Positions 1 through 64,000 of a DNA stretch of 64,000 nt are shown here, in pieces. Made by a program: the position numbers and the translations under genes. Position 1 is the first letter of the stretch. Every line of letters begins with the position of its first letter. The stretch is from NCBI GenBank assembly GCA_014236755.1, contig JACCKY010000002.1, positions 62,001 to 126,000 of the forward strand, read 5' to 3'. The DNA comes from Candidatus Petromonas tenebris. GTDB taxonomy: Bacteria > Bacillota > Clostridia > Peptostreptococcales > Caminicellaceae. The notes under the pieces were generated by a model. The model searched no databases and was not told the DNA's origin. It worked only from the letters and a program-made list of their open reading frames with translations.

Positions 1-62
1 GCCAGCCTGAATATATACTGACAAAATGGGGAGTTGGTTATTATTTTAGGAATAAGCAATAG
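1..62 (+). CDS. OmpR-family response regulator, C-terminal end only (partial)
   Basis: Codons read in frame from base 3 to the TAG at 60-62 give QPEYILTKWGVGYYFRNKQ. This is the terminal beta-hairpin of a winged-helix output domain, the family's typical ending being a variant of T-x-x-G-V-G-Y. The gene starts outside the window. The following histidine kinase begins inside this reading frame, as expected for a co-translated two-component pair. The target genes cannot be told from this fragment. Confidence 0.8.
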   Translation, partial: QPEYILTKWGVGYYFRNKQ

Positions 63-1473
63 ATTTATCAGTTTAAGGTGGAAATTAGTTTCCACCTATT
101 TATTATTAGTTCTTTTAACTCTTTTATTACTTAATTCTTTTATAAGCGAATCCATGAGGCTAAATTACATTGATGAGAAAAAAATAACTTTAATGACTCA
201 AGGCAGTATAATTGCAAACAGACTAACTCCGTATTTTTCTGAGATGAATAGTAAATACGTTACTGAAATGGTTAATAGAATAGTTGAAAAATTTAGTTTA
301 GAATTAAACTCAAGGGTAATGCTTTCTGATTTAAATGGAAAGATTTTAATCGATTCATACGATACTTTAAAGGGAGTAAGATTAAATAATGAAGAATTAG
401 CTTTAGCTTTGTTAGGGAAAAATGTAGCCAAGCAGCATGTACTGTCGAAATACGGAAGAGTAATGTATGTTGCAGTTCCCATAACTGAAGAAGGTAGAAT
501 AATGGGTGCTGTTTTTATTTCCTCATCTTTAGAAGATATATATTTGAGTATAAAGAGAACTATGGAAAAATTTATGATATTATCATTATTTAGTTTATTT
601 ATTACTGGATTAATTAGTTTTATTTTTGCAGATATAATATCTGATCCCATAGAAAAACTGACTGAAGCAGTTAGAAAAATGGCTCAAGGTAAATTTAATC
701 AGAAGGTAGAAGTTTCCGGACATGATGAAATTAGTAATTTAGGTCGTGCTTTTAACCTAATGACAACTAAACTTGACCAAGTAGATAAGCAAAGAAAAGA
801 GTTTGTTGCAAATGTGTCCCATGAGCTCAGAACCCCTCTCAGTTCTATTAAAATTCTTTCAGAATCATTGATTCATCAGAAAAATGTGGATGAAAAAATA
901 TATAGGGAGTTTTTAATGGATATAGATTCGGAAGTAGATAGGCTTAACAAGATAATTGATAGTCTATTAAACTTAGTCGATCTTGAAAAACAAAATCTTG
1001 ACTTAGATTATCAGGTAACTTATGTTAATTACTTGGTAAGTAGAGTTATAAATAGTTTAAAGCCCCTGGCAGATAAAAAAAATATAGATTTAACCTTTAC
1101 AGAAAAGGAAAGAATTCAAATAATGCTGGACCAGCTAAAAATTCAGCAGTGTCTCGTAAATGTGATCGGAAATGCAATCAAATATACTCCAGAAAATGGA
1201 AAGGTTGATGTGATTTTATACTCTAGCCAGAAGGAAGTTGTTATTAAAGTAAAGGATAACGGTATAGGTATCCCTAAAGAAGATTTACCATTTATATTTG
1301 ATAGATTTTATAGGGTGGACAAAGCAAGATCGAGAAATACTGGAGGTACTGGATTAGGACTAGCCATAACCCAGCAGATTATTGCTCTTCATCAGGGTAG
1401 AATAGAAGTTGAAAGTGAAGTTAATCAGGGAACCACAATCTATATTATACTGCCTATGAAGGCTGCTGTATAA
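34..1473 (+). CDS. Membrane sensor histidine kinase (HAMP-HisKA-HATPase)
   Basis: About 480 residues. The order is an N-terminal membrane helix (about residues 16-36), an extracytoplasmic sensor region of about 140 residues, a second helix (about 180-203), a HAMP linker (PIEKLTEAVRKMAQG), a HisKA domain with the phospho-acceptor His263 in HELRTPL, and a HATPase domain with DNGIGIP and GGTGLGLAI. The layout resembles PhoR/WalK/ResE-type kinases. The TTG start at 34 overlaps the response regulator by 29 bases. The first in-frame ATG would remove the first membrane helix, so the TTG is preferred, although its ribosome binding site is poorly spaced. The partner is the regulator ending at 62. The stimulus is unknown. 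Confidence 0.9.
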   Translation: MVIILGISNRFISLRWKLVSTYLLLVLLTLLLLNSFISESMRLNYIDEKKITLMTQGSIIANRLTPYFSEMNSKYVTEMVNRIVEKFSLELNSRVMLSDLNGKILIDSYDTLKGVRLNNEELALALLGKNVAKQHVLSKYGRVMYVAVPITEEGRIMGAVFISSSLEDIYLSIKRTMEKFMILSLFSLFITGLISFIFADIISDPIEKLTEAVRKMAQGKFNQKVEVSGHDEISNLGRAFNLMTTKLDQVDKQRKEFVANVSHELRTPLSSIKILSESLIHQKNVDEKIYREFLMDIDSEVDRLNKIIDSLLNLVDLEKQNLDLDYQVTYVNYLVSRVINSLKPLADKKNIDLTFTEKERIQIMLDQLKIQQCLVNVIGNAIKYTPENGKVDVILYSSQKEVVIKVKDNGIGIPKEDLPFIFDRFYRVDKARSRNTGGTGLGLAITQQIIALHQGRIEVESEVNQGTTIYIILPMKAAV

Positions 1474-1514
1474 ATACTGGTCAGCCATTAATAAGTAATT
1501 AGGGAGGTATAAAA

Positions 1515-2393
1515 TTGAAGTCAATTTTCAAGATGTTTTTAATAGTAATTGTACTAAGCGTTATCATCATAACAGTTTTTGATGATGGACAGGAGATAGA
1601 ATATCTCAATGAAGACAGGCCAATACCTCCGGTTCCTAATAAGCTCAAAACAACAATAAGACTGTATTTTGCAGATAAAAACAAGCTTATTGGTGAAGAC
1701 AGGACTATAGTGACTAATGATATGAAGTTTGAAAAAGCTATAGTTGAAGAATTAATAAAGGGCCCTAGAAATAAGCTTTTGAAATCTACGATTCCTAAGG
1801 AAACAAAACTAATATCTATTGAAACAATAGATAACGTTTGCTATGTGAACTTTTCTAGACATTTCATAGAAACTGACACATGGGAAAAGGTAGAAGAACC
1901 TTTAATAATATGGTCTTTAGTAAATTCATTGACCGAATTACACTATATACAAAAAGTGCAGATTTTGATAGAAGGAGAAAAAATTGATTTAGCAAAGAAA
2001 AGTGCTTTGTTAAAGCCTCCCTTTGTTAGGAATGAAGGGTTAATTATGGACGAAAAAATGACTCCCTTTAATGTTATCACTAAGTTTTTAGATAATATTT
2101 TAAAAGAGAGATATGATAAGGCCTATACAATGCTTGATAATGAAAGTGCAAAGAATATTGGTTTTGATGAATTTAGTGAATTGATGGCCAACTACGTTAA
2201 AGAGCTTCAAAGATACGAGATAAAGCTATACAATACTCAGTTATATGGAGAATATACAATCGTAACTATCACCTATAGATTGTCTGACAGAAATAGTCTT
2301 GAGTATAAAAAGGAGTTTAGTCAGGATTGGAAAGTGATTGTAGAAGATGGAGAGTATAAGATTGTATTAAAGGTGAAAGATATAAAAATTTGA
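1515..2393 (+). CDS. GerMN-domain exported protein
   Basis: 292 residues with a TTG start eight bases after GGGAGG (1502-1507). An N-terminal hydrophobic anchor (about residues 5-21) is followed by a GerMN domain (about 45-160). That domain shows the family pattern of an RLYFAD strand, AIVEELIKGP and a VCYVNFS strand. The C-terminal part (about 180-290) looks like a small NTF2-like or DUF4878-type fold. GerMN domains occur in spore germination and sporulation envelope proteins and in lipoproteins linked to two-component systems. Here the gene lies 41 bases after the kinase stop and is probably co-transcribed with it. The anchor has no lipobox Cys. Precise role unknown. Confidence 0.75.
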   Translation: MKSIFKMFLIVIVLSVIIITVFDDGQEIEYLNEDRPIPPVPNKLKTTIRLYFADKNKLIGEDRTIVTNDMKFEKAIVEELIKGPRNKLLKSTIPKETKLISIETIDNVCYVNFSRHFIETDTWEKVEEPLIIWSLVNSLTELHYIQKVQILIEGEKIDLAKKSALLKPPFVRNEGLIMDEKMTPFNVITKFLDNILKERYDKAYTMLDNESAKNIGFDEFSELMANYVKELQRYEIKLYNTQLYGEYTIVTITYRLSDRNSLEYKKEFSQDWKVIVEDGEYKIVLKVKDIKI

Positions 2394-2433
2394 TAAAGTT
2401 AGAAAATCCAGAAAAGACGTGTTTTAAAAGACC

Positions 2434-2462
2434 AAAACCACTTGAAATTTTAAGTGGTTTTT
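2434..2462 (+). terminator. Rho-independent terminator after the GerMN gene
   Basis: Arms AAAACCACTT (2434-2443) and AAGTGGTTTT (2452-2461) form a perfect 10-bp stem that merges into a short T run. Confidence 0.7.
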
Positions 2463-2475
2463 AAGGATTAAATTT

Positions 2476-2529
2476 AAAAGAGCAGATAAATTGGTTTCTA
2501 TTTATCTGCTCTTTTAAAATTTTTTTTAG
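2476..2529. terminator. Strong bidirectional terminator between convergent genes
   Basis: A perfect 15-bp inverted repeat at 2476-2490 and 2501-2515 (core AGAGCAGATAAA) has a 10-base loop. A T-rich tract follows on the plus side and an A-rich tract precedes it. It separates the GerMN unit from the thioredoxin gene that ends at 2593 on the minus strand. Confidence 0.75.
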
Positions 2530-2592
2530 TTCTTTTTGTAAAGCGCTCTTTACTTTATCTACTGTAGGTATTTTCCTTGTTATACAAACCTC

Positions 2593-2826
2593 CTACTTAC
2601 TCAAAATTTCTTTTATCTCATTTTTCGAAGGTACTCTACCTGAAACTTTTACCTTGCCATTAACAACAAGTCCTGGAGTTTTCATTACACCGTATGATAC
2701 TATTTCCTTAAAGTCTTCAACTTTTTCAATTTCGGCTGACAAGCCTAATTCATTAACAGTTTTCTGTACATTTTCATAAAGCTTAGTACAATTTTTACAT
2801 CCGGGTCCTAAAACTTTAATATTCAT
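2593..2826 (-). CDS. Small thioredoxin/glutaredoxin-like redox protein (CKNC)
   Basis: 77 residues. This is a minimal thioredoxin fold of the MTH895/TM0996 type with the redox pair in GPGCKNC (Cys10 and Cys13), a cis-Pro-like MKTPGLVVNG segment and a C-terminal helix. Such proteins are commonly encoded next to DUF318/ArsP permeases and arsR regulators, where they are thought to supply electrons or bind the metalloid. It is the last gene of the arsR-permease-thioredoxin unit, 18 bases after the permease. Substrate unproven. Confidence 0.8.
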   Translation of the reverse strand: MNIKVLGPGCKNCTKLYENVQKTVNELGLSAEIEKVEDFKEIVSYGVMKTPGLVVNGKVKVSGRVPSKNEIKEILSK

Positions 2827-2844
2827 TCTTCATACCTCCTAAAA

Positions 2845-3792
2845 TTATAAAACTATATTAAATAAATAACCAACAAGTATAATTGATACACCTGTAATTG
2901 AAACAAAAATAGCTATAAGCTTTGGCTTAATAACCTGTTTCAATAATATCATTTCCGGCAATGAAAGGGCAACTACCGACATCATAAATGAGAGAGCTGT
3001 ACCTACGCCTACTCCTTTATTGATTAAGGCTTCTACAATAGGAATAGTACCAACAGCATTTGAATATAACGGAATGCCCAGTATAACGCCGACAAATACG
3101 GCAAAAGGATTGTTTGGACCTGCATACATAGCTAAAAAGTCCTCTGGAGCATATCCATGTATTGCTGCTCCTATACCTATACCTATTATGACATATATCC
3201 ATACTCTTTTAACGATATCCTTTACAGCATCAGTTGCAAATCGGACTCTTTTTTTGAAATCCATTTCTTCAGCTTCATTGTCCCCCATATGCATTTGATA
3301 TACATATTCTTCTACCAGATGAGTTAAGTTAAGTTTTCCAATAATCCAACCGGCTACTATACCTATGACCATTCCCGCAGCAGTGTAAAGTATGGCTATT
3401 TTAGGCCCAAAACTAATAAATAAAAAACCTAATGCAATTTCATTTACTATTGGTGAAGTAACCAAAAAAGTGAAAGTAACACCTAGTGGAATTCCCGATT
3501 CCACAAAACCTATAAAAATAGGTACTGTCGAGCAAGAGCAGAAGGGTGATAGCACACCTAAAACTGAAGCCATAAAATGAGCCCAAAATCCTCCAAACTT
3601 ACTAAGAATTTTTTTAACTTTTTCAGGAGGAAAATAACTTCTTATATATGATATTGTAAATATCATAAAACTTAAAAGAAAAATAATCTTTAAAGTATCA
3701 TATATAAAAAAGTTGATACTATCTCCCAGTCTTGAATGAAGGTCAAGCTTAAAAATTTTTTCTACGACAAAGTCTGCAAATGCTTTAAACAA
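2845..3792 (-). CDS. Permease of the DUF318/ArsP (PF03773) family
   Basis: 315 residues with about eight hydrophobic segments and the family signature SPFCSCSTVPIFIGF (about residues 82-96) followed by TSPIVNE. A charged cytoplasmic loop follows the middle helices (about 165-190, rich in E, D and K). The family includes ArsP, which exports trivalent organoarsenicals, and relatives of uncertain substrate. It sits between arsR (4 bases upstream) and the CxxC thioredoxin, which supports metalloid or thiol-reactive metal efflux. Whether the substrate is arsenite, methylarsenite or another compound cannot be read from the sequence. Confidence 0.85.
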   Translation of the reverse strand: MFKAFADFVVEKIFKLDLHSRLGDSINFFIYDTLKIIFLLSFMIFTISYIRSYFPPEKVKKILSKFGGFWAHFMASVLGVLSPFCSCSTVPIFIGFVESGIPLGVTFTFLVTSPIVNEIALGFLFISFGPKIAILYTAAGMVIGIVAGWIIGKLNLTHLVEEYVYQMHMGDNEAEEMDFKKRVRFATDAVKDIVKRVWIYVIIGIGIGAAIHGYAPEDFLAMYAGPNNPFAVFVGVILGIPLYSNAVGTIPIVEALINKGVGVGTALSFMMSVVALSLPEMILLKQVIKPKLIAIFVSITGVSIILVGYLFNIVL

Positions 3793-3795
3793 ACC

Positions 3796-4119
3796 TTATT
3801 CCTCCTCTCTCAGTTCACTTTCCACCTCTTTTAATTGTGTAAAAAGAATTTGTTTTACAATATCTAATACTTGAAAAATCTCAGGAAATTTAACACTGTA
3901 CATTACCTTTAAGCCATCCTTACGACTTCTTAAAAGATTTTGTTCTTTTAAAATTTTAAGATGCTGAGATACATTAGACTGTTCTAAGCCCAGATCTTCA
4001 TATATATGACATACGCATAACTCATCTTTATCCTTTAAAAGTTCAAGTATTTGCAAGCGTGTTGGGTGAGCTAAAGACTTGAAAAATGCAGAAGACAGCT
4101 GATGAAACATGGAAGACAT
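3796..4119 (-). CDS. ArsR/SmtB-family metal(loid)-sensing repressor
   Basis: 107 residues. A winged-helix ArsR fold has the recognition helix in QSNVSQHLKILKEQNLL. The metalloid-site motif ELCVCHIYEDL sits in the third helix; the CVC pair is the As(III)/Sb(III) ligand motif of classical ArsR. It is the first gene of the minus-strand unit and probably represses its own promoter, where AT-rich inverted repeats overlap the -10 region (4155-4190). MSSMFHQ at 4119 is the start used; ATG 4110 is also possible. Confidence 0.88.
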   Translation of the reverse strand: MSSMFHQLSSAFFKSLAHPTRLQILELLKDKDELCVCHIYEDLGLEQSNVSQHLKILKEQNLLRSRKDGLKVMYSVKFPEIFQVLDIVKQILFTQLKEVESELREEE

Positions 4120-4154
4120 TTATTAATCACCTCTTTATTATATTATTATATTCT

Positions 4155-4190
4155 AATATAATTATAAAACAATTATAAAATATTGCAACT
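4155..4190 (-). promoter_or_regulatory. Promoter/operator of the arsR-permease unit
   Basis: On the minus strand TTGCAA (4183-4188) is followed after 16 bases by TATAAT (4161-4166). The spacer and -10 contain repeated AATTATAA half-sites arranged as an inverted repeat, a plausible ArsR operator. Inferred from sequence only. Confidence 0.5.
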
Positions 4191-4208
4191 GTTTTTGAGA
4201 AAGTAACA

Positions 4209-4455
4209 TTGACAAAGAGTAGTTAAAATCTTATTCTATGTATAGATACATTTACATATATCTATGTGTCTCTTGAAGGAGTTTAATAAATTATGTGATT
4301 TTATTGATTGTTTATCGTCATATAAAACTGAGTGCATTTAAAAAAATAACTACTAGATGTAATGAATAAGGGCAGATGAGAGTTGGACTTATACACAATA
4401 AGATGAAATAAGTACATGATTCAAATACAAAGAAAAACAAAAGGAGGTCTACAAA
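4209..4455 (+). promoter_or_regulatory. Leader region of arsC with a sigma-A-like promoter
   Basis: TTGACA (4209-4214), a 17-base spacer and TATTCT (4232-4237) read toward arsC. About 210 bases of leader follow, including a weak AT-rich inverted repeat around 4240-4270. No gene is visible in 4120-4455. A ribosome binding site (AAGGAGG, 4440-4446) precedes the arsC ATG. Confidence 0.45.
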
Positions 4456-4857
4456 ATGAAAAAGAAAGTAGCATTTGTATGTGTTCACAATTCATGTCGT
4501 TCACAGATGGCAGAGGCCTGGGCTAAAAAATTGGGTAGTGATGTACTTGAAGTGTATTCAGCTGGAACAGAAGAATATCCTGAGGTAAAACCGGGAGCAA
4601 TAAAGGTGTTGGAAGAAGTAGGAATAGACATGAGTGAGCACTATCCCAAACTTCTATCAGATATACCTGAAGAAATAGATATATTAGTAACTATGGGATG
4701 CAATGTAGTGTGCCCGTATGTTCCATGTAAGCATTCTGAAGATTGGGGCCTTGATGACCCATCAGGAGGACCAATTGAAGGATTTAGAAAAACAAGAGAT
4801 ATTATAAAAGAGAAGGTACAGGATTTAATAGATAGAGTTAAAAAAGGAAGATTATAA
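4456..4857 (+). CDS. arsC: Arsenate reductase, low-molecular-weight phosphatase fold
   Basis: 133 residues. The CX5R phosphatase loop is C9-VHNSC-R15, followed by SQMAEAW. The redox cysteines expected of thioredoxin-coupled ArsC lie in the GCNVVCPYVPC segment (about residues 80-91), and the acid motif is DDPSGG. It reduces arsenate to arsenite, which an efflux system then exports. It is divergent from the arsR-permease-thioredoxin unit, so reductase, thioredoxin and exporter lie together. The next genes downstream (arsD, arsA) are broken. Good AAGGAGG ribosome binding site. Confidence 0.9.
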   Translation: MKKKVAFVCVHNSCRSQMAEAWAKKLGSDVLEVYSAGTEEYPEVKPGAIKVLEEVGIDMSEHYPKLLSDIPEEIDILVTMGCNVVCPYVPCKHSEDWGLDDPSGGPIEGFRKTRDIIKEKVQDLIDRVKKGRL

Positions 4858-4885
4858 ATTATAATGTTATAGGAAAAATAATAAT

Positions 4886-5041
4886 AGCATTCAGATAGAA
4901 AGATATATGATTACTCAACAGCCTATGAAGTTTATGGAAAATGAAGATGTCTATAAATTAGTAAAGGAGAAAGGAAGAGAAATACTTCCTATAACAACTA
5001 TTAACGGAAAGATTCTTAAGACCGAGGATTATCCAGCACTA
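4886..5041 (+). pseudogene. arsD remnant (C-terminal part)
   Basis: In frame from 4886 the sequence encodes IERYMITQQPMKFMENEDV followed by KEKGREILPITTINGKIL. This is the C-terminal half of the arsenic metallochaperone ArsD (pattern R-Y-x-L-x-x-P-x-x-F, then LP-x-x-x-x-x-G-x-I). There is no start codon, no N-terminal Cys pair and an upstream in-frame stop. It runs directly into an arsA fragment, so an internal deletion has joined the two genes. Confidence 0.7.
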
Positions 5042-5045
5042 TTTA

Positions 5046-5396
5046 TTTTTTTCCAGCAAGGGCGGTGTAGGTAAAACATCTATGGACTGTATTACTGCCG
5101 TGGAAACAGCTAGAAAAGGTTACAAGACTCTTCTTATGACTACGGACCCTGCATCCCATATAGGAGAAGTATTAAGTGTAAGAGTTGGTGATGATATTTC
5201 TAAAGTAGATGGGGTAGAAAACTTATATGCAGTTAAAATAGACCAGAAAAAAGATACAGAGGAATATAAGAATTCTATTATTAAGCCTATTTATGGGCTT
5301 TTTTTGTTATGGTGTAATGGAGCAATGAGAAATTTGCATTTTGTGAATGTAAAGAATAAAAATAATTTCAAAAAAAAAACCTTGACTCTGTACTGA
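5046..5396 (+). pseudogene. arsA remnant (N-terminal P-loop part)
   Basis: The frame FFSSKGGVGKTSMDCITAVE, then LLMTTDPASHIGEVL, is the N-terminal Walker A and switch region of the arsenite-pump ATPase ArsA. Similarity stops after about 75-80 codons (near 5285). A terminator-like hairpin and unrelated residues follow up to the stop at 5394-5396. A full ArsA is several hundred residues. An internal ATG at 5082 lies after the P-loop, so any product would lack the nucleotide site. Confidence 0.75.
5283..5306 (+). terminator. Terminator ending the broken arsenic genes
   Basis: AAGCC (5283-5287), an 8-base loop and GGCTT (5296-5300) run into TTTTTG. It is inside the last reading frame of the arsA remnant, consistent with that frame no longer being under selection. 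Confidence 0.55.
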
Positions 5397-5413
5397 GGTA
5401 CAGACTTTATAAT
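5382..5413 (+). promoter_or_regulatory. MerR-type promoter with long spacer and palindromic operator
   Basis: TTGACT (5382-5387) and TATAAT (5408-5413) are 20 bases apart, longer than the normal 17. The spacer contains the perfect palindrome CTGTAC-TGAG-GTACAG (5388-5403). Over-long spacers with a centred palindrome are the hallmark of promoters that MerR-family proteins untwist. It lies directly upstream of the merR gene, so autoregulation is expected. Confidence 0.75.
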
Positions 5414-5432
5414 TAAGATGGAAGGTGGTCAA

Positions 5433-5831
5433 ATGAAAGGACTAACAATTAGTCAAGTTGCTAAAGGTGCTGATGTAAATGTTGAAACTGTTAGGTATTA
5501 TGAAAGGATAGGACTTATTTCAAAGCCACCAAGGACAGAATCAGGATATAGGCAGTTTTCAGTTGAAGTAATACAGCGAATTAAATTTATTAAACGGGCA
5601 CAAGAGTTAGGCTTTACTCTTTCGGAAGTGAAAAAACTACTTTTCATATCTGATGGTCAAAATTATGATTGCTATGATATACAACAATTTGCTTCTAAAA
5701 AGATTGAAGAAATTCAACAAAAAATATCTGATCTAGAAAAAATTAAGTCTATTTTATATGACTTATCTAAAAAGTGCCCAGGGCAAGGTTCAACTGATAA
5801 ATGTCCTATTTTAGAAAAATTTAAGGAATGA
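5433..5831 (+). CDS. merR: MerR-family regulator, mercury-type cysteine pattern
   Basis: 132 residues from the ATG at 5433, which is preceded by GGAAGGTGG. The N-terminal winged helix (ISQVAKGADVNVETVRYYER) is followed by a dimerisation helix and a C-terminal metal-binding region. Cysteines are at 80, 115 and 124. Their spacing (35 and 9) matches the Hg(II)-binding Cys82/117/126 of classical MerR, including the KKCPGQGSTDKCPIL loop. The promoter has the corresponding architecture. It probably activates itself and the next gene in response to Hg(II) or a related thiophilic metal. No merA or merT is present nearby. Confidence 0.85.
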   Translation: MKGLTISQVAKGADVNVETVRYYERIGLISKPPRTESGYRQFSVEVIQRIKFIKRAQELGFTLSEVKKLLFISDGQNYDCYDIQQFASKKIEEIQQKISDLEKIKSILYDLSKKCPGQGSTDKCPILEKFKE

Positions 5832-5841
5832 GGTGATTAAA

Positions 5842-6108
5842 TTGGCTAAGAGGCTTATTGAAGTGTTTACCGCAGGGTGTTATATCTGTGAAAATGTAGT
5901 AAAGGAGATTAAAGCCCTTTCCTGCTCTAACTGTGAAGTAAAGGTTTATGATTTAAACAAGGGTTGTGAAACTAACGAGTGCAAAGAAAAAGCTAAGCAG
6001 TATGATATTAAATCAGTTCCAGCTGTTGCTATAGACGGGAAACTAGTGGATTGTTGTAGTAACAGAGGTATTGACATTGAAGCTTTAAAAAGAGCAGGAC
6101 TTGGATAG
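5842..6108 (+). CDS. Cysteine-rich thioredoxin-like protein in the merR unit
   Basis: About 88 residues from the TTG at 5842. GAGGTG at 5830-5835 fits this start better than the GTG at 5833. A compact thioredoxin fold carries GCYIC (Cys13/16) at the redox position and three further cysteine pairs (about 28/31, 42/47 and 71/72). VPAVAIDG matches the cis-Pro strand. It begins 10 bases after merR and is presumably metal-induced. It may bind or relay a thiophilic metal, but no function is established by sequence alone. Confidence 0.7.
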   Translation: MAKRLIEVFTAGCYICENVVKEIKALSCSNCEVKVYDLNKGCETNECKEKAKQYDIKSVPAVAIDGKLVDCCSNRGIDIEALKRAGLG

Positions 6109-6132
6109 TAAGGTATTGAGATTAAAATGTAG

Positions 6133-6169
6133 TATAACCTCATGAGCCAATGGGCTTCATGGGGTTATA
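6133..6169 (+). terminator. Hairpin after the merR-thioredoxin unit
   Basis: TATAACCTCATGAGCC pairs imperfectly with GGGCTTCATGGGGTTATA across a short loop. It has a weak T tail, so termination is probable but not certain. Confidence 0.5.
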
Positions 6170-6199
6170 TAATATTTAAAAACTATAGGAGGTAATTAG

Positions 6200-6334
6200 A
6201 TTTTTAAATTCACACAAAACTTAAATATTGAATATAGAGGTGTAGTAATAAAAGATGTTTGTTCTAAAGTAGGTCGCATTATAGGAGGGGAACAAGGTGA
6301 AGAAATAGGAAGGAAAAAAAGACTTTTTAGTTAG
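6200..6334 (+). pseudogene. Unidentified small reading frame, probably a remnant
   Basis: A strong AGGAGG (6188-6193) precedes an open frame with no ATG, GTG or TTG at the right distance. It encodes KFTQNLNIEYRGVVIKDVC, then SKVGRIIGG, ending at TAG 6332-6334. The composition looks protein-like, but I do not recognise the family. It follows the merR unit and could be the degraded start of a third gene. Confidence 0.3.
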
Positions 6335-6395
6335 TTTTTATTAGTTTTGCTTATTTCGCCATCAAATCGCCGTCGCAAACTACCAAATTTATCCC

Positions 6396-6423
6396 TTGAC
6401 AAATCTTGTCGATTTGCTATAAT
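6396..6423 (+). promoter_or_regulatory. Sigma-A promoter of the tRNA-Sec gene
   Basis: A consensus TTGACA (6396-6401), 16-base spacer and TATAAT (6418-6423) end 29 bases before the tRNA. Near-perfect consensus boxes are usual for stable-RNA genes. Confidence 0.85.
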
Positions 6424-6452
6424 GTAGTAGTGTCAACTGAAACGGCATACAT

Positions 6453-6549
6453 GGGAGTAGATGGGTGCTGGTGTGCCCTCTGGTCTTCAAAACCAGTTTG
6501 AGGGGTTAGGAGCCTCTCAGGTGGGTTCGATTCCCACATACTCCCGCCA
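6453..6549 (+). tRNA. selC: Selenocysteine tRNA, anticodon UCA
   Basis: 97 bases including an encoded CCA. The acceptor stem GGGAGTA/TACTCCC has an eighth G-A apposition, the discriminator is G, and the D arm is long. The anticodon stem-loop CTGGT-CTTCAAA-ACCAG carries TCA. The variable arm is long, and the T arm is GTGGG-TTCGATT-CCCAC. A UCA anticodon with an extended acceptor and variable arm is diagnostic of tRNA-Sec. The organism therefore inserts Sec at UGA. No selA, selB, selD or obvious selenoprotein gene lies in this window. Confidence 0.96.
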
Positions 6550-6593
6550 TTTGAGTAAGCATTTATAAGGGTAGATTTTAAAATAAAAATATT

Positions 6594-6634
6594 GAGAGAA
6601 TCCTAAAGTTAAAAAAGGATTCTCTCTTTCTTTT
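6594..6634 (+). terminator. Terminator of the tRNA-Sec unit
   Basis: GAGAGAATCCT (6594-6604) and AGGATTCTCTC (6616-6626) form a perfect 11-bp stem followed by TTTCTTTT. Confidence 0.85.
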
Positions 6635-6650
6635 ATGAAAACATCTAATC

Positions 6651-7244
6651 TTAGAGTTTAATTTTTGATTCAGTACCATGTATAAGTCTATTTATATTGG
6701 ATTTATGCTTATAAACTACAAATGCTCCGAGAAATAATGAGTAGTAGATAAAGGATCTAGGAGCTTTTAAAAGTATAGAAATTATAGGGAAGAGTACGGC
6801 TGCTGAAATTGAGGCTAGAGATACAATTCTTGTAAATTTTACAATCAATATTAAAATAACAAGTAGTATTATACCTATTAAAGGATAGAGTCCAAATATA
6901 GTACCACCAGTTGTGGCAACTCCTTTACCGCCTTTAAATTTTAAGAAAATAGGATAACAATGACCTAAAACAACAAATGCAGAAAAGATTACAGCTGCAT
7001 CTACACCTAATGTACTTTTAGCAATTAAAGCTACAGAAAAGCCCTTTGTAAAATCACCTACAAAAGCTATAAAGCCCGCTTTTTTACCTAAGGTGCGAAG
7101 GACATTAGTTGCACCTGAATTGCCGCTGCCATAATTCCTAATATCAATATTTCCCATGATTTTAGCAGTTAAATAAGAAAAAGGAATACTTCCTATGAGA
7201 TAACTAAGAAGAATAAGTACAATATACTTAAACAAAAAAATCAT
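6651..7244 (-). CDS. plsY: Acyl-phosphate:glycerol-3-phosphate acyltransferase
   Basis: 197 residues, polytopic, with the PlsY motifs IGSIPFSYLTAKIMG, the Ser/Gly loop YGSGNSGATNVLR and GGKGVATTGG. It transfers the acyl group from acyl-phosphate to glycerol-3-phosphate, the first step of phospholipid synthesis in most Gram-positives. It is divergent from glpP and adjacent to a glycerol kinase and G3P dehydrogenase cluster, so its substrate is made and consumed by the neighbours. Length is normal for the family. Confidence 0.95.
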   Translation of the reverse strand: MIFLFKYIVLILLSYLIGSIPFSYLTAKIMGNIDIRNYGSGNSGATNVLRTLGKKAGFIAFVGDFTKGFSVALIAKSTLGVDAAVIFSAFVVLGHCYPIFLKFKGGKGVATTGGTIFGLYPLIGIILLVILILIVKFTRIVSLASISAAVLFPIISILLKAPRSFIYYSLFLGAFVVYKHKSNINRLIHGTESKIKL

Positions 7245-7356
7245 CCTTTCTTAGTATATTATATTTTTATATTTTACCATTTTTATGATAATATAACCAT
7301 AGGAAAAGAAGAATTATTTTATGATAAGAAAAAACTGCATATGGGAGTTGATTATT

Positions 7357-7923
7357 TTGGGAACCGAATTTTATAATAACATTTATGAAAATCCTATAAT
7401 TGCAGCAGTAAATGACTTGAGCAAATTGGATTATGCAATAAAATCTCCATGTAAAACGATTTTTCTACTTAAGGGAGATATTTTTAATCTAGAAGAAATT
7501 GTTAAAAAAATAAAATCTAATGAAATGAACGTATACGTACATTTGGATTTGATGGATGGTTTTTCAAAGGATACAGTTGCACTAAAATATATAAGTGAGA
7601 AAATCCGGCCCAATGGAATAATTACTACAAAAAGTAATTTGATTAGGAAAGCTAAAGAGTTTAATGTTTTTGCAATTCAAAGACTATTTATAATCGATTC
7701 TTTATCCTTGGATACGGGCGTAAAATCTATACATGCAACGAAACCAGATGCTGTAGAGATTTTACCAGGTATTATGCATAAGGTAACAAAGTATATAAGT
7801 AATCAAACACATATTCCAGTGATAACCGGAGGGTTAATTAAGGATAAAGAAGACGTAATTATGAGCATAAAATCGGGTGCTATTGGAATTTCTACTAGTA
7901 AACAAGAAATTTGGTATGTGTAA
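7357..7923 (+). CDS. glpP: Glycerol operon antiterminator GlpP
   Basis: About 188 residues from TTG 7357; the frame is open from ATG 7321. The family normally begins close to the ENPIIAAV segment, which favours a start near 7348-7357 behind GGGAG. Conserved features are CKTIFLLKGDI, VYVHLDLMDGFSKD, the QRLFIIDS strand, KPDAVEILPGI and PVITGGLI. In Bacillus, GlpP binds the leader mRNA of glp genes in the presence of glycerol-3-phosphate and prevents termination. A matching leader terminator lies upstream of the dehydrogenase gene (10588-10639). Confidence 0.88.
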   Translation: MGTEFYNNIYENPIIAAVNDLSKLDYAIKSPCKTIFLLKGDIFNLEEIVKKIKSNEMNVYVHLDLMDGFSKDTVALKYISEKIRPNGIITTKSNLIRKAKEFNVFAIQRLFIIDSLSLDTGVKSIHATKPDAVEILPGIMHKVTKYISNQTHIPVITGGLIKDKEDVIMSIKSGAIGISTSKQEIWYV

Positions 7924-8053
7924 CGTTAAAAGAAATACGATATTAATGAAAAGCTTTTTTGTTGGAAAGGCCTAATTTGCGCAACTTGATATTTTTTACC
8001 AATGCCACGCAAAAAAAAAATGTAGACTTGGGAAAAAATATCTAATTCTACAG

Positions 8054-8075
8054 TGACCAATTCTGAAAATTGGCA
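8054..8075 (+). promoter_or_regulatory. Possible enhancer site for the sigma-54 activator
   Basis: The inverted repeat CCAATT-ctgaa-AATTGG (8057-8073) lies about 25 bases upstream of the -24 box. Activator sites are usually further upstream. A second palindrome, TTGCGCAA, lies around 7977-7984. Assignment is speculative. Confidence 0.3.
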
Positions 8076-8095
8076 AAATTACTATAAAAATTGTT

Positions 8096-8112
8096 TGGCA
8101 TGAAAGTTGCTT
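8096..8112 (+). promoter_or_regulatory. Sigma-54 (-24/-12) promoter of the glycerol operon
   Basis: TGGCAT-GAAAG-TTGCTT has the invariant GG and GC exactly 10 bases apart, as in the TGGCAC-N5-TTGC consensus. It is 47 bases upstream of the first small membrane-protein gene. A sigma-54 activator is encoded at the end of the same gene group (13836-15257). Confidence 0.8.
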
Positions 8113-8158
8113 GTATATTAAAGTGAGTTACAATAAAAATTAAGGAGGTGTATTAACA

Positions 8159-8530
8159 ATGAAACATCTTGGTACTATTATTGGAACTGCTATTGCTGGT
8201 ATGTTTGTTATGAGCGTTTGGGGAGCTTTTGTAACCGAATACGGTATTGGTGGAGGATGGTTTGCAGGCTTCGCTATTATCGGTACAATGTGGTTTTTAA
8301 ATCACTATGTAGGTATTCATAACAATGATGGTGCTTGGGTAGATATGGCATTAGGAATAGGTGTAGCTGGTACGATGCGAGGCGTATTTGACAATGGTAT
8401 TGCAGCTGGTATCGATTCATTGCCGACTCTTGCTGTTGTAGCAATAGGTGGTATAGTGGGAGGAATAACTGCCTACAAGCTGGAAGTATATCTAGCTGAT
8501 AAAAAGGCAAAAGAAGAAGCAACATCATAA
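8159..8530 (+). CDS. Small membrane protein, putative glycerol transporter subunit 1 (Lin0368-like)
   Basis: 123 residues with three to four hydrophobic segments and a short charged tail (ADKKAKEEATS). The core pattern GGGWFAGFAIIGTMWFLNH, then GAWVDMALGIG, recurs in the next gene, so the two are paralogues. Both precede glpK where glpF would normally be. I recall NCBI using the label 'Lin0368 family putative glycerol transporter subunit' for such proteins, but I could not check it. Role: probable glycerol entry through the membrane. The start follows AAGGAGG at a good distance, and the sigma-54 promoter lies just upstream. Confidence 0.7.
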   Translation: MKHLGTIIGTAIAGMFVMSVWGAFVTEYGIGGGWFAGFAIIGTMWFLNHYVGIHNNDGAWVDMALGIGVAGTMRGVFDNGIAAGIDSLPTLAVVAIGGIVGGITAYKLEVYLADKKAKEEATS

Positions 8531-8571
8531 ATTATTAACTATTAAAATATAAATGAATGGAGGCTGAAAGT

Positions 8572-8860
8572 ATGACCTTTGGGCAGATAGCTATGGGGAA
8601 AAATGGTTGAGTCATGGGGTCCAGTTGGTGGATGGATGGCGGCTGGATTTATAGTAGGTACTGCATGGACATTAAATCATGGTGTAGGACTGATATACCA
8701 AACAGGTGCCGCTTGGATAGATATGGCTTGGGCAGCAGGTTTCGGTTTGTTTGCAGCTTCAGCGGCTTCAGGCGATAATGTAGGTAAAGGTTTAACCAAC
8801 GCTTTTATGGCTATAATAGGAGGTACATTAGGAGGACTAATACTTTCTTTTCTTGGATAA
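8572..8860 (+). CDS. Small membrane protein, putative glycerol transporter subunit 2 (possible frameshift)
   Basis: The well-spaced ribosome binding site (GGAGG, 8559-8563) serves ATG 8572, which encodes MTFGQIAMGK but meets a stop at 8608-8610. The conserved part VESWGPVGGWMAAGF...GTAWTLNHGVG...GAAWIDMAW is in the +1 frame from ATG 8603 (85 residues). Removing one A from the run at 8597-8601 would fuse the two into one 95-residue protein. Either translation starts at 8603 using the weak GGGGA, or there is a 1-base indel or frameshift. Hydrophobic throughout and homologous to subunit 1; 82 bases before glpK. Confidence 0.65.
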
Positions 8861-8930
8861 TTATTTATAATTTTTAGGAAAACGATTGCGATAACAAACT
8901 TTATAAAAAATATTATAAAAAAAATTGTAA

Positions 8931-10490
<1,560 letters not shown>

Positions 10491-10515
10491 TTTTTCACAA
10501 TAATGGAAAAGATAG

Positions 10516-10545
10516 TTGTACATGAACAAACGTTAGTGGTATACT
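10516..10545 (+). promoter_or_regulatory. Promoter of the G3P dehydrogenase gene group
   Basis: TTGTAC (10516-10521), 18-base spacer and TATACT (10540-10545) resemble a sigma-A promoter. About 140 bases of leader separate it from the dehydrogenase start. It provides a second entry point into the glycerol cluster after glpK. Confidence 0.5.
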
Positions 10546-10587
10546 AATTATATAAAAATTGAATATTTAATGGCATGAGACGAGGAG

Positions 10588-10639
10588 AGCCACACAAGTT
10601 AACCTATAGGAATATAGGATAGCTTAGTGTGGCTTTTTA
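10588..10639 (+). terminator. Leader terminator, likely GlpP antitermination target
   Basis: A long hairpin starts with AGCCACAC (10588-10595), closes with GTGTGGCT (10627-10634), and has an inner CCTATA-GGAA-TATAGG stem. TTTTT follows. It lies in the untranslated leader upstream of the dehydrogenase start, the position at which GlpP prevents termination in Bacillus glpD. Placement and structure are seen; control by GlpP is inferred. Confidence 0.7.
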
Positions 10640-10694
10640 CGTATGTTCTTATTTATTCTCTAAGAAAAAAGATTATCATAAAGGAGGAATTTTA

Positions 10695-12182
10695 ATGTAT
10701 GATGTGGCTATTATCGGGGCAGGAGTCATTGGTACGTTCATTGCAAGAGAACTTTCCAGGTATAAACTAGATATAGTCTTAATAGAAAAAAATAGTGATG
10801 TAGCAGATGGTACTACAAAGGCAAATAGTGCAATAATCCATGCAGGATATAATGCAGAAGTTGGTAGCAACAAAGGAAAATTTAATGCCCAGGCTAATCC
10901 AATGTTTGATAAAGTTTGTGAGGAATTAGATGTACCCTTTAAGAGAATAGGTTCGCTGGTTATTGGATTTGATAACAAAGACATGGAAACCATAAAAGGT
11001 CTTTATAAAAACGGTGTAGCCCTAGGCATACCAAATATGGAGATTATTGATGGAGACAGAGTTAAAGAAATTGAACCAAATATAAGTGATAAAGTAATTG
11101 GAGCTTTATATGCACCTACATGCGGTATAATCGGACCGTGGGACCTAGCCATAGCCCTTGCAGAGAATGGCGTGGAAAATGGGCTTCAGTTAATGTTAAA
11201 TAGCGAAGTTAAAGATATAAAAGAAGAAAAAGGTAAGTACAAAATTTTCACAGAGGATAAAAAAATTGATGTAAAGTATGTTATCAACTGTGCTGGACTA
11301 TATGCAGATAAAGTACATAATATGGTTGCATCTCCAAGCTTTAAAATAACTCCAAGAAGAGGGCAGTACTATATACTTGATAAAAGTGCAGGCGATTTTG
11401 TAAATTCAGTTGTTTTTCAGTGCCCTACAAAACTAGGTAAAGGAGTTTTAGTTGCTCCAACTGTCCATGGTAATGTAATAGTCGGTCCAGATGCAGAGGA
11501 TTTAGAAGATAAGGGAGCTGTTAATACAACTGCTGACAGGCTACAGTTTGTAAAAGAGTCGGCGATGAAAAGCTTTCCTAACATTCCAATTAATAAAGTT
11601 ATTACTTCTTTTGCCGGGCTGAGAGCAGAAGCAAATACAGGTGACTTTATCATAGGAGAATCTAGAGAAGCAAAGGGATTTATAAATGTTGCAGGTATTA
11701 AATCGCCGGGATTAGCTTCCTCGCCAGCAATTGCAAAGTATGTAGTAGATTTGGTAAGAGGGTTAGCGGGCGAACTAGAGGAAAAAAAGGATTTTAATCC
11801 AAAAAGAAAGAAAGTTATTCGTTTTGAATCATTAAGTAGTGAAGAGAAAGCAAAGCTCATTAAAAAGGATTCGAGATACGGGCGCATAATATGCAGATGC
11901 GAAAACATAACAGAAGGCGAAATTGTAGATGCTATCAAAAGAAAAGTAGGTGCAACAACTGTAGATGGAATCAAAAGGAGAGTACGCCCAGGGATGGGTA
12001 GATGTCAGGGAGGATTTTGTGGACCTAGAGTGATGGAAATTTTAGCCCGTGAATTAGGAAAGGAAATAAACGAAATTGTAAAGGATAATCCAAAATCATA
12101 TATACTTACTGAACAAACCAAAAATAACGAACTGTACGATGAAGAAGTTGAAAAGTTTGTTGCATCAGCTATTGAAGAATAG
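10695..12182 (+). CDS. glpA: GlpA-like FAD glycerol-3-phosphate dehydrogenase with BFD-like [2Fe-2S] domain
   Basis: About 495 residues from ATG 10695 (AAAGGAGG upstream). An N-terminal DAO/GlpA-type FAD domain begins with VAIIGAGVIGTFIARELSRY and contains KANSAIIHAGY. The C-terminal BFD-like Fer2 domain (about 400-465) has cysteines in ICRCENITEGEI and GRCQGGFCGPR. Such proteins oxidise G3P to dihydroxyacetone phosphate in anaerobes and often act with the two proteins encoded next. Controlled by the leader terminator. The exact substrate is inferred from the glpK context; related proteins can use other hydroxy acids. Confidence 0.8.
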   Translation: MYDVAIIGAGVIGTFIARELSRYKLDIVLIEKNSDVADGTTKANSAIIHAGYNAEVGSNKGKFNAQANPMFDKVCEELDVPFKRIGSLVIGFDNKDMETIKGLYKNGVALGIPNMEIIDGDRVKEIEPNISDKVIGALYAPTCGIIGPWDLAIALAENGVENGLQLMLNSEVKDIKEEKGKYKIFTEDKKIDVKYVINCAGLYADKVHNMVASPSFKITPRRGQYYILDKSAGDFVNSVVFQCPTKLGKGVLVAPTVHGNVIVGPDAEDLEDKGAVNTTADRLQFVKESAMKSFPNIPINKVITSFAGLRAEANTGDFIIGESREAKGFINVAGIKSPGLASSPAIAKYVVDLVRGLAGELEEKKDFNPKRKKVIRFESLSSEEKAKLIKKDSRYGRIICRCENITEGEIVDAIKRKVGATTVDGIKRRVRPGMGRCQGGFCGPRVMEILARELGKEINEIVKDNPKSYILTEQTKNNELYDEEVEKFVASAIEE

Positions 12183-12192
12183 GGGGGATACA

Positions 12193-13458
12193 ATGTTAAA
12201 ATACGATATTATTGTTATTGGTGGAGGACCGGCAGGACTGGCAGCTGCCATAGAAGCTAAAAAAAATGGAGTAGATAGCATATTAGTTATAGAGAGGGAC
12301 AGAGAGCTGGGGGGTATACTTCAGCAATGTATTCACAATGGTTTCGGTTTACACATATTCAAAGAAGAATTGACAGGTCCGGAATACGCAGAGAGATTTA
12401 TTGAAGAATTAAAGAAATTAAATATAGATTATATGCTGGATACTATGGTTTTAGATATAACAGAAGACAGATATGTAAGTGCGGTGAATACTGATAAAGG
12501 ATTTATGACTATGAAAGCTGAAGCTGTAATTTTAGCCATGGGATGTAGAGAAAGAACTAGAGGTGCAATAAGCATACCGGGCTTTAGACCGGCAGGTGTA
12601 TTTACAGCAGGTACTGCCCAAAGATTTATTAATATGGAAGGTTATATGGTTGGTAAGGAAGTAGTAATACTAGGCTCAGGAGATATAGGACTAATAATGG
12701 CTAGAAGACTTGCCCTTGAAGGTGCAAAGGTTAAGGTTGTAGCAGAAATAATGCCTTTTTCAGGAGGCCTCAACAGGAATATAGTTCAATGTCTTGATGA
12801 TTTTGGTATACCTTTACTATTAAGTCATACTGTTATTGATATAAAGGGTAAGGACAGAGTAGAAGGAGTTACGATAGCAAAAGTCGATGAAAATCTTAGA
12901 CCCATTCCTGGGACAGAAATAGACTATAGTTGCGATACCCTTCTATTATCGGTAGGACTTATTCCTGAAAATGAACTATCTAAAAAAGCAGGTATAAAAT
13001 TGGATAGTGCTACAGGAGGTCCCATAGTAAATGAATCTATGGAAACGAATGTTCCGGGAGTTTTTGCCTGCGGGAATGTAGTCCATGTCCATGATTTAGT
13101 AGATTATGTTACAGAAGAAAGTAGAAGAGCAGGAAAAAATGCAGCTAGATTTATAAAAAAAGAGATGGCAGAAGATTGCAAAATTATAGAAACCGTTCCT
13201 GGAAACGGGATAACATATATAGTACCTCAGGTTATTAGAACAGAGAATTTGCAGGACACCTTAGACATGTTCATGAGGGTTAACAATGTATATAACAATT
13301 CAAAATTAGTAATTAAAGCCGATGGAGAGACGGTAAAAACAATTAATAAAAGGCATTTGGCACCTGGCGAAATGGAGAGAATAAAAATTGACCTGAACTC
13401 TATTAAAAACAAAGCTATTTCAAAAATAAGCGTAGAAATTGAGAAGGAGGGTGTATAA
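12193..13458 (+). CDS. FAD/NAD(P)-dependent oxidoreductase partner of the GlpA-like enzyme
   Basis: About 421 residues from ATG 12193 (AGGGGGG upstream), 10 bases after the GlpA-like stop. FAD-binding IIVIGGGPAGLAAAIEA at the N terminus, GGILQQCIHNGFG, a second nucleotide motif VVILGSGDIGLIMARRLALEG (about 160), and an ATG-type motif VPGVFACGNVVHVHDLVD near the end. This is a pyridine nucleotide-disulphide oxidoreductase fold without a redox CxxxxC disulphide. It probably links the dehydrogenase to NAD(P). Adjacent gene order with DUF1667 is common in Clostridia. Confidence 0.8.
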   Translation: MLKYDIIVIGGGPAGLAAAIEAKKNGVDSILVIERDRELGGILQQCIHNGFGLHIFKEELTGPEYAERFIEELKKLNIDYMLDTMVLDITEDRYVSAVNTDKGFMTMKAEAVILAMGCRERTRGAISIPGFRPAGVFTAGTAQRFINMEGYMVGKEVVILGSGDIGLIMARRLALEGAKVKVVAEIMPFSGGLNRNIVQCLDDFGIPLLLSHTVIDIKGKDRVEGVTIAKVDENLRPIPGTEIDYSCDTLLLSVGLIPENELSKKAGIKLDSATGGPIVNESMETNVPGVFACGNVVHVHDLVDYVTEESRRAGKNAARFIKKEMAEDCKIIETVPGNGITYIVPQVIRTENLQDTLDMFMRVNNVYNNSKLVIKADGETVKTINKRHLAPGEMERIKIDLNSIKNKAISKISVEIEKEGV

Positions 13459-13460
13459 AA

Positions 13461-13823
13461 TTGTTAAAAAAGGAGATGACATGTATAGTTTGTCCTATTG
13501 GTTGCCAGTTGGAAGTTACTGTTAAATCAAATGGGGAGCTGGAATATGTTGTCACGGGTAACAAATGTAAAAGGGGAATTGATTATGCTATCAATGAAAT
13601 CACAAATCCTACAAGGGTTTTAACCTCTACAGTTAAAATAAAAAACGCCCTTTTAAAACGTCTACCTGTTAGAACAAACGGAGCAATTCCAAAGGTTAAA
13701 ATTTTTGAATGTATGAAAATTATTAATAATGTTGAGGTAAAAAGTCCGATAAAATGTGGAGAGGTTATAATTAAAAATATTTTGGAAACAGGTATTGATT
13801 TGGTTGCATCTAGAAGCATGTAA
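13461..13823 (+). CDS. DUF1667 protein (small cysteine protein of the G3P oxidoreductase group)
   Basis: 120 residues, TTG start two bases after the previous stop and overlapped by its ribosome binding site. Conserved CIVCPIGCQLEV and GNKCKRGIDYA provide four cysteines typical of DUF1667, with a C-terminal strand KCGEVIIKNIL. It is nearly always next to GlpA/GlpB-like oxidoreductases and is presumed to be an iron-sulphur or metal-binding electron-transfer subunit. Exact function unknown. Confidence 0.8.
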   Translation: MLKKEMTCIVCPIGCQLEVTVKSNGELEYVVTGNKCKRGIDYAINEITNPTRVLTSTVKIKNALLKRLPVRTNGAIPKVKIFECMKIINNVEVKSPIKCGEVIIKNILETGIDLVASRSM

Positions 13824-13835
13824 GGGTGTGTAAAA

Positions 13836-15257
13836 ATGAAAATAGCGAGTATTAATAAAATTAATGGAAATTCTAGGTTTAACGGTCCTATAGGGAACAG
13901 CGTTAACAATTTTTATCTCTTCGAAAATATGACTGAAGGAGTATGTATTGTTAATGAATACGGATATATTGAGTACGTCAACAACACTTATGAGAAAGTA
14001 TTTAACGTTAAGAAAAAGGATATGATCGGCAATAGCATTTTTATGGTTAAATGTGATGATGTTTTAGTTACCGCATTTAAAGAAAAACAAAGTATCAAGG
14101 GAAAGCTAAACTATTATTTTAATGACTATCAAATTGAGGCGTCGGCATCTACAATATATTTTGGCGAGAAATTTAGCGGCGTAATAACTATCTATGGACA
14201 AAGAAAAGTAGATAGTAGGAGAAAAGTTATAGAGATCGGAAAAAACGAAAAAACTAGTAGTATATATAAATATGAACCAAGTAACTTTTTTAGTGAGATA
14301 ATTGGGGAGAGCGAAGCTATAAAAAGAAGTCTTTATAGAGCTCAGAAAGCATCCAGAACTTCTTCTACTGTGCTGATACGTGGAGAAAGTGGTACAGGAA
14401 AGGAACTAGTAGCTAATGCCATCCATAGAAACAGTAAAAGAGCAAATAAACCCTTTATTACTCTTAATTGTGGAGCTATACCTTCAAATTTGCTGGAATC
14501 TGAATTGTTTGGACATGAGCAAGGCGCTTTCACAGGAGCTGTAAAGAAAAAACTAGGTAAGTTTGAACAGGCTAACGGTGGAACCATATTTTTAGATGAA
14601 ATTGGAGACTTACCTTTACAGATGCAGGTAAAACTGCTAAGAGTACTACAGGAAAAGGAATTTAATAGAGTTGGAGGAAATGAGACAATTAAAGTCGATG
14701 TTAGAATAATTGCAGCTACCAACAAAAATTTAGAAGAGATGATTGACAATGACGAATTTAGAGAGGATCTTTATTATAGACTAAATGTTATTCCAATATA
14801 TCTTCCTTCATTAAAGGAACGGAAGGATGACATTCCTTTGCTGATTAATCATTTTGTTGAAAAAGTTTCTAAAAAGCTGGGAATAGAATCCGTAAAACTA
14901 ACTGAAGAGGCCCAAAAATGTCTTTGTCAGTATGATTGGCCTGGAAATGTAAGAGAACTGGAAAATATAATAGAAAGGTTAATAGCCTTATGTGAAGGGA
15001 ATACAATTGATATATATGATATTCCTAAAAAAATATCAAACACATTTGCTATAAACAAAATACAAAGCCATAATAAACCTGTGGGTTTAATAAATATGAA
15101 TGAGCATGGGGAACTTGCAACATTTGAAGATTATGAAAGAGAAATAATCAGGTATGCAATAAAAAAGTTTAAAAGCTTTAATGCAGCAGGCAAAGCTCTG
15201 GGTATTACTCATAAAACGGTAGCCTCCAAAGCCAGAAAATATAATATAGTTGATTAG
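13836..15257 (+). CDS. Sigma-54-dependent transcriptional activator (PAS-AAA-HTH)
   Basis: 473 residues. A PAS-like sensor (about 28-125, ENMTEGVCIVNEYGYIEYVN) is followed by an AAA+ domain (about 150-385) with Walker A GESGTGKE, the sigma-54 contact loop GAFTGA, Walker B GGTIFLDEIGD and the arginine-finger region WPGNVRELENI. A Fis-type HTH lies at the C terminus (FNAAGKALGITHKTV). It starts 12 bases after the DUF1667 gene. The -24/-12 promoter at 8096 makes the glycerol transporter/kinase genes its probable target. The signal sensed by the PAS domain is unknown. Confidence 0.9.
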   Translation: MKIASINKINGNSRFNGPIGNSVNNFYLFENMTEGVCIVNEYGYIEYVNNTYEKVFNVKKKDMIGNSIFMVKCDDVLVTAFKEKQSIKGKLNYYFNDYQIEASASTIYFGEKFSGVITIYGQRKVDSRRKVIEIGKNEKTSSIYKYEPSNFFSEIIGESEAIKRSLYRAQKASRTSSTVLIRGESGTGKELVANAIHRNSKRANKPFITLNCGAIPSNLLESELFGHEQGAFTGAVKKKLGKFEQANGGTIFLDEIGDLPLQMQVKLLRVLQEKEFNRVGGNETIKVDVRIIAATNKNLEEMIDNDEFREDLYYRLNVIPIYLPSLKERKDDIPLLINHFVEKVSKKLGIESVKLTEEAQKCLCQYDWPGNVRELENIIERLIALCEGNTIDIYDIPKKISNTFAINKIQSHNKPVGLINMNEHGELATFEDYEREIIRYAIKKFKSFNAAGKALGITHKTVASKARKYNIVD

Positions 15258-15262
15258 ATTCA

Positions 15263-15300
15263 AATAATAAAGCTAATAGAGTTCTATTAGCTTTATTATT
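15263..15300. terminator. Bidirectional terminator between the activator and lipoprotein genes
   Basis: A perfect 17-bp inverted repeat (15263-15279 and 15284-15300, core AAAGCTAATAG) has a 4-base loop and T-rich flanks on both sides. The minus-strand gene stops inside its right arm. Confidence 0.8.
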
Positions 15301-16294
15301 TTGATAATTCTTCCTTAGCTGAATTGACATTTTTCATTACAACGCTAGCTTTAATTTTAATGATACTTATATTTTTAAGATTGATCGCATTTTGTAAGTC
15401 AGCTATAGAAGTATTAAGTTTATTGGCTACATCAGATAAATTTTTTTCCGCTAACTGAGAGATTAATGCGTCCTTATATATTACAAGTTTTTTATAGGTC
15501 TCATTTGCCTTTGTGTAATCATTATTGCTGACATTTATAACTATATCTCTAATAAAGTACTTTGTATGGTAAATCTGATTCGGTGTTTTTTTCTTAAAAT
15601 TACTAATCAAATCTGGAATATATGAAGTTAATTTATTACTGAACATAAGAGTTTCCATATATTTATATTGAGAGCTTGCTACGGTCAAACTGTTCAGTGT
15701 ATTTTCAAATCCGCTAATTGCTTCATGAGGAGTGTTTTCCTTTATCAGTTCAGGTTCTAAAGAGTTCCATTTTTCGTGTAGTCCTTTAACCTTGTTATTT
15801 ATTTCATGCCAGACGGTTACAATAGTATCAGGTATTTTCCCTTGATTATTGTTTTTGTTTTCAGCCATTTCTTCTTTTAGAATATCTGCTAAGACAGTAT
15901 CATTTATAGTAATCGGTTCAGGCTTAAATTCTATCAGTTTGCTAATTTCATTTGATTGATCTTCTTCATCTTTTTTTTCTTCTCCTTCGCCTCCGCCCCC
16001 CTGTTTGCCTTGGTTTTTTTGTTCGTCTTTTTTACCAGTTAAAATTTCCATCTGCTTTTTCTCTTCTATTTTTTTCTTTTTTTCAGCTATTTGCCTTTCA
16101 TAGTAGGGAATCAGGTCTACTTTTTTCATTATTCCTAGGATCTCTAATTCGATTTCTTCCATGACTGGAGGAACAGGTTTAGGTTCGTTATCTGATTTTG
16201 GAGCAGGCTTTTTCTGCTCCTTAGTACAGGATATAAAAAAAACTGAAAGAGAGAATACTAGACAATATATTAATAGTTTTTTTATTTTTTTCAT
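15296..16294 (-). CDS. Lipoprotein of unknown function
   Basis: 332 residues. Signal peptide with lipobox-like FFISC (Cys about 23), a Pro/Lys-rich linker (KPAPKSDNEPKPVPP), a charged coiled-coil-like stretch with a GGGGEGEE run (about 65-115), then a largely helical C-terminal region (about 140-330). No catalytic motif is recognised. Anchored outside the membrane. Single-gene unit facing the activator gene. Confidence 0.65.
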   Translation of the reverse strand: MKKIKKLLIYCLVFSLSVFFISCTKEQKKPAPKSDNEPKPVPPVMEEIELEILGIMKKVDLIPYYERQIAEKKKKIEEKKQMEILTGKKDEQKNQGKQGGGGEGEEKKDEEDQSNEISKLIEFKPEPITINDTVLADILKEEMAENKNNNQGKIPDTIVTVWHEINNKVKGLHEKWNSLEPELIKENTPHEAISGFENTLNSLTVASSQYKYMETLMFSNKLTSYIPDLISNFKKKTPNQIYHTKYFIRDIVINVSNNDYTKANETYKKLVIYKDALISQLAEKNLSDVANKLNTSIADLQNAINLKNISIIKIKASVVMKNVNSAKEELSK

Positions 16295-16447
16295 AACATC
16301 ACCTCAAATCTATTATTTCCATTGTACTTTTAAACATACTTTTTTAATGTTATTTATAAAAATAAAAAAGTAAAGTTTAAATTTAAGATATCTTCAGAAA
16401 AAACTGTTTTTTTGTTATAATCATCATAGAATACGGAGGTGCTATTT

Positions 16448-17410
16448 ATGTCAAGAAAAAAAGTATATGTAACTCGTATGATTCCAAATGAAGGGATAGA
16501 TAAACTTAGAAAATTCTTTGATGTCGAGGTGAATGAATTAGATAGAGAGTTAACCTATCAAGAATTAAAAGAAAAAATCAAAGGCAAAGATGGTATATTA
16601 TGTTTATTATCCGATACAATAGATGGAGAATTAATGGATGTTGAGCCGAAAGTTAAGATATTTGCCAACTATGCAGTAGGATATAACAACATGGATGTTG
16701 AAGCAGCTAAGGAAAGAAATATATACTTGAGCAATACGCCTGGCATTCTAACCGATGCTACAGCAGATCTTGCATGGGCCCTTATCTTTGCTACTGCAAG
16801 GCGGCTTACTGAAGGTGATAGATATGTCAGAGCAGGGAAGTTTAAAAGATGGTCTCCAAAGCTTTTATTAGGTAGAGATATTACAGGTAAAACCCTTGGG
16901 ATAATAGGAGCTGGCCGTATAGGGCAGGCCGTTGCCAGAAGAGGTAAAGCTTTTAATATGCAAATATTATACTATAACAGAAGTAGAAAAAAGGATTTTG
17001 AAGTAGAAACTGATGCCCAATATGTTCCTTTAGAAGAACTACTAGGAAAATCAGATTTTATTTCTCTACATACACCACTGACAAAGGAAACGACTCACTT
17101 AATTAGCGACAAGGAATTTAAAGTTATGAAGGATACCGCAATATTGATAAATACAGCTAGAGGACCAGTTGTAGATGAGAAGGCTTTGGTCAAAGCTTTA
17201 AAAAATAAAGAAATATGGGGTGCTGGGCTAGATGTATATGAAAACGAGCCACAGGTTGAAGAAGAACTCAAAACATTGGATAATGTTGTATTATGCCCTC
17301 ATATAGGTAGTGCAACCTATGAAACAAGGATGAAAATGGCCGTTATGGCTGCTGATAATATCATAGCAGCTCTTCATGGGAAGGTTCCACCGAATTGCAT
17401 AACTTTATAA
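16448..17410 (+). CDS. D-isomer-specific 2-hydroxyacid dehydrogenase (glyoxylate/hydroxypyruvate reductase type)
   Basis: 320 residues from ATG 16448; CGGAGG upstream excludes the GTG at 16439. Substrate domain KVYVTRMIPNEGIDKL, NAD-binding GIIGAGRIGQAVARRGKAF, and the catalytic Arg-Glu-His in NTARGPVVDE, DVYENEP and CPHIGSAT. The family interconverts glyoxylate/glycolate, hydroxypyruvate/D-glycerate or related pairs with NAD(P)H. The substrate is not decided by sequence. Nearby glycerol genes make a D-glycerate role conceivable but unproven. Confidence 0.88.
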   Translation: MSRKKVYVTRMIPNEGIDKLRKFFDVEVNELDRELTYQELKEKIKGKDGILCLLSDTIDGELMDVEPKVKIFANYAVGYNNMDVEAAKERNIYLSNTPGILTDATADLAWALIFATARRLTEGDRYVRAGKFKRWSPKLLLGRDITGKTLGIIGAGRIGQAVARRGKAFNMQILYYNRSRKKDFEVETDAQYVPLEELLGKSDFISLHTPLTKETTHLISDKEFKVMKDTAILINTARGPVVDEKALVKALKNKEIWGAGLDVYENEPQVEEELKTLDNVVLCPHIGSATYETRMKMAVMAADNIIAALHGKVPPNCITL

Positions 17411-17492
17411 CTTCTGCATTTTCTAATGCATTATAATGAATATATCCACCAATGTTAGGGGGAGTATCTCCAAGTTCAGAGTTGACACTCAT
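17361..17492 (-). other. Short unexplained minus-strand reading frame in the intergenic gap
   Basis: From ATG 17492 the minus strand encodes MSVNSELGDTPPNIGGYIHY, then NALENAE and on to a stop inside the previous gene. The open frame extends upstream (PIYRGC before the Met), with GAGG four bases before the ATG. The amino-acid usage looks protein-like, but no family is recognised. It may be a remnant or chance. The rest of the gap (17411-17612) shows only the CGGAGGA ribosome binding site of the next gene. Confidence 0.2.
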
Positions 17493-17612
17493 ACATCCTC
17501 GGTAAATGGGGTATTTGTATTTTACTTAATAGTAAATATTATAGGGTATATAATTGTTATGACAAAGTAACAGCTAAGTTTTTGTTGTTGACGAGGATCG
17601 GAGGACATTGCA

Positions 17613-18950
17613 ATGCAGATAGAAATGCCAAAAGAAGTGAATATAATTTTGAATATCTTAGATTATTATAAATACGAAGGATATATAGTTGGTGGATGTG
17701 TTAGAGACAGCATTTTAGGAAGAAATCCTAATGACTGGGACATATGTACTAACTGTACTCCTCATAGAGTGATGGAAATTTTCAGCAGATTTAAGGTAAT
17801 ACCTACTGGATTAAAACACGGAACTGTGACTGTAGTGATAGATGATAAGCATTTTGAAATAACTACTTACAGAGTTGAAAAAGAGTATATTGACGGTAGA
17901 CGCCCTAAGGAAGTTAAATTTACAAGTAGTTTAAAAGCGGACTTAAAACGAAGAGACTTTACCATTAATGCAATGGCATATAATCTTCAAAATGGTTTAA
18001 TTGATTATTACGGTGGAATAAGGGATATAGCCGATAAAAAAATTAAATGTGTAGGCGATCCATTCGAAAGATTTAGTGAAGACTATTTAAGAATGCTAAG
18101 GGCTGTTAGATTTTGTGCACAATTGGATTATAATCTTGATGTTCAAGCGTTTAAAGCTATAAAAAATCTATCAAAAAATATTGTAAATATAAGCAGTGAA
18201 AGAGTTAGAGAAGAATTAAATAAAATTTTACTATCTGATAATCCAGCCAAAGGGCTTGAGCTCTTAAATGAAACTAATCTATTAAAATTTATAATTCCTG
18301 AATTACAAAGGTGTGTTGATTTTGAACAAAAAAATCCTTATCATGATAAGGATGTATTTATGCATACCTTATGCGTATTAGAAAATACTGAAAAAGACTT
18401 GGTTTTGAGATTAGCAGCTTTGTTACACGATATTGGAAAACCACAATGTTTTTCTATCGATAAAAGAAATATAGGACATTTTTATAAACACCATTTAAAG
18501 GGAAAGGATATAACTGAAGATATTTTAAAAAAACTCAAATATGATAATAAAACCATAGAATCGGTTAAAATACTAGTTAAAGAGCATATGTCAAAATTTA
18601 ATAACGTTACACCTAAAGGGGTTAAGAGATTAATTAACAGAGTAGGTGCTGAAAATATTGATAGGTTATTTAAACTACAAATAGCCGATATCTTAGGAAG
18701 TAAACCACCCCATGATTTTTCAAACATACAAAATGCAAAGGAATTATGTGAAAAAGTTTTAAATGAGAAGCAACCTATGACTATAAAGGATTTAGATATA
18801 AATGGTTATGATCTAATAGAGTTGGGTATACCACCTGGAAAGGAAATAGGCATAATATTAAATAAGTTACTAGACATAGTTTTAGATAATCCAATTTTGA
18901 ACAAAAAGGAGGTATTAATAGAAAAAGCTGGGAAATTATATAAAAAATAA
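17613..18950 (+). CDS. cca: CCA tRNA nucleotidyltransferase with HD domain
   Basis: 445 residues. The N-terminal class II nucleotidyltransferase head has YIVGGCVRDSILGR, the catalytic NDWDICT (DxD) and RRDFTINAMAYN. An RNA-binding neck follows (EDYLRMLRAVRFCAQL) and then an HD domain (LRLAALLHDIGKP with KEHMSKFN). It adds or repairs the 3' CCA of tRNAs. Monocistronic; start ATG after CGGAGGA. Confidence 0.95.
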   Translation: MQIEMPKEVNIILNILDYYKYEGYIVGGCVRDSILGRNPNDWDICTNCTPHRVMEIFSRFKVIPTGLKHGTVTVVIDDKHFEITTYRVEKEYIDGRRPKEVKFTSSLKADLKRRDFTINAMAYNLQNGLIDYYGGIRDIADKKIKCVGDPFERFSEDYLRMLRAVRFCAQLDYNLDVQAFKAIKNLSKNIVNISSERVREELNKILLSDNPAKGLELLNETNLLKFIIPELQRCVDFEQKNPYHDKDVFMHTLCVLENTEKDLVLRLAALLHDIGKPQCFSIDKRNIGHFYKHHLKGKDITEDILKKLKYDNKTIESVKILVKEHMSKFNNVTPKGVKRLINRVGAENIDRLFKLQIADILGSKPPHDFSNIQNAKELCEKVLNEKQPMTIKDLDINGYDLIELGIPPGKEIGIILNKLLDIVLDNPILNKKEVLIEKAGKLYKK

Positions 18951-19087
18951 AGCAGCCTATGTTGTATTAGGTGTAAGTCTAGAAAGTTTTAAATATATAT
19001 CAGGGATCTGGTATTTTAAACATAATATTTCCCTATGTATAACAATGCTTGACAAATGATTGAATTGAGGCTTATTCATTCCATAAT

Positions 19088-19261
19088 TTAACTTTTGTAC
19101 CAGTTGATCTAATAACATAGCTTTAAATATACTTCGATGTTTTCTTTGGAGCGACTTTAAAGAACTGTTTTCACCTCTTGGCTTGCATTAAAACAGCTCT
19201 TCTATGAAGCCTAAAGAAAATTATTGAATGATATTTATAAGTAACTGGCACAATAAGTTAA
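19088..19261 (-). repeat. Dispersed palindromic element, copy A
   Basis: One of four related elements of about 175 bp. The other three are at 24631-24774, 29307-29484 and 43797-43972. It is bounded by TTAA at both ends. Read on the minus strand it has outer arms around CCAGT/ACTGG, middle arms TATAAATATC and its partner, and the central stem GAAGAGCTGTTTT / AAAACAGTTCTTT, followed by AGTCGCTC. Nearly the whole element can fold into one hairpin. It is located after the cca gene. No coding capacity. A MITE-like element or structured RNA is possible. Confidence 0.75.
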
Positions 19262-19320
19262 TTTACATCATTTGAATAGTTATAAAGTTCGATATTTGTA
19301 TTTAAAATAGTAGCTATAAC

Positions 19321-19394
19321 TGGCATATTACTAACCTTCGTTTGTGTATTTGAGTGGTAAATTATATATAACACGAAGGTATAGTGATATGCCA
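19321..19394. repeat. Isolated 21-22 bp inverted repeat (hairpin)
   Basis: The left arm (19321-19341, starting TGGCATATTACTA) pairs with the right arm (19373-19394, ending TATGCCA) with two mismatches, around a 31-base AT-rich centre. No T run follows, so it is not an obvious terminator. It is unlike the palindromic element just upstream. Confidence 0.6.
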
Positions 19395-19571
19395 TATTCG
19401 TTTTTTTGGTAATTTTACTAATTCAACTTTTAATTTTGAAGAACTAAAGTTAATCGGTTTAAAGCAAATATGTTCAGGTAATAATGTATATTTTAAAAAC
19501 TCAAAAAAACATCAAATGAACCAAGCCAAGATGAATATAAATAAATAACTATTAATAATCTAAAGAAGGAG
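19395..19571 (+). other. Intergenic stretch with a possible gene remnant
   Basis: An open frame without a supported start encodes RFFGNFTNSTFNFEELKLIG, then KQICSGNNVYF, up to TAA just before the next gene's leader. It has no ribosome binding site and no recognised family. Apart from this, copy A and the inverted repeat, I see nothing in 18951-19571. Confidence 0.2.
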
Positions 19572-19583
19572 TTGAAGAGAATT

Positions 19584-20675
19584 ATGAACAAAAAAGGAAA
19601 TATAAGAAGAGTCTATCCAGGGGGAAATACTTACAAAGGATTTTATTCGTTCTATGATTATATTTTAAAGCAAGAAGAAGCAAATAGAATCGTCGTAATA
19701 AAAGGCGGCCCGGGAGTAGGTAAATCATCTTTTATGAAAAAACTTGGCGAGACTATGATCTATAAGGGATTTGACGTAGAATACCATCATTGTTCCTCAG
19801 ATAATAACTCTATCGACGGGGTGGTATTTCCACAGATAAAAGTAGCTTTTATAGATGGAACAGCACCTCATGTAGTAGACCCCAAAAATCCTGGTGGGGT
19901 AGATGAAATATTACATCTTGGCGACTTTTGGGATGAAGACAAGATGGTAGAAAACAAATTAAAAATTATAAACGACAACAAAGAAGTAGGCAGAAACTTT
20001 AGAAGAGCTTATAGGTACCTATCGGCTGCAAAGGACATTTATGATAATATCCAGGAAAATATAGACGACGCCATTAATTGGGCGACAGTGAATAAGACTA
20101 CAGAACAATTAATTAAGGAGATATTCGCAAACAAAGCATGTACTGACAAACTAGGCAAAGTACGACATTTATTTGGCAGTGCTATAACTCCTGAGGGAGT
20201 AAAGGATTACTTAGAAACGCTAATTGAGCCAAATGAAATGGTTTTTATGCTTAAAGGACAGTGTGACTCTGCTCAATCTAAAATATTAGAAAAGGTAGGG
20301 GAACTTGCAGTTAGTAAAGGATACGATGTAGAAATATTCCATAACCATTTTATACCGGAAAAACTTGACCATATAATTATTAAAGATATATCTACAGCAC
20401 TAACAATTTCAAGCAAGTTTGAAGGATCTAAATATAAGTCGATTATTATTGATACGTGCTTAGATAAAGAGGTTTTAAAGAAAAGGGAAGAAGAACTGAA
20501 GTTGGATAAAGAGAAATTTGATGAATTAATCAATTTAGCAGTTTTGAATATTAAGTGCGCTAAGAAAGTGCACGATCATATGGAGGAGTACTATATACCA
20601 AATATGGACTTTACAGCTATAAACTTTTTAAGAGAAAAAACAGTAGAAAGAATACTGAAATGGAGAGAAAAATAA
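19584..20675 (+). CDS. PRK06851-family P-loop protein
   Basis: About 363 residues from ATG 19584; the TTG at 19572 is too close to GGAG. PGGNTYKGFYSFYDYIL leads into Walker A GGPGVGKSSFMKKLG (about residue 45) and YHHCSSDNNSIDGVVFP. The family is a tandem of two P-loop halves. Here the second half starts with FMLKGQCDSAQSKILEKVG, in which the expected GPPGTGKS is replaced, so its nucleotide site looks lost. The downstream strand GYDVEIFHNHFIPEKLDHIII is conserved. Function is not established for the family. Confidence 0.75.
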   Translation: MNKKGNIRRVYPGGNTYKGFYSFYDYILKQEEANRIVVIKGGPGVGKSSFMKKLGETMIYKGFDVEYHHCSSDNNSIDGVVFPQIKVAFIDGTAPHVVDPKNPGGVDEILHLGDFWDEDKMVENKLKIINDNKEVGRNFRRAYRYLSAAKDIYDNIQENIDDAINWATVNKTTEQLIKEIFANKACTDKLGKVRHLFGSAITPEGVKDYLETLIEPNEMVFMLKGQCDSAQSKILEKVGELAVSKGYDVEIFHNHFIPEKLDHIIIKDISTALTISSKFEGSKYKSIIIDTCLDKEVLKKREEELKLDKEKFDELINLAVLNIKCAKKVHDHMEEYYIPNMDFTAINFLREKTVERILKWREK

Positions 20676-20714
20676 TATTAGAGGCTATTGACATATGTCG
20701 ATAGCCTCTAATAT
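20675..20714 (+). terminator. Terminator hairpin that serves as group IIC intron target
   Basis: A perfect 14-bp inverted repeat, 20675-20688 (ATATTAGAGGCTAT) and 20701-20714, encloses a loop that is itself palindromic (GACATATGTC). It begins at the stop codon of the PRK06851 gene. The intron starts at the next base, so the normal T tract has been displaced. Confidence 0.85.
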
Positions 20715-22630
20715 GTGCGCCGGGCATGCGTAGCAACTAGGTGGTGAAAGTCCACTGTGGGGGCCCGCCGTGCCAACTGCTAGCCAAAGGCAAGGGTGTC
20801 CATTGTGAGGTGGAATCTGAAGGAAGCCGGAGGCAAAATCCTGGTCCGAGGTACACGAATCACATTTGAGGCTATGTAAATCGGGTGAGTTTGCATATCA
20901 AAACAAAGCCCAAAACGGTCCGAAGGTTTATGTAGTAAATGTGGCGGATATATGGGAGGAAAGTGGTTACGCTTACCCCGGGAGGTCTCAAGGATACGTT
21001 ATCAAGATAAATTTCGAGATAACAACCTATACAGCGATGTATAGCTGAACCTTGAGAAGTCAGCAGAGGTCATAGTACCTATCTAGACCTAGGATAGACA
21101 GGGAAGGACCGAACATTAAGGAGGTCAGTAGCATTGAAAGATTCGAAAGGCATACAAAGACCACAGAAAACTTCATATGAAGGCTATTTTGCTGAAGTAG
21201 AGTTGGAAACTCAAGATAGGCAGGAAGCGTGTAGTATGCCTTCGGCATCTGATATGGCGAAAGCCAAAGTTCAAACAGATACTGCAAACCTTTTAGAAAA
21301 GATTCTTCTGAGAGACAACTTAAACAAAGCATATAAAAGAGTGAAGGAGAATAAAGGGGGCTATGGTGTTGACGGAATGAAGGTAGAAAAGCTTCTGCCT
21401 TTTCTAAAACAGCATGGTTTATCCTTAATAAAGGAAATAGCTATGGGAAAATATAAACCCCAACCGGTAAGAAGAGTAGAAATTCCTAAACCAAATGGTG
21501 GTATTAGGCTACTAGGTATACCTACGGTAGTAGACAGATTTATTCAGCAAGCCATAGCACAAGTATTAACTAAAGTTTATGACAAGGACTTTTCAGAAAG
21601 CAGCTATGGATTTAGACCCGGTAGGGACGCTCATATGGCAGTCAAACAAGCTAAGGAATATATGAATCAGGGATATAGATGGGTGGTCGATATAGACTTA
21701 GAGAAATTCTTTGATAAGGTAAATCATGACATACTAATGTCAATTCTAGCAAAGAAAATACAGGATAAGATGGTACTAAAACTAATAAGGAAATACTTAC
21801 AGTCAGGTGTCATGATAGGTGGTTTATACTCTAAAACAGAGAAAGGAACCCCGCAAGGAGGACCTCTAAGCCCACTACTCAGTAACATACTACTAGATGA
21901 ATTAGACAAAGAATTAGAGAAAAGAGGACATAAATTCTGTAGATATGCTGATGATTGCAATGTGTATGTAAAGAGTAAAAGAGCTGGTGAAAGAGTAATG
22001 AAAAGTCTAACTAAATTCCTAGAAAAGAAGCTTAAACTTACAGTTAATAAAGATAAAAGCGCAGTGGATAGACCATATGGAAAAGGAAGTTCTTAGGTTT
22101 TACCTTTTATTTTAATAAAGGAAAAGTAAGAATTAGAGCACATAATAAAAGTATAGAAAGGCTTAAGAATAAAATAAGAGAAATCACAAATAGAAACGTA
22201 GGTACAAGTATGGAGTGGAGGATTAAAAGACTTAACCTCCTTGCAGTCGGTTGGGTAAATTATTTTAAAATAGCTGATATGAAAGGTAAACTTAGAGAAA
22301 TAGACGAATGGACTAGAAGAAGGCTTAGAGCCTGCCTATGGAAACAATGGAAGAAAATCAAAACTAAATTTGCAAATCTTAAGAAGTTTGGAATTCCAGT
22401 ATATAAAGCTTAGCAATATGCCAATACCCGAAAGGGTTATTGGCGTATATCTAAAAGTCCAATACTAAGTAAGAACTTGACTAATCAGTATTGGATTAAT
22501 CAAGGCCTTAAAACATTCTCCATGCAGTATAGTAAACTGAACTTATCTTAATGAACCGCCAAGTACCGAACGGTATGCTTGGTGGTGTGAGAGGACGGTA
22601 ATTAAAATAATTAATTACCTCCTACTCGAT
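20715..22630 (+). mobile_element. Group IIC intron
   Basis: The 5' end GTGCGCCGGGCATGCGTAGC and the following domain I blocks (GGTGAAAGTCC, AAGGGTGTCC, GGAATCTGAAGGAAGC, CACGAATCACAT, GAGTTTGCATA, GAGGTC, AGTCAGCAGAGGTCATAGTACC) match the Oceanobacillus iheyensis-type IIC ribozyme as I know it. Domain V is GAACCGCCAAGTACCGAACG with GGTGGTGTGAGAGG. Domain VI ends CCTCCTACTCGAT at 22630. It is inserted directly after a terminator hairpin, the known preference of class IIC introns. Its reverse transcriptase is broken, so retromobility in cis is unlikely, while the ribozyme core appears intact. Confidence 0.93.
21134..22551 (+). pseudogene. ltrA: Intron-encoded reverse transcriptase/maturase, frameshifted and with a premature stop
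   Basis: TTG start 9 bases after AAGGAGG. The RT fingers and palm are intact (GIRLLGIPTVVDRFIQQA, YGFRPGR, VDIDLEKFFDKVNHD, GTPQGGPLSPLLSN, active site YADD). Near 22074-22080 the expected RPWKRKFLGFTF is disrupted by about two extra bases (CCATATGG for CCATGG), sending the frame to a stop at 22094-22096. The maturase part continues in another frame. TAG at 22411-22413 replaces the Trp of KAWxxANTRKGYWR. Similarity then resumes to TAA 22551. No endonuclease domain, as usual for IIC. Confidence 0.88.
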
Positions 22631-24381
<1,751 letters not shown>

Positions 24382-24407
24382 TTGCTTTAATGAGATGATA
24401 CTTTCAA

Positions 24408-24436
24408 AAGGGAGTCCTGTAAGGACTCTCTTTATT
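24408..24436 (+). terminator. Terminator of gdhA
   Basis: GAGTCCT (24412-24418), a three-base loop and AGGACTC (24422-24428) run into TCTTTATTATT. Confidence 0.8.
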
Positions 24437-24477
24437 ATTAAAAATTAAAATTCTGATTAGAAAAGGAAAGGATATGT

Positions 24478-24639
24478 ATGAAGTAAAAGAAGATAAAAGG
24501 CAATACCTTTTATTTAGCAGGTTCTATCAATGTAGACGTTTATTTTGTTGATGAAGATAGCGTTGTAATATTTGATAGTGGCTCAGACGATTCCTTTGCA
24601 AGAGAAATTTTAAAATACTTTAAGATAAGCAGCTTATAA
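24478..24639 (+). pseudogene. Remnant of a metallo-beta-lactamase-fold hydrolase gene
   Basis: ATG 24478 is followed by a stop at codon 3. The frame then reads KKIKGNTFYLAGSINVDVYF, then VIFDSGSDDSFAREIL. This is the N-terminal two-strand start of an MBL-fold protein (pattern GNTYYI-x-x-x-x-N-x-G-V-Y ... VxLIDSG). It ends inside the palindromic element copy B; the HxHxDH catalytic region is absent. A GGAAAGGAT ribosome binding site survives. Confidence 0.65.
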
Positions 24640-24774
24640 GGTTTCTGTTGATGCGACTTTAAAGGCCTGTTTTTCAGATTAATGTTTTAGTAGTAAAGAA
24701 AAACAGGCCTTTATCAGTGAGCGGTCGCAGATTCCTATAGGCTGCTATTATCATGAACTAGCATAATAAGTTAA
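24631..24774 (-). repeat. Dispersed palindromic element, copy B (shortened)
   Basis: Read on the minus strand: TTAACTTATTATGCTAGTTC, then the central stem AAAGGCCTGTTTTT / AAAAACAGGCCTTT, then AGTCGCATCAAC and AGAAACCTTATAAG. About 35-40 bases of the far arm are missing compared with the other copies. Both arms of its central stem carry GGCC where the other copies have AGCT, so pairing is preserved. It truncates the MBL-fold remnant. Confidence 0.7.
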
Positions 24775-24831
24775 TTTTAGTAAAGAACTATGAAGTTTTT
24801 CAGAGTCTTCTTTAAAAAGCATGCATCTGTA

Positions 24832-25194
24832 TTATTTATGGCAATATTTTTTGATTTTTTTACCCCATAGGTCATTTGCAAGCTCGTCAGGTATACATAC
24901 CCAATTAATTTTATCTAATGGGAGCAAGCAAATTGAATCACAATCTTTTTTTCTAACAGCTATATAATCTCTTTCAACTTCGTCCAAAATGACATCTTCT
25001 AAAGTGTCTCCATTTACTAATCCAATATCAATTTCCTTACATTCTAGATCTCTTAAAGCATCTTTAAGGTGCTCAGGATATCTATTGTCATAGTATACCT
25101 TTTCCTTTTCATAATATAGACAGAGATTATCATCATAGTCTCTTCTATAATCTCTCATCATAGGTGGGTAATATCCGTAAAAATTGTTCCACAT
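24832..25194 (-). CDS. Probable spore-coat protein with a DUF2642/LSm-like domain
   Basis: 120 residues. The N terminus is Tyr/Asn/Asp/Arg-rich (FYGYYPPMMRDYRRDYDD), coat-protein-like. The C-terminal half (about 48-108) reads as a small beta-barrel: a conserved G-x-T-L-x-D-V strand, then DYIAVRKK and ICLLPLDKINWVCIP, resembling DUF2642/YuzF. A sigma-K-like promoter lies upstream on the minus strand. Assignment to the coat is inferred from composition and promoter. Confidence 0.55.
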   Translation of the reverse strand: MWNNFYGYYPPMMRDYRRDYDDNLCLYYEKEKVYYDNRYPEHLKDALRDLECKEIDIGLVNGDTLEDVILDEVERDYIAVRKKDCDSICLLPLDKINWVCIPDELANDLWGKKIKKYCHK

Positions 25195-25236
25195 TAGCTG
25201 ATCCTCCTTATTTTAATAAAATTTTGCCCTCAATAA

Positions 25237-25263
25237 TAGTATATGAAGATTTTTGAAAAGTGT
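25237..25263 (-). promoter_or_regulatory. Sigma-K-like promoter
   Basis: On the minus strand CATATACTA (25237-25245) matches the -10 pattern CATAnnnTA, and AC lies 16 bases upstream (25262-25263). It is about 43 bases upstream of the coat-like gene start at 25194. Confidence 0.5.
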
Positions 25264-25298
25264 TATAAAAAATAGTCTCCAATAAAGGAGACTTTAAA

Positions 25299-26501
25299 TT
25301 ACTTAATCACTTGTTTTATTTTTGTATAGGCATACTTTATTGCTTCATCAAGCTTACTTACTTCTTTTCCTCCACCCTGAGCTGTGAATGGAGTTCCTCC
25401 ACCCTTACCGTCTATTAACAAAATAGATTCCTTTAATACTTCATTCATATTGATCTGTGAGACTTCCTTTGAACGGCTGAGTATTAATTGGGCCTTATCA
25501 TCACTTTTAATGCCGAAAACAACGACGCTTTTAGGGGCACTTGTGATCTTAGATGAAAGTAGTTTAACTTCATTAAATTCTCTGTCTTCAAATATATGTG
25601 CAATGATTTTAATGTTATTATGTTCTTGAGCATTATTTAGCATATGCTCTGCTTCATACTCAATAAGCTGTTCCTTTAAGGAGTTATTTTCTTTCTTAAT
25701 ATTAATTAATTCATTACTAATTTTTTTCACTGCATTAGTAACTTCGTAATCTTTAACTGATAAAATTGATGAAGCTTCATTTATAATATTGTTCTTCAAG
25801 CAATAATCTTTAAGGGCTCTGTTACCACAAAGGAACACTATTCTCATACCGCCTTTATAATTCTCATATTTTTTTATTTTGATTAATCCTACCTCACCAG
25901 ACCTGTTAGGATGAGTTCCGCAACAGGGTGAGTAGTCAAAGTCATCTATTTTTACTATTCTAATATTTTCAGTAACCTTAGGCTGTTTTCTAAGGGGTAA
26001 ATTTTCTAGTTCATTTGATGAAGGATATATGCACTCAACCACCAAATCATTAAAAACGATTTGATTAGCATAATATTCTACATTATCAATATCATCTTTT
26101 GACAAAGGAATGTTAATATCAATTGTTACATATTCGGAACCTAAGTGAAATCCTACAGTTTCTGCATCATGCAGCTTTTCAAAGGCAGAGGATAGGATAT
26201 GCTGTCCCAAATGTTGTTGCATGTGGTCGAATCTTTTTTCCCAGTCGATAATGCATTTCACATTCTCTAATTTCGAAGGAAGTTTTTCTAAGACATGAAA
26301 TATTCTTTCATCCTCTTCATAAACGTAAGAAACTGGAACATCATCTATGTATCCCTGGTCTGAAGGCTGACCTCCACCTTCAGGAAAAAAAGCAGTTTGA
26401 TTCAATTCAATGTGAAACTTATTATTCTTTTCAGTTATTTTAGTTATGCTGGCAGTGAAATCTTTTATATAAGGATTTTTGTAAAATAGTCTCTTAGTCA
26501 A
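25299..26501 (-). CDS. AlaX-L type alanyl-tRNA editing protein
   Basis: 400 residues. An AlaRS second additional domain has the zinc/editing motifs HMQQHLGQHILSSAF (about residues 93-107) and SPCCGTHPNRSGEVG (about 190-204). A coiled region and a DHHA1-like C-terminal domain ending GKGGGTPFTAQGGG follow. It hydrolyses Ser- or Gly-mischarged tRNA-Ala in trans. The length (about 400) matches the long AlaX form. No aminoacylation domain. Stand-alone gene. Confidence 0.92.
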   Translation of the reverse strand: MTKRLFYKNPYIKDFTASITKITEKNNKFHIELNQTAFFPEGGGQPSDQGYIDDVPVSYVYEEDERIFHVLEKLPSKLENVKCIIDWEKRFDHMQQHLGQHILSSAFEKLHDAETVGFHLGSEYVTIDINIPLSKDDIDNVEYYANQIVFNDLVVECIYPSSNELENLPLRKQPKVTENIRIVKIDDFDYSPCCGTHPNRSGEVGLIKIKKYENYKGGMRIVFLCGNRALKDYCLKNNIINEASSILSVKDYEVTNAVKKISNELINIKKENNSLKEQLIEYEAEHMLNNAQEHNNIKIIAHIFEDREFNEVKLLSSKITSAPKSVVVFGIKSDDKAQLILSRSKEVSQINMNEVLKESILLIDGKGGGTPFTAQGGGKEVSKLDEAIKYAYTKIKQVIK

Positions 26502-26564
26502 ACATATCAGCTCCCTTTAGTTTAGCTTTAGTTTATTTTATAATAAATCTTTTTAAGAAATATA

Positions 26565-27557
26565 TCAATCTTTTGAGATTGAATTCTTCTTTATATAGAT
26601 TATTTTACCAGAGAAAGTTTGAAGTTTATATTTTTCATTAGAATAACCATGGATGTTCCTCACATCAGTTTTTGTATCCCCTACAATGACTACAGAGGTA
26701 CCTTTAAATGTAAGTACATTTTCAGACATACTAAAAGTTTCAAATTCCTTATTCCAGTAATAAACATCTTCATAGGAACTGGTGGATTTTAATTTAAAGC
26801 TAGAGGCAGCAGGCACATCATTATTGCCGAAGGCTAGATACTTTCTTCTAGTACCTGAGACTAAAATTTTTAAGTTATCATCATAGATAAAGTCAATTTT
26901 ATTATGAACAATATTTTTTACCCATTCGTTGCCAGGAGCCCTTTCGTCTATCCAACTGCTTTTATATATTTCTTCAAAGTAAAAACTTTTTTTCCAAATG
27001 TTGATAAATTGATTGCTTTTATACATATATATTTCAATTAATTTTTCATAAAAATAGGCTCCTAATCTTTCGTCGTTAATCTCATAGACAACTAAAAAAT
27101 TATAATCTTTATCAGGTATTTTCACAAACTTAATAACTTCTATCGGTAATAAATTTTCAATTTTGTTCCAAAAGATATAATTTTGACCCTCCTGCGTAAA
27201 GATACAAATGACTGCAAGATCTTTTGAAAGATTTAAATTCACTATGAGTTCTTGCCCACTCGATGGCAAAATATTAGATTTATAAATATTGATATCGATA
27301 TAATCCATATAATCCTTCCAGTTTTCGTATCCTAAATTATTTAGGCAGACTTCTTTAATAACTTTTTCGGCTCTTTTTCTAACTGATTCATCATAACTTT
27401 TATAATCTTCCATCAGATCTTTAGTGATGGTCATTTTACTTCTATTAGCTATGTTAAAGGTCGTAGTATAGACGAAATTCACACTTTCAAATTTGTAGTA
27501 AAGCATAGTACTGGTTATTAAAAAAGTTATTAAAAGAAAAAATATCTTTTTTTTCAT
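26565..27557 (-). CDS. Exported protein of unknown function
   Basis: 330 residues with an N-terminal signal/anchor (FFLLITFLITSTMLYY). No lipobox Cys. The rest is rich in aromatic residues and beta-strand-like segments (VVYEINDERLGAYFYEKL, FETFSMSENVLTFKGTSVVI). The C-terminal part (about 260-325) contains an FKGTSVVIVGD...GYSNEKYKLQTFSGKIIYI segment. I do not recognise the family. It faces the methyltransferase-region genes and has no partner in its own direction. Confidence 0.55.
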   Translation of the reverse strand: MKKKIFFLLITFLITSTMLYYKFESVNFVYTTTFNIANRSKMTITKDLMEDYKSYDESVRKRAEKVIKEVCLNNLGYENWKDYMDYIDINIYKSNILPSSGQELIVNLNLSKDLAVICIFTQEGQNYIFWNKIENLLPIEVIKFVKIPDKDYNFLVVYEINDERLGAYFYEKLIEIYMYKSNQFINIWKKSFYFEEIYKSSWIDERAPGNEWVKNIVHNKIDFIYDDNLKILVSGTRRKYLAFGNNDVPAASSFKLKSTSSYEDVYYWNKEFETFSMSENVLTFKGTSVVIVGDTKTDVRNIHGYSNEKYKLQTFSGKIIYIKKNSISKD

Positions 27558-27697
27558 ATTACCCCCCCATTACAAATATATGAAATCAATTAAGAAATAA
27601 ACCTCAATATTTATTTAAATTTAAGCTGACAATAATATACTTTGGGCAATATTATATAGCAAAGACAAATATTTTCTCAAAGAAGGGAGGAGAAAAT

Positions 27698-28279
27698 TTG
27701 GTGAATATAGAATATATTATAAAAGTGTTTGAAAAGTTCATTGAAACTTTTATAATAAAGTATGAATATGATAAAATTGGAATAATAAAAAAATTTAGAA
27801 TAGACAGCAGGAAAAATCTAGAATTTGATGAAGACAAATGGTGCAAATTATTTTTAAAGAAATCCTGTTTAAACTATTGTGCAAAGTTTTTACTCTTGAG
27901 AGTATTAGAAGATAAAGGGAAGATTACCAGTAAGCTTAATAAAAAAGGTATTGACATATGGAATAAATTAGTAAAGAATATAAAAGATAGATATGATATC
28001 CTGTATGATATAGCAGTTATTGATATGAAAAATGAAGAGGAGATAAGCGGTCTAAAGAATATTTTTTTAAGGACCGATTATGATATATATGAAATAGACA
28101 AGGAGTTAGCGCAGATTATAGTGGACGGTTTTTCCCATATCAATTTTCAAGATGTTACGGCGGAAGATTTAAAGGAAATTTTTAGGATTATACACCCCTT
28201 GGATGAGAGGGAAGAGATGAAATTACAAGATTTTTATCATAAGGCTCCTGCTTTGGAATATATTTTAAATCTCGATTAA
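27698..28279 (+). CDS. Stand-alone protein resembling the pre-catalytic helical domain of Eco57I/PglX-like methyltransferases
   Basis: 193 residues, TTG start 7 bases after GGGAGG. It is mostly helical: LNYCAKFLLLRVLEDKG (about 58-74), YDILYDIAV, then INFQDVTAEDLKEIFRIIHP and LQDFYHKAPALEYIL at the C terminus. In large N6-adenine methyltransferases the corresponding order is an 'LLRLL' helix, a DF-x-x-I-x-x-x-x-LG-x-IYE segment and then G-x-FYTP motif X. Here the FY is kept, TP is lost, and the protein stops where the catalytic domain would begin. Either a remnant or a free domain. Confidence 0.5.
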   Translation: MVNIEYIIKVFEKFIETFIIKYEYDKIGIIKKFRIDSRKNLEFDEDKWCKLFLKKSCLNYCAKFLLLRVLEDKGKITSKLNKKGIDIWNKLVKNIKDRYDILYDIAVIDMKNEEEISGLKNIFLRTDYDIYEIDKELAQIIVDGFSHINFQDVTAEDLKEIFRIIHPLDEREEMKLQDFYHKAPALEYILNLD

Positions 28280-28282
28280 TTT

Positions 28283-28310
28283 GGTGATTCTACTGGAATC
28301 ACCTTTAATT
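28283..28310 (+). terminator. Terminator after the 193-residue gene
   Basis: GGTGATTC (28283-28290) pairs with GAATCACC (28296-28303) across a 5-base loop, followed by TTTAATT. Confidence 0.65.
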
Positions 28311-28340
28311 ATGAAACTTATAGATTAGAGGAGTGAAGAT

Positions 28341-29294
28341 ATGGATATAAATTTAGAAGAAATGAAAATAATAGAAGACAAGCTAATGGATGATGTTTTA
28401 TACTTTGCCTTAAGTGATAATTATAAGGATGAATTAGAAAGGGCCAAATCTACTTTTTCAAAAATGACTGAAAATATGGATTATAGTCATCAAAACAAAA
28501 ATTTTACCTCCTGGCTTCTCTGGGATTATAGGCTTTTGAATGGCAAAAATTTTTTTCAGGAGTATAAAAATATCAAGAAAAGTGAGCTTAGAGACGTAGA
28601 AATAAAATTGTTGGATGGTATTGCAAATGCTAATTTATCTATATATGAGATTATAAAAGATAGTGATATGCTAAAACTGAGGGATGTGTTTCTTAAAGAG
28701 AGTTATATTGTAAACTATGATGGAAAAGTTATAAGTAATGGTTCAAAGGGGTTACTTATTGCCAGAATTTTTAACTTTGATGGAAATTATCTAATAACCA
28801 AAGATTGTATATTTGTTGATAAACTGTTTAAAGGCCTCATTGAAAAGAACTTCTATGAAAAGTATGAAGAATATAAACAAAAATATAGAATTGCAAGTTT
28901 GAAAAAGTTTATTCAAAGTAATTCACCACTGATATATCAATTTGCACATATTGTAGATGAATTAATCAGAAATCAAACAGAAAATGATAATGAAAAATAT
29001 AAAGTTTGGCAGAGTACTTATATCGTTACGAATTCTAACAATGTAAGGGAGAATTTACTAAGAGATGAAAATATCGAGCTAAGCTATGAAGAAGATGAAA
29101 TAGTTTATTTTAGACTATATGGAAATAATAAAAGAAAAATCTTGTGTGAAATAGTACTCTATAAAAATAAAATGGAATTAGAATGTAATTCTGATGGAGA
29201 TAGATATAAGGCTAAGAAAAAAATTCAATCTATAACAGGAAACTTTTTAAAACATGTAAAGGATGAAGTGATTTCAATAGAAGATTTACTATAG
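28341..29294 (+). CDS. Uncharacterised protein
   Basis: 317 residues, GAGGAG ribosome binding site. The segment FTSWLLWDYRLLNGKNFFQEY (about 54-74), ANLSIYEIIK, KLRDVFLKESYIV and GLLIARIFNFDGNYLI resembles the N-terminal region of a set of hypothetical proteins that often end in a SEC-C zinc motif. No SEC-C motif is present here. Soluble, strongly charged. The role is unknown. It stands alone between a terminator and palindromic element copy C. Confidence 0.55.
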   Translation: MDINLEEMKIIEDKLMDDVLYFALSDNYKDELERAKSTFSKMTENMDYSHQNKNFTSWLLWDYRLLNGKNFFQEYKNIKKSELRDVEIKLLDGIANANLSIYEIIKDSDMLKLRDVFLKESYIVNYDGKVISNGSKGLLIARIFNFDGNYLITKDCIFVDKLFKGLIEKNFYEKYEEYKQKYRIASLKKFIQSNSPLIYQFAHIVDELIRNQTENDNEKYKVWQSTYIVTNSNNVRENLLRDENIELSYEEDEIVYFRLYGNNKRKILCEIVLYKNKMELECNSDGDRYKAKKKIQSITGNFLKHVKDEVISIEDLL

Positions 29295-29306
29295 ATTTTT
29301 AATAAT

Positions 29307-29484
29307 TTAACTCGCCTTGCTAGTTCCTTATAGATATCCTCCAATAATCCGCTTCATGCCCGTAGAAGAGCTGTTTTAATAGAAAAGATTTTAGATGTAA
29401 AAACAGCTTTTAGGAGTCGCTTCAGAGGAAACATTGAAGGATATTTATAGCTATACTGTTAGAGTGACTAGCACAAGAGATTAA
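29307..29484 (+). repeat. Dispersed palindromic element, copy C
   Basis: 178 bp bounded by TTAA. Left half: CTTGCTAGTTCC, TATAGATATCCTCCAAT, GAAGAGCTGTTTT. Right half: AAAAACAGCTTTT, GGAGTCGCTTCAG, ATTGAAGGATATTTATAG, GTGACTAGCACAAG. The two halves are complementary for most of their length, giving one long imperfect hairpin. It lies between the 317-residue gene and a DUF4177-type gene, 24 bases before the latter's start. Confidence 0.8.
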
Positions 29485-29507
29485 TTTAAAGGATTAGGGG
29501 GAAGAAA

Positions 29508-29693
29508 ATGAAAAAATGGGAATATAAAATTCTAAATTTTAAAACAAAGGGTGTGTCTAATCTAGTTTTGAGTAGAGAAGACGAAAATAAGTTAAATGAG
29601 TTGGGACAAGAAGGTTGGGAACTTACTTCTTCGGTCCCTACTGTAAATGGAAGAAATATATGCTGTATTTTAAAAAGGCAAATTTTGGATTAG
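29508..29693 (+). CDS. DUF4177-type small protein
   Basis: 61 residues, AGGGGG ribosome binding site. The pattern MKKWEYKIL...ELGQEGWELTSSVP matches DUF4177 (W-E-Y at the start, then L-N-x-x-G-x-x-GWEL). Function unknown for the family. It follows palindromic element copy C directly, so its promoter probably lies in or near that element. Confidence 0.7.
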   Translation: MKKWEYKILNFKTKGVSNLVLSREDENKLNELGQEGWELTSSVPTVNGRNICCILKRQILD

Positions 29694-29778
29694 ATACATT
29701 CTGATCTATTTGACAGTTTCTTAGAATGATAGTAAAATATAGTGAGATACTATTTGTTGAAAGGGGTAAAAAACATCC

Positions 29779-30225
29779 ATGGAAGTTGCTACTTCGGACT
29801 TATTTGGATCTTTTAGGGGGAATAAAGATAGTATAAACATGGAGTCAGATTCTGATGAAGTTCAAATTGCAAATATTATCAAAGACATTAGGGTGCTGCT
29901 TAACCAGCACAACAATCCTAAAGAATACCTAAATGATTATTTAAGAAAAGTTGAGGAAAATATGGAACAAAACAAAAAAATAGAGAAGCTTGTTGATAAA
30001 TCTACGATAAGAGATTACATTGAAAAACATCCATATTTTAAAAATCCTTGTAGTTATCATATCAGGCTTTTAACTATTATGAAATATCTAAAGAAAAAAG
30101 GAATTGATATTAACATAAAGGATATGGATTTAATAGTTGATGAAGTAATCCAGGAAATTGACGGAGTAAAAAAGGTTGGAGAAGGAAGATATATTAGAAC
30201 AATCAATGGAAAAAGAAAGTCTTAG
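29779..30225 (+). CDS. Hypothetical protein upstream of the methyltransferase
   Basis: 148 residues from ATG 29779 (GAAAGGGG upstream); ATG 29839 is an alternative. Hydrophilic. Residues 75-130 (YIEKHPYFKNPCSYHIRLLT, MKYLKKKGIDI) look like a helical, possibly DNA-binding-sized fold, but I recognise no family. The stop codon is inside its own terminator, so it is a separate transcription unit from the methyltransferase gene. No nuclease motif is visible. Confidence 0.5.
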   Translation: MEVATSDLFGSFRGNKDSINMESDSDEVQIANIIKDIRVLLNQHNNPKEYLNDYLRKVEENMEQNKKIEKLVDKSTIRDYIEKHPYFKNPCSYHIRLLTIMKYLKKKGIDINIKDMDLIVDEVIQEIDGVKKVGEGRYIRTINGKRKS

Positions 30226-30250
30226 TGCCGAAGGGTACTAAGACATTTTT
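30219..30250 (+). terminator. Terminator overlapping the 148-residue gene's stop
   Basis: GTCTTAGTGCC (30219-30229), GAAG loop and GGTACTAAGAC (30234-30244) with one G-T pair, then ATTTTT. Confidence 0.75.
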
Positions 30251-30251
30251 G

Positions 30252-30280
30252 TTGAGTAAAAGATAGTATTGAAATATAAT
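30252..30280 (+). promoter_or_regulatory. Sigma-A-like promoter of the methyltransferase gene
   Basis: TTGAGT (30252-30257), a 17-base spacer and TATAAT (30275-30280), 38 bases before the start codon. Confidence 0.6.
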
Positions 30281-30318
30281 GATTTAAAGATGATATAAGA
30301 AATGGAAGGGAAAAGAAA

Positions 30319-32535
30319 ATGAATAAAGAACTTATCGATGAATTCAACAAACTGTTAAATGAAGAATTTTTAGAAAGCTATAGTAAAGATGAGTTTTATC
30401 TTCATGTTGTAAAGCAATCTATTCTAAATAAGCATAGAATTAAGTATGTTGATTATAACAATCTAATTAAAAAGGCCCTTATTGATCCGAAAAAGATTAA
30501 AAATATAAATATAAGTGATAAGTTGATTAAATTAGTAGGATCTATGGATTTATTCTTTTTATGTAGTATTTCTGAAGAATACATAGGGGAAAAGAAGCGT
30601 GAGGTTACAGGTAGCTACTATACCCCTCCTTATATTATTAAACATATGGTTTATAACTCTTTAAAAAATTACTTCCTTGAAAACACTAGAATTAATGAGA
30701 AAAGTATAGATAATTTAATAAAAGATGAGATAATTCATCATATACAGAAAAATGAATTAGAGCAGTTGTTAGATAGCTTAAAAAGTATAAAGGTCATAGA
30801 TATATCCTGTGGGACAGGTTTGTTTTTGTTATATATGTTTAGAAAGATTTTTAATATAAAGTTTATAATCTCTAAAAACCTAGGATTGGAATTTGATTAT
30901 TTTAAAGAGAAAAAGTACATTATAGAGAATAATATATTTGGCATAGACATTCAGAGTCTTCCATTAGAGATTTTTGTTTTAACATGCATCGATATACTTG
31001 CATGTTACAGAGAGTTTGATATTAAAGGATTAAATTTTAATATATATCAAAAAAATAGCATATTAGGCCCCAAAATATATAATCTGGATAGAATAAAGGA
31101 GATTGTAGATAAAGGAGGATTTGATATTGTAATAGGAAATCCTCCTTACATTGGAGAAAAGGGCAATAAACATAAATTCCATGAAATAAAACAATATAAA
31201 TTTGGGAAAAAATACTATGAAGGTAAAATGGATTACTTTTACTATTTTGTCTATAGAGGAATTGAATTATTAAGAAAAAATGGAATTTTGACTTATATAA
31301 CTACAAACTATTTTATTACAGCAGATGGAGCATCTAAATTTAGAAACTTTTTAAAAGAGAATACAGCTTTAAAAAACATAATATATTTTAATGAATATGA
31401 AATCTTTAAATCAGCCAAAGGGCAACATAATTTAATATTTACCCTTGTAAAGGGTTTTGATCCTGATAAAAAGATATTAATACAGTACTTTAAAGGAAAT
31501 AAGTATAGTCAGGATCAGATAAGTGAAGCTATATTTAACTCCCGTAAGACTATAAAAGATTATTCTTTTTATACTTTGAAGAGTCAAAATGATCTATACA
31601 GTAGTAGCGGTAATATGCTAATCTTTTCTGATAAGAGATATTCAAATATAATAAATAAAATCAAATGTGGCAGTCATCAGACATTAGGAGATATATGTAA
31701 TATAAACCAGGGAATAGTTAGTGGAGCAGACAAGGTAACAAAGAAAATGATGGATGTGAAATTGAGCAGCAGTGAAATAGAAAAATTTAACATAAAGCCT
31801 AATAAAGGAATTTTTGTAGTAAATAGAGAAGAAATAACTGATAGATATTTTAAAAATTGTAAATTATTAAAACCCTTTTATAAAAACAGTGATGTGAAAA
31901 AATATTATACTAAAAAGAATCCCCAAAAATTTATTTTATACTTTACGGATAAAAACATTCTAGATAATAAGTCTTGTCCTATTATTAAAAATCATCTTAA
32001 TAAATTCGAAAATGTGTTAAGCATGCGAAGAGAGACCGTGAAAGGAGTTAGAAAATGGTATTCTCTGCAATGGAGCAGAGATGAATCTATATTTGAAAAA
32101 CCTAAAATTGTTGTACCACATAGATCACTGCTCAACAATTTCGGTTACAATGAGCTTCCTTGGTATGCAAGTGCGGATGTATATTTCATAACTGCTAAAG
32201 AAAATTTAACGAGCTTAAAGTTGCTTCTATGCTTGTTAAATTCAAAAATTACATATTTTTGGCTTTTTAATATGGGAAAAAGAAAAGGCAATTATCTTGA
32301 GCTATATTCAAAACCATTATCCCAAATACCTATATATTTGGATTTAGATAATAACATAAAAAAATATTTGTTAGATATTACAGATAAGGTTTTACAAACA
32401 ATCGATAATAAGTTTGATATGGCAGCTATTGAACATTATCAAGATATGATTGATAAAAAGCTGTATAAAATATACGGCTTTAATGAAGATGAAATAGAAG
32501 CTATAGAGAAACAATATAGGGAGACAAAAAAATAA
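30319..32535 (+). CDS. Orphan N6-adenine DNA methyltransferase (Eco57I/TaqI class, CamA-like)
   Basis: 738 residues. The order is an N-terminal helical region of about 95 residues without a nuclease motif, motif X GSYYTPPYIIKHM (about 97-109), motif I VIDISCGTGLFLL (about 160), catalytic NPPY (274-277), and a TaqI-like specificity region with NQGIVSGADKV (about 463) and RKWYSLQWSRDESIFEKPKI (about 576-595). Motif I, NPPYIG and the WYxLQW block resemble the clostridial sporulation-linked methyltransferase CamA, which is shorter (about 580). No restriction endonuclease is recognisable among its neighbours, so it may act in epigenetic regulation. Recognition sequence unknown. Confidence 0.85.
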   Translation: MNKELIDEFNKLLNEEFLESYSKDEFYLHVVKQSILNKHRIKYVDYNNLIKKALIDPKKIKNINISDKLIKLVGSMDLFFLCSISEEYIGEKKREVTGSYYTPPYIIKHMVYNSLKNYFLENTRINEKSIDNLIKDEIIHHIQKNELEQLLDSLKSIKVIDISCGTGLFLLYMFRKIFNIKFIISKNLGLEFDYFKEKKYIIENNIFGIDIQSLPLEIFVLTCIDILACYREFDIKGLNFNIYQKNSILGPKIYNLDRIKEIVDKGGFDIVIGNPPYIGEKGNKHKFHEIKQYKFGKKYYEGKMDYFYYFVYRGIELLRKNGILTYITTNYFITADGASKFRNFLKENTALKNIIYFNEYEIFKSAKGQHNLIFTLVKGFDPDKKILIQYFKGNKYSQDQISEAIFNSRKTIKDYSFYTLKSQNDLYSSSGNMLIFSDKRYSNIINKIKCGSHQTLGDICNINQGIVSGADKVTKKMMDVKLSSSEIEKFNIKPNKGIFVVNREEITDRYFKNCKLLKPFYKNSDVKKYYTKKNPQKFILYFTDKNILDNKSCPIIKNHLNKFENVLSMRRETVKGVRKWYSLQWSRDESIFEKPKIVVPHRSLLNNFGYNELPWYASADVYFITAKENLTSLKLLLCLLNSKITYFWLFNMGKRKGNYLELYSKPLSQIPIYLDLDNNIKKYLLDITDKVLQTIDNKFDMAAIEHYQDMIDKKLYKIYGFNEDEIEAIEKQYRETKK

Positions 32536-32582
32536 ATTGTTTCTTATTTGATATGCCGTTTTATAATTTGTGGGGTGAACTT

Positions 32583-33209
32583 ATGAGGTTTTATGTAATT
32601 TCAAAATGTATTGCTCAGCAAAACGGAGACATAGTATTGAATCTGGAAACCATGGAATTAAAAAAAATTAAGTTAAATCAAGAGTTACAGGAGGATAGAA
32701 CCTATGTAATTGCTAATGGACAGATAATAAGTATTCGTAATATAGCTTGGGATATAACAGATACATATTTTGAAGCATTTGGAAAAAGTAGAAAAATAAA
32801 AAAGGGAGATTTTAAGTTTTTAAAAATCAATAAAAATAGTTGTATCTATGTTGACTATAACTATTTTATGTTTAAATCGGACAAGCTAATTGGAAGGATA
32901 GTTAATAAAGGAGAGATAGAAAAAATAGACAAAATGGGAATTGAAAGATTTAACAAGCTATTGAAAAATCTATATACAGAAGACATTGTTGCTTTAATAA
33001 ATGGAAAAAAGATATATCGAATATTTACTTATACGAAATTAAAGACCCTTGTAAATAATAATAACAAAAATCAGATCAATCTTTGTCAATATCTTAATAA
33101 AAACAATACAGAAGAAATTTTGCAAAAACTAAAGAAAAATATTGATACAGCATATGAAAACTTAGATGAAGCAATAAAATATATTAATGAGGAGCTGGAC
33201 AAAAGGTGA
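32583..33209 (+). CDS. Hypothetical protein, co-transcribed with the methyltransferase
   Basis: About 208 residues from ATG 32583 (GGGGTGA upstream; the ATG at 32553 lacks a ribosome binding site). The N-terminal half is beta-rich (MRFYVISKC..., YVIANGQIISIRNIAWDI), the C-terminal part helical and Asn/Lys-rich. No family recognised. It starts 47 bases after the methyltransferase stop and overlaps the next start by four bases (GTGA). Confidence 0.55.
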   Translation: MRFYVISKCIAQQNGDIVLNLETMELKKIKLNQELQEDRTYVIANGQIISIRNIAWDITDTYFEAFGKSRKIKKGDFKFLKINKNSCIYVDYNYFMFKSDKLIGRIVNKGEIEKIDKMGIERFNKLLKNLYTEDIVALINGKKIYRIFTYTKLKTLVNNNNKNQINLCQYLNKNNTEEILQKLKKNIDTAYENLDEAIKYINEELDKR

Positions 33210-34669
33210 AAGGCAACAAAGATTTAATATTGATACTATGTATTCTTAGTCTCATAACATATGCTGGAATACATTTTTTTGATGACGATAGAAAAGTAGT
33301 CAGCTTAGTAAAACAGGACAACTCAAAAAGTGACATTGAAATACTCGAGGGAAACAATTATGTGAAAATGATCTCCGAGTTTGGTATGATAGATAATATT
33401 TCATGGATCAACGAAAATATTGTCCAATTCAAGGAAAAAAAAACAGAGGATAAGTATGTATACTATAAATTTGATTACGCTTCAAAGGAATTGAAAACTG
33501 TAAATCCATTTATTGAAACTGATAAAAATTTTAATGATTTAAAAGGTGATATAAATTTTATAAAGAAAATTAATAAGGATAATTATTTAATCTATGTCGA
33601 AAAAGGAAAGGATCAAGGCCTGTTTTATATAAGAGATAAAAGAAAAATAAAACTGGCTCAAAATATAGAATATAATGATAAGCTTAAATTTAAACTGTCT
33701 AAAAACAATAAAAAAATTGTTTTTTATGATAAAGAGCAAAATAGCATTAAGGTTTATGACTTACTGGATAATAAAGAGGTAGTACTCGATCAAGAATTAA
33801 ATAATATACTTTTAAATAATTTTGAGAGTTATATGAATTTTTCACCAAATGCTGGATATATAGCAGTTTCATATATAAATAATAAAAAAATAAGTGAAAG
33901 CTATTTTAGCATTTTTGGAGCCGATTCAGGTAAAATTTATGCTGAAAAAATTATGGGTTTAAATCCTGTATGGGCAAATAATAATCTGTCGGTTGCATAT
34001 ATCTATGTTGGACATAATGCAAAATTTTACACATCAGGTCTGAACGAAATAAAAATTGCAGGAAAAAAAATTGGAATTTTTAACTTGAGAACTAGAAAAA
34101 TTCAATATACACAGCCCCTTGATGATTCTGTTCAAATAACAAGTCCTATTATGTGGACTAAAGATGATAAAAGAATATTATTTACTATAGGTGATATTTC
34201 AATCGAAGCCAATAAATTCCATATTAAAGGAATATGTTATTATGAAATATATAACAAGATGTTTGTAAACTTAGAGGAATATTTTACAAAGGATATTGTT
34301 CAAAAGGACGATGTAGAGTTAATTTTTAAAAATGATAATTACTTTATAGTAACAAGTTCAAAATCAAGGACTAACTTCATAAAAGTTATTGACTTAAACA
34401 ATAAGGGAACAAAAAATTATGAAAATCTTCAAGCCTTTACAACAAATAGTGATGAGGGAAATATAACAGCACATTATAAATATTTAAGTGATGATAAGTT
34501 TATATATATTAAAACGAATTGTATATACTTAAATGATAGAAAATCTAATAATCTTATATATAAAACAGAAGGGACTATTAGACAGATATATGAATCTCCA
34601 GATAGAACAAAACTTTTTGTTCTCAGTCAGTTAAATGGTAAAATAGAATTAGCGGTTATAAATATATAA
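33206..34669 (+). CDS. Membrane-anchored beta-propeller-like protein of unknown function
   Basis: 487 residues, GTG start overlapping the previous stop. One N-terminal anchor (LILILCILSLITYAGIHFF) precedes repeated beta-rich units such as NISWINENIVQFKEKK, KFKLSKNNKKIVFYDKEQNS, MNFSPNAGYIAVSYIN and KDDKRILFTIGD. These resemble TolB/WD-like propeller blades. It is probably extracytoplasmic. Translational coupling to the 32583 gene suggests a shared role. Confidence 0.6.
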   Translation: MKGNKDLILILCILSLITYAGIHFFDDDRKVVSLVKQDNSKSDIEILEGNNYVKMISEFGMIDNISWINENIVQFKEKKTEDKYVYYKFDYASKELKTVNPFIETDKNFNDLKGDINFIKKINKDNYLIYVEKGKDQGLFYIRDKRKIKLAQNIEYNDKLKFKLSKNNKKIVFYDKEQNSIKVYDLLDNKEVVLDQELNNILLNNFESYMNFSPNAGYIAVSYINNKKISESYFSIFGADSGKIYAEKIMGLNPVWANNNLSVAYIYVGHNAKFYTSGLNEIKIAGKKIGIFNLRTRKIQYTQPLDDSVQITSPIMWTKDDKRILFTIGDISIEANKFHIKGICYYEIYNKMFVNLEEYFTKDIVQKDDVELIFKNDNYFIVTSSKSRTNFIKVIDLNNKGTKNYENLQAFTTNSDEGNITAHYKYLSDDKFIYIKTNCIYLNDRKSNNLIYKTEGTIRQIYESPDRTKLFVLSQLNGKIELAVINI

Positions 34670-34696
34670 AACTTTAGAGAAATTTGGAGGTAATTG

Positions 34697-35377
34697 ATGA
34701 GGGATAGTTTTGAAGTTTTGAGAAGGGTTCCAATTTTTTCCCAATTGAAGGATGAAGATCTAGAAAAAATAATGTCTATAACTATAGAGAAAAAATATAA
34801 TAAGGGTAGTATAATTTTTATGGAAGGAGATAAAGGTGAAGCCTTTTATTTCATAAAATCGGGAAAAATAAAAATTTATAGATCTTCTAAAGATGGAAAA
34901 GAGTTAATTTTAAATATTTATGGCAAGAATAACGTTTTTGCTGAGGTAACAATTTTTAATGATGTAAGTTATCCTGCAACTGCTGAAGTCATAGAAGATG
35001 CAGTGGTAGGAATGATACTCAATAGCGATCTTGAAAAACTTATAAAAGTAAATTCTGAATTAGGCTTAAATCTTATTAAAGTATTAAACAAGAGACTATA
35101 TAATGCTCAGCTAAAGCTAAAACAGATAGCTTTGAACGATACCTATTCCAGAACTGCCCAAGCAATTATAAGATTGGCTGAAGAACATGGGAAAAATAAA
35201 AGCGAAGGAGTAGAATTAAAGCTTGAATTGTCAAGACAAGAATTAGCTAACATGATAGGGACAGCACGGGAAACGGTTAGTAGAATATTAAGCCAGTTTA
35301 AAAAAGAAGGAGCAATAGAAATATCAGGAAAACGAATTGTCATAAAGGATATTAAAAAATTAAAAAGTTGGTTATAA
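34697..35377 (+). CDS. Crp/Fnr-family transcriptional regulator
   Basis: About 226 residues from ATG 34697 (GGAGG upstream). A cyclic-nucleotide-binding-type beta-barrel (IIFMEGDKGEAFYFIKSGKI, VFAEVTIFNDVSYPATAEV) is followed by a winged helix with recognition helix MIGTARETVSRILSQF. The N-terminal cysteines for an Fnr-type Fe-S cluster are absent, and the phosphate-binding Arg of classical Crp is not evident, so the ligand is unknown. It begins 27 bases after the beta-propeller gene and ends in its own terminator. Confidence 0.9.
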   Translation: MRDSFEVLRRVPIFSQLKDEDLEKIMSITIEKKYNKGSIIFMEGDKGEAFYFIKSGKIKIYRSSKDGKELILNIYGKNNVFAEVTIFNDVSYPATAEVIEDAVVGMILNSDLEKLIKVNSELGLNLIKVLNKRLYNAQLKLKQIALNDTYSRTAQAIIRLAEEHGKNKSEGVELKLELSRQELANMIGTARETVSRILSQFKKEGAIEISGKRIVIKDIKKLKSWL

Positions 35378-35383
35378 AATCTT

Positions 35384-35430
35384 AAACACCAAGTTATTGT
35401 ATGGGTACAATAACTTGGTGTTTTCCTTTT
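35384..35430 (+). terminator. Strong terminator after the Crp-family gene
   Basis: An 18-bp perfect inverted repeat (35384-35401 and 35406-35423, core CACCAAGTTATTGTA) has a 4-base loop, then TTCCTTTTC. Confidence 0.85.
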
Positions 35431-35517
35431 CTTCTATTTACAATAAGTACAATATGTATTATAATTATATACATCAACCCTACATAACAATACAATTATA
35501 CAAGAGGGGGCAGTACA

Positions 35518-36030
35518 ATGAAGAGTGCTCAAACAAAACAACTTGCTATTATAGGGCTTTTAACAGCTTTGGTAACTGTCGCTACAATGGCAATTAAAAT
35601 TCCTATTACTGCTACGGGAGGCTATGTCAATCTAGGTGACAGTATGATATTTTTAGCTGCAATTTTATTTGGATGGCGCTACGGAATGATAGCAGGAGGG
35701 TTAGGATCAGCCCTGGCGGATATCTTGGGAGGTTACGGACAGTGGGCTATTCCTACATTGATAGTTAAAGGACTTATGGGATTAATAGTTGGTAAAATAG
35801 CTGATCAAGATAATGATAAAGTACTTAACTTAAGAAATATTTTATCTTTGATATGTGGTATTTTATGGATGACACTTGGTTATTATTTAACAGGAGCAGT
35901 AATGTTAAAGAGTTTTATAGTTCCGCTTTCTGAAGCACCCTTTAACTTGATTCAAGGGTCTATAGGGGCTTTGATTTTCTCACCATTAGGTATAGCTTTA
36001 AAAAAAAGCGGAGTCACAAAAAAAATTTGA
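35518..36030 (+). CDS. ECF transporter S component
   Basis: 170 residues with about five to six membrane helices. QLAIIGLLTALVTVATMAI, GGYVNLGDSMIFLAAILFGW and AGGLGSALADILGGY are typical of vitamin-type substrate-binding (S) components (PF07155-like). It works with the shared EcfA/A'/T module, which is not in the window. No riboswitch is visible upstream, so the vitamin cannot be assigned. Own ribosome binding site (AGAGGGGG) and terminator. Confidence 0.85.
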   Translation: MKSAQTKQLAIIGLLTALVTVATMAIKIPITATGGYVNLGDSMIFLAAILFGWRYGMIAGGLGSALADILGGYGQWAIPTLIVKGLMGLIVGKIADQDNDKVLNLRNILSLICGILWMTLGYYLTGAVMLKSFIVPLSEAPFNLIQGSIGALIFSPLGIALKKSGVTKKI

Positions 36031-36052
36031 ATTTATCATTTATGAAACTATT

Positions 36053-36100
36053 AAAAGAACTTATGTCTGAACATAATCACGGATATAAGTTCTTTTACAT
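36053..36100 (+). terminator. Terminator after the ECF S component gene
   Basis: AAAAGAACTTAT (36053-36064) and ATAAGTTCTTTT (36085-36096) form a 12-bp stem with a 20-base loop. Confidence 0.65.
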
Positions 36101-36271
36101 TTATTTCTAAATATATTATTATAATAATAGCCACATATTAAAAACAATCATCCTTTCTAAATCGCTAAGGAGGAAACTTCGTAGTACTCTAAGAAAGTTA
36201 TATTCACTTTAAAGTTATTGAACTATATTAAAATTAAAAATCAAATTACAAATTTTAAGGAGGGAAAGTAT

Positions 36272-37009
36272 ATGAAGATAACAGTTTTGGGAAAATGGGG
36301 ACCCTATCCCAAAGTAAATGGCGCTTGTTCAGGTTATTTACTAGAAGATGAAAATTATAAAATACTGATAGATTGCGGGAATGGTGTTTTAAGTAGATTG
36401 TTTGGATTTATCGATAGTTTGAACGATATTAATGCAATAGTACTTACCCATTTACATAGCGATCATATATCTGATGTAATGGTTTTAAGATATGCTGTAG
36501 GCATAAATAAAGAAAAGGGCTTAATAGATAAAAGTATTCCTCTGTACGCACCAACAGACTCTCCGGAAATTCTTAATGAAATTCAATTCAAGGATGCTTT
36601 TGAATTAAATTCTTTAAATGAATCAACAAAGTTAACCTTTGGTAGAATGTCAATAAGCTTTAAGCTCATGTCTCATCCCGTTGAAACCTATGCAGTAATT
36701 GTAGAAAAAGAAGGTAAAAAATTAGTATATTCTAGTGATACTAAGCTATGTGATGGAGTAATAGAAATAGGAAAAGAGGCCGATCTTTTTATATGTGAGT
36801 CTAACCTATTAGAGAAAGATAGGACTCAAGATGCTTACCATTTGTCTGCTCAACAAGTAGGTAAATTGGCTACTGAAGCAAATGTAAAAAAACTACTAAT
36901 AACCCATTTATGGCCGGAATATGAGCCGGAAGATGTATTAAATGAAGTGGTTTTACAGTTTGATGGAGATGCAAGAATAGCAGAAGAATTTAAAACCTAT
37001 GAAATATAA
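36272..37009 (+). CDS. MBL-fold hydrolase (YhfI/RNase Z-like)
   Basis: About 245 residues from ATG 36272 (AAGGAGGG upstream; the earlier in-frame ATG lacks one). Metal-binding motifs are LTHLHSDHISDV, MSHPVETYAV, YSSDTKLCDG and LLITHLWPEY. The substrate is unknown; the fold is that of the RNase Z/phosphodiesterase-like branch. Single gene followed by a small hypothetical. Confidence 0.85.
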   Translation: MKITVLGKWGPYPKVNGACSGYLLEDENYKILIDCGNGVLSRLFGFIDSLNDINAIVLTHLHSDHISDVMVLRYAVGINKEKGLIDKSIPLYAPTDSPEILNEIQFKDAFELNSLNESTKLTFGRMSISFKLMSHPVETYAVIVEKEGKKLVYSSDTKLCDGVIEIGKEADLFICESNLLEKDRTQDAYHLSAQQVGKLATEANVKKLLITHLWPEYEPEDVLNEVVLQFDGDARIAEEFKTYEI

Positions 37010-37075
37010 GTTCAAGAATTAAGTAAGCAATTTTTTCACATAATATATGTACAAAGGTTAAGGAGTGTGGGAAAA

Positions 37076-37366
37076 TTGTTAAACAGTATTAGTGAAAGAA
37101 GGATAAGATTAGGAGATAAGTATAAATTGTATCTAGAAGTTCCAGAAAAAGAATTTTTAACTGTTTATAGCAGAGAGATAAGCGTTAAAAATGGCAGAGA
37201 CGCATTATCCCAATATCTGAATTATCATCAGGATGAGGCCAGAATAGATGATGTTAAAATAAAGCATGATAAAAATAATCATAGCATAAATATTGAAGCA
37301 GATTTATACTATGTGGGCAATAAACATACGGACCAAAATCCGGTCCCGCCCTATTTAAATCATTAG
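37076..37366 (+). CDS. Small hypothetical protein
   Basis: About 96 residues from TTG 37076, 10 bases after AAGGAG; the GTG at 37067 is too close. Charged, alpha/beta, no membrane segment or Cys. The end NKHTDQNPVPPYLNH is Pro/His-rich. No family recognised. Confidence 0.55.
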   Translation: MLNSISERRIRLGDKYKLYLEVPEKEFLTVYSREISVKNGRDALSQYLNYHQDEARIDDVKIKHDKNNHSINIEADLYYVGNKHTDQNPVPPYLNH

Positions 37367-37374
37367 ATATTTAG

Positions 37375-37408
37375 AACCTTCTAAAATTAATTTTAGAAGG
37401 TTTTTTTT
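37375..37408 (+). terminator. Terminator after the small hypothetical gene
   Basis: AACCTTCTAAAA (37375-37386) and TTTTAGAAGGTT (37391-37402) form a 12-bp stem with a 4-base loop and a run of eight T. Confidence 0.9.
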
Positions 37409-37482
37409 ACTATTGGTAGAATTCTAATATAAGGATATTTAGTAGTAAAACTTTATCTACTATCGAAATGGAAGTGGAACTA

Positions 37483-39810
37483 GTGAAAAGAAGACCTTTG
37501 ACAGCTATTACAATGGCATTTGTGATAGGCATAGTATTGCAAAACAGTTTCAAAATACCTTTAAAATATATTCACGTTCTGATTGTCGCCAGCTTTGTAT
37601 TTTGTATTTTGCAATTTATCTTGAGAAAGAATACTTCTTTTTTATTATGGATTTTAACTTTTTTTCTATTAGGGGCACTAAATTTTGGCTATTACAATAA
37701 TATTATAGGCCAATTATCAAGCTTTACCGATAGACAGGTCATATTAGTAGGAGATGCCATACAGAACAAAATGGGTGATAGAGATGAATATTTATTATAT
37801 ACAGATAAGCTTATATATAATGGTAAAAGCTATAATATAAAAGAAAAAACGTTGTTAAAAATATTACACTCTACATCTGTTAAAGAAAATTTTAATAATA
37901 AGAAAGTTAAAATTAAAGGCAAATTGATTATTCCTAACAATTCAAGAAACCCTAAAATGTTTGATTATAATATGTATTTAAAAACCCAAGGGATTCACAC
38001 TATCTTATATGCCAATAATTTTGATGTAAAAATAATAGGGGAGGCTGGTTTGCCCCATTATATAAAACTAAGATATAATATAAAAAGTTATATATACAAT
38101 AAGGTTTTTGAAATACTGTCGAGTAATGAAGGAGAAATCGGATTAAGTATTGTATTTGGAGACAAATCTATCCTACAAGAGGATATATATGAATCTTTTA
38201 GAATAAGCGGTATAGCCCATGTTTTGGCCGTATCTGGACTGCATTTTGGAATTTTGTATTTATTTTTTAACACATTGTTAATACATCTAAGATTAAGAGA
38301 AGCATATAGAATCACTATTTTACTGGGAGTTATATGGTTTTTTGCCTTTATAGTAGGTTTTACACCCTCATCCTTAAGGGCTTCCGCAATGTTAACTATA
38401 TATGTTTTTTCCAATATTTTAGATAGAAGATATGATTTGTTTTCTTCATTAGCACTAATTTGCCTAATAACTATTGTTGTCAATCCTTTAATTACATTTA
38501 ATATCAGTTTTCAACTGTCCTTTGCCGCTGTAACGGCTATAGGGTTATTTTATATTCCCATTTGTGAAAAACTAGTCTTTTTACCTAACTTCTTCAAAAA
38601 AATTATTGCAGTTTCTTTTGCTGCTCAATTAGGAACAGCACCAATAATGGCCTTTCATTTTAATTCTATCTCGCCCTTAAGTATTATATATAACATACCT
38701 GCGATTTTTCTTATGGGATATATATTACCGACAACCTTGCTATTTTTTGTTCTGCTTTTCATAAATGAAAAACTGGCTGGATTGATCGGTTATATAGATA
38801 AAGTACTTATCAAACTTTTGATTTGGTTATCGCAGTTGAGTCAACATATACACTTTAGTAGCTTCGATGTTATATCGCCCCGAATACATTTTTTTATATT
38901 TTACTATAGTCTTTTAATTTTAATTTTTTATAAAGGTAAAATCACTTTTTTAGGCAGGTTGGGATGGAAAAAAATAGTAGCAGCAATTTTGATGATTTAC
39001 TTGCTTTTAAATTCATTTATTATTATCTTTCCTAAGGAATTAAAGATTACCTTTGTAGATGTTGGTCAGGGAGACTGCATACTGATAGAAACACCTAAGG
39101 CTAAAAAAATACTGATTGATGGAGGTAGAAGTATGGAAAATGAGATTTTGCCTGAATTTTTATTGAAAAATCATATTTCCAGTCTCGACCTTATATTTAT
39201 TACTCATATTCATGATGACCACATAGGCGGAGTAATTGATGTGATTGAAAAAATTAAAACTAAACAAATAGTTATTGGAACAGATAAGTTTATTTCAGAG
39301 AATTTTATAAGGCTTAAAGATATTTCACAATTTAAAAATATTCCTATCCATAAAATACATAGAAAGCAATATATACCTATAGAAAAAGATTTAAACATAA
39401 GGATTCTGCACCCAGCGTTGAATGTTATGACGAATACAGAGGATGATGTAAATAATAATTCACTGGTTTTTATCTTAGAATATAAGGATGTGAAGTTTTT
39501 ATTTACAGGAGATATACAGAGAGAAGCTGAAGCAAAAATAATTAGCAGTACTAAACGACAGGATATAAATGTAATAAAGATAGGGCACCATGGAAGTAGA
39601 ACATCAACCTCAACTGAATTTATAAAATATTTTACTCCTGAAATAGCAGTGATTCAAGTAGGAAAAAATCTGTTTGGACATCCCCATAAAGAGGTTTTAA
39701 GAATATTAAAGCAAAATAATGTTAAAGTATATAGAAATGATGAGAATGGTGCTGTTATAATAAAAACTGACGGAAGAAATATTGAAATAAAGACATTATT
39801 GAATAACTAG
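37483..39810 (+). CDS. comEC: ComEC/Rec2 competence DNA-channel protein
   Basis: About 775 residues from GTG 37483 (GGAAGTGGA upstream; ATG 37468 lacks a site). N-terminal DUF4131 region with helices, an OB-like segment, the Competence domain (GIAHVLAVSGLHFGILY, FTPSSLRASAMLTIYVF) with many helices, and a C-terminal MBL-fold domain (FVDVGQGDCILIETP, THIHDDHIGGV, KIGHHGSRTSTS). It forms the channel for single-stranded DNA uptake. It is followed 9 bases later by holA, a common arrangement. Confidence 0.95.
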   Translation: MKRRPLTAITMAFVIGIVLQNSFKIPLKYIHVLIVASFVFCILQFILRKNTSFLLWILTFFLLGALNFGYYNNIIGQLSSFTDRQVILVGDAIQNKMGDRDEYLLYTDKLIYNGKSYNIKEKTLLKILHSTSVKENFNNKKVKIKGKLIIPNNSRNPKMFDYNMYLKTQGIHTILYANNFDVKIIGEAGLPHYIKLRYNIKSYIYNKVFEILSSNEGEIGLSIVFGDKSILQEDIYESFRISGIAHVLAVSGLHFGILYLFFNTLLIHLRLREAYRITILLGVIWFFAFIVGFTPSSLRASAMLTIYVFSNILDRRYDLFSSLALICLITIVVNPLITFNISFQLSFAAVTAIGLFYIPICEKLVFLPNFFKKIIAVSFAAQLGTAPIMAFHFNSISPLSIIYNIPAIFLMGYILPTTLLFFVLLFINEKLAGLIGYIDKVLIKLLIWLSQLSQHIHFSSFDVISPRIHFFIFYYSLLILIFYKGKITFLGRLGWKKIVAAILMIYLLLNSFIIIFPKELKITFVDVGQGDCILIETPKAKKILIDGGRSMENEILPEFLLKNHISSLDLIFITHIHDDHIGGVIDVIEKIKTKQIVIGTDKFISENFIRLKDISQFKNIPIHKIHRKQYIPIEKDLNIRILHPALNVMTNTEDDVNNNSLVFILEYKDVKFLFTGDIQREAEAKIISSTKRQDINVIKIGHHGSRTSTSTEFIKYFTPEIAVIQVGKNLFGHPHKEVLRILKQNNVKVYRNDENGAVIIKTDGRNIEIKTLLNN

Positions 39811-39819
39811 GAGGCAGTT

Positions 39820-40857
39820 ATGGACTTTAAAAATTTAATCAATGATATCAAACAAGATAAACTGCAGGGATTATATATGTTTTATGGAAGTGAAAAGTAT
39901 TTGATAGACAAAGTAATGGAGAAGATAAAAGAAAAATATATAAATTTAACTAATGAAAGTTTCAATTATATATATTTTGATGATTTTAAGGGGGAAATAG
40001 ATGAAGTTATTGATTCCTGTGAGACTCTTCCCTTTATGGGAAGCAAAAGAATAGTTATTGTCGATGTTCCAGAACTTTTTACTAGCAGAAAAAATATTTT
40101 AAACTCAGGAGACGAAGATAGGCTTATAAAATATTTTTCAAACATTCCGAATACCACTTGTTTGATTTTTACTGCTGGAGAAAAAATAGATAAAAGAAAA
40201 AAAATTGTGAAATCAATAAAAAAATATGGATCGATAGTAGAGTTTCAAAGGTTAAAAAAGCAGGAACTTTCAAAATGGATCTATAAAAAATTCAAAAGCA
40301 ATAACAGGGAAATTGCTCCGACCTCATTGGAAGTTTTTGTAAACAATCTGGGATATTTGGATAGGGATTCTGATAAAACTCTCTATGATATAGAAAATGA
40401 AATAAAAAAATTATCAGGTTTTACTGCCGATAAAAATATTATAGAACTTAATGACATTGAGAGGATAGCTACAAAACCCATAGAAAATAACATATTTTTA
40501 CTAGTAGATGCAGTGGCAGAGAAAAAAGGGGATCTTGCGCTAAAGGTTATAAATCAAATGCTATCAAGCGGAGAGGCCGAAGGAAGAATACTTTATATGA
40601 TTATTAGGCAGTTTAAAATACTTAACCAGGCAAAATTGATGGTAGAAAAAGGTTATACAACTATTGCAATAGCTCCCAAACTGTCGTTACCTCAATATAT
40701 TGTAAGGAAATATTTAAAACAGGCAGGTGCTTTTACTGATAGGGAGCTTCTTCAAATATTAAACAAGGCACTACAAACAGAAAAAAACATAAAAACCGGT
40801 AGGATGTCACCAAAATTGGCAATAGAAGTTTTTGTATCTGAGTGTTGTAAAATTTAA
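39820..40857 (+). CDS. holA: DNA polymerase III, delta subunit
   Basis: 345 residues. LQGLYMFYGSEKYLIDKVMEKIK at the N terminus, the AAA-like core CETLPFMGSKRIVIVD, and the C-terminal collar domain (GEAEGRILYMIIRQFKIL, GRMSPKLAIEVFV). Clamp-loader wrench subunit. Starts 9 bases after comEC and ends with its own terminator. Confidence 0.95.
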   Translation: MDFKNLINDIKQDKLQGLYMFYGSEKYLIDKVMEKIKEKYINLTNESFNYIYFDDFKGEIDEVIDSCETLPFMGSKRIVIVDVPELFTSRKNILNSGDEDRLIKYFSNIPNTTCLIFTAGEKIDKRKKIVKSIKKYGSIVEFQRLKKQELSKWIYKKFKSNNREIAPTSLEVFVNNLGYLDRDSDKTLYDIENEIKKLSGFTADKNIIELNDIERIATKPIENNIFLLVDAVAEKKGDLALKVINQMLSSGEAEGRILYMIIRQFKILNQAKLMVEKGYTTIAIAPKLSLPQYIVRKYLKQAGAFTDRELLQILNKALQTEKNIKTGRMSPKLAIEVFVSECCKI

Positions 40858-40869
40858 CAAAAAAAGCGG

Positions 40870-40897
40870 AAAAGCGTACAGTGTACGCTTTTGTTTT
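40870..40897 (+). terminator. Terminator of comEC-holA
   Basis: AAAAGCGTAC (40870-40879), a 3-base loop and GTACGCTTTT (40883-40892), then GTTTT. Confidence 0.85.
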
Positions 40898-40952
40898 GCA
40901 GTGGGAATAACGACGGGGTTATAAAAGTCGAGTAAAATAATTTCAATTCAAA

Positions 40953-41228
40953 TTATTCAGCAGTTTTTTCAAGTTGTTTTAATTTTTTAGCTAATCTTGA
41001 AATTTTTCTAGAAGCTGCATTTTTATGGATAGTATTTTTTGCAGCTATTTGAGAAATTTTCTTCTGAGCGTAATTAAACTTCTCCTTCGCCAGATTTAAA
41101 TCGCCGGCAGCAACAGCATCTTCAAATCTTCTGATTGCAGTCTTAACTTTAGACTTTCTTCTTTTGTTCTGTGCTGTTTTCTTTGCGATTACCTTAATTC
41201 TCTTCTTAGCTGATTTTATGTTAGCCAA
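40953..41228 (-). CDS. rpsT: Ribosomal protein S20
   Basis: About 91 residues from TTG 41228. The family begins MANIKSAKKR, which fits this TTG behind GAGGGGGTGA rather than the GTG three codons earlier. Very basic, helical; ends LKQLEKTAE. Convergent with holA, as often seen. Confidence 0.95.
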   Translation of the reverse strand: MANIKSAKKRIKVIAKKTAQNKRRKSKVKTAIRRFEDAVAAGDLNLAKEKFNYAQKKISQIAAKNTIHKNAASRKISRLAKKLKQLEKTAE

Positions 41229-41350
41229 CTTGCTCACCCCCTCGTATCCTGTTTAACATGTGTAATTTTATCATGATTAAATTTAAATTGCAAGACAAAA
41301 TAATTCAATTATATATTTTATTTCCAAAAACTTAAATTAATATTCTTTTT

Positions 41351-41381
41351 GCATAAATTTGGGGCATTAAAGAGAAAATAA
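41351..41381 (+). promoter_or_regulatory. Sigma-F/sigma-G-type promoter of gpr
   Basis: GCATA (41351-41355), 16 bases and GAGAAAATAA (41372-41381) approximate the forespore promoter pattern; gpr is a forespore gene in Bacillus. Confidence 0.45.
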
Positions 41382-41412
41382 TACTAATTTACAATACAAC
41401 AGGAGGTGTTTT

Positions 41413-42390
41413 ATGTTTCAAATAAGAACTGATTTGGCAGTCGAAGCAAGGGAGTTGTATAAAGAAAAAAATAAACAGGAAATTCCAGGGGTGGAAGTTG
41501 AAAAATCAGAAATAGATAATGAGATAGAAGTTACTCGTGTAAAAATTGTAGATGATCAAGGTAGTCAAATAATGGGGCGTCCTAGAGGTAGTTACATAAC
41601 GATTGAATCAAGAGGGCTTAAAAGTGCCGATGCAGATTTGAAGGACAGCGTAAGCAAGGTTTTAGCTAAGGAGCTAATTGCTATTTTACCAAAGAAGAAA
41701 AGTTTAAACACTTTAATAGTGGGACTGGGGAACTGGAATGTTACTCCCGATGCCCTAGGGCCCCAAGTTGTTGAAAAGATTCTTGTAACAAGGCACCTAT
41801 TTAGGCTATATAACAAGTCAGAAGATCCTTCCATGACTTCAGTAAGTGCTATTTCACCTGGGGTAATGGGAACTACAGGAATTGAAACGAGTGATATTAT
41901 AAAAGGAATAGTTGAAAAAACAAAACCGGATTTTGTTATAGCCATTGATGCTCTAGCATCTAGGAAAATGGAAAGAATAAATACCACAATACAGATTTCA
42001 ACTACAGGGATAAGTCCGGGTTCAGGAGTCGGTAGTTCCAGGAAAGAATTAAATGAAGAAACTCTAGGAACACCTGTAGTAGCCATAGGGGTACCTACTG
42101 TAGTCGATGCAGCAACAATGACCAATGATACTATTAAAAAGGTTATCAATTCCTTTAAAGCTCAGGCTTCAGAGGGAACAGAATTTTTCAGGCTATTAGA
42201 AAATATGGGAGATGATGATAAATATGCTTTAATCAAGGAAGTATTGGAACCCTATGGCGCCAATGTTATAGTTACCACGAAAGAGATAGATAAAATAATA
42301 ACTGATATCTCACAAATCATAGCCAATGGGCTGAATATTGCATTGCATCCTGGTATAGATTTAAAGGATGTCAACAGATATCTCCATTAA
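41413..42390 (+). CDS. gpr: Germination protease GPR
   Basis: 325 residues. FQIRTDLAVEARELY prosequence region; core LIVGLGNWNVTPDALGPQVV, SAISPGVMGTTGIET, VIAIDALASRKMERINTTIQ and the GIGVP loop. It cleaves small acid-soluble spore proteins during germination and is made as a zymogen in the forespore. AGGAGGTG ribosome binding site. Followed by spoIIP, the usual order in Bacillus and Clostridium. Confidence 0.97.
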   Translation: MFQIRTDLAVEARELYKEKNKQEIPGVEVEKSEIDNEIEVTRVKIVDDQGSQIMGRPRGSYITIESRGLKSADADLKDSVSKVLAKELIAILPKKKSLNTLIVGLGNWNVTPDALGPQVVEKILVTRHLFRLYNKSEDPSMTSVSAISPGVMGTTGIETSDIIKGIVEKTKPDFVIAIDALASRKMERINTTIQISTTGISPGSGVGSSRKELNEETLGTPVVAIGVPTVVDAATMTNDTIKKVINSFKAQASEGTEFFRLLENMGDDDKYALIKEVLEPYGANVIVTTKEIDKIITDISQIIANGLNIALHPGIDLKDVNRYLH

Positions 42391-42396
42391 TATTTA

Positions 42397-42425
42397 TCAT
42401 ATAAATACCCCGTCCTTCATATAAT
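42397..42425 (+). promoter_or_regulatory. Sigma-E-type promoter of spoIIP
   Basis: TCATATA (42397-42403), 14 bases and CATATAAT (42418-42425) fit the mother-cell sigma-E pattern. spoIIP is a known sigma-E target in Bacillus. Confidence 0.65.
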
Positions 42426-42478
42426 TTTATAGCACCTATTTTAACAGCAAGAAAAGAGAATCGGGGGGCAGCTAAGAG

Positions 42479-43783
42479 ATGAAACCAAACAAAACTTGTA
42501 ACACTGTAAAAATATTATCTATTATGATTACTTGTATGATGATAGTTATGGCCATAAATATTTTTATAATCAATCAAAGTGTTATAGTTGCAACGGCAGG
42601 TGATAAACTTGATGATGACTCAAGTTATTCCAGCGATGAAAGTAGTAGTTTTAGAAAAAAATTTTTTATCTATGTATTTAATAAATCCATGTCTATACTT
42701 GAGTTAAGTTATAAAAATAGTAATGATAATGATGCAGTAGACCTGGCTAAATACTTTGTAGATAAAACCATTAACTTTGATTATAAAGATCCTAAATCTT
42801 ACTTAGGCGCACAGATACCTATGATGAAGGAAATGGAAGGAGATCTCCAAGTTTCTTCGGAGCATTATGGAATTGGTACTGGAGATGAAGATTATGATAC
42901 AAGAATATATATAGAAACTTCAGAAAACTTATCAGAAAATAAAAATAACAATCAATATACTAATACCTTTTCTTATAAAGAAAAAAACATGGACAATTCG
43001 CATAAGGACGACGTCGTAATAATTAATAGGGGAGATAATGGGAAAAATAATGATGATTCAATCAATAAAGGGATAGAAAACAGCAATAATGGGATTGAAA
43101 TAGTAAGTACACCAGCTCCGCTACCTGAGAAGGTTACCCATGATAAGGGAAAACCATTAATTTTAATTTATCATACCCATGGAACTGAATCCTATAAGCC
43201 AGAAAGTATAGGGAATTATCATTCATTAAATAGAAGGTTCACAGTAATCAGTGTAGGAGAGGAACTCAAAAAAAATCTTGAGAATAGTGGATATAATGTT
43301 ATACATGATGATACAATACATGACTATCCCTCCTATCAAGGGTCCTATAGTCGGTCTTTGCAAACTCTAAACAAAAATTTAGGGAAATATCCAAGCCTTA
43401 AGATAATATTTGACGTACACAGAGATGGCATTGACCATATCGACAACTTAGAGAATTATAGTGAAATTAGAGATGAAAGCTATGTTGAAATAAATGGAGA
43501 AAAAGTGGCAAGATTTTCAATGGTAGTTGGTGGAGAAAATGAAAATTTTGAAAAATTAAAGAAGTTTGCTTATTATATAAAGGCCATAAGTGATGAGATG
43601 TATCCCGGTTTGTCAAGTGGCGTAATTTTAAAAAAGTATAGATATAATGAATATAAATCTGATTATTATGCTCTCTTTGAAATCGGAAACAACGCAAACT
43701 CCATAGAGGAGTCACTTAGGACGGCAAAATATCTTGGTAAAGTAATAGACAGAGCTTTAAGAGGATTTGTTAATTTTGAATAA
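42479..43783 (+). CDS. spoIIP: Stage II sporulation protein P (amidase/endopeptidase)
   Basis: 434 residues. One N-terminal membrane helix (about 10-34), an Asp/Ser/Asn-rich linker (about 120-210), and a C-terminal peptidoglycan hydrolase domain with LIYHTHGTESYKP, the IIFDVHRDGIDH strand and YALFEIGNNANSIEESLRTA. It acts with SpoIID and SpoIIM in septal peptidoglycan remodelling during engulfment. Sigma-E promoter upstream. Confidence 0.95.
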   Translation: MKPNKTCNTVKILSIMITCMMIVMAINIFIINQSVIVATAGDKLDDDSSYSSDESSSFRKKFFIYVFNKSMSILELSYKNSNDNDAVDLAKYFVDKTINFDYKDPKSYLGAQIPMMKEMEGDLQVSSEHYGIGTGDEDYDTRIYIETSENLSENKNNNQYTNTFSYKEKNMDNSHKDDVVIINRGDNGKNNDDSINKGIENSNNGIEIVSTPAPLPEKVTHDKGKPLILIYHTHGTESYKPESIGNYHSLNRRFTVISVGEELKKNLENSGYNVIHDDTIHDYPSYQGSYSRSLQTLNKNLGKYPSLKIIFDVHRDGIDHIDNLENYSEIRDESYVEINGEKVARFSMVVGGENENFEKLKKFAYYIKAISDEMYPGLSSGVILKKYRYNEYKSDYYALFEIGNNANSIEESLRTAKYLGKVIDRALRGFVNFE

Positions 43784-43796
43784 AATATTTATTAAA

Positions 43797-43972
43797 TTAA
43801 CTTGCCTCGCTAGTTTATTATAGATATCCTTCAATAATCCTCTTCAGGCTCCGTAGAAGAGTTGTTTTAATAGAAAAGATTTAGAGGAAAAACAGCTCTT
43901 CAAAGTCACTTCAGCAGAAGCCTTATAGACTACTTGCTTACTCGATTAAAGTTAATTGGCACAAGAAATTAA
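43797..43972 (+). repeat. Dispersed palindromic element, copy D
   Basis: 176 bp bounded by TTAA. GCTAGTTTATTATAGATATC, TTCAATAATCC, central stem GAAGAGTTGTTTT / AAAAACAGCTCTTC, then AGTCACTTCAGCAGAAGCC and the right arm ending GGCACAAGAAATTAA. Same orientation as copy C. Located between spoIIP and a small membrane-protein gene. Confidence 0.8.
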
Positions 43973-43997
43973 GTAAACAATATGAATGGTGATAATA

Positions 43998-44369
43998 ATG
44001 GGCAGAGTAGAAAGAAAGAAAATGGAACAAAGGAATAAATTAAAAAAAATAAAACGTTTGTGTGTTGGCAGCTTAACAGCAGTGTTTCTCATATCTTTTT
44101 TATATCTTGGATTATTAGTTGTCGATAAAACTAATAGAGCGCTGATATTATGGGAAAAATCAAACTTACTAAGATACAAACAGCTGGATATTAATGATTA
44201 TGAAGTGGTATTTTGTGGAGATACATACATTATAGATACGGAAAAGGCATCAGATTTTCTTTTCACCTTTAAGAAAAAGATGAAATACGGCCAAGAGAAT
44301 ATAAAAACCTTTATTGAAGAAAAAAGCCAAATTATAAGTAGGATCATATATGATCACTTAAAAAATTAA
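43998..44369 (+). CDS. Small single-pass membrane protein of unknown function
   Basis: About 123 residues from ATG 43998 (GGTGAT upstream). Basic N terminus (RVERKKMEQRNKLKKIKR), one helix (LTAVFLISFLYLGLLVV), then a soluble part with DYEVVFCGDTYIID. No family recognised. It lies between spoIIP and lepA, and palindromic element copy D ends 25 bases upstream. Confidence 0.6.
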   Translation: MGRVERKKMEQRNKLKKIKRLCVGSLTAVFLISFLYLGLLVVDKTNRALILWEKSNLLRYKQLDINDYEVVFCGDTYIIDTEKASDFLFTFKKKMKYGQENIKTFIEEKSQIISRIIYDHLKN

Positions 44370-44396
44370 GCCGGGTAAAGACTCGGCTTTTATTTA
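44368..44396 (+). terminator. Terminator before lepA
   Basis: AAGCCG (44368-44373) and CGGCTT (44384-44389), then TTTATTT. Confidence 0.75.
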
Positions 44397-44472
44397 TCAT
44401 TATTCTGTACTAAGATAGAGGTTTATGTTATAATTTACTAAGGTTATTTAAGCGTACTAAAGGGAGGAAATA

Positions 44473-46287
44473 ATGTTTATGTCAAATAGTCGACAAAATA
44501 AGATACGCAACTTTTGCATTATTGCTCATATTGACCATGGAAAATCAACTTTAGCAGATAGATTAATTGAAAAAACTGGGCTTCTAACCGATAGAGAAAT
44601 GAAAGAGCAGATTCTTGACAGTATGGATTTGGAAAGAGAGCGGGGAATAACTATAAAACTTCAGGCTACAAGACTAGTCTACAAGGTTAATGGAGAAGAA
44701 TATATATTAAATCTTATAGATACTCCGGGTCATGTAGATTTTAACTATGAGGTATCGAGAAGCCTGGCTGCCTGTGAAGGAGCAATCTTAGTAGTAGATG
44801 CAACTCAAGGGGTAGAGGCTCAAACTATGGCAAATGTCTATTTAGCTATTGAACAGGATTTAGAAATTGTACCTGTTATCAATAAGATTGACTTACCCAG
44901 TGCAAGACCTGAAGAGATAAAAAAGGAAATCGAAGATATTATAGGTATCGAAGCAGATAATGCTCCACTTATATCTGCTAAAGAAGGGATAAATATTGAA
45001 GAAGTTTTAAAGGCAGTAGTAAAATATATTCCCCATCCGCAAGGTGACGAAGAGGCTCCTTTGAAAGCTTTGATATTTGACTCATTCTATGATAGTTATA
45101 AAGGTGCTGTAGCCTACGTAAGGATAAAAGAAGGAAGCGTTAAGGTTGGCGATAAGATTATGATGATGTCGTCAGGCAAAACATTTGATGTAAATGAAGT
45201 GGGTATCTTTGTACCTGGACCTGTACCCGTTGATGAACTAAAGGCAGGAGATGTAGGTTATATTACTGCAAGTATAAAGGATGTTAAGAACTGTAGAGTA
45301 GGAGATACGATTACCCATGCAAATAGACCATGTGACAAGCCACTTCCAGGATATAAGAAGGCAACTCCCATGGTATATTGTGGAATTTATCCTGCTGAAG
45401 GTGAAAAGTTTGAAAACATAAGGGATGCTTTGGAAAAACTTCAGCTAAATGATGCGGCCCTTGAATTTGAACCGGAAACATCAGTTGCGCTTGGTTTTGG
45501 ATTTAGATGTGGATTTTTAGGTTTACTTCATATGGAGATAATACAGCAGCGATTAGACAGAGAGTTTGATCTGGATATAATCACCACTTCTCCTAGTGTT
45601 ATATATAAAGTTGTAAAGACCAATGGAGAGATAGAGATGATTCAAAATCCGACAAATCTTCCGCCTCAAAGTGAAATTGAGTATATGGAAGAACCTATAG
45701 TCGATGCAAGGATAATGATACCAAATGATTATGTAGGAAATGCAATGGAGCTATGTCAGGAAAGACGAGGCACCCTAATTAATATGGAGTATCTCGACGA
45801 AAGAAGGGTTTCACTTCACTACGAACTCCCCCTAAACGAAGTTATATACGATTTTTTTGATGCCTTAAAATCTAAGACAAGGGGATACGGATCCTTAGAC
45901 TATGAATTTAAAGAATACAGACAATCTAAGTTGGTAAAGCTAGATATCCTTCTAAATAAAGAGGTAGTAGATGCTTTTTCCTTAATAGTTCATGAAAGTA
46001 AAGCATATTCAAGGGGAAGAGCAATTTGCGAGAAGTTAAAAGAGGTAATTCCAAGACATATGTTCGCAATACCTATTCAAGCTTCAATTGGAAATAAGGT
46101 AATTGCAAGGGAAACAATAAGTGCCTTGAGAAAGGATGTACTGGCTAAATGTTATGGAGGAGATATTTCTCGTAAGAGAAAGCTTTTAGAAAAACAAAAA
46201 GAAGGTAAAAAGAAAATGAGACAGTTAGGTAGTGTAGAAGTTCCTCAAGAAGCATTTCTATCAGTTTTAAAATATGACGAAAAATAG
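44473..46287 (+). CDS. lepA: Elongation factor 4
   Basis: 604 residues. GTPase domain with [32 protein letters not shown] and NKIDLPSA; domains II-V; and the EF4-specific C-terminal domain ([40 protein letters not shown]). Translational back-translocase. Followed by hemW as in many Firmicutes. GGAGG six bases before ATG. Confidence 0.97.
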
Positions 46288-46313
46288 TCACCATGAAAAT
46301 GGTGGCTATTTTA
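46283..46313 (+). terminator. Hairpin between lepA and hemW
   Basis: AATAG-T-CACCAT and ATGGTG-G-CTATT (46283-46294 and 46299-46310) pair across GAAA, then TTTAAT. It is a weak terminator or attenuator, and hemW follows at once. Confidence 0.6.
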
Positions 46314-46335
46314 ATGAATGAAAGAGGTGAAAAAA

Positions 46336-47475
46336 TTGAAAAAAATTGGACTATACATTCATATACCTTTTTGTTATAAAAAGTGCAGTTACTGTGACTT
46401 TATCTCCTTTAAATATAATGATCAAAATATAGACCAATATGTTAAGGCTCTATTAAAAGAGATTGAACTATATAGCAGTCGGCTGAAAAAATATAAAGTT
46501 AAAACCCTTTTTATCGGTGGAGGAACCCCTTCTGCGTTAACAATAGATAAAATGGATACTATAGTAAATAAGTTATACAAAAGTCTTTCCATAGAGTCGG
46601 GAATTGAATTTTCAGTAGAATCCAATCCTGGAACTCTTACGAAGGAAAAATTAGAAGGATATCTCAAAATAGGTGTGAACAGACTTAGCATTGGACTTCA
46701 GTCATTCAATGATAGAATTCTAAATTCTATAGGCAGAATCCATTCTAAAGAAATATTTTTGAGAAACTATCACACTGCAAGGGATGTGGGATTTGATAAT
46801 ATTAATATTGACCTAATGTACGGGCTTCCTGGGCAATCTTTAAGTGACTGGAAGGATACATTAGAAAAGGTTATAGAACTAAGACCAGAACACATTTCTG
46901 CCTATGCATTAAAAATAGAAGAAGGAACGAGATTTTATGATCTTTATCTTCAAAATAAACTTCATCTGGCTGACGAAGAAGAGGAAAGGGAGATGTATCA
47001 CTATACCATAGAAACATTAAACAAACAAGGGATAGTGCAGTATGAAATTTCTAACTTTGCAAAAGAAGATTATGAATGTGAGCATAATTTGATTTATTGG
47101 AACAATGAGGAATTCCTAGGACTTGGGCTTGCAGCTCATTCATATTTGAATTTCTGTAGGTTTGCTAATACCAATAATTTTGAAGAATATATAAATTTGC
47201 TAAATAATGGAAAGTTGCCAGTAAGCACTAAAGAAAATAAGAGTAGAGAAGATGAAATTTTTGAAACCATGTTCCTTGGACTACGATTAACTAAGGGGGT
47301 CAATGTTAATAAATTTAAAAAAAGGTTTAGACTAAATCCCCTTGAAATATATAAATATAAATTAGATAAAATGATTAAATTAGGATTAATAACTGTAGAT
47401 GAAAATTCTATTAGGTTGACTAGATATGGGATGGATGTATCCAATCAAGTGTTCCTTGAATTTATTCCAGAGTAG
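46336..47475 (+). CDS. hemW: Radical SAM heme chaperone HemW
   Basis: About 379 residues from TTG 46336 (GAGGTG upstream). IGLYIHIPFCYKKCSYCDF carries the CX3CX2C cluster motif, with TLFIGGGTPSAL, NPGTLTKEKL, RLSIGLQSFNDRIL and the C-terminal HemW domain (YEISNFAKEDYECEHNLIYW). The HemW-type HNxxYW motif is present. It was formerly annotated as oxygen-independent coproporphyrinogen oxidase-like. Confidence 0.93.
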   Translation: MKKIGLYIHIPFCYKKCSYCDFISFKYNDQNIDQYVKALLKEIELYSSRLKKYKVKTLFIGGGTPSALTIDKMDTIVNKLYKSLSIESGIEFSVESNPGTLTKEKLEGYLKIGVNRLSIGLQSFNDRILNSIGRIHSKEIFLRNYHTARDVGFDNINIDLMYGLPGQSLSDWKDTLEKVIELRPEHISAYALKIEEGTRFYDLYLQNKLHLADEEEEREMYHYTIETLNKQGIVQYEISNFAKEDYECEHNLIYWNNEEFLGLGLAAHSYLNFCRFANTNNFEEYINLLNNGKLPVSTKENKSREDEIFETMFLGLRLTKGVNVNKFKKRFRLNPLEIYKYKLDKMIKLGLITVDENSIRLTRYGMDVSNQVFLEFIPE

Positions 47476-47496
47476 AAAAAAAAGTCAAAAACAATA

Positions 47497-47525
47497 TTGA
47501 CAAAAATAAGATTAAGTGTTAACTT
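47497..47525 (+). promoter_or_regulatory. Sigma-A promoter of the heat-shock operon
   Basis: TTGACA (47497-47502), a 17-base spacer and TAACTT (47520-47525), with the CIRCE element just downstream. Confidence 0.65.
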
Positions 47526-47539
47526 AAAATCAGAAAAGA

Positions 47540-47566
47540 TTAGCACTCGCTAGATTAGAGTGCTAA
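47540..47566 (+). promoter_or_regulatory. CIRCE operator (HrcA binding site)
   Basis: TTAGCACTC (47540-47548), nine bases, GAGTGCTAA (47558-47566) is a perfect match to the CIRCE consensus. It lies between the promoter and hrcA, so the operon, including the archaeal-like chaperonin, should be repressed by HrcA. Confidence 0.98.
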
Positions 47567-47583
47567 CAATGGGGAGTGGTAAT

Positions 47584-48612
47584 GTGAAGTTGGTAGACAG
47601 AAAATTAAAAATTCTACAAGCCATTATTGATGATTTTATAACTACTGCTCAACCCGTAGGTTCTAGAACTATTGCAAAAAAATATAATTTAGGCATAAGC
47701 TCGGCTACAATTAGAAATGAAATGTCTGATCTTGAGGAAATGGGTTATTTAGTTCAGCCCCATACTTCATCGGGCAGAATACCATCAGATTTAGGATACA
47801 GGCTTTATGTTGATAACTTAATGAAGCAGCAGGAATTGGCAAATAGACAAAAACAATTAATACAGAAGTTATTAATAAATAAAATTTTTGAAATTGAGGA
47901 TCTAGTTCAACAATCCTCAAAGGTGTTATCCAAGATTACCAATTTAACTTCATTAAGTCTATCACCCCAGTTTAAGAAGAGTAAGTTAAAGAATATAAAA
48001 CTGGTACAAGTTGATAATGACAAAGTCCTCTTAATTTTGGTTTCTAGTTCGGGAATAGTAAAAAATGTTATTTTTAGAATCAGCGAAATTTCACAAAGTA
48101 TCTTGAATAAAATATCTAATTTATTACAAGCTAAATTAAAAGGGCTTACTATTGAGGATTTAAATGATGAAGTTATTAATAATCTAAAAAATGAAATTTA
48201 TGAATATAGCACCACAATTGAAGCCCTATTACCTATATTGCGTAATACGCTTTGTGAAATAGATGATAGTGAGATTTACCTTGATGGTATCACAAATATA
48301 TTCAACTTACCTGAGTTTACAGATATTAATAGAGCAAAACAATTTTTATCAACTTTAGAAAAAAAGGAATTGATGTATGAAGTTTTAAAAGATAGTGACC
48401 AAGATGATGTGTGTATCAAGATTGGTCGTGAAAATAAATTAGATGAGATTAAGGACTACAGTGTTATCACTGCTACTTATAAATTGAATGGAAGAGTTAT
48501 TGGAAAAATTGGAGTTATAGGGCCAACCAGAATGAATTATTCTAATATTGTGCCTGTTATGCGATATATAACCGATACGTTATCTGAGATTTTAAAAAAT
48601 ATAAATTTATAA
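47584..48612 (+). CDS. hrcA: Heat-inducible transcription repressor HrcA
   Basis: About 343 residues from GTG 47584 (GGGGAGTGG upstream). Winged helix with SRTIAKKYNLGISSATIRNEMSDLEEMGYL, then GRIPSDLGYRLYVD and the C-terminal GAF-like domain ending KIGVIGPTRMNYSNIVPVM. It represses from the CIRCE element upstream. First gene of the operon with the group III chaperonin, grpE, dnaK and dnaJ. Confidence 0.96.
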   Translation: MKLVDRKLKILQAIIDDFITTAQPVGSRTIAKKYNLGISSATIRNEMSDLEEMGYLVQPHTSSGRIPSDLGYRLYVDNLMKQQELANRQKQLIQKLLINKIFEIEDLVQQSSKVLSKITNLTSLSLSPQFKKSKLKNIKLVQVDNDKVLLILVSSSGIVKNVIFRISEISQSILNKISNLLQAKLKGLTIEDLNDEVINNLKNEIYEYSTTIEALLPILRNTLCEIDDSEIYLDGITNIFNLPEFTDINRAKQFLSTLEKKELMYEVLKDSDQDDVCIKIGRENKLDEIKDYSVITATYKLNGRVIGKIGVIGPTRMNYSNIVPVMRYITDTLSEILKNINL

Positions 48613-48662
48613 CTAACTAAACAACCCATTTGAATTTTAAATAGATTATGTGAGGATAGGAA

Positions 48663-50195
48663 ATGAATATTGGAGAAAGTGAATTTGAAAAAAGCAAATA
48701 TAAATTATCTGCTCTTGAAAATAACATAAAAGCTATAAAATCTGTTGTGTCAGCCGTTGAAGGAACACTAGGTCCTAGAGGTATGGATTGCATGATAGTA
48801 GATGACTATGGTAATGCAATAATTACTAATGATGGCATTACTATTTTAAAGGAGATATCTGTGACTCATCCTGCAGCTAAGTTATTAATAAATTCAGTTA
48901 TGGCTCAAAAAAGAGAGGCAGGAGATGGGACTACTACTTTAACTGTTCTGACAGGTGCACTTTTGGATTCTGCCTTTAAGGCAGCTGAAAAGGGTGTGCC
49001 TATGCATAAGATTATTGATGGACTTAAAAAGGGAATAAAAAAATCTATCGAAATAACAGAATCAGAAAAAATTTTAATTACCGAAGAAAATGAAAACTTA
49101 TTAGAAAAGGTGGCATTTATTTCAGGAAGAGGAAATGAAGACATTTCCCAACTGGTATATAAGGCCTCTGAAATTATTGGTTATAATAGGATGAGAGAAA
49201 AGGAATTTCGCTTATCAGATTGTGTTGAGGTTATAGAAGATGCTGAAAATCAGGTCTTTGGTGGTGTGATTGTAGATAAGAAACCTTTAAATCTTGACAT
49301 GAGTCAAGAATTTGAGGATGTTAAAATTTTGATTCTTGATGATTCGCTGGATGTGGAAGAGTTTCGAAGGGAACTACTGGCTACAGAAGGTGGCTTTAAT
49401 AAGTATCTTGAAAGCGTTGATGAAATAAAAATGTGGGCAGAAAAATTAATAGATTTAAATATAGGTATCGTTCTATGTAGCAGAGGTGTTAACCCTATTG
49501 TTGAACAAATACTTTCTGATGGAGGAGTATGTGTTGTAGATAGGGTTTTATATAGTCAACTGGAAAAGACTGCAAAATATTGTGGTTGCAAGATATTGAA
49601 AAAGAACAGTCTTAGAAAAAGTGTATCAGAATTAAATAGCTACTGTGGTAGAGCAGGAAAAGTAATATATGACAGCGGTAGAGAGCAGCTTAGAATTCAA
49701 TTAGGAAAAGGGAAACCTTACGTTACTATTGTAATTTCTGCATCTACAGCTGAAATTATTAGGGAGAAAGAGAGAATAACAAGGGACGCTGCATCTTCAG
49801 TCCAATTTTCAGTTTGTGACGGAGTTGTTGCAGGTGGAGGAGCCTTTGAAATATATTGTTCAAATCGATTAAAAAAATATAGTGAGTCAATTTATGGTAT
49901 GGAAAAATACGGAGTATATTGTGTAGCTGAAGCATTAAAAAAACCATTTCTGCAAATGGTAGAAAATGCTGGGCTAAATCCCTTGGAAACTTTTGAAAAG
50001 ATTTTAAATGTTACAAATGAACAAGACAAAAAATATTTATCTGTAGATTTTGATAGTGGCAAAGTTAGAGATATGTTAACTGAAAAAGTATTTGATCCCG
50101 CTTCTGTTAAGAAGAGTGTTTTCAAAAAGGCAGGAGAAGTAGCAGAGGCTATTTTAAAAATTAACTTAATTTTAAAGGGTAAAACAAGTAACTAA
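48663..50195 (+). CDS. Archaeal-like (group III) chaperonin
   Basis: 510 residues, clearly thermosome/CCT-like rather than GroEL-like. VEGTLGPRGMDCMIVDDYGN, IITNDGITILKE and THPAAKLLINSV are followed by the nucleotide motif GDGTTT (residues 87-92). The catalytic Asp region RDAASSVQFSVCDGVVAGGG is near 375; AGLNPLETFEKIL and VFDPASVKKSVFKKAGEVA close the equatorial domain. Group III chaperonins, described from Carboxydothermus and a limited set of Firmicutes, form GroES-independent rings encoded inside the dnaK operon. That is exactly this location, between hrcA and grpE. Confidence 0.93.
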   Translation: MNIGESEFEKSKYKLSALENNIKAIKSVVSAVEGTLGPRGMDCMIVDDYGNAIITNDGITILKEISVTHPAAKLLINSVMAQKREAGDGTTTLTVLTGALLDSAFKAAEKGVPMHKIIDGLKKGIKKSIEITESEKILITEENENLLEKVAFISGRGNEDISQLVYKASEIIGYNRMREKEFRLSDCVEVIEDAENQVFGGVIVDKKPLNLDMSQEFEDVKILILDDSLDVEEFRRELLATEGGFNKYLESVDEIKMWAEKLIDLNIGIVLCSRGVNPIVEQILSDGGVCVVDRVLYSQLEKTAKYCGCKILKKNSLRKSVSELNSYCGRAGKVIYDSGREQLRIQLGKGKPYVTIVISASTAEIIREKERITRDAASSVQFSVCDGVVAGGGAFEIYCSNRLKKYSESIYGMEKYGVYCVAEALKKPFLQMVENAGLNPLETFEKILNVTNEQDKKYLSVDFDSGKVRDMLTEKVFDPASVKKSVFKKAGEVAEAILKINLILKGKTSN

Positions 50196-50222
50196 ACTAA
50201 ATAAATATTGGCAGGTGATATT

Positions 50223-50831
50223 ATGGATAATGTGAAAAAAACAAAAGAATTTAACCTAGAAAAAGAAAATGAAGCGACAAAGGGTGATGTTGATAGCAAT
50301 CTTGAAGCTATTCAAGAGGAACTAGTAGAAGAGACTAATGAAGAAAACTGTGAACGCCAATCTGAACCGTTAGAGAATGAAGAAGAAATTAATAAATATA
50401 TAAAAGAAATCGAAGAGTATAAAGATAAATATTTAAGGTTATCAGCTGACTTTCAAAACTACAAAAAAAGAGTTGAAAGGGAAAAAAAAGAAATATATAA
50501 CTATGGCAGTGAAAAAGTTATACTAGATATACTTCCAATTTTAGATAACTTGGAAAGAGCTATCCATTCTGCAGAAAATGATGGCGGTGAAAATAACAAT
50601 TTGAAAAGTGGTATAGAAATGGTTTATAAGCAGTTTATGGATGCCTTAAAAAAACACGGTGTAGAAGTAATAGAGTGTGTTGGTAAAGAGTTTGATCCTA
50701 ATCGGCATCATGCAGTAATGCAGGAGGAATCACAAGAAAGTGATTCTAATATTGTAATTGAAGAATTTCAAAGAGGTTATATGTTGAACTCTAAGGTTAT
50801 CAGACCTAGCATGGTAAAGGTAGCAAAATAG
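50223..50831 (+). CDS. grpE: Nucleotide exchange factor GrpE
   Basis: About 202 residues from ATG 50223 (GCAGGTGAT upstream). An acidic N-terminal tail is followed by the coiled coil (YLRLSADFQNYKKRVEREKK) and C-terminal beta domain (EVIECVGKEFDPNRHHAVMQ, EFQRGYMLNSKVIRPSMVKV). ADP release factor for DnaK. It is 27 bases after the chaperonin gene. Confidence 0.96.
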   Translation: MDNVKKTKEFNLEKENEATKGDVDSNLEAIQEELVEETNEENCERQSEPLENEEEINKYIKEIEEYKDKYLRLSADFQNYKKRVEREKKEIYNYGSEKVILDILPILDNLERAIHSAENDGGENNNLKSGIEMVYKQFMDALKKHGVEVIECVGKEFDPNRHHAVMQEESQESDSNIVIEEFQRGYMLNSKVIRPSMVKVAK

Positions 50832-50934
50832 GGTATAATCATTTAGTATCCTGTTTCATAAGCTATTCTATATAGACTAGTTTATTAAGTATTAAAAGAA
50901 ATAAAATAAAAATTAAAGTTAAGGAGGCACAAAC

Positions 50935-52770
50935 ATGGGAAAGGTTATTGGAATTGATTTAGGAACAACAAACTCATGTGTAGCAGTGTTAGAAGGTGGA
51001 GAGCCTGTAGTAATACCTAATGCTGAGGGTAATAGAACTACACCATCAATAGTTGCATTTGCGAAAAATGGAGAAAGATTAGTTGGTGAAACAGCTAAAA
51101 GACAAGCGATTACAAACCCTGATAGAACAATAATATCAATAAAAAGACATATGGGTACTGACCACAAAGTTAAAATAGATGATAAAGAATATACTCCACA
51201 GGAAATATCAGCTATGATATTACAAAAACTAAAGGCAGATGCAGAAAGCTACCTTGGAGAAGAGGTTACTGATGTAGTCATTACAGTACCCGCATATTTT
51301 ACAGACAGCCAAAGACAGGCTACTAAAGATGCAGGTAAGATTGCAGGATTAAATGTTAGAAGAATAATTAATGAGCCGACTGCAGCGTCATTAGCCTATG
51401 GAATTGATAAAGAAGATCAAAATCAAAAAATATTAGTTTTTGACCTTGGTGGAGGTACATTTGATGTTTCAATATTAGAGCTTGGAGATGGAGTTTTTGA
51501 AGTTATAGCTACAAATGGAAATAACCACTTAGGTGGTGATGATTTTGACAAGGCGATTATGGACTATTTAGCTGAAGAGTTTAAAAAAGAACATGGAATT
51601 GACCTGCGTCAAGATAATATGTCTCTTCAAAGATTAAAAGATGCTGCTGAAAAGGCTAAAAAAGAACTTTCATCAGTTCAAACTACAAATGTAAATCTTC
51701 CATTTATTACTGCATCATCGTCTGGTCCACTTCATTTAAATATGGATTTAACTAGAGCAAAATTTGAACAACTTACTGCCCACTTAGTAGAAGCTACTTT
51801 AGAACCGACTAAAAAAGCTCTTAAAGATGCAAATCTTTCACCTTCAGATATAGATAAGGTTATTTTAGTTGGAGGGTCTACTAGGATCCCAGCGGTTCAG
51901 AGAGCTATTAAAAATGTTATTAATAAAGACCCATACAAAGGAATAAATCCAGATGAATGTGTTGCTGTAGGAGCTGCAATTCAAGCGGGAGTTTTAACAG
52001 GTGAAGTTAAAGACTTGTTACTTTTAGATGTTACTCCACTATCTTTGGGTATAGAAACATTAGGTGGTGTTTTCACTAAGCTAATTGAAAGAAACACAAC
52101 TATACCTACTAAAAAGAGTCAAATATTCTCTACTGCTGCCGATAATCAAACAGCTGTTGATATACATGTGCTTCAAGGCGAAAGACAAATGGCAAAGGAT
52201 AATACTACTCTTGGAAGATTTCAACTTACAGGTATCCCGCCAGCACCAAGAGGTGTACCACAAATAGAGGTTACTTTTGATATCGATGCAAATGGAATAG
52301 TACATGTATCGGCTAAGGATTTAGGAACAGGTAAAGAGCAAAATATTACTATTACTGCTTCAACCAATCTGTCCGAAGAAGAAATTGAAAAGAAGGTTAA
52401 AGAAGCAGAAAAATTTGCTGAAGAAGATAAAAAGAAAAAAGAAGCTATAGAAGCAAGGAATAAGGCAGACTCTTTAGTTTATGAAACGGAAAAGGCCTTA
52501 AAGGAAGTTGGAGATAAAGTTTCAGATGATGAAAAGAAAAAAATAGAAGAGAAATTAGAAGCCCTTAAAAAAGCCTTAGAGGGAGATAATACAGAAGAAA
52601 TTAAAAAGGCTACAGAAGAATTAACTAATGCATTCCACACTTTATCCCAGAAAATGTATCAACAGGCTGCTCAGGAGGCACAGGCCCAAAATGATACAGC
52701 TAAAGACGGAGATAAAAAGAACGACAATGTGGTAGATGCAGATTATGAAGTTGTTGATGATGAAGAGTAA
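50935..52770 (+). CDS. dnaK: Hsp70 chaperone DnaK
   Basis: 611 residues. ATPase signatures are [37 protein letters not shown] and [16 protein letters not shown]. The linker [14 protein letters not shown] is followed by the substrate domain and lid, ending in an acidic tail ([13 protein letters not shown]). AAGGAGG ribosome binding site. Co-operates with DnaJ and GrpE encoded on either side. Confidence 0.98.
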
Positions 52771-52772
52771 TT

Positions 52773-52797
52773 TAAGGCACCCTAAAAGGGTGCCTTA
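52773..52797 (+). terminator. Attenuator-like hairpin between dnaK and dnaJ
   Basis: TAAGGCACCC (52773-52782) and GGGTGCCTTA (52788-52797) form a perfect 10-bp stem without a proper T run. It would reduce, not abolish, read-through into dnaJ or protect the dnaK mRNA end. Confidence 0.6.
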
Positions 52798-52847
52798 TGG
52801 TTGTACGACTATATACTCACGATCCAAAAAAGAAAGGCGGTAGAGAT

Positions 52848-53984
52848 GTGAGTAAAAAAGACTATTACGAAATATTAGGTGTAGACAGGAACGCCGATGA
52901 ACAAGCCATAAAAAAGGCCTATAGAAAACTGGCAATGAAATACCATCCGGATAGAAACCCGGATAATAAGGAAGCTGAGCATAAATTCAAAGAGATAAAT
53001 GAAGCCTATGAAGTTCTTAGCGATAAAGAGAAAAGAGCTATGTATGACCAATTTGGCCATGCCGGAGTAAATGGTAATGGACAAGGTGGCTTTGGAGGTG
53101 GATTTTCAGGCTTCGGAGGTTTTGATGATATTTTTGGTGATATCTTTGATATGTTTGGAGGAGGTTTTTCTTCCAGCAAAAGAAGAAATAGACCTAAAAA
53201 AGGACATGATGTAAAGACAGAGGTTAGATTAACCTTTGAAGAAGCAGCCTTTGGAGTTGATAAAGATATAGAAATAACTAGATATGAAGAATGTAGCACA
53301 TGTCATGGTTCAGGGGCAAAACCCGGAACAGGTTCAAAAACCTGTCCAAAATGTAATGGAGCTGGAGAAATACGATATTCCCAACGAACTCCTTTAGGAC
53401 AGTTTGTAAATGTTAGAACATGTGATATGTGTCATGGTGATGGCAAAATAGTGGATGAACCCTGTGATACCTGCAGAGGGCAGGGTAAAGTTCGAAAGAG
53501 GAGAAAAATTAGTGTTAAAATACCAGCTGGAGTTGATGATGGCTCCGTAATAACTCTAAGGCAAGAGGGAGAACCTGGAGAAAAGGGAGGCCCTCCGGGC
53601 GATCTTTATATAATAGTTAAAATAATCTCCCACAAAATTTTTAAAAGAGATGGCTATGACGTAATTTGTGAAATACCTATTACTTTTGTTCAGGCAGCCC
53701 TTGGAGATGAAATTATTGTTCCTACACTAGACGGTAGAGTAAAATATAAGATCCCAGAAGGAACTCAAAGTGGAACAGTATTTAGATTAAAGGATAAGGG
53801 AATACCGATTTTAAATGGACATGGTAGAGGCGATCAATATGTAAAAGTGATTGTAGAAGTTCCTAAGAGATTAAATGAGGAACAAAAAGAAGTGCTCAGA
53901 AAATTTGCGGAAGTGATGGGAGAAGATGTCCATGAACAGAGAAAGTCATTTTTTGATAAAGTAAAAGATGTTTTTGGAATATAG
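52848..53984 (+). CDS. dnaJ: Co-chaperone DnaJ
   Basis: About 378 residues from GTG 52848; the frame is open upstream but homology starts at [11 protein letters not shown] domain with YHPDRN, a Gly/Phe linker (about 75-115), four zinc-finger repeats ([32 protein letters not shown]) and the C-terminal substrate domains. Stimulates DnaK ATPase. The AAAGGCGGTAGAG region serves as ribosome binding site. Confidence 0.96.
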
Positions 53985-54014
53985 TCACCTAGCTTTTGCT
54001 AGGTGATTTCATTT
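53985..54014 (+). terminator. Terminator after dnaJ
   Basis: TCACCTAGC (53985-53993) and GCTAGGTGA (53998-54006) with a TTTT loop, then TTTCATTT. Confidence 0.75.
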
Positions 54015-54096
54015 GTGAAAAAGAATGCCTCTTTTTATTACTAAAATTTTAGGGTATAATAAATTTTAAATAAGCTTTGCCTATGGAGGGAAAATA

Positions 54097-55053
54097 ATGA
54101 AATGGCATGAAATAAAGATTAAAACCACATCTGAATTTGTCGAAGAAATGTCTAATATACTATACGATGCAGGTGTTGGAGGAGTAGTTATTGAAGATCC
54201 CAACGACGATGATCTGATTAGAAGTATACAAGATGATGAAAACTGGGATTATTACGATGAAGATGTACTAAACTTTGAATTTGAAGGTGCAATAGTAAAG
54301 GGATATCTTCCGGAAAGTGAAGATTTACTTGATAAGATCGAATTAATTAAACAAAGTATCAATAACATTTCTAAAAAAGATAGTAAAGTTGGAGAAGTAG
54401 CTACCGCAGAAATTTACGAAGAAGATTGGGCAAATGCATGGAAAAAATATTATAAGCCTAAAAAAATTGGAGAAAAGATTGTTATTAAACCTACATGGGA
54501 AGAGTATGAAAAAGCTGATGAAGAAAAAATAATAGAGCTTGATCCTGGTATGGCTTTCGGAACTGGAACCCACGAAACAACTATAATGTGTATACAATTT
54601 TTAGAAAAGTATATAAAAAACGATAGCCTAGTTTATGACATCGGGTGCGGGAGTGGTATCCTTTCCATAGTGGCTGCAAAGCTTGGCGCTAAAAAGGTAA
54701 TTGGAGTAGACTATGATGAGGTAGCTTGTAAAGTTTCAAAGGAAAATGTTAAAACTAACTCAGTTGAAAATATTGTCGAAATAAGGCATGGTAACTTAAT
54801 GGATGTAGTTGAAGGCAAAGCCGACATCATTGTAGCTAATATAATTGCTGAGGTAATTAAAATACTAGCAAAAAATATAGTTGAATTTATGAAGCCTGAT
54901 ACAGTCTTTATAGCATCCGGTATTATTTTAGATAAGATTGAAGAAGTAACTAATGTACTTAAAATAAATGGTCTTGAGGTAATAACTGTTGAAAAACAAG
55001 GAGAATGGGCAGCAATATTGTCAAAAATAAAAGTAGGGGATAAAGGTGAATAG
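54097..55053 (+). CDS. prmA: Ribosomal protein L11 methyltransferase
   Basis: 318 residues. N-terminal L11-recognition domain (MKWHEIKIKTTSEFVEEM), then the SAM-dependent fold with LDPGMAFGTGTHETT, VYDIGCGSGILSIVAAKLGA and DIIVANIIAEVI. Trimethylates L11. Conserved downstream neighbour of dnaJ. Its end overlaps rsmE by 8 bases. Confidence 0.96.
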   Translation: MKWHEIKIKTTSEFVEEMSNILYDAGVGGVVIEDPNDDDLIRSIQDDENWDYYDEDVLNFEFEGAIVKGYLPESEDLLDKIELIKQSINNISKKDSKVGEVATAEIYEEDWANAWKKYYKPKKIGEKIVIKPTWEEYEKADEEKIIELDPGMAFGTGTHETTIMCIQFLEKYIKNDSLVYDIGCGSGILSIVAAKLGAKKVIGVDYDEVACKVSKENVKTNSVENIVEIRHGNLMDVVEGKADIIVANIIAEVIKILAKNIVEFMKPDTVFIASGIILDKIEEVTNVLKINGLEVITVEKQGEWAAILSKIKVGDKGE

Positions 55054-55804
55054 ATTTTTTGTAAAGCAAGATAATATCTTTGAGGACCGAAATAATATAA
55101 TAATAAACAATCCGGAAGATGTTAGACATCTAAGCAAAGTTTTAAGACTTGCGCAGGGTGATCAAATAGAAATTTCCGATATGAATAACAAGGAATACAT
55201 AGCTGAAATAATAAATATAGACAAGAACTCAGCCGCATGCAGAATCATTAAAAGTTTCATTTCGGATAAAGAGCCACCGATAGAAATTATACTTTTTCAA
55301 TCTGTTCCAAAATCTAATAAAATGGATTTTATAGTTCAAAAAAGCGTTGAAATTGGTGTAAAAAAAATAATTCCGATTTTAACTGAGAGATGCATAGTCA
55401 AAATCAAAGATAAAAAATCTGAAAATAAAAAAGTTGATAGATGGCAGAAAATTGCCATGGAGTCTGCTAAACAATGTAAAAGAGCTATATTGCCCCAAGT
55501 AGAAAGTGTATTAGATTTTTCAGATATAGAAAAAAGAGTCAAAGATTTTGATTTAATCTTAATTCCCTATGAGTTGGAAAGAAAAAGAGGAATTAAAAGT
55601 ATTATAAAAAGTAAATCAAACTATAAAAAAGTTGGGATTATAATTGGACCAGAGGGCGGATTTTCCGATGAAGAAGTTAGAAATGCCATAAATTGGGGAA
55701 TTGAACCCATAAGTTTAGGTCCACGTATCCTAAGAACAGAAACTGCTGGAATTGTAACTGCCAGTATACTTATGTATGAATTAGGAGATTTAGGAGGTAG
55801 CTAA
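55046..55804 (+). CDS. rsmE: 16S rRNA (uracil-1498-N3) methyltransferase
   Basis: 252 residues. PUA-like N-terminal domain (HLSKVLRLAQGDQIEI), SPOUT knot with LFQSVPKSNKMDFIVQKSVE, IIGPEGGFSDEEV and LGPRILRTETA. Overlaps prmA and abuts mtaB, so the three are translationally coupled. Confidence 0.95.
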   Translation: MNRFFVKQDNIFEDRNNIIINNPEDVRHLSKVLRLAQGDQIEISDMNNKEYIAEIINIDKNSAACRIIKSFISDKEPPIEIILFQSVPKSNKMDFIVQKSVEIGVKKIIPILTERCIVKIKDKKSENKKVDRWQKIAMESAKQCKRAILPQVESVLDFSDIEKRVKDFDLILIPYELERKRGIKSIIKSKSNYKKVGIIIGPEGGFSDEEVRNAINWGIEPISLGPRILRTETAGIVTASILMYELGDLGGS

Positions 55805-57103
55805 TTGAAAACAGTAGCTTTTTATACATTGGGTTGCAAAGTTAATCAATATGATACTGAGGCGATGGCCGAATTGTTTGAAAAAAGTGGATATGAAGTC
55901 GTTAGTAGCACAGAAAAAGCCGATGTGTATATAATAAATACATGTACCGTAACCAATTTAGGAGATAGAAAGTCTAGACAATTTATTAGACGATCAAAAA
56001 AAAATAATCCCGATTCAATTATTGCAGTTGTTGGCTGCTATGCACAAACGGCTCCAGAAGAAGTATTGGCTATAGAGGGAGTAAATTTAGTAATAGGGAC
56101 AGATGAAAGAAATAAGATAGTGCAGCTCGTCGAAAAGATTGATAAAGAGAATAAATTAAATTATGTAAATGATATAATGAGTGTTAATAAATTTGAGGAA
56201 CTGTCTATAGAAGAAATAAAAGGTAAAACCAGAGCATTTTTAAAGATACAAGAAGGATGCAATCAGTTTTGTGCATACTGTATTATTCCTTATGCTAGAG
56301 GCCCTATTAGAAGTAGAAGGCCAGAAAATATCATAGAAGAAGTTAAAAGATTATCCCAAAATGGGTTTAAGGAAATAGTTTTAACCGGAATCCATATAGC
56401 ATCCTACGGAAAAGATTTAAAGGATATTGACCTTATTGACATCATTAAAGAGGTTCATAATATAGAAGGTATTGAGCGGATTAGATTAAGTTCTGTAGAG
56501 CCTACCTTGTTGACAGAAGAATTTATTGAAGAAATAACCAAACTTCCAAAGTTTTGTCCACATTTTCATATTTCCTTACAAAGTGGATGCGATGAAACGT
56601 TAAAAAGAATGAACAGAAAGTACACTACTGATCAATATAGGAAGATTGTAAAAAAATTGAGGGCTTCAATTCCTGATATTGCAATTACTACTGATATTAT
56701 AGTAGGTTTTCCAGGTGAGAGTGAAGAAGAGTTTTGCCAAACATTTAACTTCGTGCAGGAAATGGAGCTGAGTCAAATACACGTATTTAAATATTCCCCG
56801 AGGAAAGGAACGCCTGCTGCAAAATTTAAAAATCAGATACCTTCTAAAATTAAAAATTATAGAAGCGAGAAAATGATTAAACTGGGAGAAAAAATGATGA
56901 GAAGGTACAGGGAAAAATTCATTAATGAAGATATGGATGTCCTATTTGAAGATATACTTGATAAAGATAAAAGAATAATTACCGGTTTTACTTCTAATTA
57001 TATTAAAGTTGCTGCAAAAGGAAGCAAAAATTTAATTGGAGAAATATTACCTGTTAAAATAAGAGAAATAAAAAATGATATAGTTTTTGGTGAGATAATA
57101 TAA
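55805..57103 (+). CDS. mtaB: tRNA t6A37 methylthiotransferase MtaB
   Basis: 432 residues, TTG start next to the rsmE stop, with the ribosome binding site TTAGGAGG inside rsmE. The UPF0004 domain (YTLGCKVNQYDTEAM, NTCTVTNLGDRKSRQFIRR) is followed by the radical SAM CX3CX2C in EGCNQFCAYCIIPYARG and a C-terminal TRAM domain. Converts t6A to ms2t6A at position 37 of ANN-decoding tRNAs. Confidence 0.95.
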   Translation: MKTVAFYTLGCKVNQYDTEAMAELFEKSGYEVVSSTEKADVYIINTCTVTNLGDRKSRQFIRRSKKNNPDSIIAVVGCYAQTAPEEVLAIEGVNLVIGTDERNKIVQLVEKIDKENKLNYVNDIMSVNKFEELSIEEIKGKTRAFLKIQEGCNQFCAYCIIPYARGPIRSRRPENIIEEVKRLSQNGFKEIVLTGIHIASYGKDLKDIDLIDIIKEVHNIEGIERIRLSSVEPTLLTEEFIEEITKLPKFCPHFHISLQSGCDETLKRMNRKYTTDQYRKIVKKLRASIPDIAITTDIIVGFPGESEEEFCQTFNFVQEMELSQIHVFKYSPRKGTPAAKFKNQIPSKIKNYRSEKMIKLGEKMMRRYREKFINEDMDVLFEDILDKDKRIITGFTSNYIKVAAKGSKNLIGEILPVKIREIKNDIVFGEII

Positions 57104-57173
57104 TTAAAAAAAATAGCAGGAAATTATACTTTACTGTTGAAATATGTATCTTAAGGAAAAGGAGGTGTTCTAC

Positions 57174-57518
57174 ATGGAAGATTGTATTTTTTGTAAAATT
57201 GCAAAAAAGGAGATTCCTTCTGAGATAGTATATGAAGATGAAAAAATTATTGCTTTCAAGGACATAAATCCTGCTGCTCCTACCCATGTACTATTCATTC
57301 CAAAAGAACATATTGATTCTTTAAATTCAGTAGATGTAAATCATAAAGAATTGATAGGCGATATAATTTTCAGAATAAAAGAAGTGGCCAAAGAATTAAA
57401 AATATCTGAAGATGGCTATAGAATAGTAAACAATTGTGGCAGCCTAGGAGGACAAACTGTTAATCACTTACATTTCCACCTTGTTGGCGGCAGACAAATG
57501 CAATGGCCTCCCGGTTAA
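57174..57518 (+). CDS. HIT-family (HinT-type) protein
   Basis: 114 residues from ATG 57174 (GGAGGTG upstream). CIFCKIAKKEIPSEIVYED at the start and the histidine triad NHLHFHLVGGRQMQWPPG at the end. Probable purine nucleoside phosphoramidase. It follows mtaB and precedes the rpsU unit, a common clostridial order. Confidence 0.93.
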   Translation: MEDCIFCKIAKKEIPSEIVYEDEKIIAFKDINPAAPTHVLFIPKEHIDSLNSVDVNHKELIGDIIFRIKEVAKELKISEDGYRIVNNCGSLGGQTVNHLHFHLVGGRQMQWPPG

Positions 57519-57524
57519 AAAATA

Positions 57525-57553
57525 TTGCAATATCTATTAGTTTAATGTATAAT
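57525..57553 (+). promoter_or_regulatory. Sigma-A promoter of rpsU-yqeY
   Basis: TTGCAA (57525-57530), 17 bases, TATAAT (57548-57553). A leader of about 95 bases contains the small hairpin TAGCAT-AGA-ATGCTA before the ribosome binding site GGAGGGGGG. Confidence 0.7.
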
Positions 57554-57653
57554 AGCAAGGTACATGTTATTACTCCTCTGTGATTTATAGCATAGAATGC
57601 TATAGACACAGCAGCATAGCACTTATATAGCCAGCGGAGGGGGGGAAGTTTGA

Positions 57654-57833
57654 ATGTCAGAAATTAAAGTTAGAGATAATGAATCATTAGACCATGCGCT
57701 TAGAAGATTTAAGCGTGAATGTTCTAAAGCTGGTGTTATGTCAGAAGTTAAGAAGAGAAGACATTATGAGAAGCCTAGCGTAAGACGTAAAAAAAAGGCT
57801 GAAGCTGCAAAAAGAAAAAAAAGAAGATACTAA
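57654..57833 (+). CDS. rpsU: Ribosomal protein S21
   Basis: 59 residues: [20 protein letters not shown], then [20 protein letters not shown] and a very basic tail rich in Lys and Arg. Canonical S21 length and sequence. Strong GGAGGGGGG ribosome binding site. It is 14 bases before yqeY. Confidence 0.97.
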
Positions 57834-57847
57834 GAAGAGGTGTATTT

Positions 57848-58291
57848 ATGTCCCTCAAAGATAAATTGATGCAGGACTTAAAAACTGCGATGAAGGAAAA
57901 GAATAAGATTAAGAAATCAGTTATAACGATGATTAGAGCTGCAATTAAGCAATATGAAGTTGATAATAGAACTGAAATAAATGATGATGGAGTAATTGAA
58001 ATAATTGCAAAACAACTTAAACAGAAAAAAGACGCAATAGAAGAGTTCAAAAAGGGAGATAGACAAGATTTAGTTGATGAGACAGAAAAAGAAATTGAGA
58101 TTTTATTACAATATCTTCCTAAACAGCTTTCTGAAGATGAAATTAGAGTAATTGTTAAGGAAACTATAGAGAAACATAATGCAAGCAGCCCCAAAGATAT
58201 GGGAAAAGTTATGGGTGCATTGATGCCAAAGATGAAAGGCAAAGCTGATGGAAAGCTTGTTTCAAAAATAGTTAAAGAACTATTATCATAA
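57848..58291 (+). CDS. yqeY: GatB/YqeY-domain protein
   Basis: 147 residues. SLKDKLMQDLKTAMKEKNKI, KQKKDAIEEFKKGDRQDLVDE, and PKDMGKVMGALMPKMKGKADG, the family's conserved C-terminal block. Related to the tail of the GatB amidotransferase subunit; probably tRNA-associated. Almost always adjacent to rpsU in Firmicutes. Confidence 0.93.
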   Translation: MSLKDKLMQDLKTAMKEKNKIKKSVITMIRAAIKQYEVDNRTEINDDGVIEIIAKQLKQKKDAIEEFKKGDRQDLVDETEKEIEILLQYLPKQLSEDEIRVIVKETIEKHNASSPKDMGKVMGALMPKMKGKADGKLVSKIVKELLS

Positions 58292-58297
58292 AGAGTT

Positions 58298-58342
58298 AAA
58301 CTGTCTATAATTGTTATTTGGATTATAGGCAGTTTTTATTTT
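58298..58342 (+). terminator. Terminator of rpsU-yqeY
   Basis: AAACTG-T-CTATAAT (58298-58311) pairs with ATTATAGGCAGTTT (58322-58335) with one G-T pair, then TTATTTTTT. Confidence 0.75.
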
Positions 58343-58431
58343 TTGAAAAAAACAAAGTATGATAAAGGAATCTATTCTATTTTCTTAAGACTTTACATAT
58401 AATTTTATGAATATTAATTGGGAGGATTCCT

Positions 58432-59541
58432 ATGATAATAATAATTTCAAAGAAAAAACTTATTTTATCTTTAATATTATTAATTCTGATTATTGCAATG
58501 CTACTTAGCCTATTATTTAAATTTCCTCCAGTTTCAGTGCCGGTATTTTCCGATGAAGAGGTTTCAACGGTAATACAAGAAATTTTCATAAAGAGAAATA
58601 AGGCCATATTAGATAAAGACATTGAAACTTTAGAATCTTTATATGATAGAAGTGTTAAATACGGAATATGGGCATATGAGCATGAGCTAAAAAAGATGAA
58701 ATATCTCCACAAATGGTCCAGCAAGCAGGGAGTAAAATTTTCTGACATAAAGACTATTGCAAAAATTAGATATATTAAAGAGAAAGATAAAGGGTATAGA
58801 ATTAATCTTATATCATCTACTGAATATTGGTACTTTTACAGGAATGAACCAGAAAAAACTAACTATTTCAGAATCGGAACCTATCATTCAATTGATCTGG
58901 AAAAAGTCGAAGAAAGATGGGTGATAACAAGGGAATGGTACACTGATCCCTTTGCAGATTCATTGCATCTGGACGATATTAAAAGCGGAGAAATTACTAA
59001 ATACATAATTAGTCAGAAGAAAAGAGATTTAACCAAAATAAGTGATAGAAGAAAGAATTCTGTTTCGTATGCAGATAAATATGTTGGTGCAGCAGCAGAT
59101 GAAGAGCATGGGCTAAATTACAATAAAAAGTATAAAAATTATAACCCTCTCGGAGGAGACTGTGCAAATTTTGCTTCACAGATACTATACGAAGGAGGTA
59201 ATTTTAAACAAAGCTATTCATGGAAATATGATAAAGGTGGAAGTAAAGCTTGGGTAAATGCACAAAGCTTTAAAAATTATATGCTGTATAGTGGAAGAGC
59301 ATCGAAAATAGCTTATGGTACCTATGAACAGGTATACAAAGCTTCATATAAATTATTGCCTGGAGACTTTATAGCCTACGAAAAGAATGGCAAGGTCACG
59401 CATATTTCTGTTGTAACCGGGGCTGATTCTAAAGGATATACATATGTTCACAGTCATAATACTGATAGATACAGAGTACCTTGGGACCTTGGGTGGAGTG
59501 ATAAGGGAATTAAGTTTTGGTTAGTTCGTGTGCACTATTAA
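58432..59541 (+). CDS. Membrane-anchored amidase-domain (Amidase_6, PF12671) protein
   Basis: 369 residues. One N-terminal helix (about 8-25), a helical/NTF2-like region (about 38-190), and a C-terminal cysteine-amidase domain with NPLGGDCANFASQILYEGG (catalytic Cys), ITHISVVTGAD (His) and HSHNTDRYRVPW. The family is frequent in spore formers and may act on the cell wall. It stands alone between yqeY and yqfC with its own terminator. Substrate unknown. Confidence 0.82.
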   Translation: MIIIISKKKLILSLILLILIIAMLLSLLFKFPPVSVPVFSDEEVSTVIQEIFIKRNKAILDKDIETLESLYDRSVKYGIWAYEHELKKMKYLHKWSSKQGVKFSDIKTIAKIRYIKEKDKGYRINLISSTEYWYFYRNEPEKTNYFRIGTYHSIDLEKVEERWVITREWYTDPFADSLHLDDIKSGEITKYIISQKKRDLTKISDRRKNSVSYADKYVGAAADEEHGLNYNKKYKNYNPLGGDCANFASQILYEGGNFKQSYSWKYDKGGSKAWVNAQSFKNYMLYSGRASKIAYGTYEQVYKASYKLLPGDFIAYEKNGKVTHISVVTGADSKGYTYVHSHNTDRYRVPWDLGWSDKGIKFWLVRVHY

Positions 59542-59547
59542 AATTGT

Positions 59548-59573
59548 AACCTCAATAGAGGTTCTTTTTTTAT
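59548..59573 (+). terminator. Terminator after the amidase-domain gene
   Basis: AACCTC (59548-59553) and GAGGTT (59558-59563) with a 4-base loop, then CTTTTTTT. Confidence 0.8.
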
Positions 59574-59593
59574 AAAGTAAAGTGCAAATCCAG

Positions 59594-59623
59594 GTAATAG
59601 TAACTATGCAGCTGGCATAAAAT
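59594..59623 (+). promoter_or_regulatory. Possible sigma-E promoter of yqfC-yqfD
   Basis: CATAAAAT (59616-59623) fits a sigma-E -10; the -35 candidate GTAATAG (59594-59600) is 15 bases upstream but matches only partly. yqfCD is a sigma-E unit in Bacillus. Confidence 0.4.
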
Positions 59624-59643
59624 TAATAGTGGGAGGGTGGGAT

Positions 59644-59937
59644 ATGGGAAAAAAAGAAAAGATTAACGAAGTTAAAGAAAATATTTCAGAAATCTTGGAA
59701 TTACCAAAGGATATAATGCTTGATTTACCTAAAATTACTCTACTTGGAAGCTTAGAGTTAAGCATAGAAAATCATAAGGGAATAATTGAGTATACCAATG
59801 AAAAGATAAGAGTTAAATCTAAAGAAGGAATAATAGAAATCTTAGGTAAAGATCTTCTTATAAAAACAATCATAAAGGAAGCAATAATTATATCAGGAAA
59901 AATCAGTTCGATTGAATTTGAGGGTAGGGGTGCCTAA
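59644..59937 (+). CDS. yqfC: Sporulation protein YqfC
   Basis: 97 residues from ATG 59644 (GGGAGGGTGGG upstream). LELPKDIMLDLPKITLLGSL, LSIENHKGIIEYTNEKIRV and the repeated beta pattern of the YabP/YqfC family. A mother-cell sporulation protein. It ends one base before the yqfD start codon. Confidence 0.92.
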   Translation: MGKKEKINEVKENISEILELPKDIMLDLPKITLLGSLELSIENHKGIIEYTNEKIRVKSKEGIIEILGKDLLIKTIIKEAIIISGKISSIEFEGRGA

Positions 59938-59938
59938 A

Positions 59939-61159
59939 TTGCTGATAATCAAAATATGGAATTACATAAGGGGATATGTTGTATTTAGACTAGAAGGACT
60001 TAATATTGAGAGAGTTATAAATCTAGCAGTAGATAGAGGAGTTTATTTATGGGATGTCCGTCGAATAGATTATACAACTATAGAAGTTAAAGCAGGAATT
60101 GATGGATATAAGGAAATAAGAAAAATCCTTAAAAGGACAGGATATAAAGGAAAAATAGATATGAAAATCGGATATCCTTTTTTTATTTCCAAAATTAAAC
60201 GCAAAAAAATAATAGCCCTCGGGGCAGTAATATCTTTATTTTTAGTTATATTGTCTTCCTCAGTTATTTGGACCATTGACATTAAAGGGAATAAAAACAT
60301 AGCGGAAAATGATATAATAGAAACGTTAAGGAAAATGGGACTGTATACGGGAACATTTAAATATAATATTAATATATCAGATATTGAGAACAAATTACTA
60401 ATCAAATATGATAAAATAACATGGATAGGGATAGAAATCCATGGTACGAAAGCAACGGTAAAGATTATTGAAAATGAAGAAAAACCTCAGAAAATAGATA
60501 CAAATATTCCTTGTAACATAATTGCCAAAAAAAAAGGGATAATTGAAAAAGTTATTGCTAAAAATGGAGATGCAGTTGTAAAAAAAGGAGATATAGTTAG
60601 GCCAAAACAGCTTTTAATTAGTGGCAAAATAGTAAGAGAAGGTACTGAACCCAGATATGTTCATTCTATAGGAGAAATATATGCCCGAACCTTTTATGAA
60701 AAACAAAAAACAATGCCACTTTACAAGGTGACTAAAAATAAAACAGGAAAAAAACATATCAAAACAGTTTTTAAAATAGGCAGTTTTACTTTTGAGATAG
60801 GCAATAAGAAGATTCCTTTTAAAAAATATATATTGGAGAAAAAAAAGAAAAGTTTTGGTAATTGGAGGAATATAAAGATTCCCGTAGAAATTGTTATTGA
60901 GGAATATTATGAAGTTATTGAAAAAAAACAAACTATTTCTGAAGATTTAGCTAAGAAAACATTAAAAGATTTTTTATTAGTAAATTTAATCAAAGACATC
61001 CCTCGAAATGCTAAAATACTTAATCAATCCTTAAAATTTGAAAGAACAAATAAAACAATAATAGGGTATTTGATAATTGAAGCCCTTGAACCTATAGGAG
61101 TAAAAAAGATAATTAATATTAATAATGAAGAAATAAATAATGACAATAAGGAGGATTAG
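59939..61159 (+). CDS. yqfD: Sporulation protein YqfD
   Basis: About 406 residues from TTG 59939 (GGGTAGGGGTG upstream). WNYIRGYVVFRLEGLNIER, one membrane helix near residues 90-108 (IIALGAVISLFLVILSSSV), then the FtsQ/POTRA-like and YqfD core (IDIKGNKNIAENDIIETL, CNIIAKKKGIIEKVIAKNGD). Coupled to yqfC and phoH. Confidence 0.93.
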   Translation: MLIIKIWNYIRGYVVFRLEGLNIERVINLAVDRGVYLWDVRRIDYTTIEVKAGIDGYKEIRKILKRTGYKGKIDMKIGYPFFISKIKRKKIIALGAVISLFLVILSSSVIWTIDIKGNKNIAENDIIETLRKMGLYTGTFKYNINISDIENKLLIKYDKITWIGIEIHGTKATVKIIENEEKPQKIDTNIPCNIIAKKKGIIEKVIAKNGDAVVKKGDIVRPKQLLISGKIVREGTEPRYVHSIGEIYARTFYEKQKTMPLYKVTKNKTGKKHIKTVFKIGSFTFEIGNKKIPFKKYILEKKKKSFGNWRNIKIPVEIVIEEYYEVIEKKQTISEDLAKKTLKDFLLVNLIKDIPRNAKILNQSLKFERTNKTIIGYLIIEALEPIGVKKIININNEEINNDNKED

Positions 61160-61161
61160 AT

Positions 61162-62148
61162 TTGGAACAAAATAACGAAAAACTACTACAGGTAGGAGAC
61201 ATTAACATTTTACATGAACTCTTTGGAAATTTAGACGAAAATATTAAGATAATTGAAGATAAATATGATGTGCATGTGGTATCAAGATCCGGTAACATAA
61301 TTATTCTTGGCGATGAAAATAAAATCGATGAAGCTCAAAAGGTTTTAAGTACTTTAATAGAAATGATACAGTCAGGAGAAAAACTAGACAAACAAAAAAT
61401 ATTATACACTATAAGTCTTTTCCATGAAGGAGAAGAAGATAAAATCAATGATATCCTAGATGACATAGTTTGTGTGACATCAAGAGGTAAATTTATAAAG
61501 CCGAAGACACTGGGACAAAAAAGGTATATTGAAGCAATAAAAAATAATGATATAGTTTTTGGGGTAGGACCAGCTGGGACAGGTAAAAGCTATCTGGCTG
61601 TAGCCATGGCAGTAAAAGCTTTTAAAAATAAAGAAGTAAGCAGAATTATTTTAACCAGACCTGCCGTTGAAGCTGGAGAAAGTTTAGGATTTCTGCCTGG
61701 AGATCTGCAAATGAAAGTAGATCCATACTTAAGGCCCCTTTATGATGCTTTATACGATATATTAGGAGGAGAAACATATATAAAATACAAGGAACGAGGC
61801 ATGATAGAAGTTGCACCTTTAGCCTACATGAGGGGAAGGACCTTAGACGACTCCTTTATTATTTTAGATGAAGCACAAAATACAACAAGGGCTCAGATGA
61901 AAATGTTCTTAACTAGAATCGGATTTGGTACAAAAACAGTTGTAAATGGTGACGTTACACAGATAGATCTACCAAAGGGCAGAAAATCCGGTCTTAATGA
62001 AGCAATTGATATTCTTAAGGATATCAAAGGTATAGAATTTGTACATTTAACTAATCGAGATGTGGTAAGACATAGTCTCGTACAAAAAATTATTAAAGCT
62101 TATGATTCCTATGAAAATTCAAAAGTGAAAAGAAAAAACAAAAAATAA
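61162..62148 (+). CDS. phoH: PhoH-family ATPase
   Basis: 328 residues, TTG start two bases after yqfD, with AAGGAGG inside yqfD. A KH-like N-terminal region is followed by Walker A FGVGPAGTGKSYLAVAMAVK, RPAVEAGESLGFLPGDLQ, Walker B SFIILDEAQNTT and VVNGDVTQIDLP. Presumed RNA-associated ATPase; typically followed by the 7TM-HD gene and ybeY. Confidence 0.95.
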   Translation: MEQNNEKLLQVGDINILHELFGNLDENIKIIEDKYDVHVVSRSGNIIILGDENKIDEAQKVLSTLIEMIQSGEKLDKQKILYTISLFHEGEEDKINDILDDIVCVTSRGKFIKPKTLGQKRYIEAIKNNDIVFGVGPAGTGKSYLAVAMAVKAFKNKEVSRIILTRPAVEAGESLGFLPGDLQMKVDPYLRPLYDALYDILGGETYIKYKERGMIEVAPLAYMRGRTLDDSFIILDEAQNTTRAQMKMFLTRIGFGTKTVVNGDVTQIDLPKGRKSGLNEAIDILKDIKGIEFVHLTNRDVVRHSLVQKIIKAYDSYENSKVKRKNKK

Positions 62149-62186
62149 GCCCCAATCTATTATAAAATAAAGTTAGGAGGAAAGTT

Positions 62187-64000
62187 ATGGCTTTTCTTCA
62201 GTTTTGGGACAAGTATACTAATAAAAAACTAATAAACAAGATAACCAAAAATAAAACTGTTAACTTATCAGTTTTGGCTCTAGCTTTTTTTGTTATAACC
62301 TTTTTCAATTTTTACTCTGCTATTTCTCCAAAAAGATATGATCTGAAAGTTGGTGAAAAATCTCCCGTTGACATAAGGGCACCGAGGGATATGGAAGATA
62401 AGGACGCCACAGCTAGACTAATTAAAAAAGCAATTGAGTCCGTTGAACCAAAACAAAAAACTGACCCTACAATACAGATAGATATAAAGAAAAAGATCGA
62501 AAAGTTTTTCAATAACTTATATAGTGTTAGGAGTATGTATAAAGTTGAAAATACAAGTATAGAAGAATCCATAAGTTATTTAGATAAATACAATGATTTT
62601 GATTTAAATAGAGAAGAATTATATTCATTAATCATAACAAAGGAAGTAACCATTCAGAATATAGAAAGTTATATATACGAAGTGATTTTACAAGTCATGT
62701 CTACAGGTATAAAAAAAGAAGAGCTTCAGTATGAAAAACAGAAAATTCAAGAGTATTTTATGGGTCTAGAGGGCTTTACTAAACAAATCAAAGATATTGC
62801 AATTAAGATTGTAAATAATTCAATTAAAGAAAATTCATTTTTGGACAAGGAAGCCACTCAAGAAAAAATTAATGAAGCCATTAAAAATGTTGAAAAAGTA
62901 TACATAAAAAGTGGACAAATCCTTGTAAGTGAAGGTGAAAAAATAAGCGAGAGTCAGTTTAAACTTTTAAAAGAAGCAGGCTTAGTAAATGACAAAAACA
63001 AAAAGGATTTAATACTATATATTGGGGCAGCATTGACAATCCTGCTTTTAGAAATATCCATCTTTGCATATATTTATTTGTTTAATAAAAAACTGATAAA
63101 CGAGATTTCAAAATTATATTTAATAGTAATACTGTTTTTAATAGTCTTTCTAATATCAAAATCAATCAATAATATATCTAGCTATTTAATTCCTATAGCT
63201 GCTTTTTCCATGCTTATAGGTATTCTGATTAATCCCATTACAGCAATAGTTTTAAATGTGTTTCTAACAATTCTTATAACACTATCAACTGTCAATAATC
63301 TACTACTATTTATTGTATTACTAATTGGAGGAACTGTAGCAGCTATAAGTACATCTAATACTCATCAGAGGGCAAACATATTTCTATCGGGAATAATAGT
63401 TAGCATTACAAATTTTGTTATAATATCAAGCTTTGGTTTTATATATGGTATGGAAATGAAGAGTATTCTAATGAATGGCTTCTATGGTGTGCTAAATGGT
63501 CTTCTGAGTTCTATATTGGCAATAGGATCACTACCTTTATGGGAATATATTTTTAATATTTTAACCCCAACTAAATTGCTGGAACTGTCAAATCCTAATC
63601 ATCCACTATTAAAACGCTTACTACTTGAAGCACCAGGAACTTATCATCATAGCATCATAGTAGGTAATTTGAGTGAATCTGCTGCTCAGGCAATAGGCTG
63701 CAATGGCCTTCTAGCAAGAGTAGGGGCTTACTATCATGATATTGGCAAACTAGAAAGACCATATTTTTTCAAGGAAAATCAACTTACTTCAGACAATCCG
63801 CATGATAAAATAACTCCTCGCCTGAGTTCAAACATTATCAGAAGTCACGTGTTAGATGGAGTAAAGCTTGCTGAAAAAAACAAACTACCTGAGGAAATAA
63901 TAGACATCGTTCGAGAACACCACGGAACTACTTTGGTAAAATATTTTTATTGCAAGGCAATAAAGGAAAAGCAAGAAGATGACGAAATAAAGGCAAGTGA
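62187..64000 (+). CDS. pgpH: PgpH-type 7TM-HD cyclic-di-AMP phosphodiesterase (3' end outside window)
   Basis: ATG 62187 after AGGAGG; open to the window end (about 604 residues seen). One helix (about 31-47), an extracellular 7TMR-HDED domain (about 50-270), a block of seven membrane helices (about 270-470), then the HD domain with PGTYHHSIIVGNLSE, GAYYHDIGKLERPYFF and IVREHHGTTL. PgpH degrades c-di-AMP in Listeria and relatives. It follows phoH as usual. Confidence 0.94.
   Translation, partial: MAFLQFWDKYTNKKLINKITKNKTVNLSVLALAFFVITFFNFYSAISPKRYDLKVGEKSPVDIRAPRDMEDKDATARLIKKAIESVEPKQKTDPTIQIDIKKKIEKFFNNLYSVRSMYKVENTSIEESISYLDKYNDFDLNREELYSLIITKEVTIQNIESYIYEVILQVMSTGIKKEELQYEKQKIQEYFMGLEGFTKQIKDIAIKIVNNSIKENSFLDKEATQEKINEAIKNVEKVYIKSGQILVSEGEKISESQFKLLKEAGLVNDKNKKDLILYIGAALTILLLEISIFAYIYLFNKKLINEISKLYLIVILFLIVFLISKSINNISSYLIPIAAFSMLIGILINPITAIVLNVFLTILITLSTVNNLLLFIVLLIGGTVAAISTSNTHQRANIFLSGIIVSITNFVIISSFGFIYGMEMKSILMNGFYGVLNGLLSSILAIGSLPLWEYIFNILTPTKLLELSNPNHPLLKRLLLEAPGTYHHSIIVGNLSESAAQAIGCNGLLARVGAYYHDIGKLERPYFFKENQLTSDNPHDKITPRLSSNIIRSHVLDGVKLAEKNKLPEEIIDIVREHHGTTLVKYFYCKAIKEKQEDDEIKAS

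Follow-up and report, generated by a model that had tools for sequence, protein, structure and literature searches.

Group III chaperonins form a well-described class, of which 195 members had been counted in 2017 (PMC5635000). Their genes lie nearly always in dnaK operons, in bacteria that also have groESL. Crystal structures of the open and the closed state have been solved, and DnaK has been suggested to deliver the clients (PMC5635000, PMC5220055). The group is marked, as seen in Ch-CPN of Carboxydothermus hydrogenoformans (5X9U/5X9V), by the lack of the nucleotide-sensing loop and by a shorter lid. In Ch-CPN Arg155 and Asp373 serve ATP hydrolysis, and four hydrophobic residues at the lid tip (Leu237, Phe243, Tyr246 and Phe253) have been described as strictly conserved (PMC5635000). 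A resurrected group III ancestor, ACIII, is available as 9RWQ (PMC12696368); its title in the structure library says group II.

The window analysed here, a stretch of 64,000 nucleotides from Candidatus Petromonas tenebris, contains an intact open reading frame on the + strand (48663-50195, start ATG). Its 510-residue product is a full-length Cpn60_TCP1 protein (profile match, E 1.8e-105). Like the gene of Ch-CPN it is located within a dnaK operon between hrcA and grpE, 50 bases downstream of the former and 27 upstream of the latter, giving the order CIRCE-hrcA-cpn-grpE-dnaK-dnaJ (cpn denotes the chaperonin gene). The genes grpE (50223-50831), dnaK (50935-52770) and dnaJ (52797-53984) are all on the + strand. 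Weak evidence points to a terminator-like hairpin after dnaJ (53983-54008). Upstream of the operon lies a perfect CIRCE inverted repeat (TTAGCACTC-N9-GAGTGCTAA, 47540-47566, 0 mismatches), exactly as the earlier note had claimed; even when up to 3 mismatches are allowed, only 0.02 such sites are expected by chance. It is the predicted operator of HrcA, whose gene is present on the + strand (47584-48612) and whose product scores 360 bits on TIGR00331 (cut-off 197). The start proposed by the ORF finder, GTG at 47560, falls within the CIRCE. GTG 47584, preceded by GGGGAG and with the CIRCE end 17 bases upstream, is judged from the sequence to be the more likely start. A consensus scan near the CIRCE gave no sigma-70-type promoter above chance.

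Only one other perfect CIRCE is present in the genome. It adjoins groES and groEL on contig C13, which encode the one GroES and the one further chaperonin (GroEL). HrcA is therefore predicted to control two units, groES-groEL and the hrcA-cpn-dnaK operon. A plasmid DNA search gave no match.

The protein had been called thermosome-like on account of its signatures, and all of the quoted motifs are found in the translation (GPRGMDCMIVDDYGN, IITNDGITILKE, HPAAKLL, GDGTTT and RDAASSV). Its class follows from a maximum-likelihood tree of 63 proteins (52 group III, 4 thermosomes and 7 GroELs; 494 columns; IQ-TREE with LG+C20), in which the bootstrap is not fully settled. Group III, thermosomes and GroEL each form one clade, with a support of 100/100 for the GroEL branch, and the window protein falls inside group III (96/86). 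The separate clades speak against a group I identity: although the protein shares with GroEL the Cpn60 family, the ATPase motif GDGTTT and an upstream CIRCE, GroEL needs GroES, is without a built-in lid and has its own tree branch. GroEL models reach up to 150 bits. The NCBI thermosome model scores 298 bits against a cut-off of 671, which together with the absent sensing loop speaks against a group II thermosome. Domain order, built-in lid and catalytic Asp are shared with archaeal thermosomes, but these have the nucleotide-sensing loop, a longer lid and a separate clade. In the alignment the loop is replaced by a 6-residue gap relative to four thermosomes, which is common to Ch-CPN, and the lid segment is present but 3 residues shorter than in thermosomes.

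Structural comparisons agree with the group III identity. By sequence the best PDB relatives are 9RWQ and Ch-CPN (5X9U). An AlphaFold2 model of middling confidence (built from 6 sequences; pLDDT 76, pTM 0.67) has helices at 236-239 and 242-264 in the lid region, in line with the built-in lid that was looked for. Foldseek ranks 5X9V and 5X9U as its top fold matches, making Ch-CPN the closest fold, at modest whole-chain TM-scores (0.57-0.58).

The window protein, from an AT-rich genome of another class, is about 36% identical to Ch-CPN. The ATP-hydrolysis residues show no loss on full alignment: Arg156 and Asp375 align with Arg155 and Asp373 of Ch-CPN and are likewise present in all 48 other group III proteins. 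At the lid tip Leu, Phe and Tyr are kept and the Phe253 of Ch-CPN is replaced by Ile. Such residues vary in other members as well (Tyr246 is found in 35 of 48) and are therefore not strictly diagnostic of group III. Moreover, the ATP-site motif GPKG reads GPRG. Together with the replacement at the lid tip this could mean an altered activity.

Taken together, we consider it very likely that the gene encodes a group III chaperonin that forms ATP-driven, lidded double rings, is co-transcribed under CIRCE/HrcA and probably takes its clients from DnaK. By homology to Ch-CPN, two stacked eight-subunit rings would be formed with ATP binding in the equatorial domain, and the built-in helical lid would close over unfolded proteins without GroES. 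Analogy with the relatives, the literature and established HrcA/CIRCE knowledge suggests that the chaperonin gene would be transcribed with hrcA, grpE, dnaK and dnaJ from a promoter adjoining the CIRCE. HrcA repression at CIRCE ends when GroEL is occupied by unfolded protein. In this organism HrcA would repress the operon until unfolded protein draws GroEL off HrcA; during heat shock GroEL would be occupied, HrcA would become inactive and the operon would be induced. Given the shared control, the level of the chaperonin would rise in step with that of DnaK and with groESL, a separate unit with a CIRCE of its own upstream, and DnaK would probably pass clients on to it.

How common such an arrangement is was analysed on 398 genomes sampled evenly across the phylum. 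A relative (E up to 1e-50) is encoded by 127 of them, about a third, which together with the 195 members known in 2017 (PMC5635000) does not support the earlier view that group III chaperonins occur in few Firmicutes. For the comparison of operons we used 46 (that of the window, three from its family and 42 further ones) plus five named loci from a contig scan, in which 5 of 80 scanned loci proved to be group III and the rest were mainly GroELs, which the patterns match as well. At all 49 loci having both hrcA and the chaperonin gene, a perfect CIRCE lies upstream of hrcA and the chaperonin gene directly follows it. Next comes grpE, except at two loci (dnaJ instead) and at one that is cut by the contig end. 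An archaeal-type folding machine under a standard bacterial CIRCE operator is thus the rule at these loci. In 26 relatives without the chaperonin a CIRCE (at most 1 mismatch) precedes hrcA too, so the element is a property of the operon and not of the chaperonin. None of the open-access papers searched brings CIRCE and a group III chaperonin together. Of the "new representative with clear regulation" the first half stands: the gene adds a member to a common family with the usual regulation and not a new type of regulation.

Several of the loci deserve a separate remark. Locus L139 (genome G077) encodes a sequence identical to Ch-CPN over the compared stretch. The contig label of L042 (421-2497; an Armatimonadetes MAG), where a group III chaperonin gene is followed by grpE, lies outside Bacillota. 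In L162 (G339) a second CIRCE-like site with 3 mismatches (4581-4607) is located between the chaperonin gene (+) and grpE, and as a sequence match it is a possible internal operator. In L156 (G262) and L160 (G310) the chaperonin gene is directly followed by dnaJ in an operon without grpE-dnaK. A replacement of DnaK by the chaperonin was rejected here, since both genomes have grpE and dnaK together on another contig; in each, the dnaK match falls into two parts of a single open frame, with an insertion near residue 80.

The kind of protein is already known, well described and common in the phylum. Its restricted presence in the class is less expected, and we regard it as a modest lead. A relative is missing from all 390 genomes sampled elsewhere in the class, and 4 of the 5 sampled species of the family carry the chaperonin. 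Within the family the window chaperonin shows 59-61% identity, against at most 47% to any other relative found. The HrcA proteins of all five family members group with those of chaperonin-less families of the order (SH-aLRT 98 and 99) and are separate from the HrcA sequences of every other carrier. This indicates that hrcA is native and that, if a transfer occurred, it brought only the chaperonin gene into the operon. In G003, the fifth species (99% complete), the chaperonin is absent and hrcA and grpE are separated by about 120 bases. No other HrcA is closer to that of the window (76%). This suggests a loss, although the HrcA tree does not settle in which order the two species branch within the family.

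We lean slightly towards a single horizontal gain, in which the chaperonin gene alone entered the native hrcA-grpE junction in the family ancestor, evolved fast with an altered lid tip and was later cleanly lost in one species. Vertical inheritance from the phylum ancestor, with losses in nearly all the rest of the class, is a less probable but serious alternative. The slot between hrcA and grpE is the same as in other classes, and a constrained tree that keeps all other group III sequences as one clade apart from the family is not rejected (p-AU 0.30). On the other hand, 0 of 390 other class genomes would demand many losses, and the unconstrained tree places the family within the rest of group III, albeit with weak support (37/93). 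As neither tree is decisive, it is the distribution alone that favours horizontal gain.

That the chaperonin is decaying or has been repurposed in the family seems improbable. With about 1.5 changes per site its stem branch is long. The window protein departs from the other group III proteins at 29 positions that at least 93% of them conserve (GPKG to GPRG among these), and the gene is absent from the sister species G003; however, the open reading frames are intact in all four carriers, each of which keeps GDGTTT, Arg156, Asp375 and GGG. Recent acquisition of a genuine thermosome gene from archaea is hardly credible, since thermosome HMMs do outscore those of GroEL but stay far under the curated cut-off, the group III-specific deletions are present and the tree groups the protein with bacterial group III. 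If the single gain followed by one loss is true, the family offers a natural with/without comparison for group III clients. More generally, the patchy presence in one class allows carriers and non-carriers to be compared among related species, and this may help to define the clients.

Elsewhere in the window, at 20799-22093 (+), group II intron RNA domains (two Rfam matches, 20799-20973 and 21023-21109) are followed by a reverse transcriptase reading frame. This ends early (320 residues), and as coding seems to continue in another frame it looks frameshifted. The methylase encoded at 30319-32535 (+) is of the Eco57I restriction-modification type with a TaqI-like specificity domain. Finally, a selenocysteine tRNA gene (6453-6545, +; Rfam tRNA-Sec, 76.7 bits) suggests that the organism probably makes selenoproteins.
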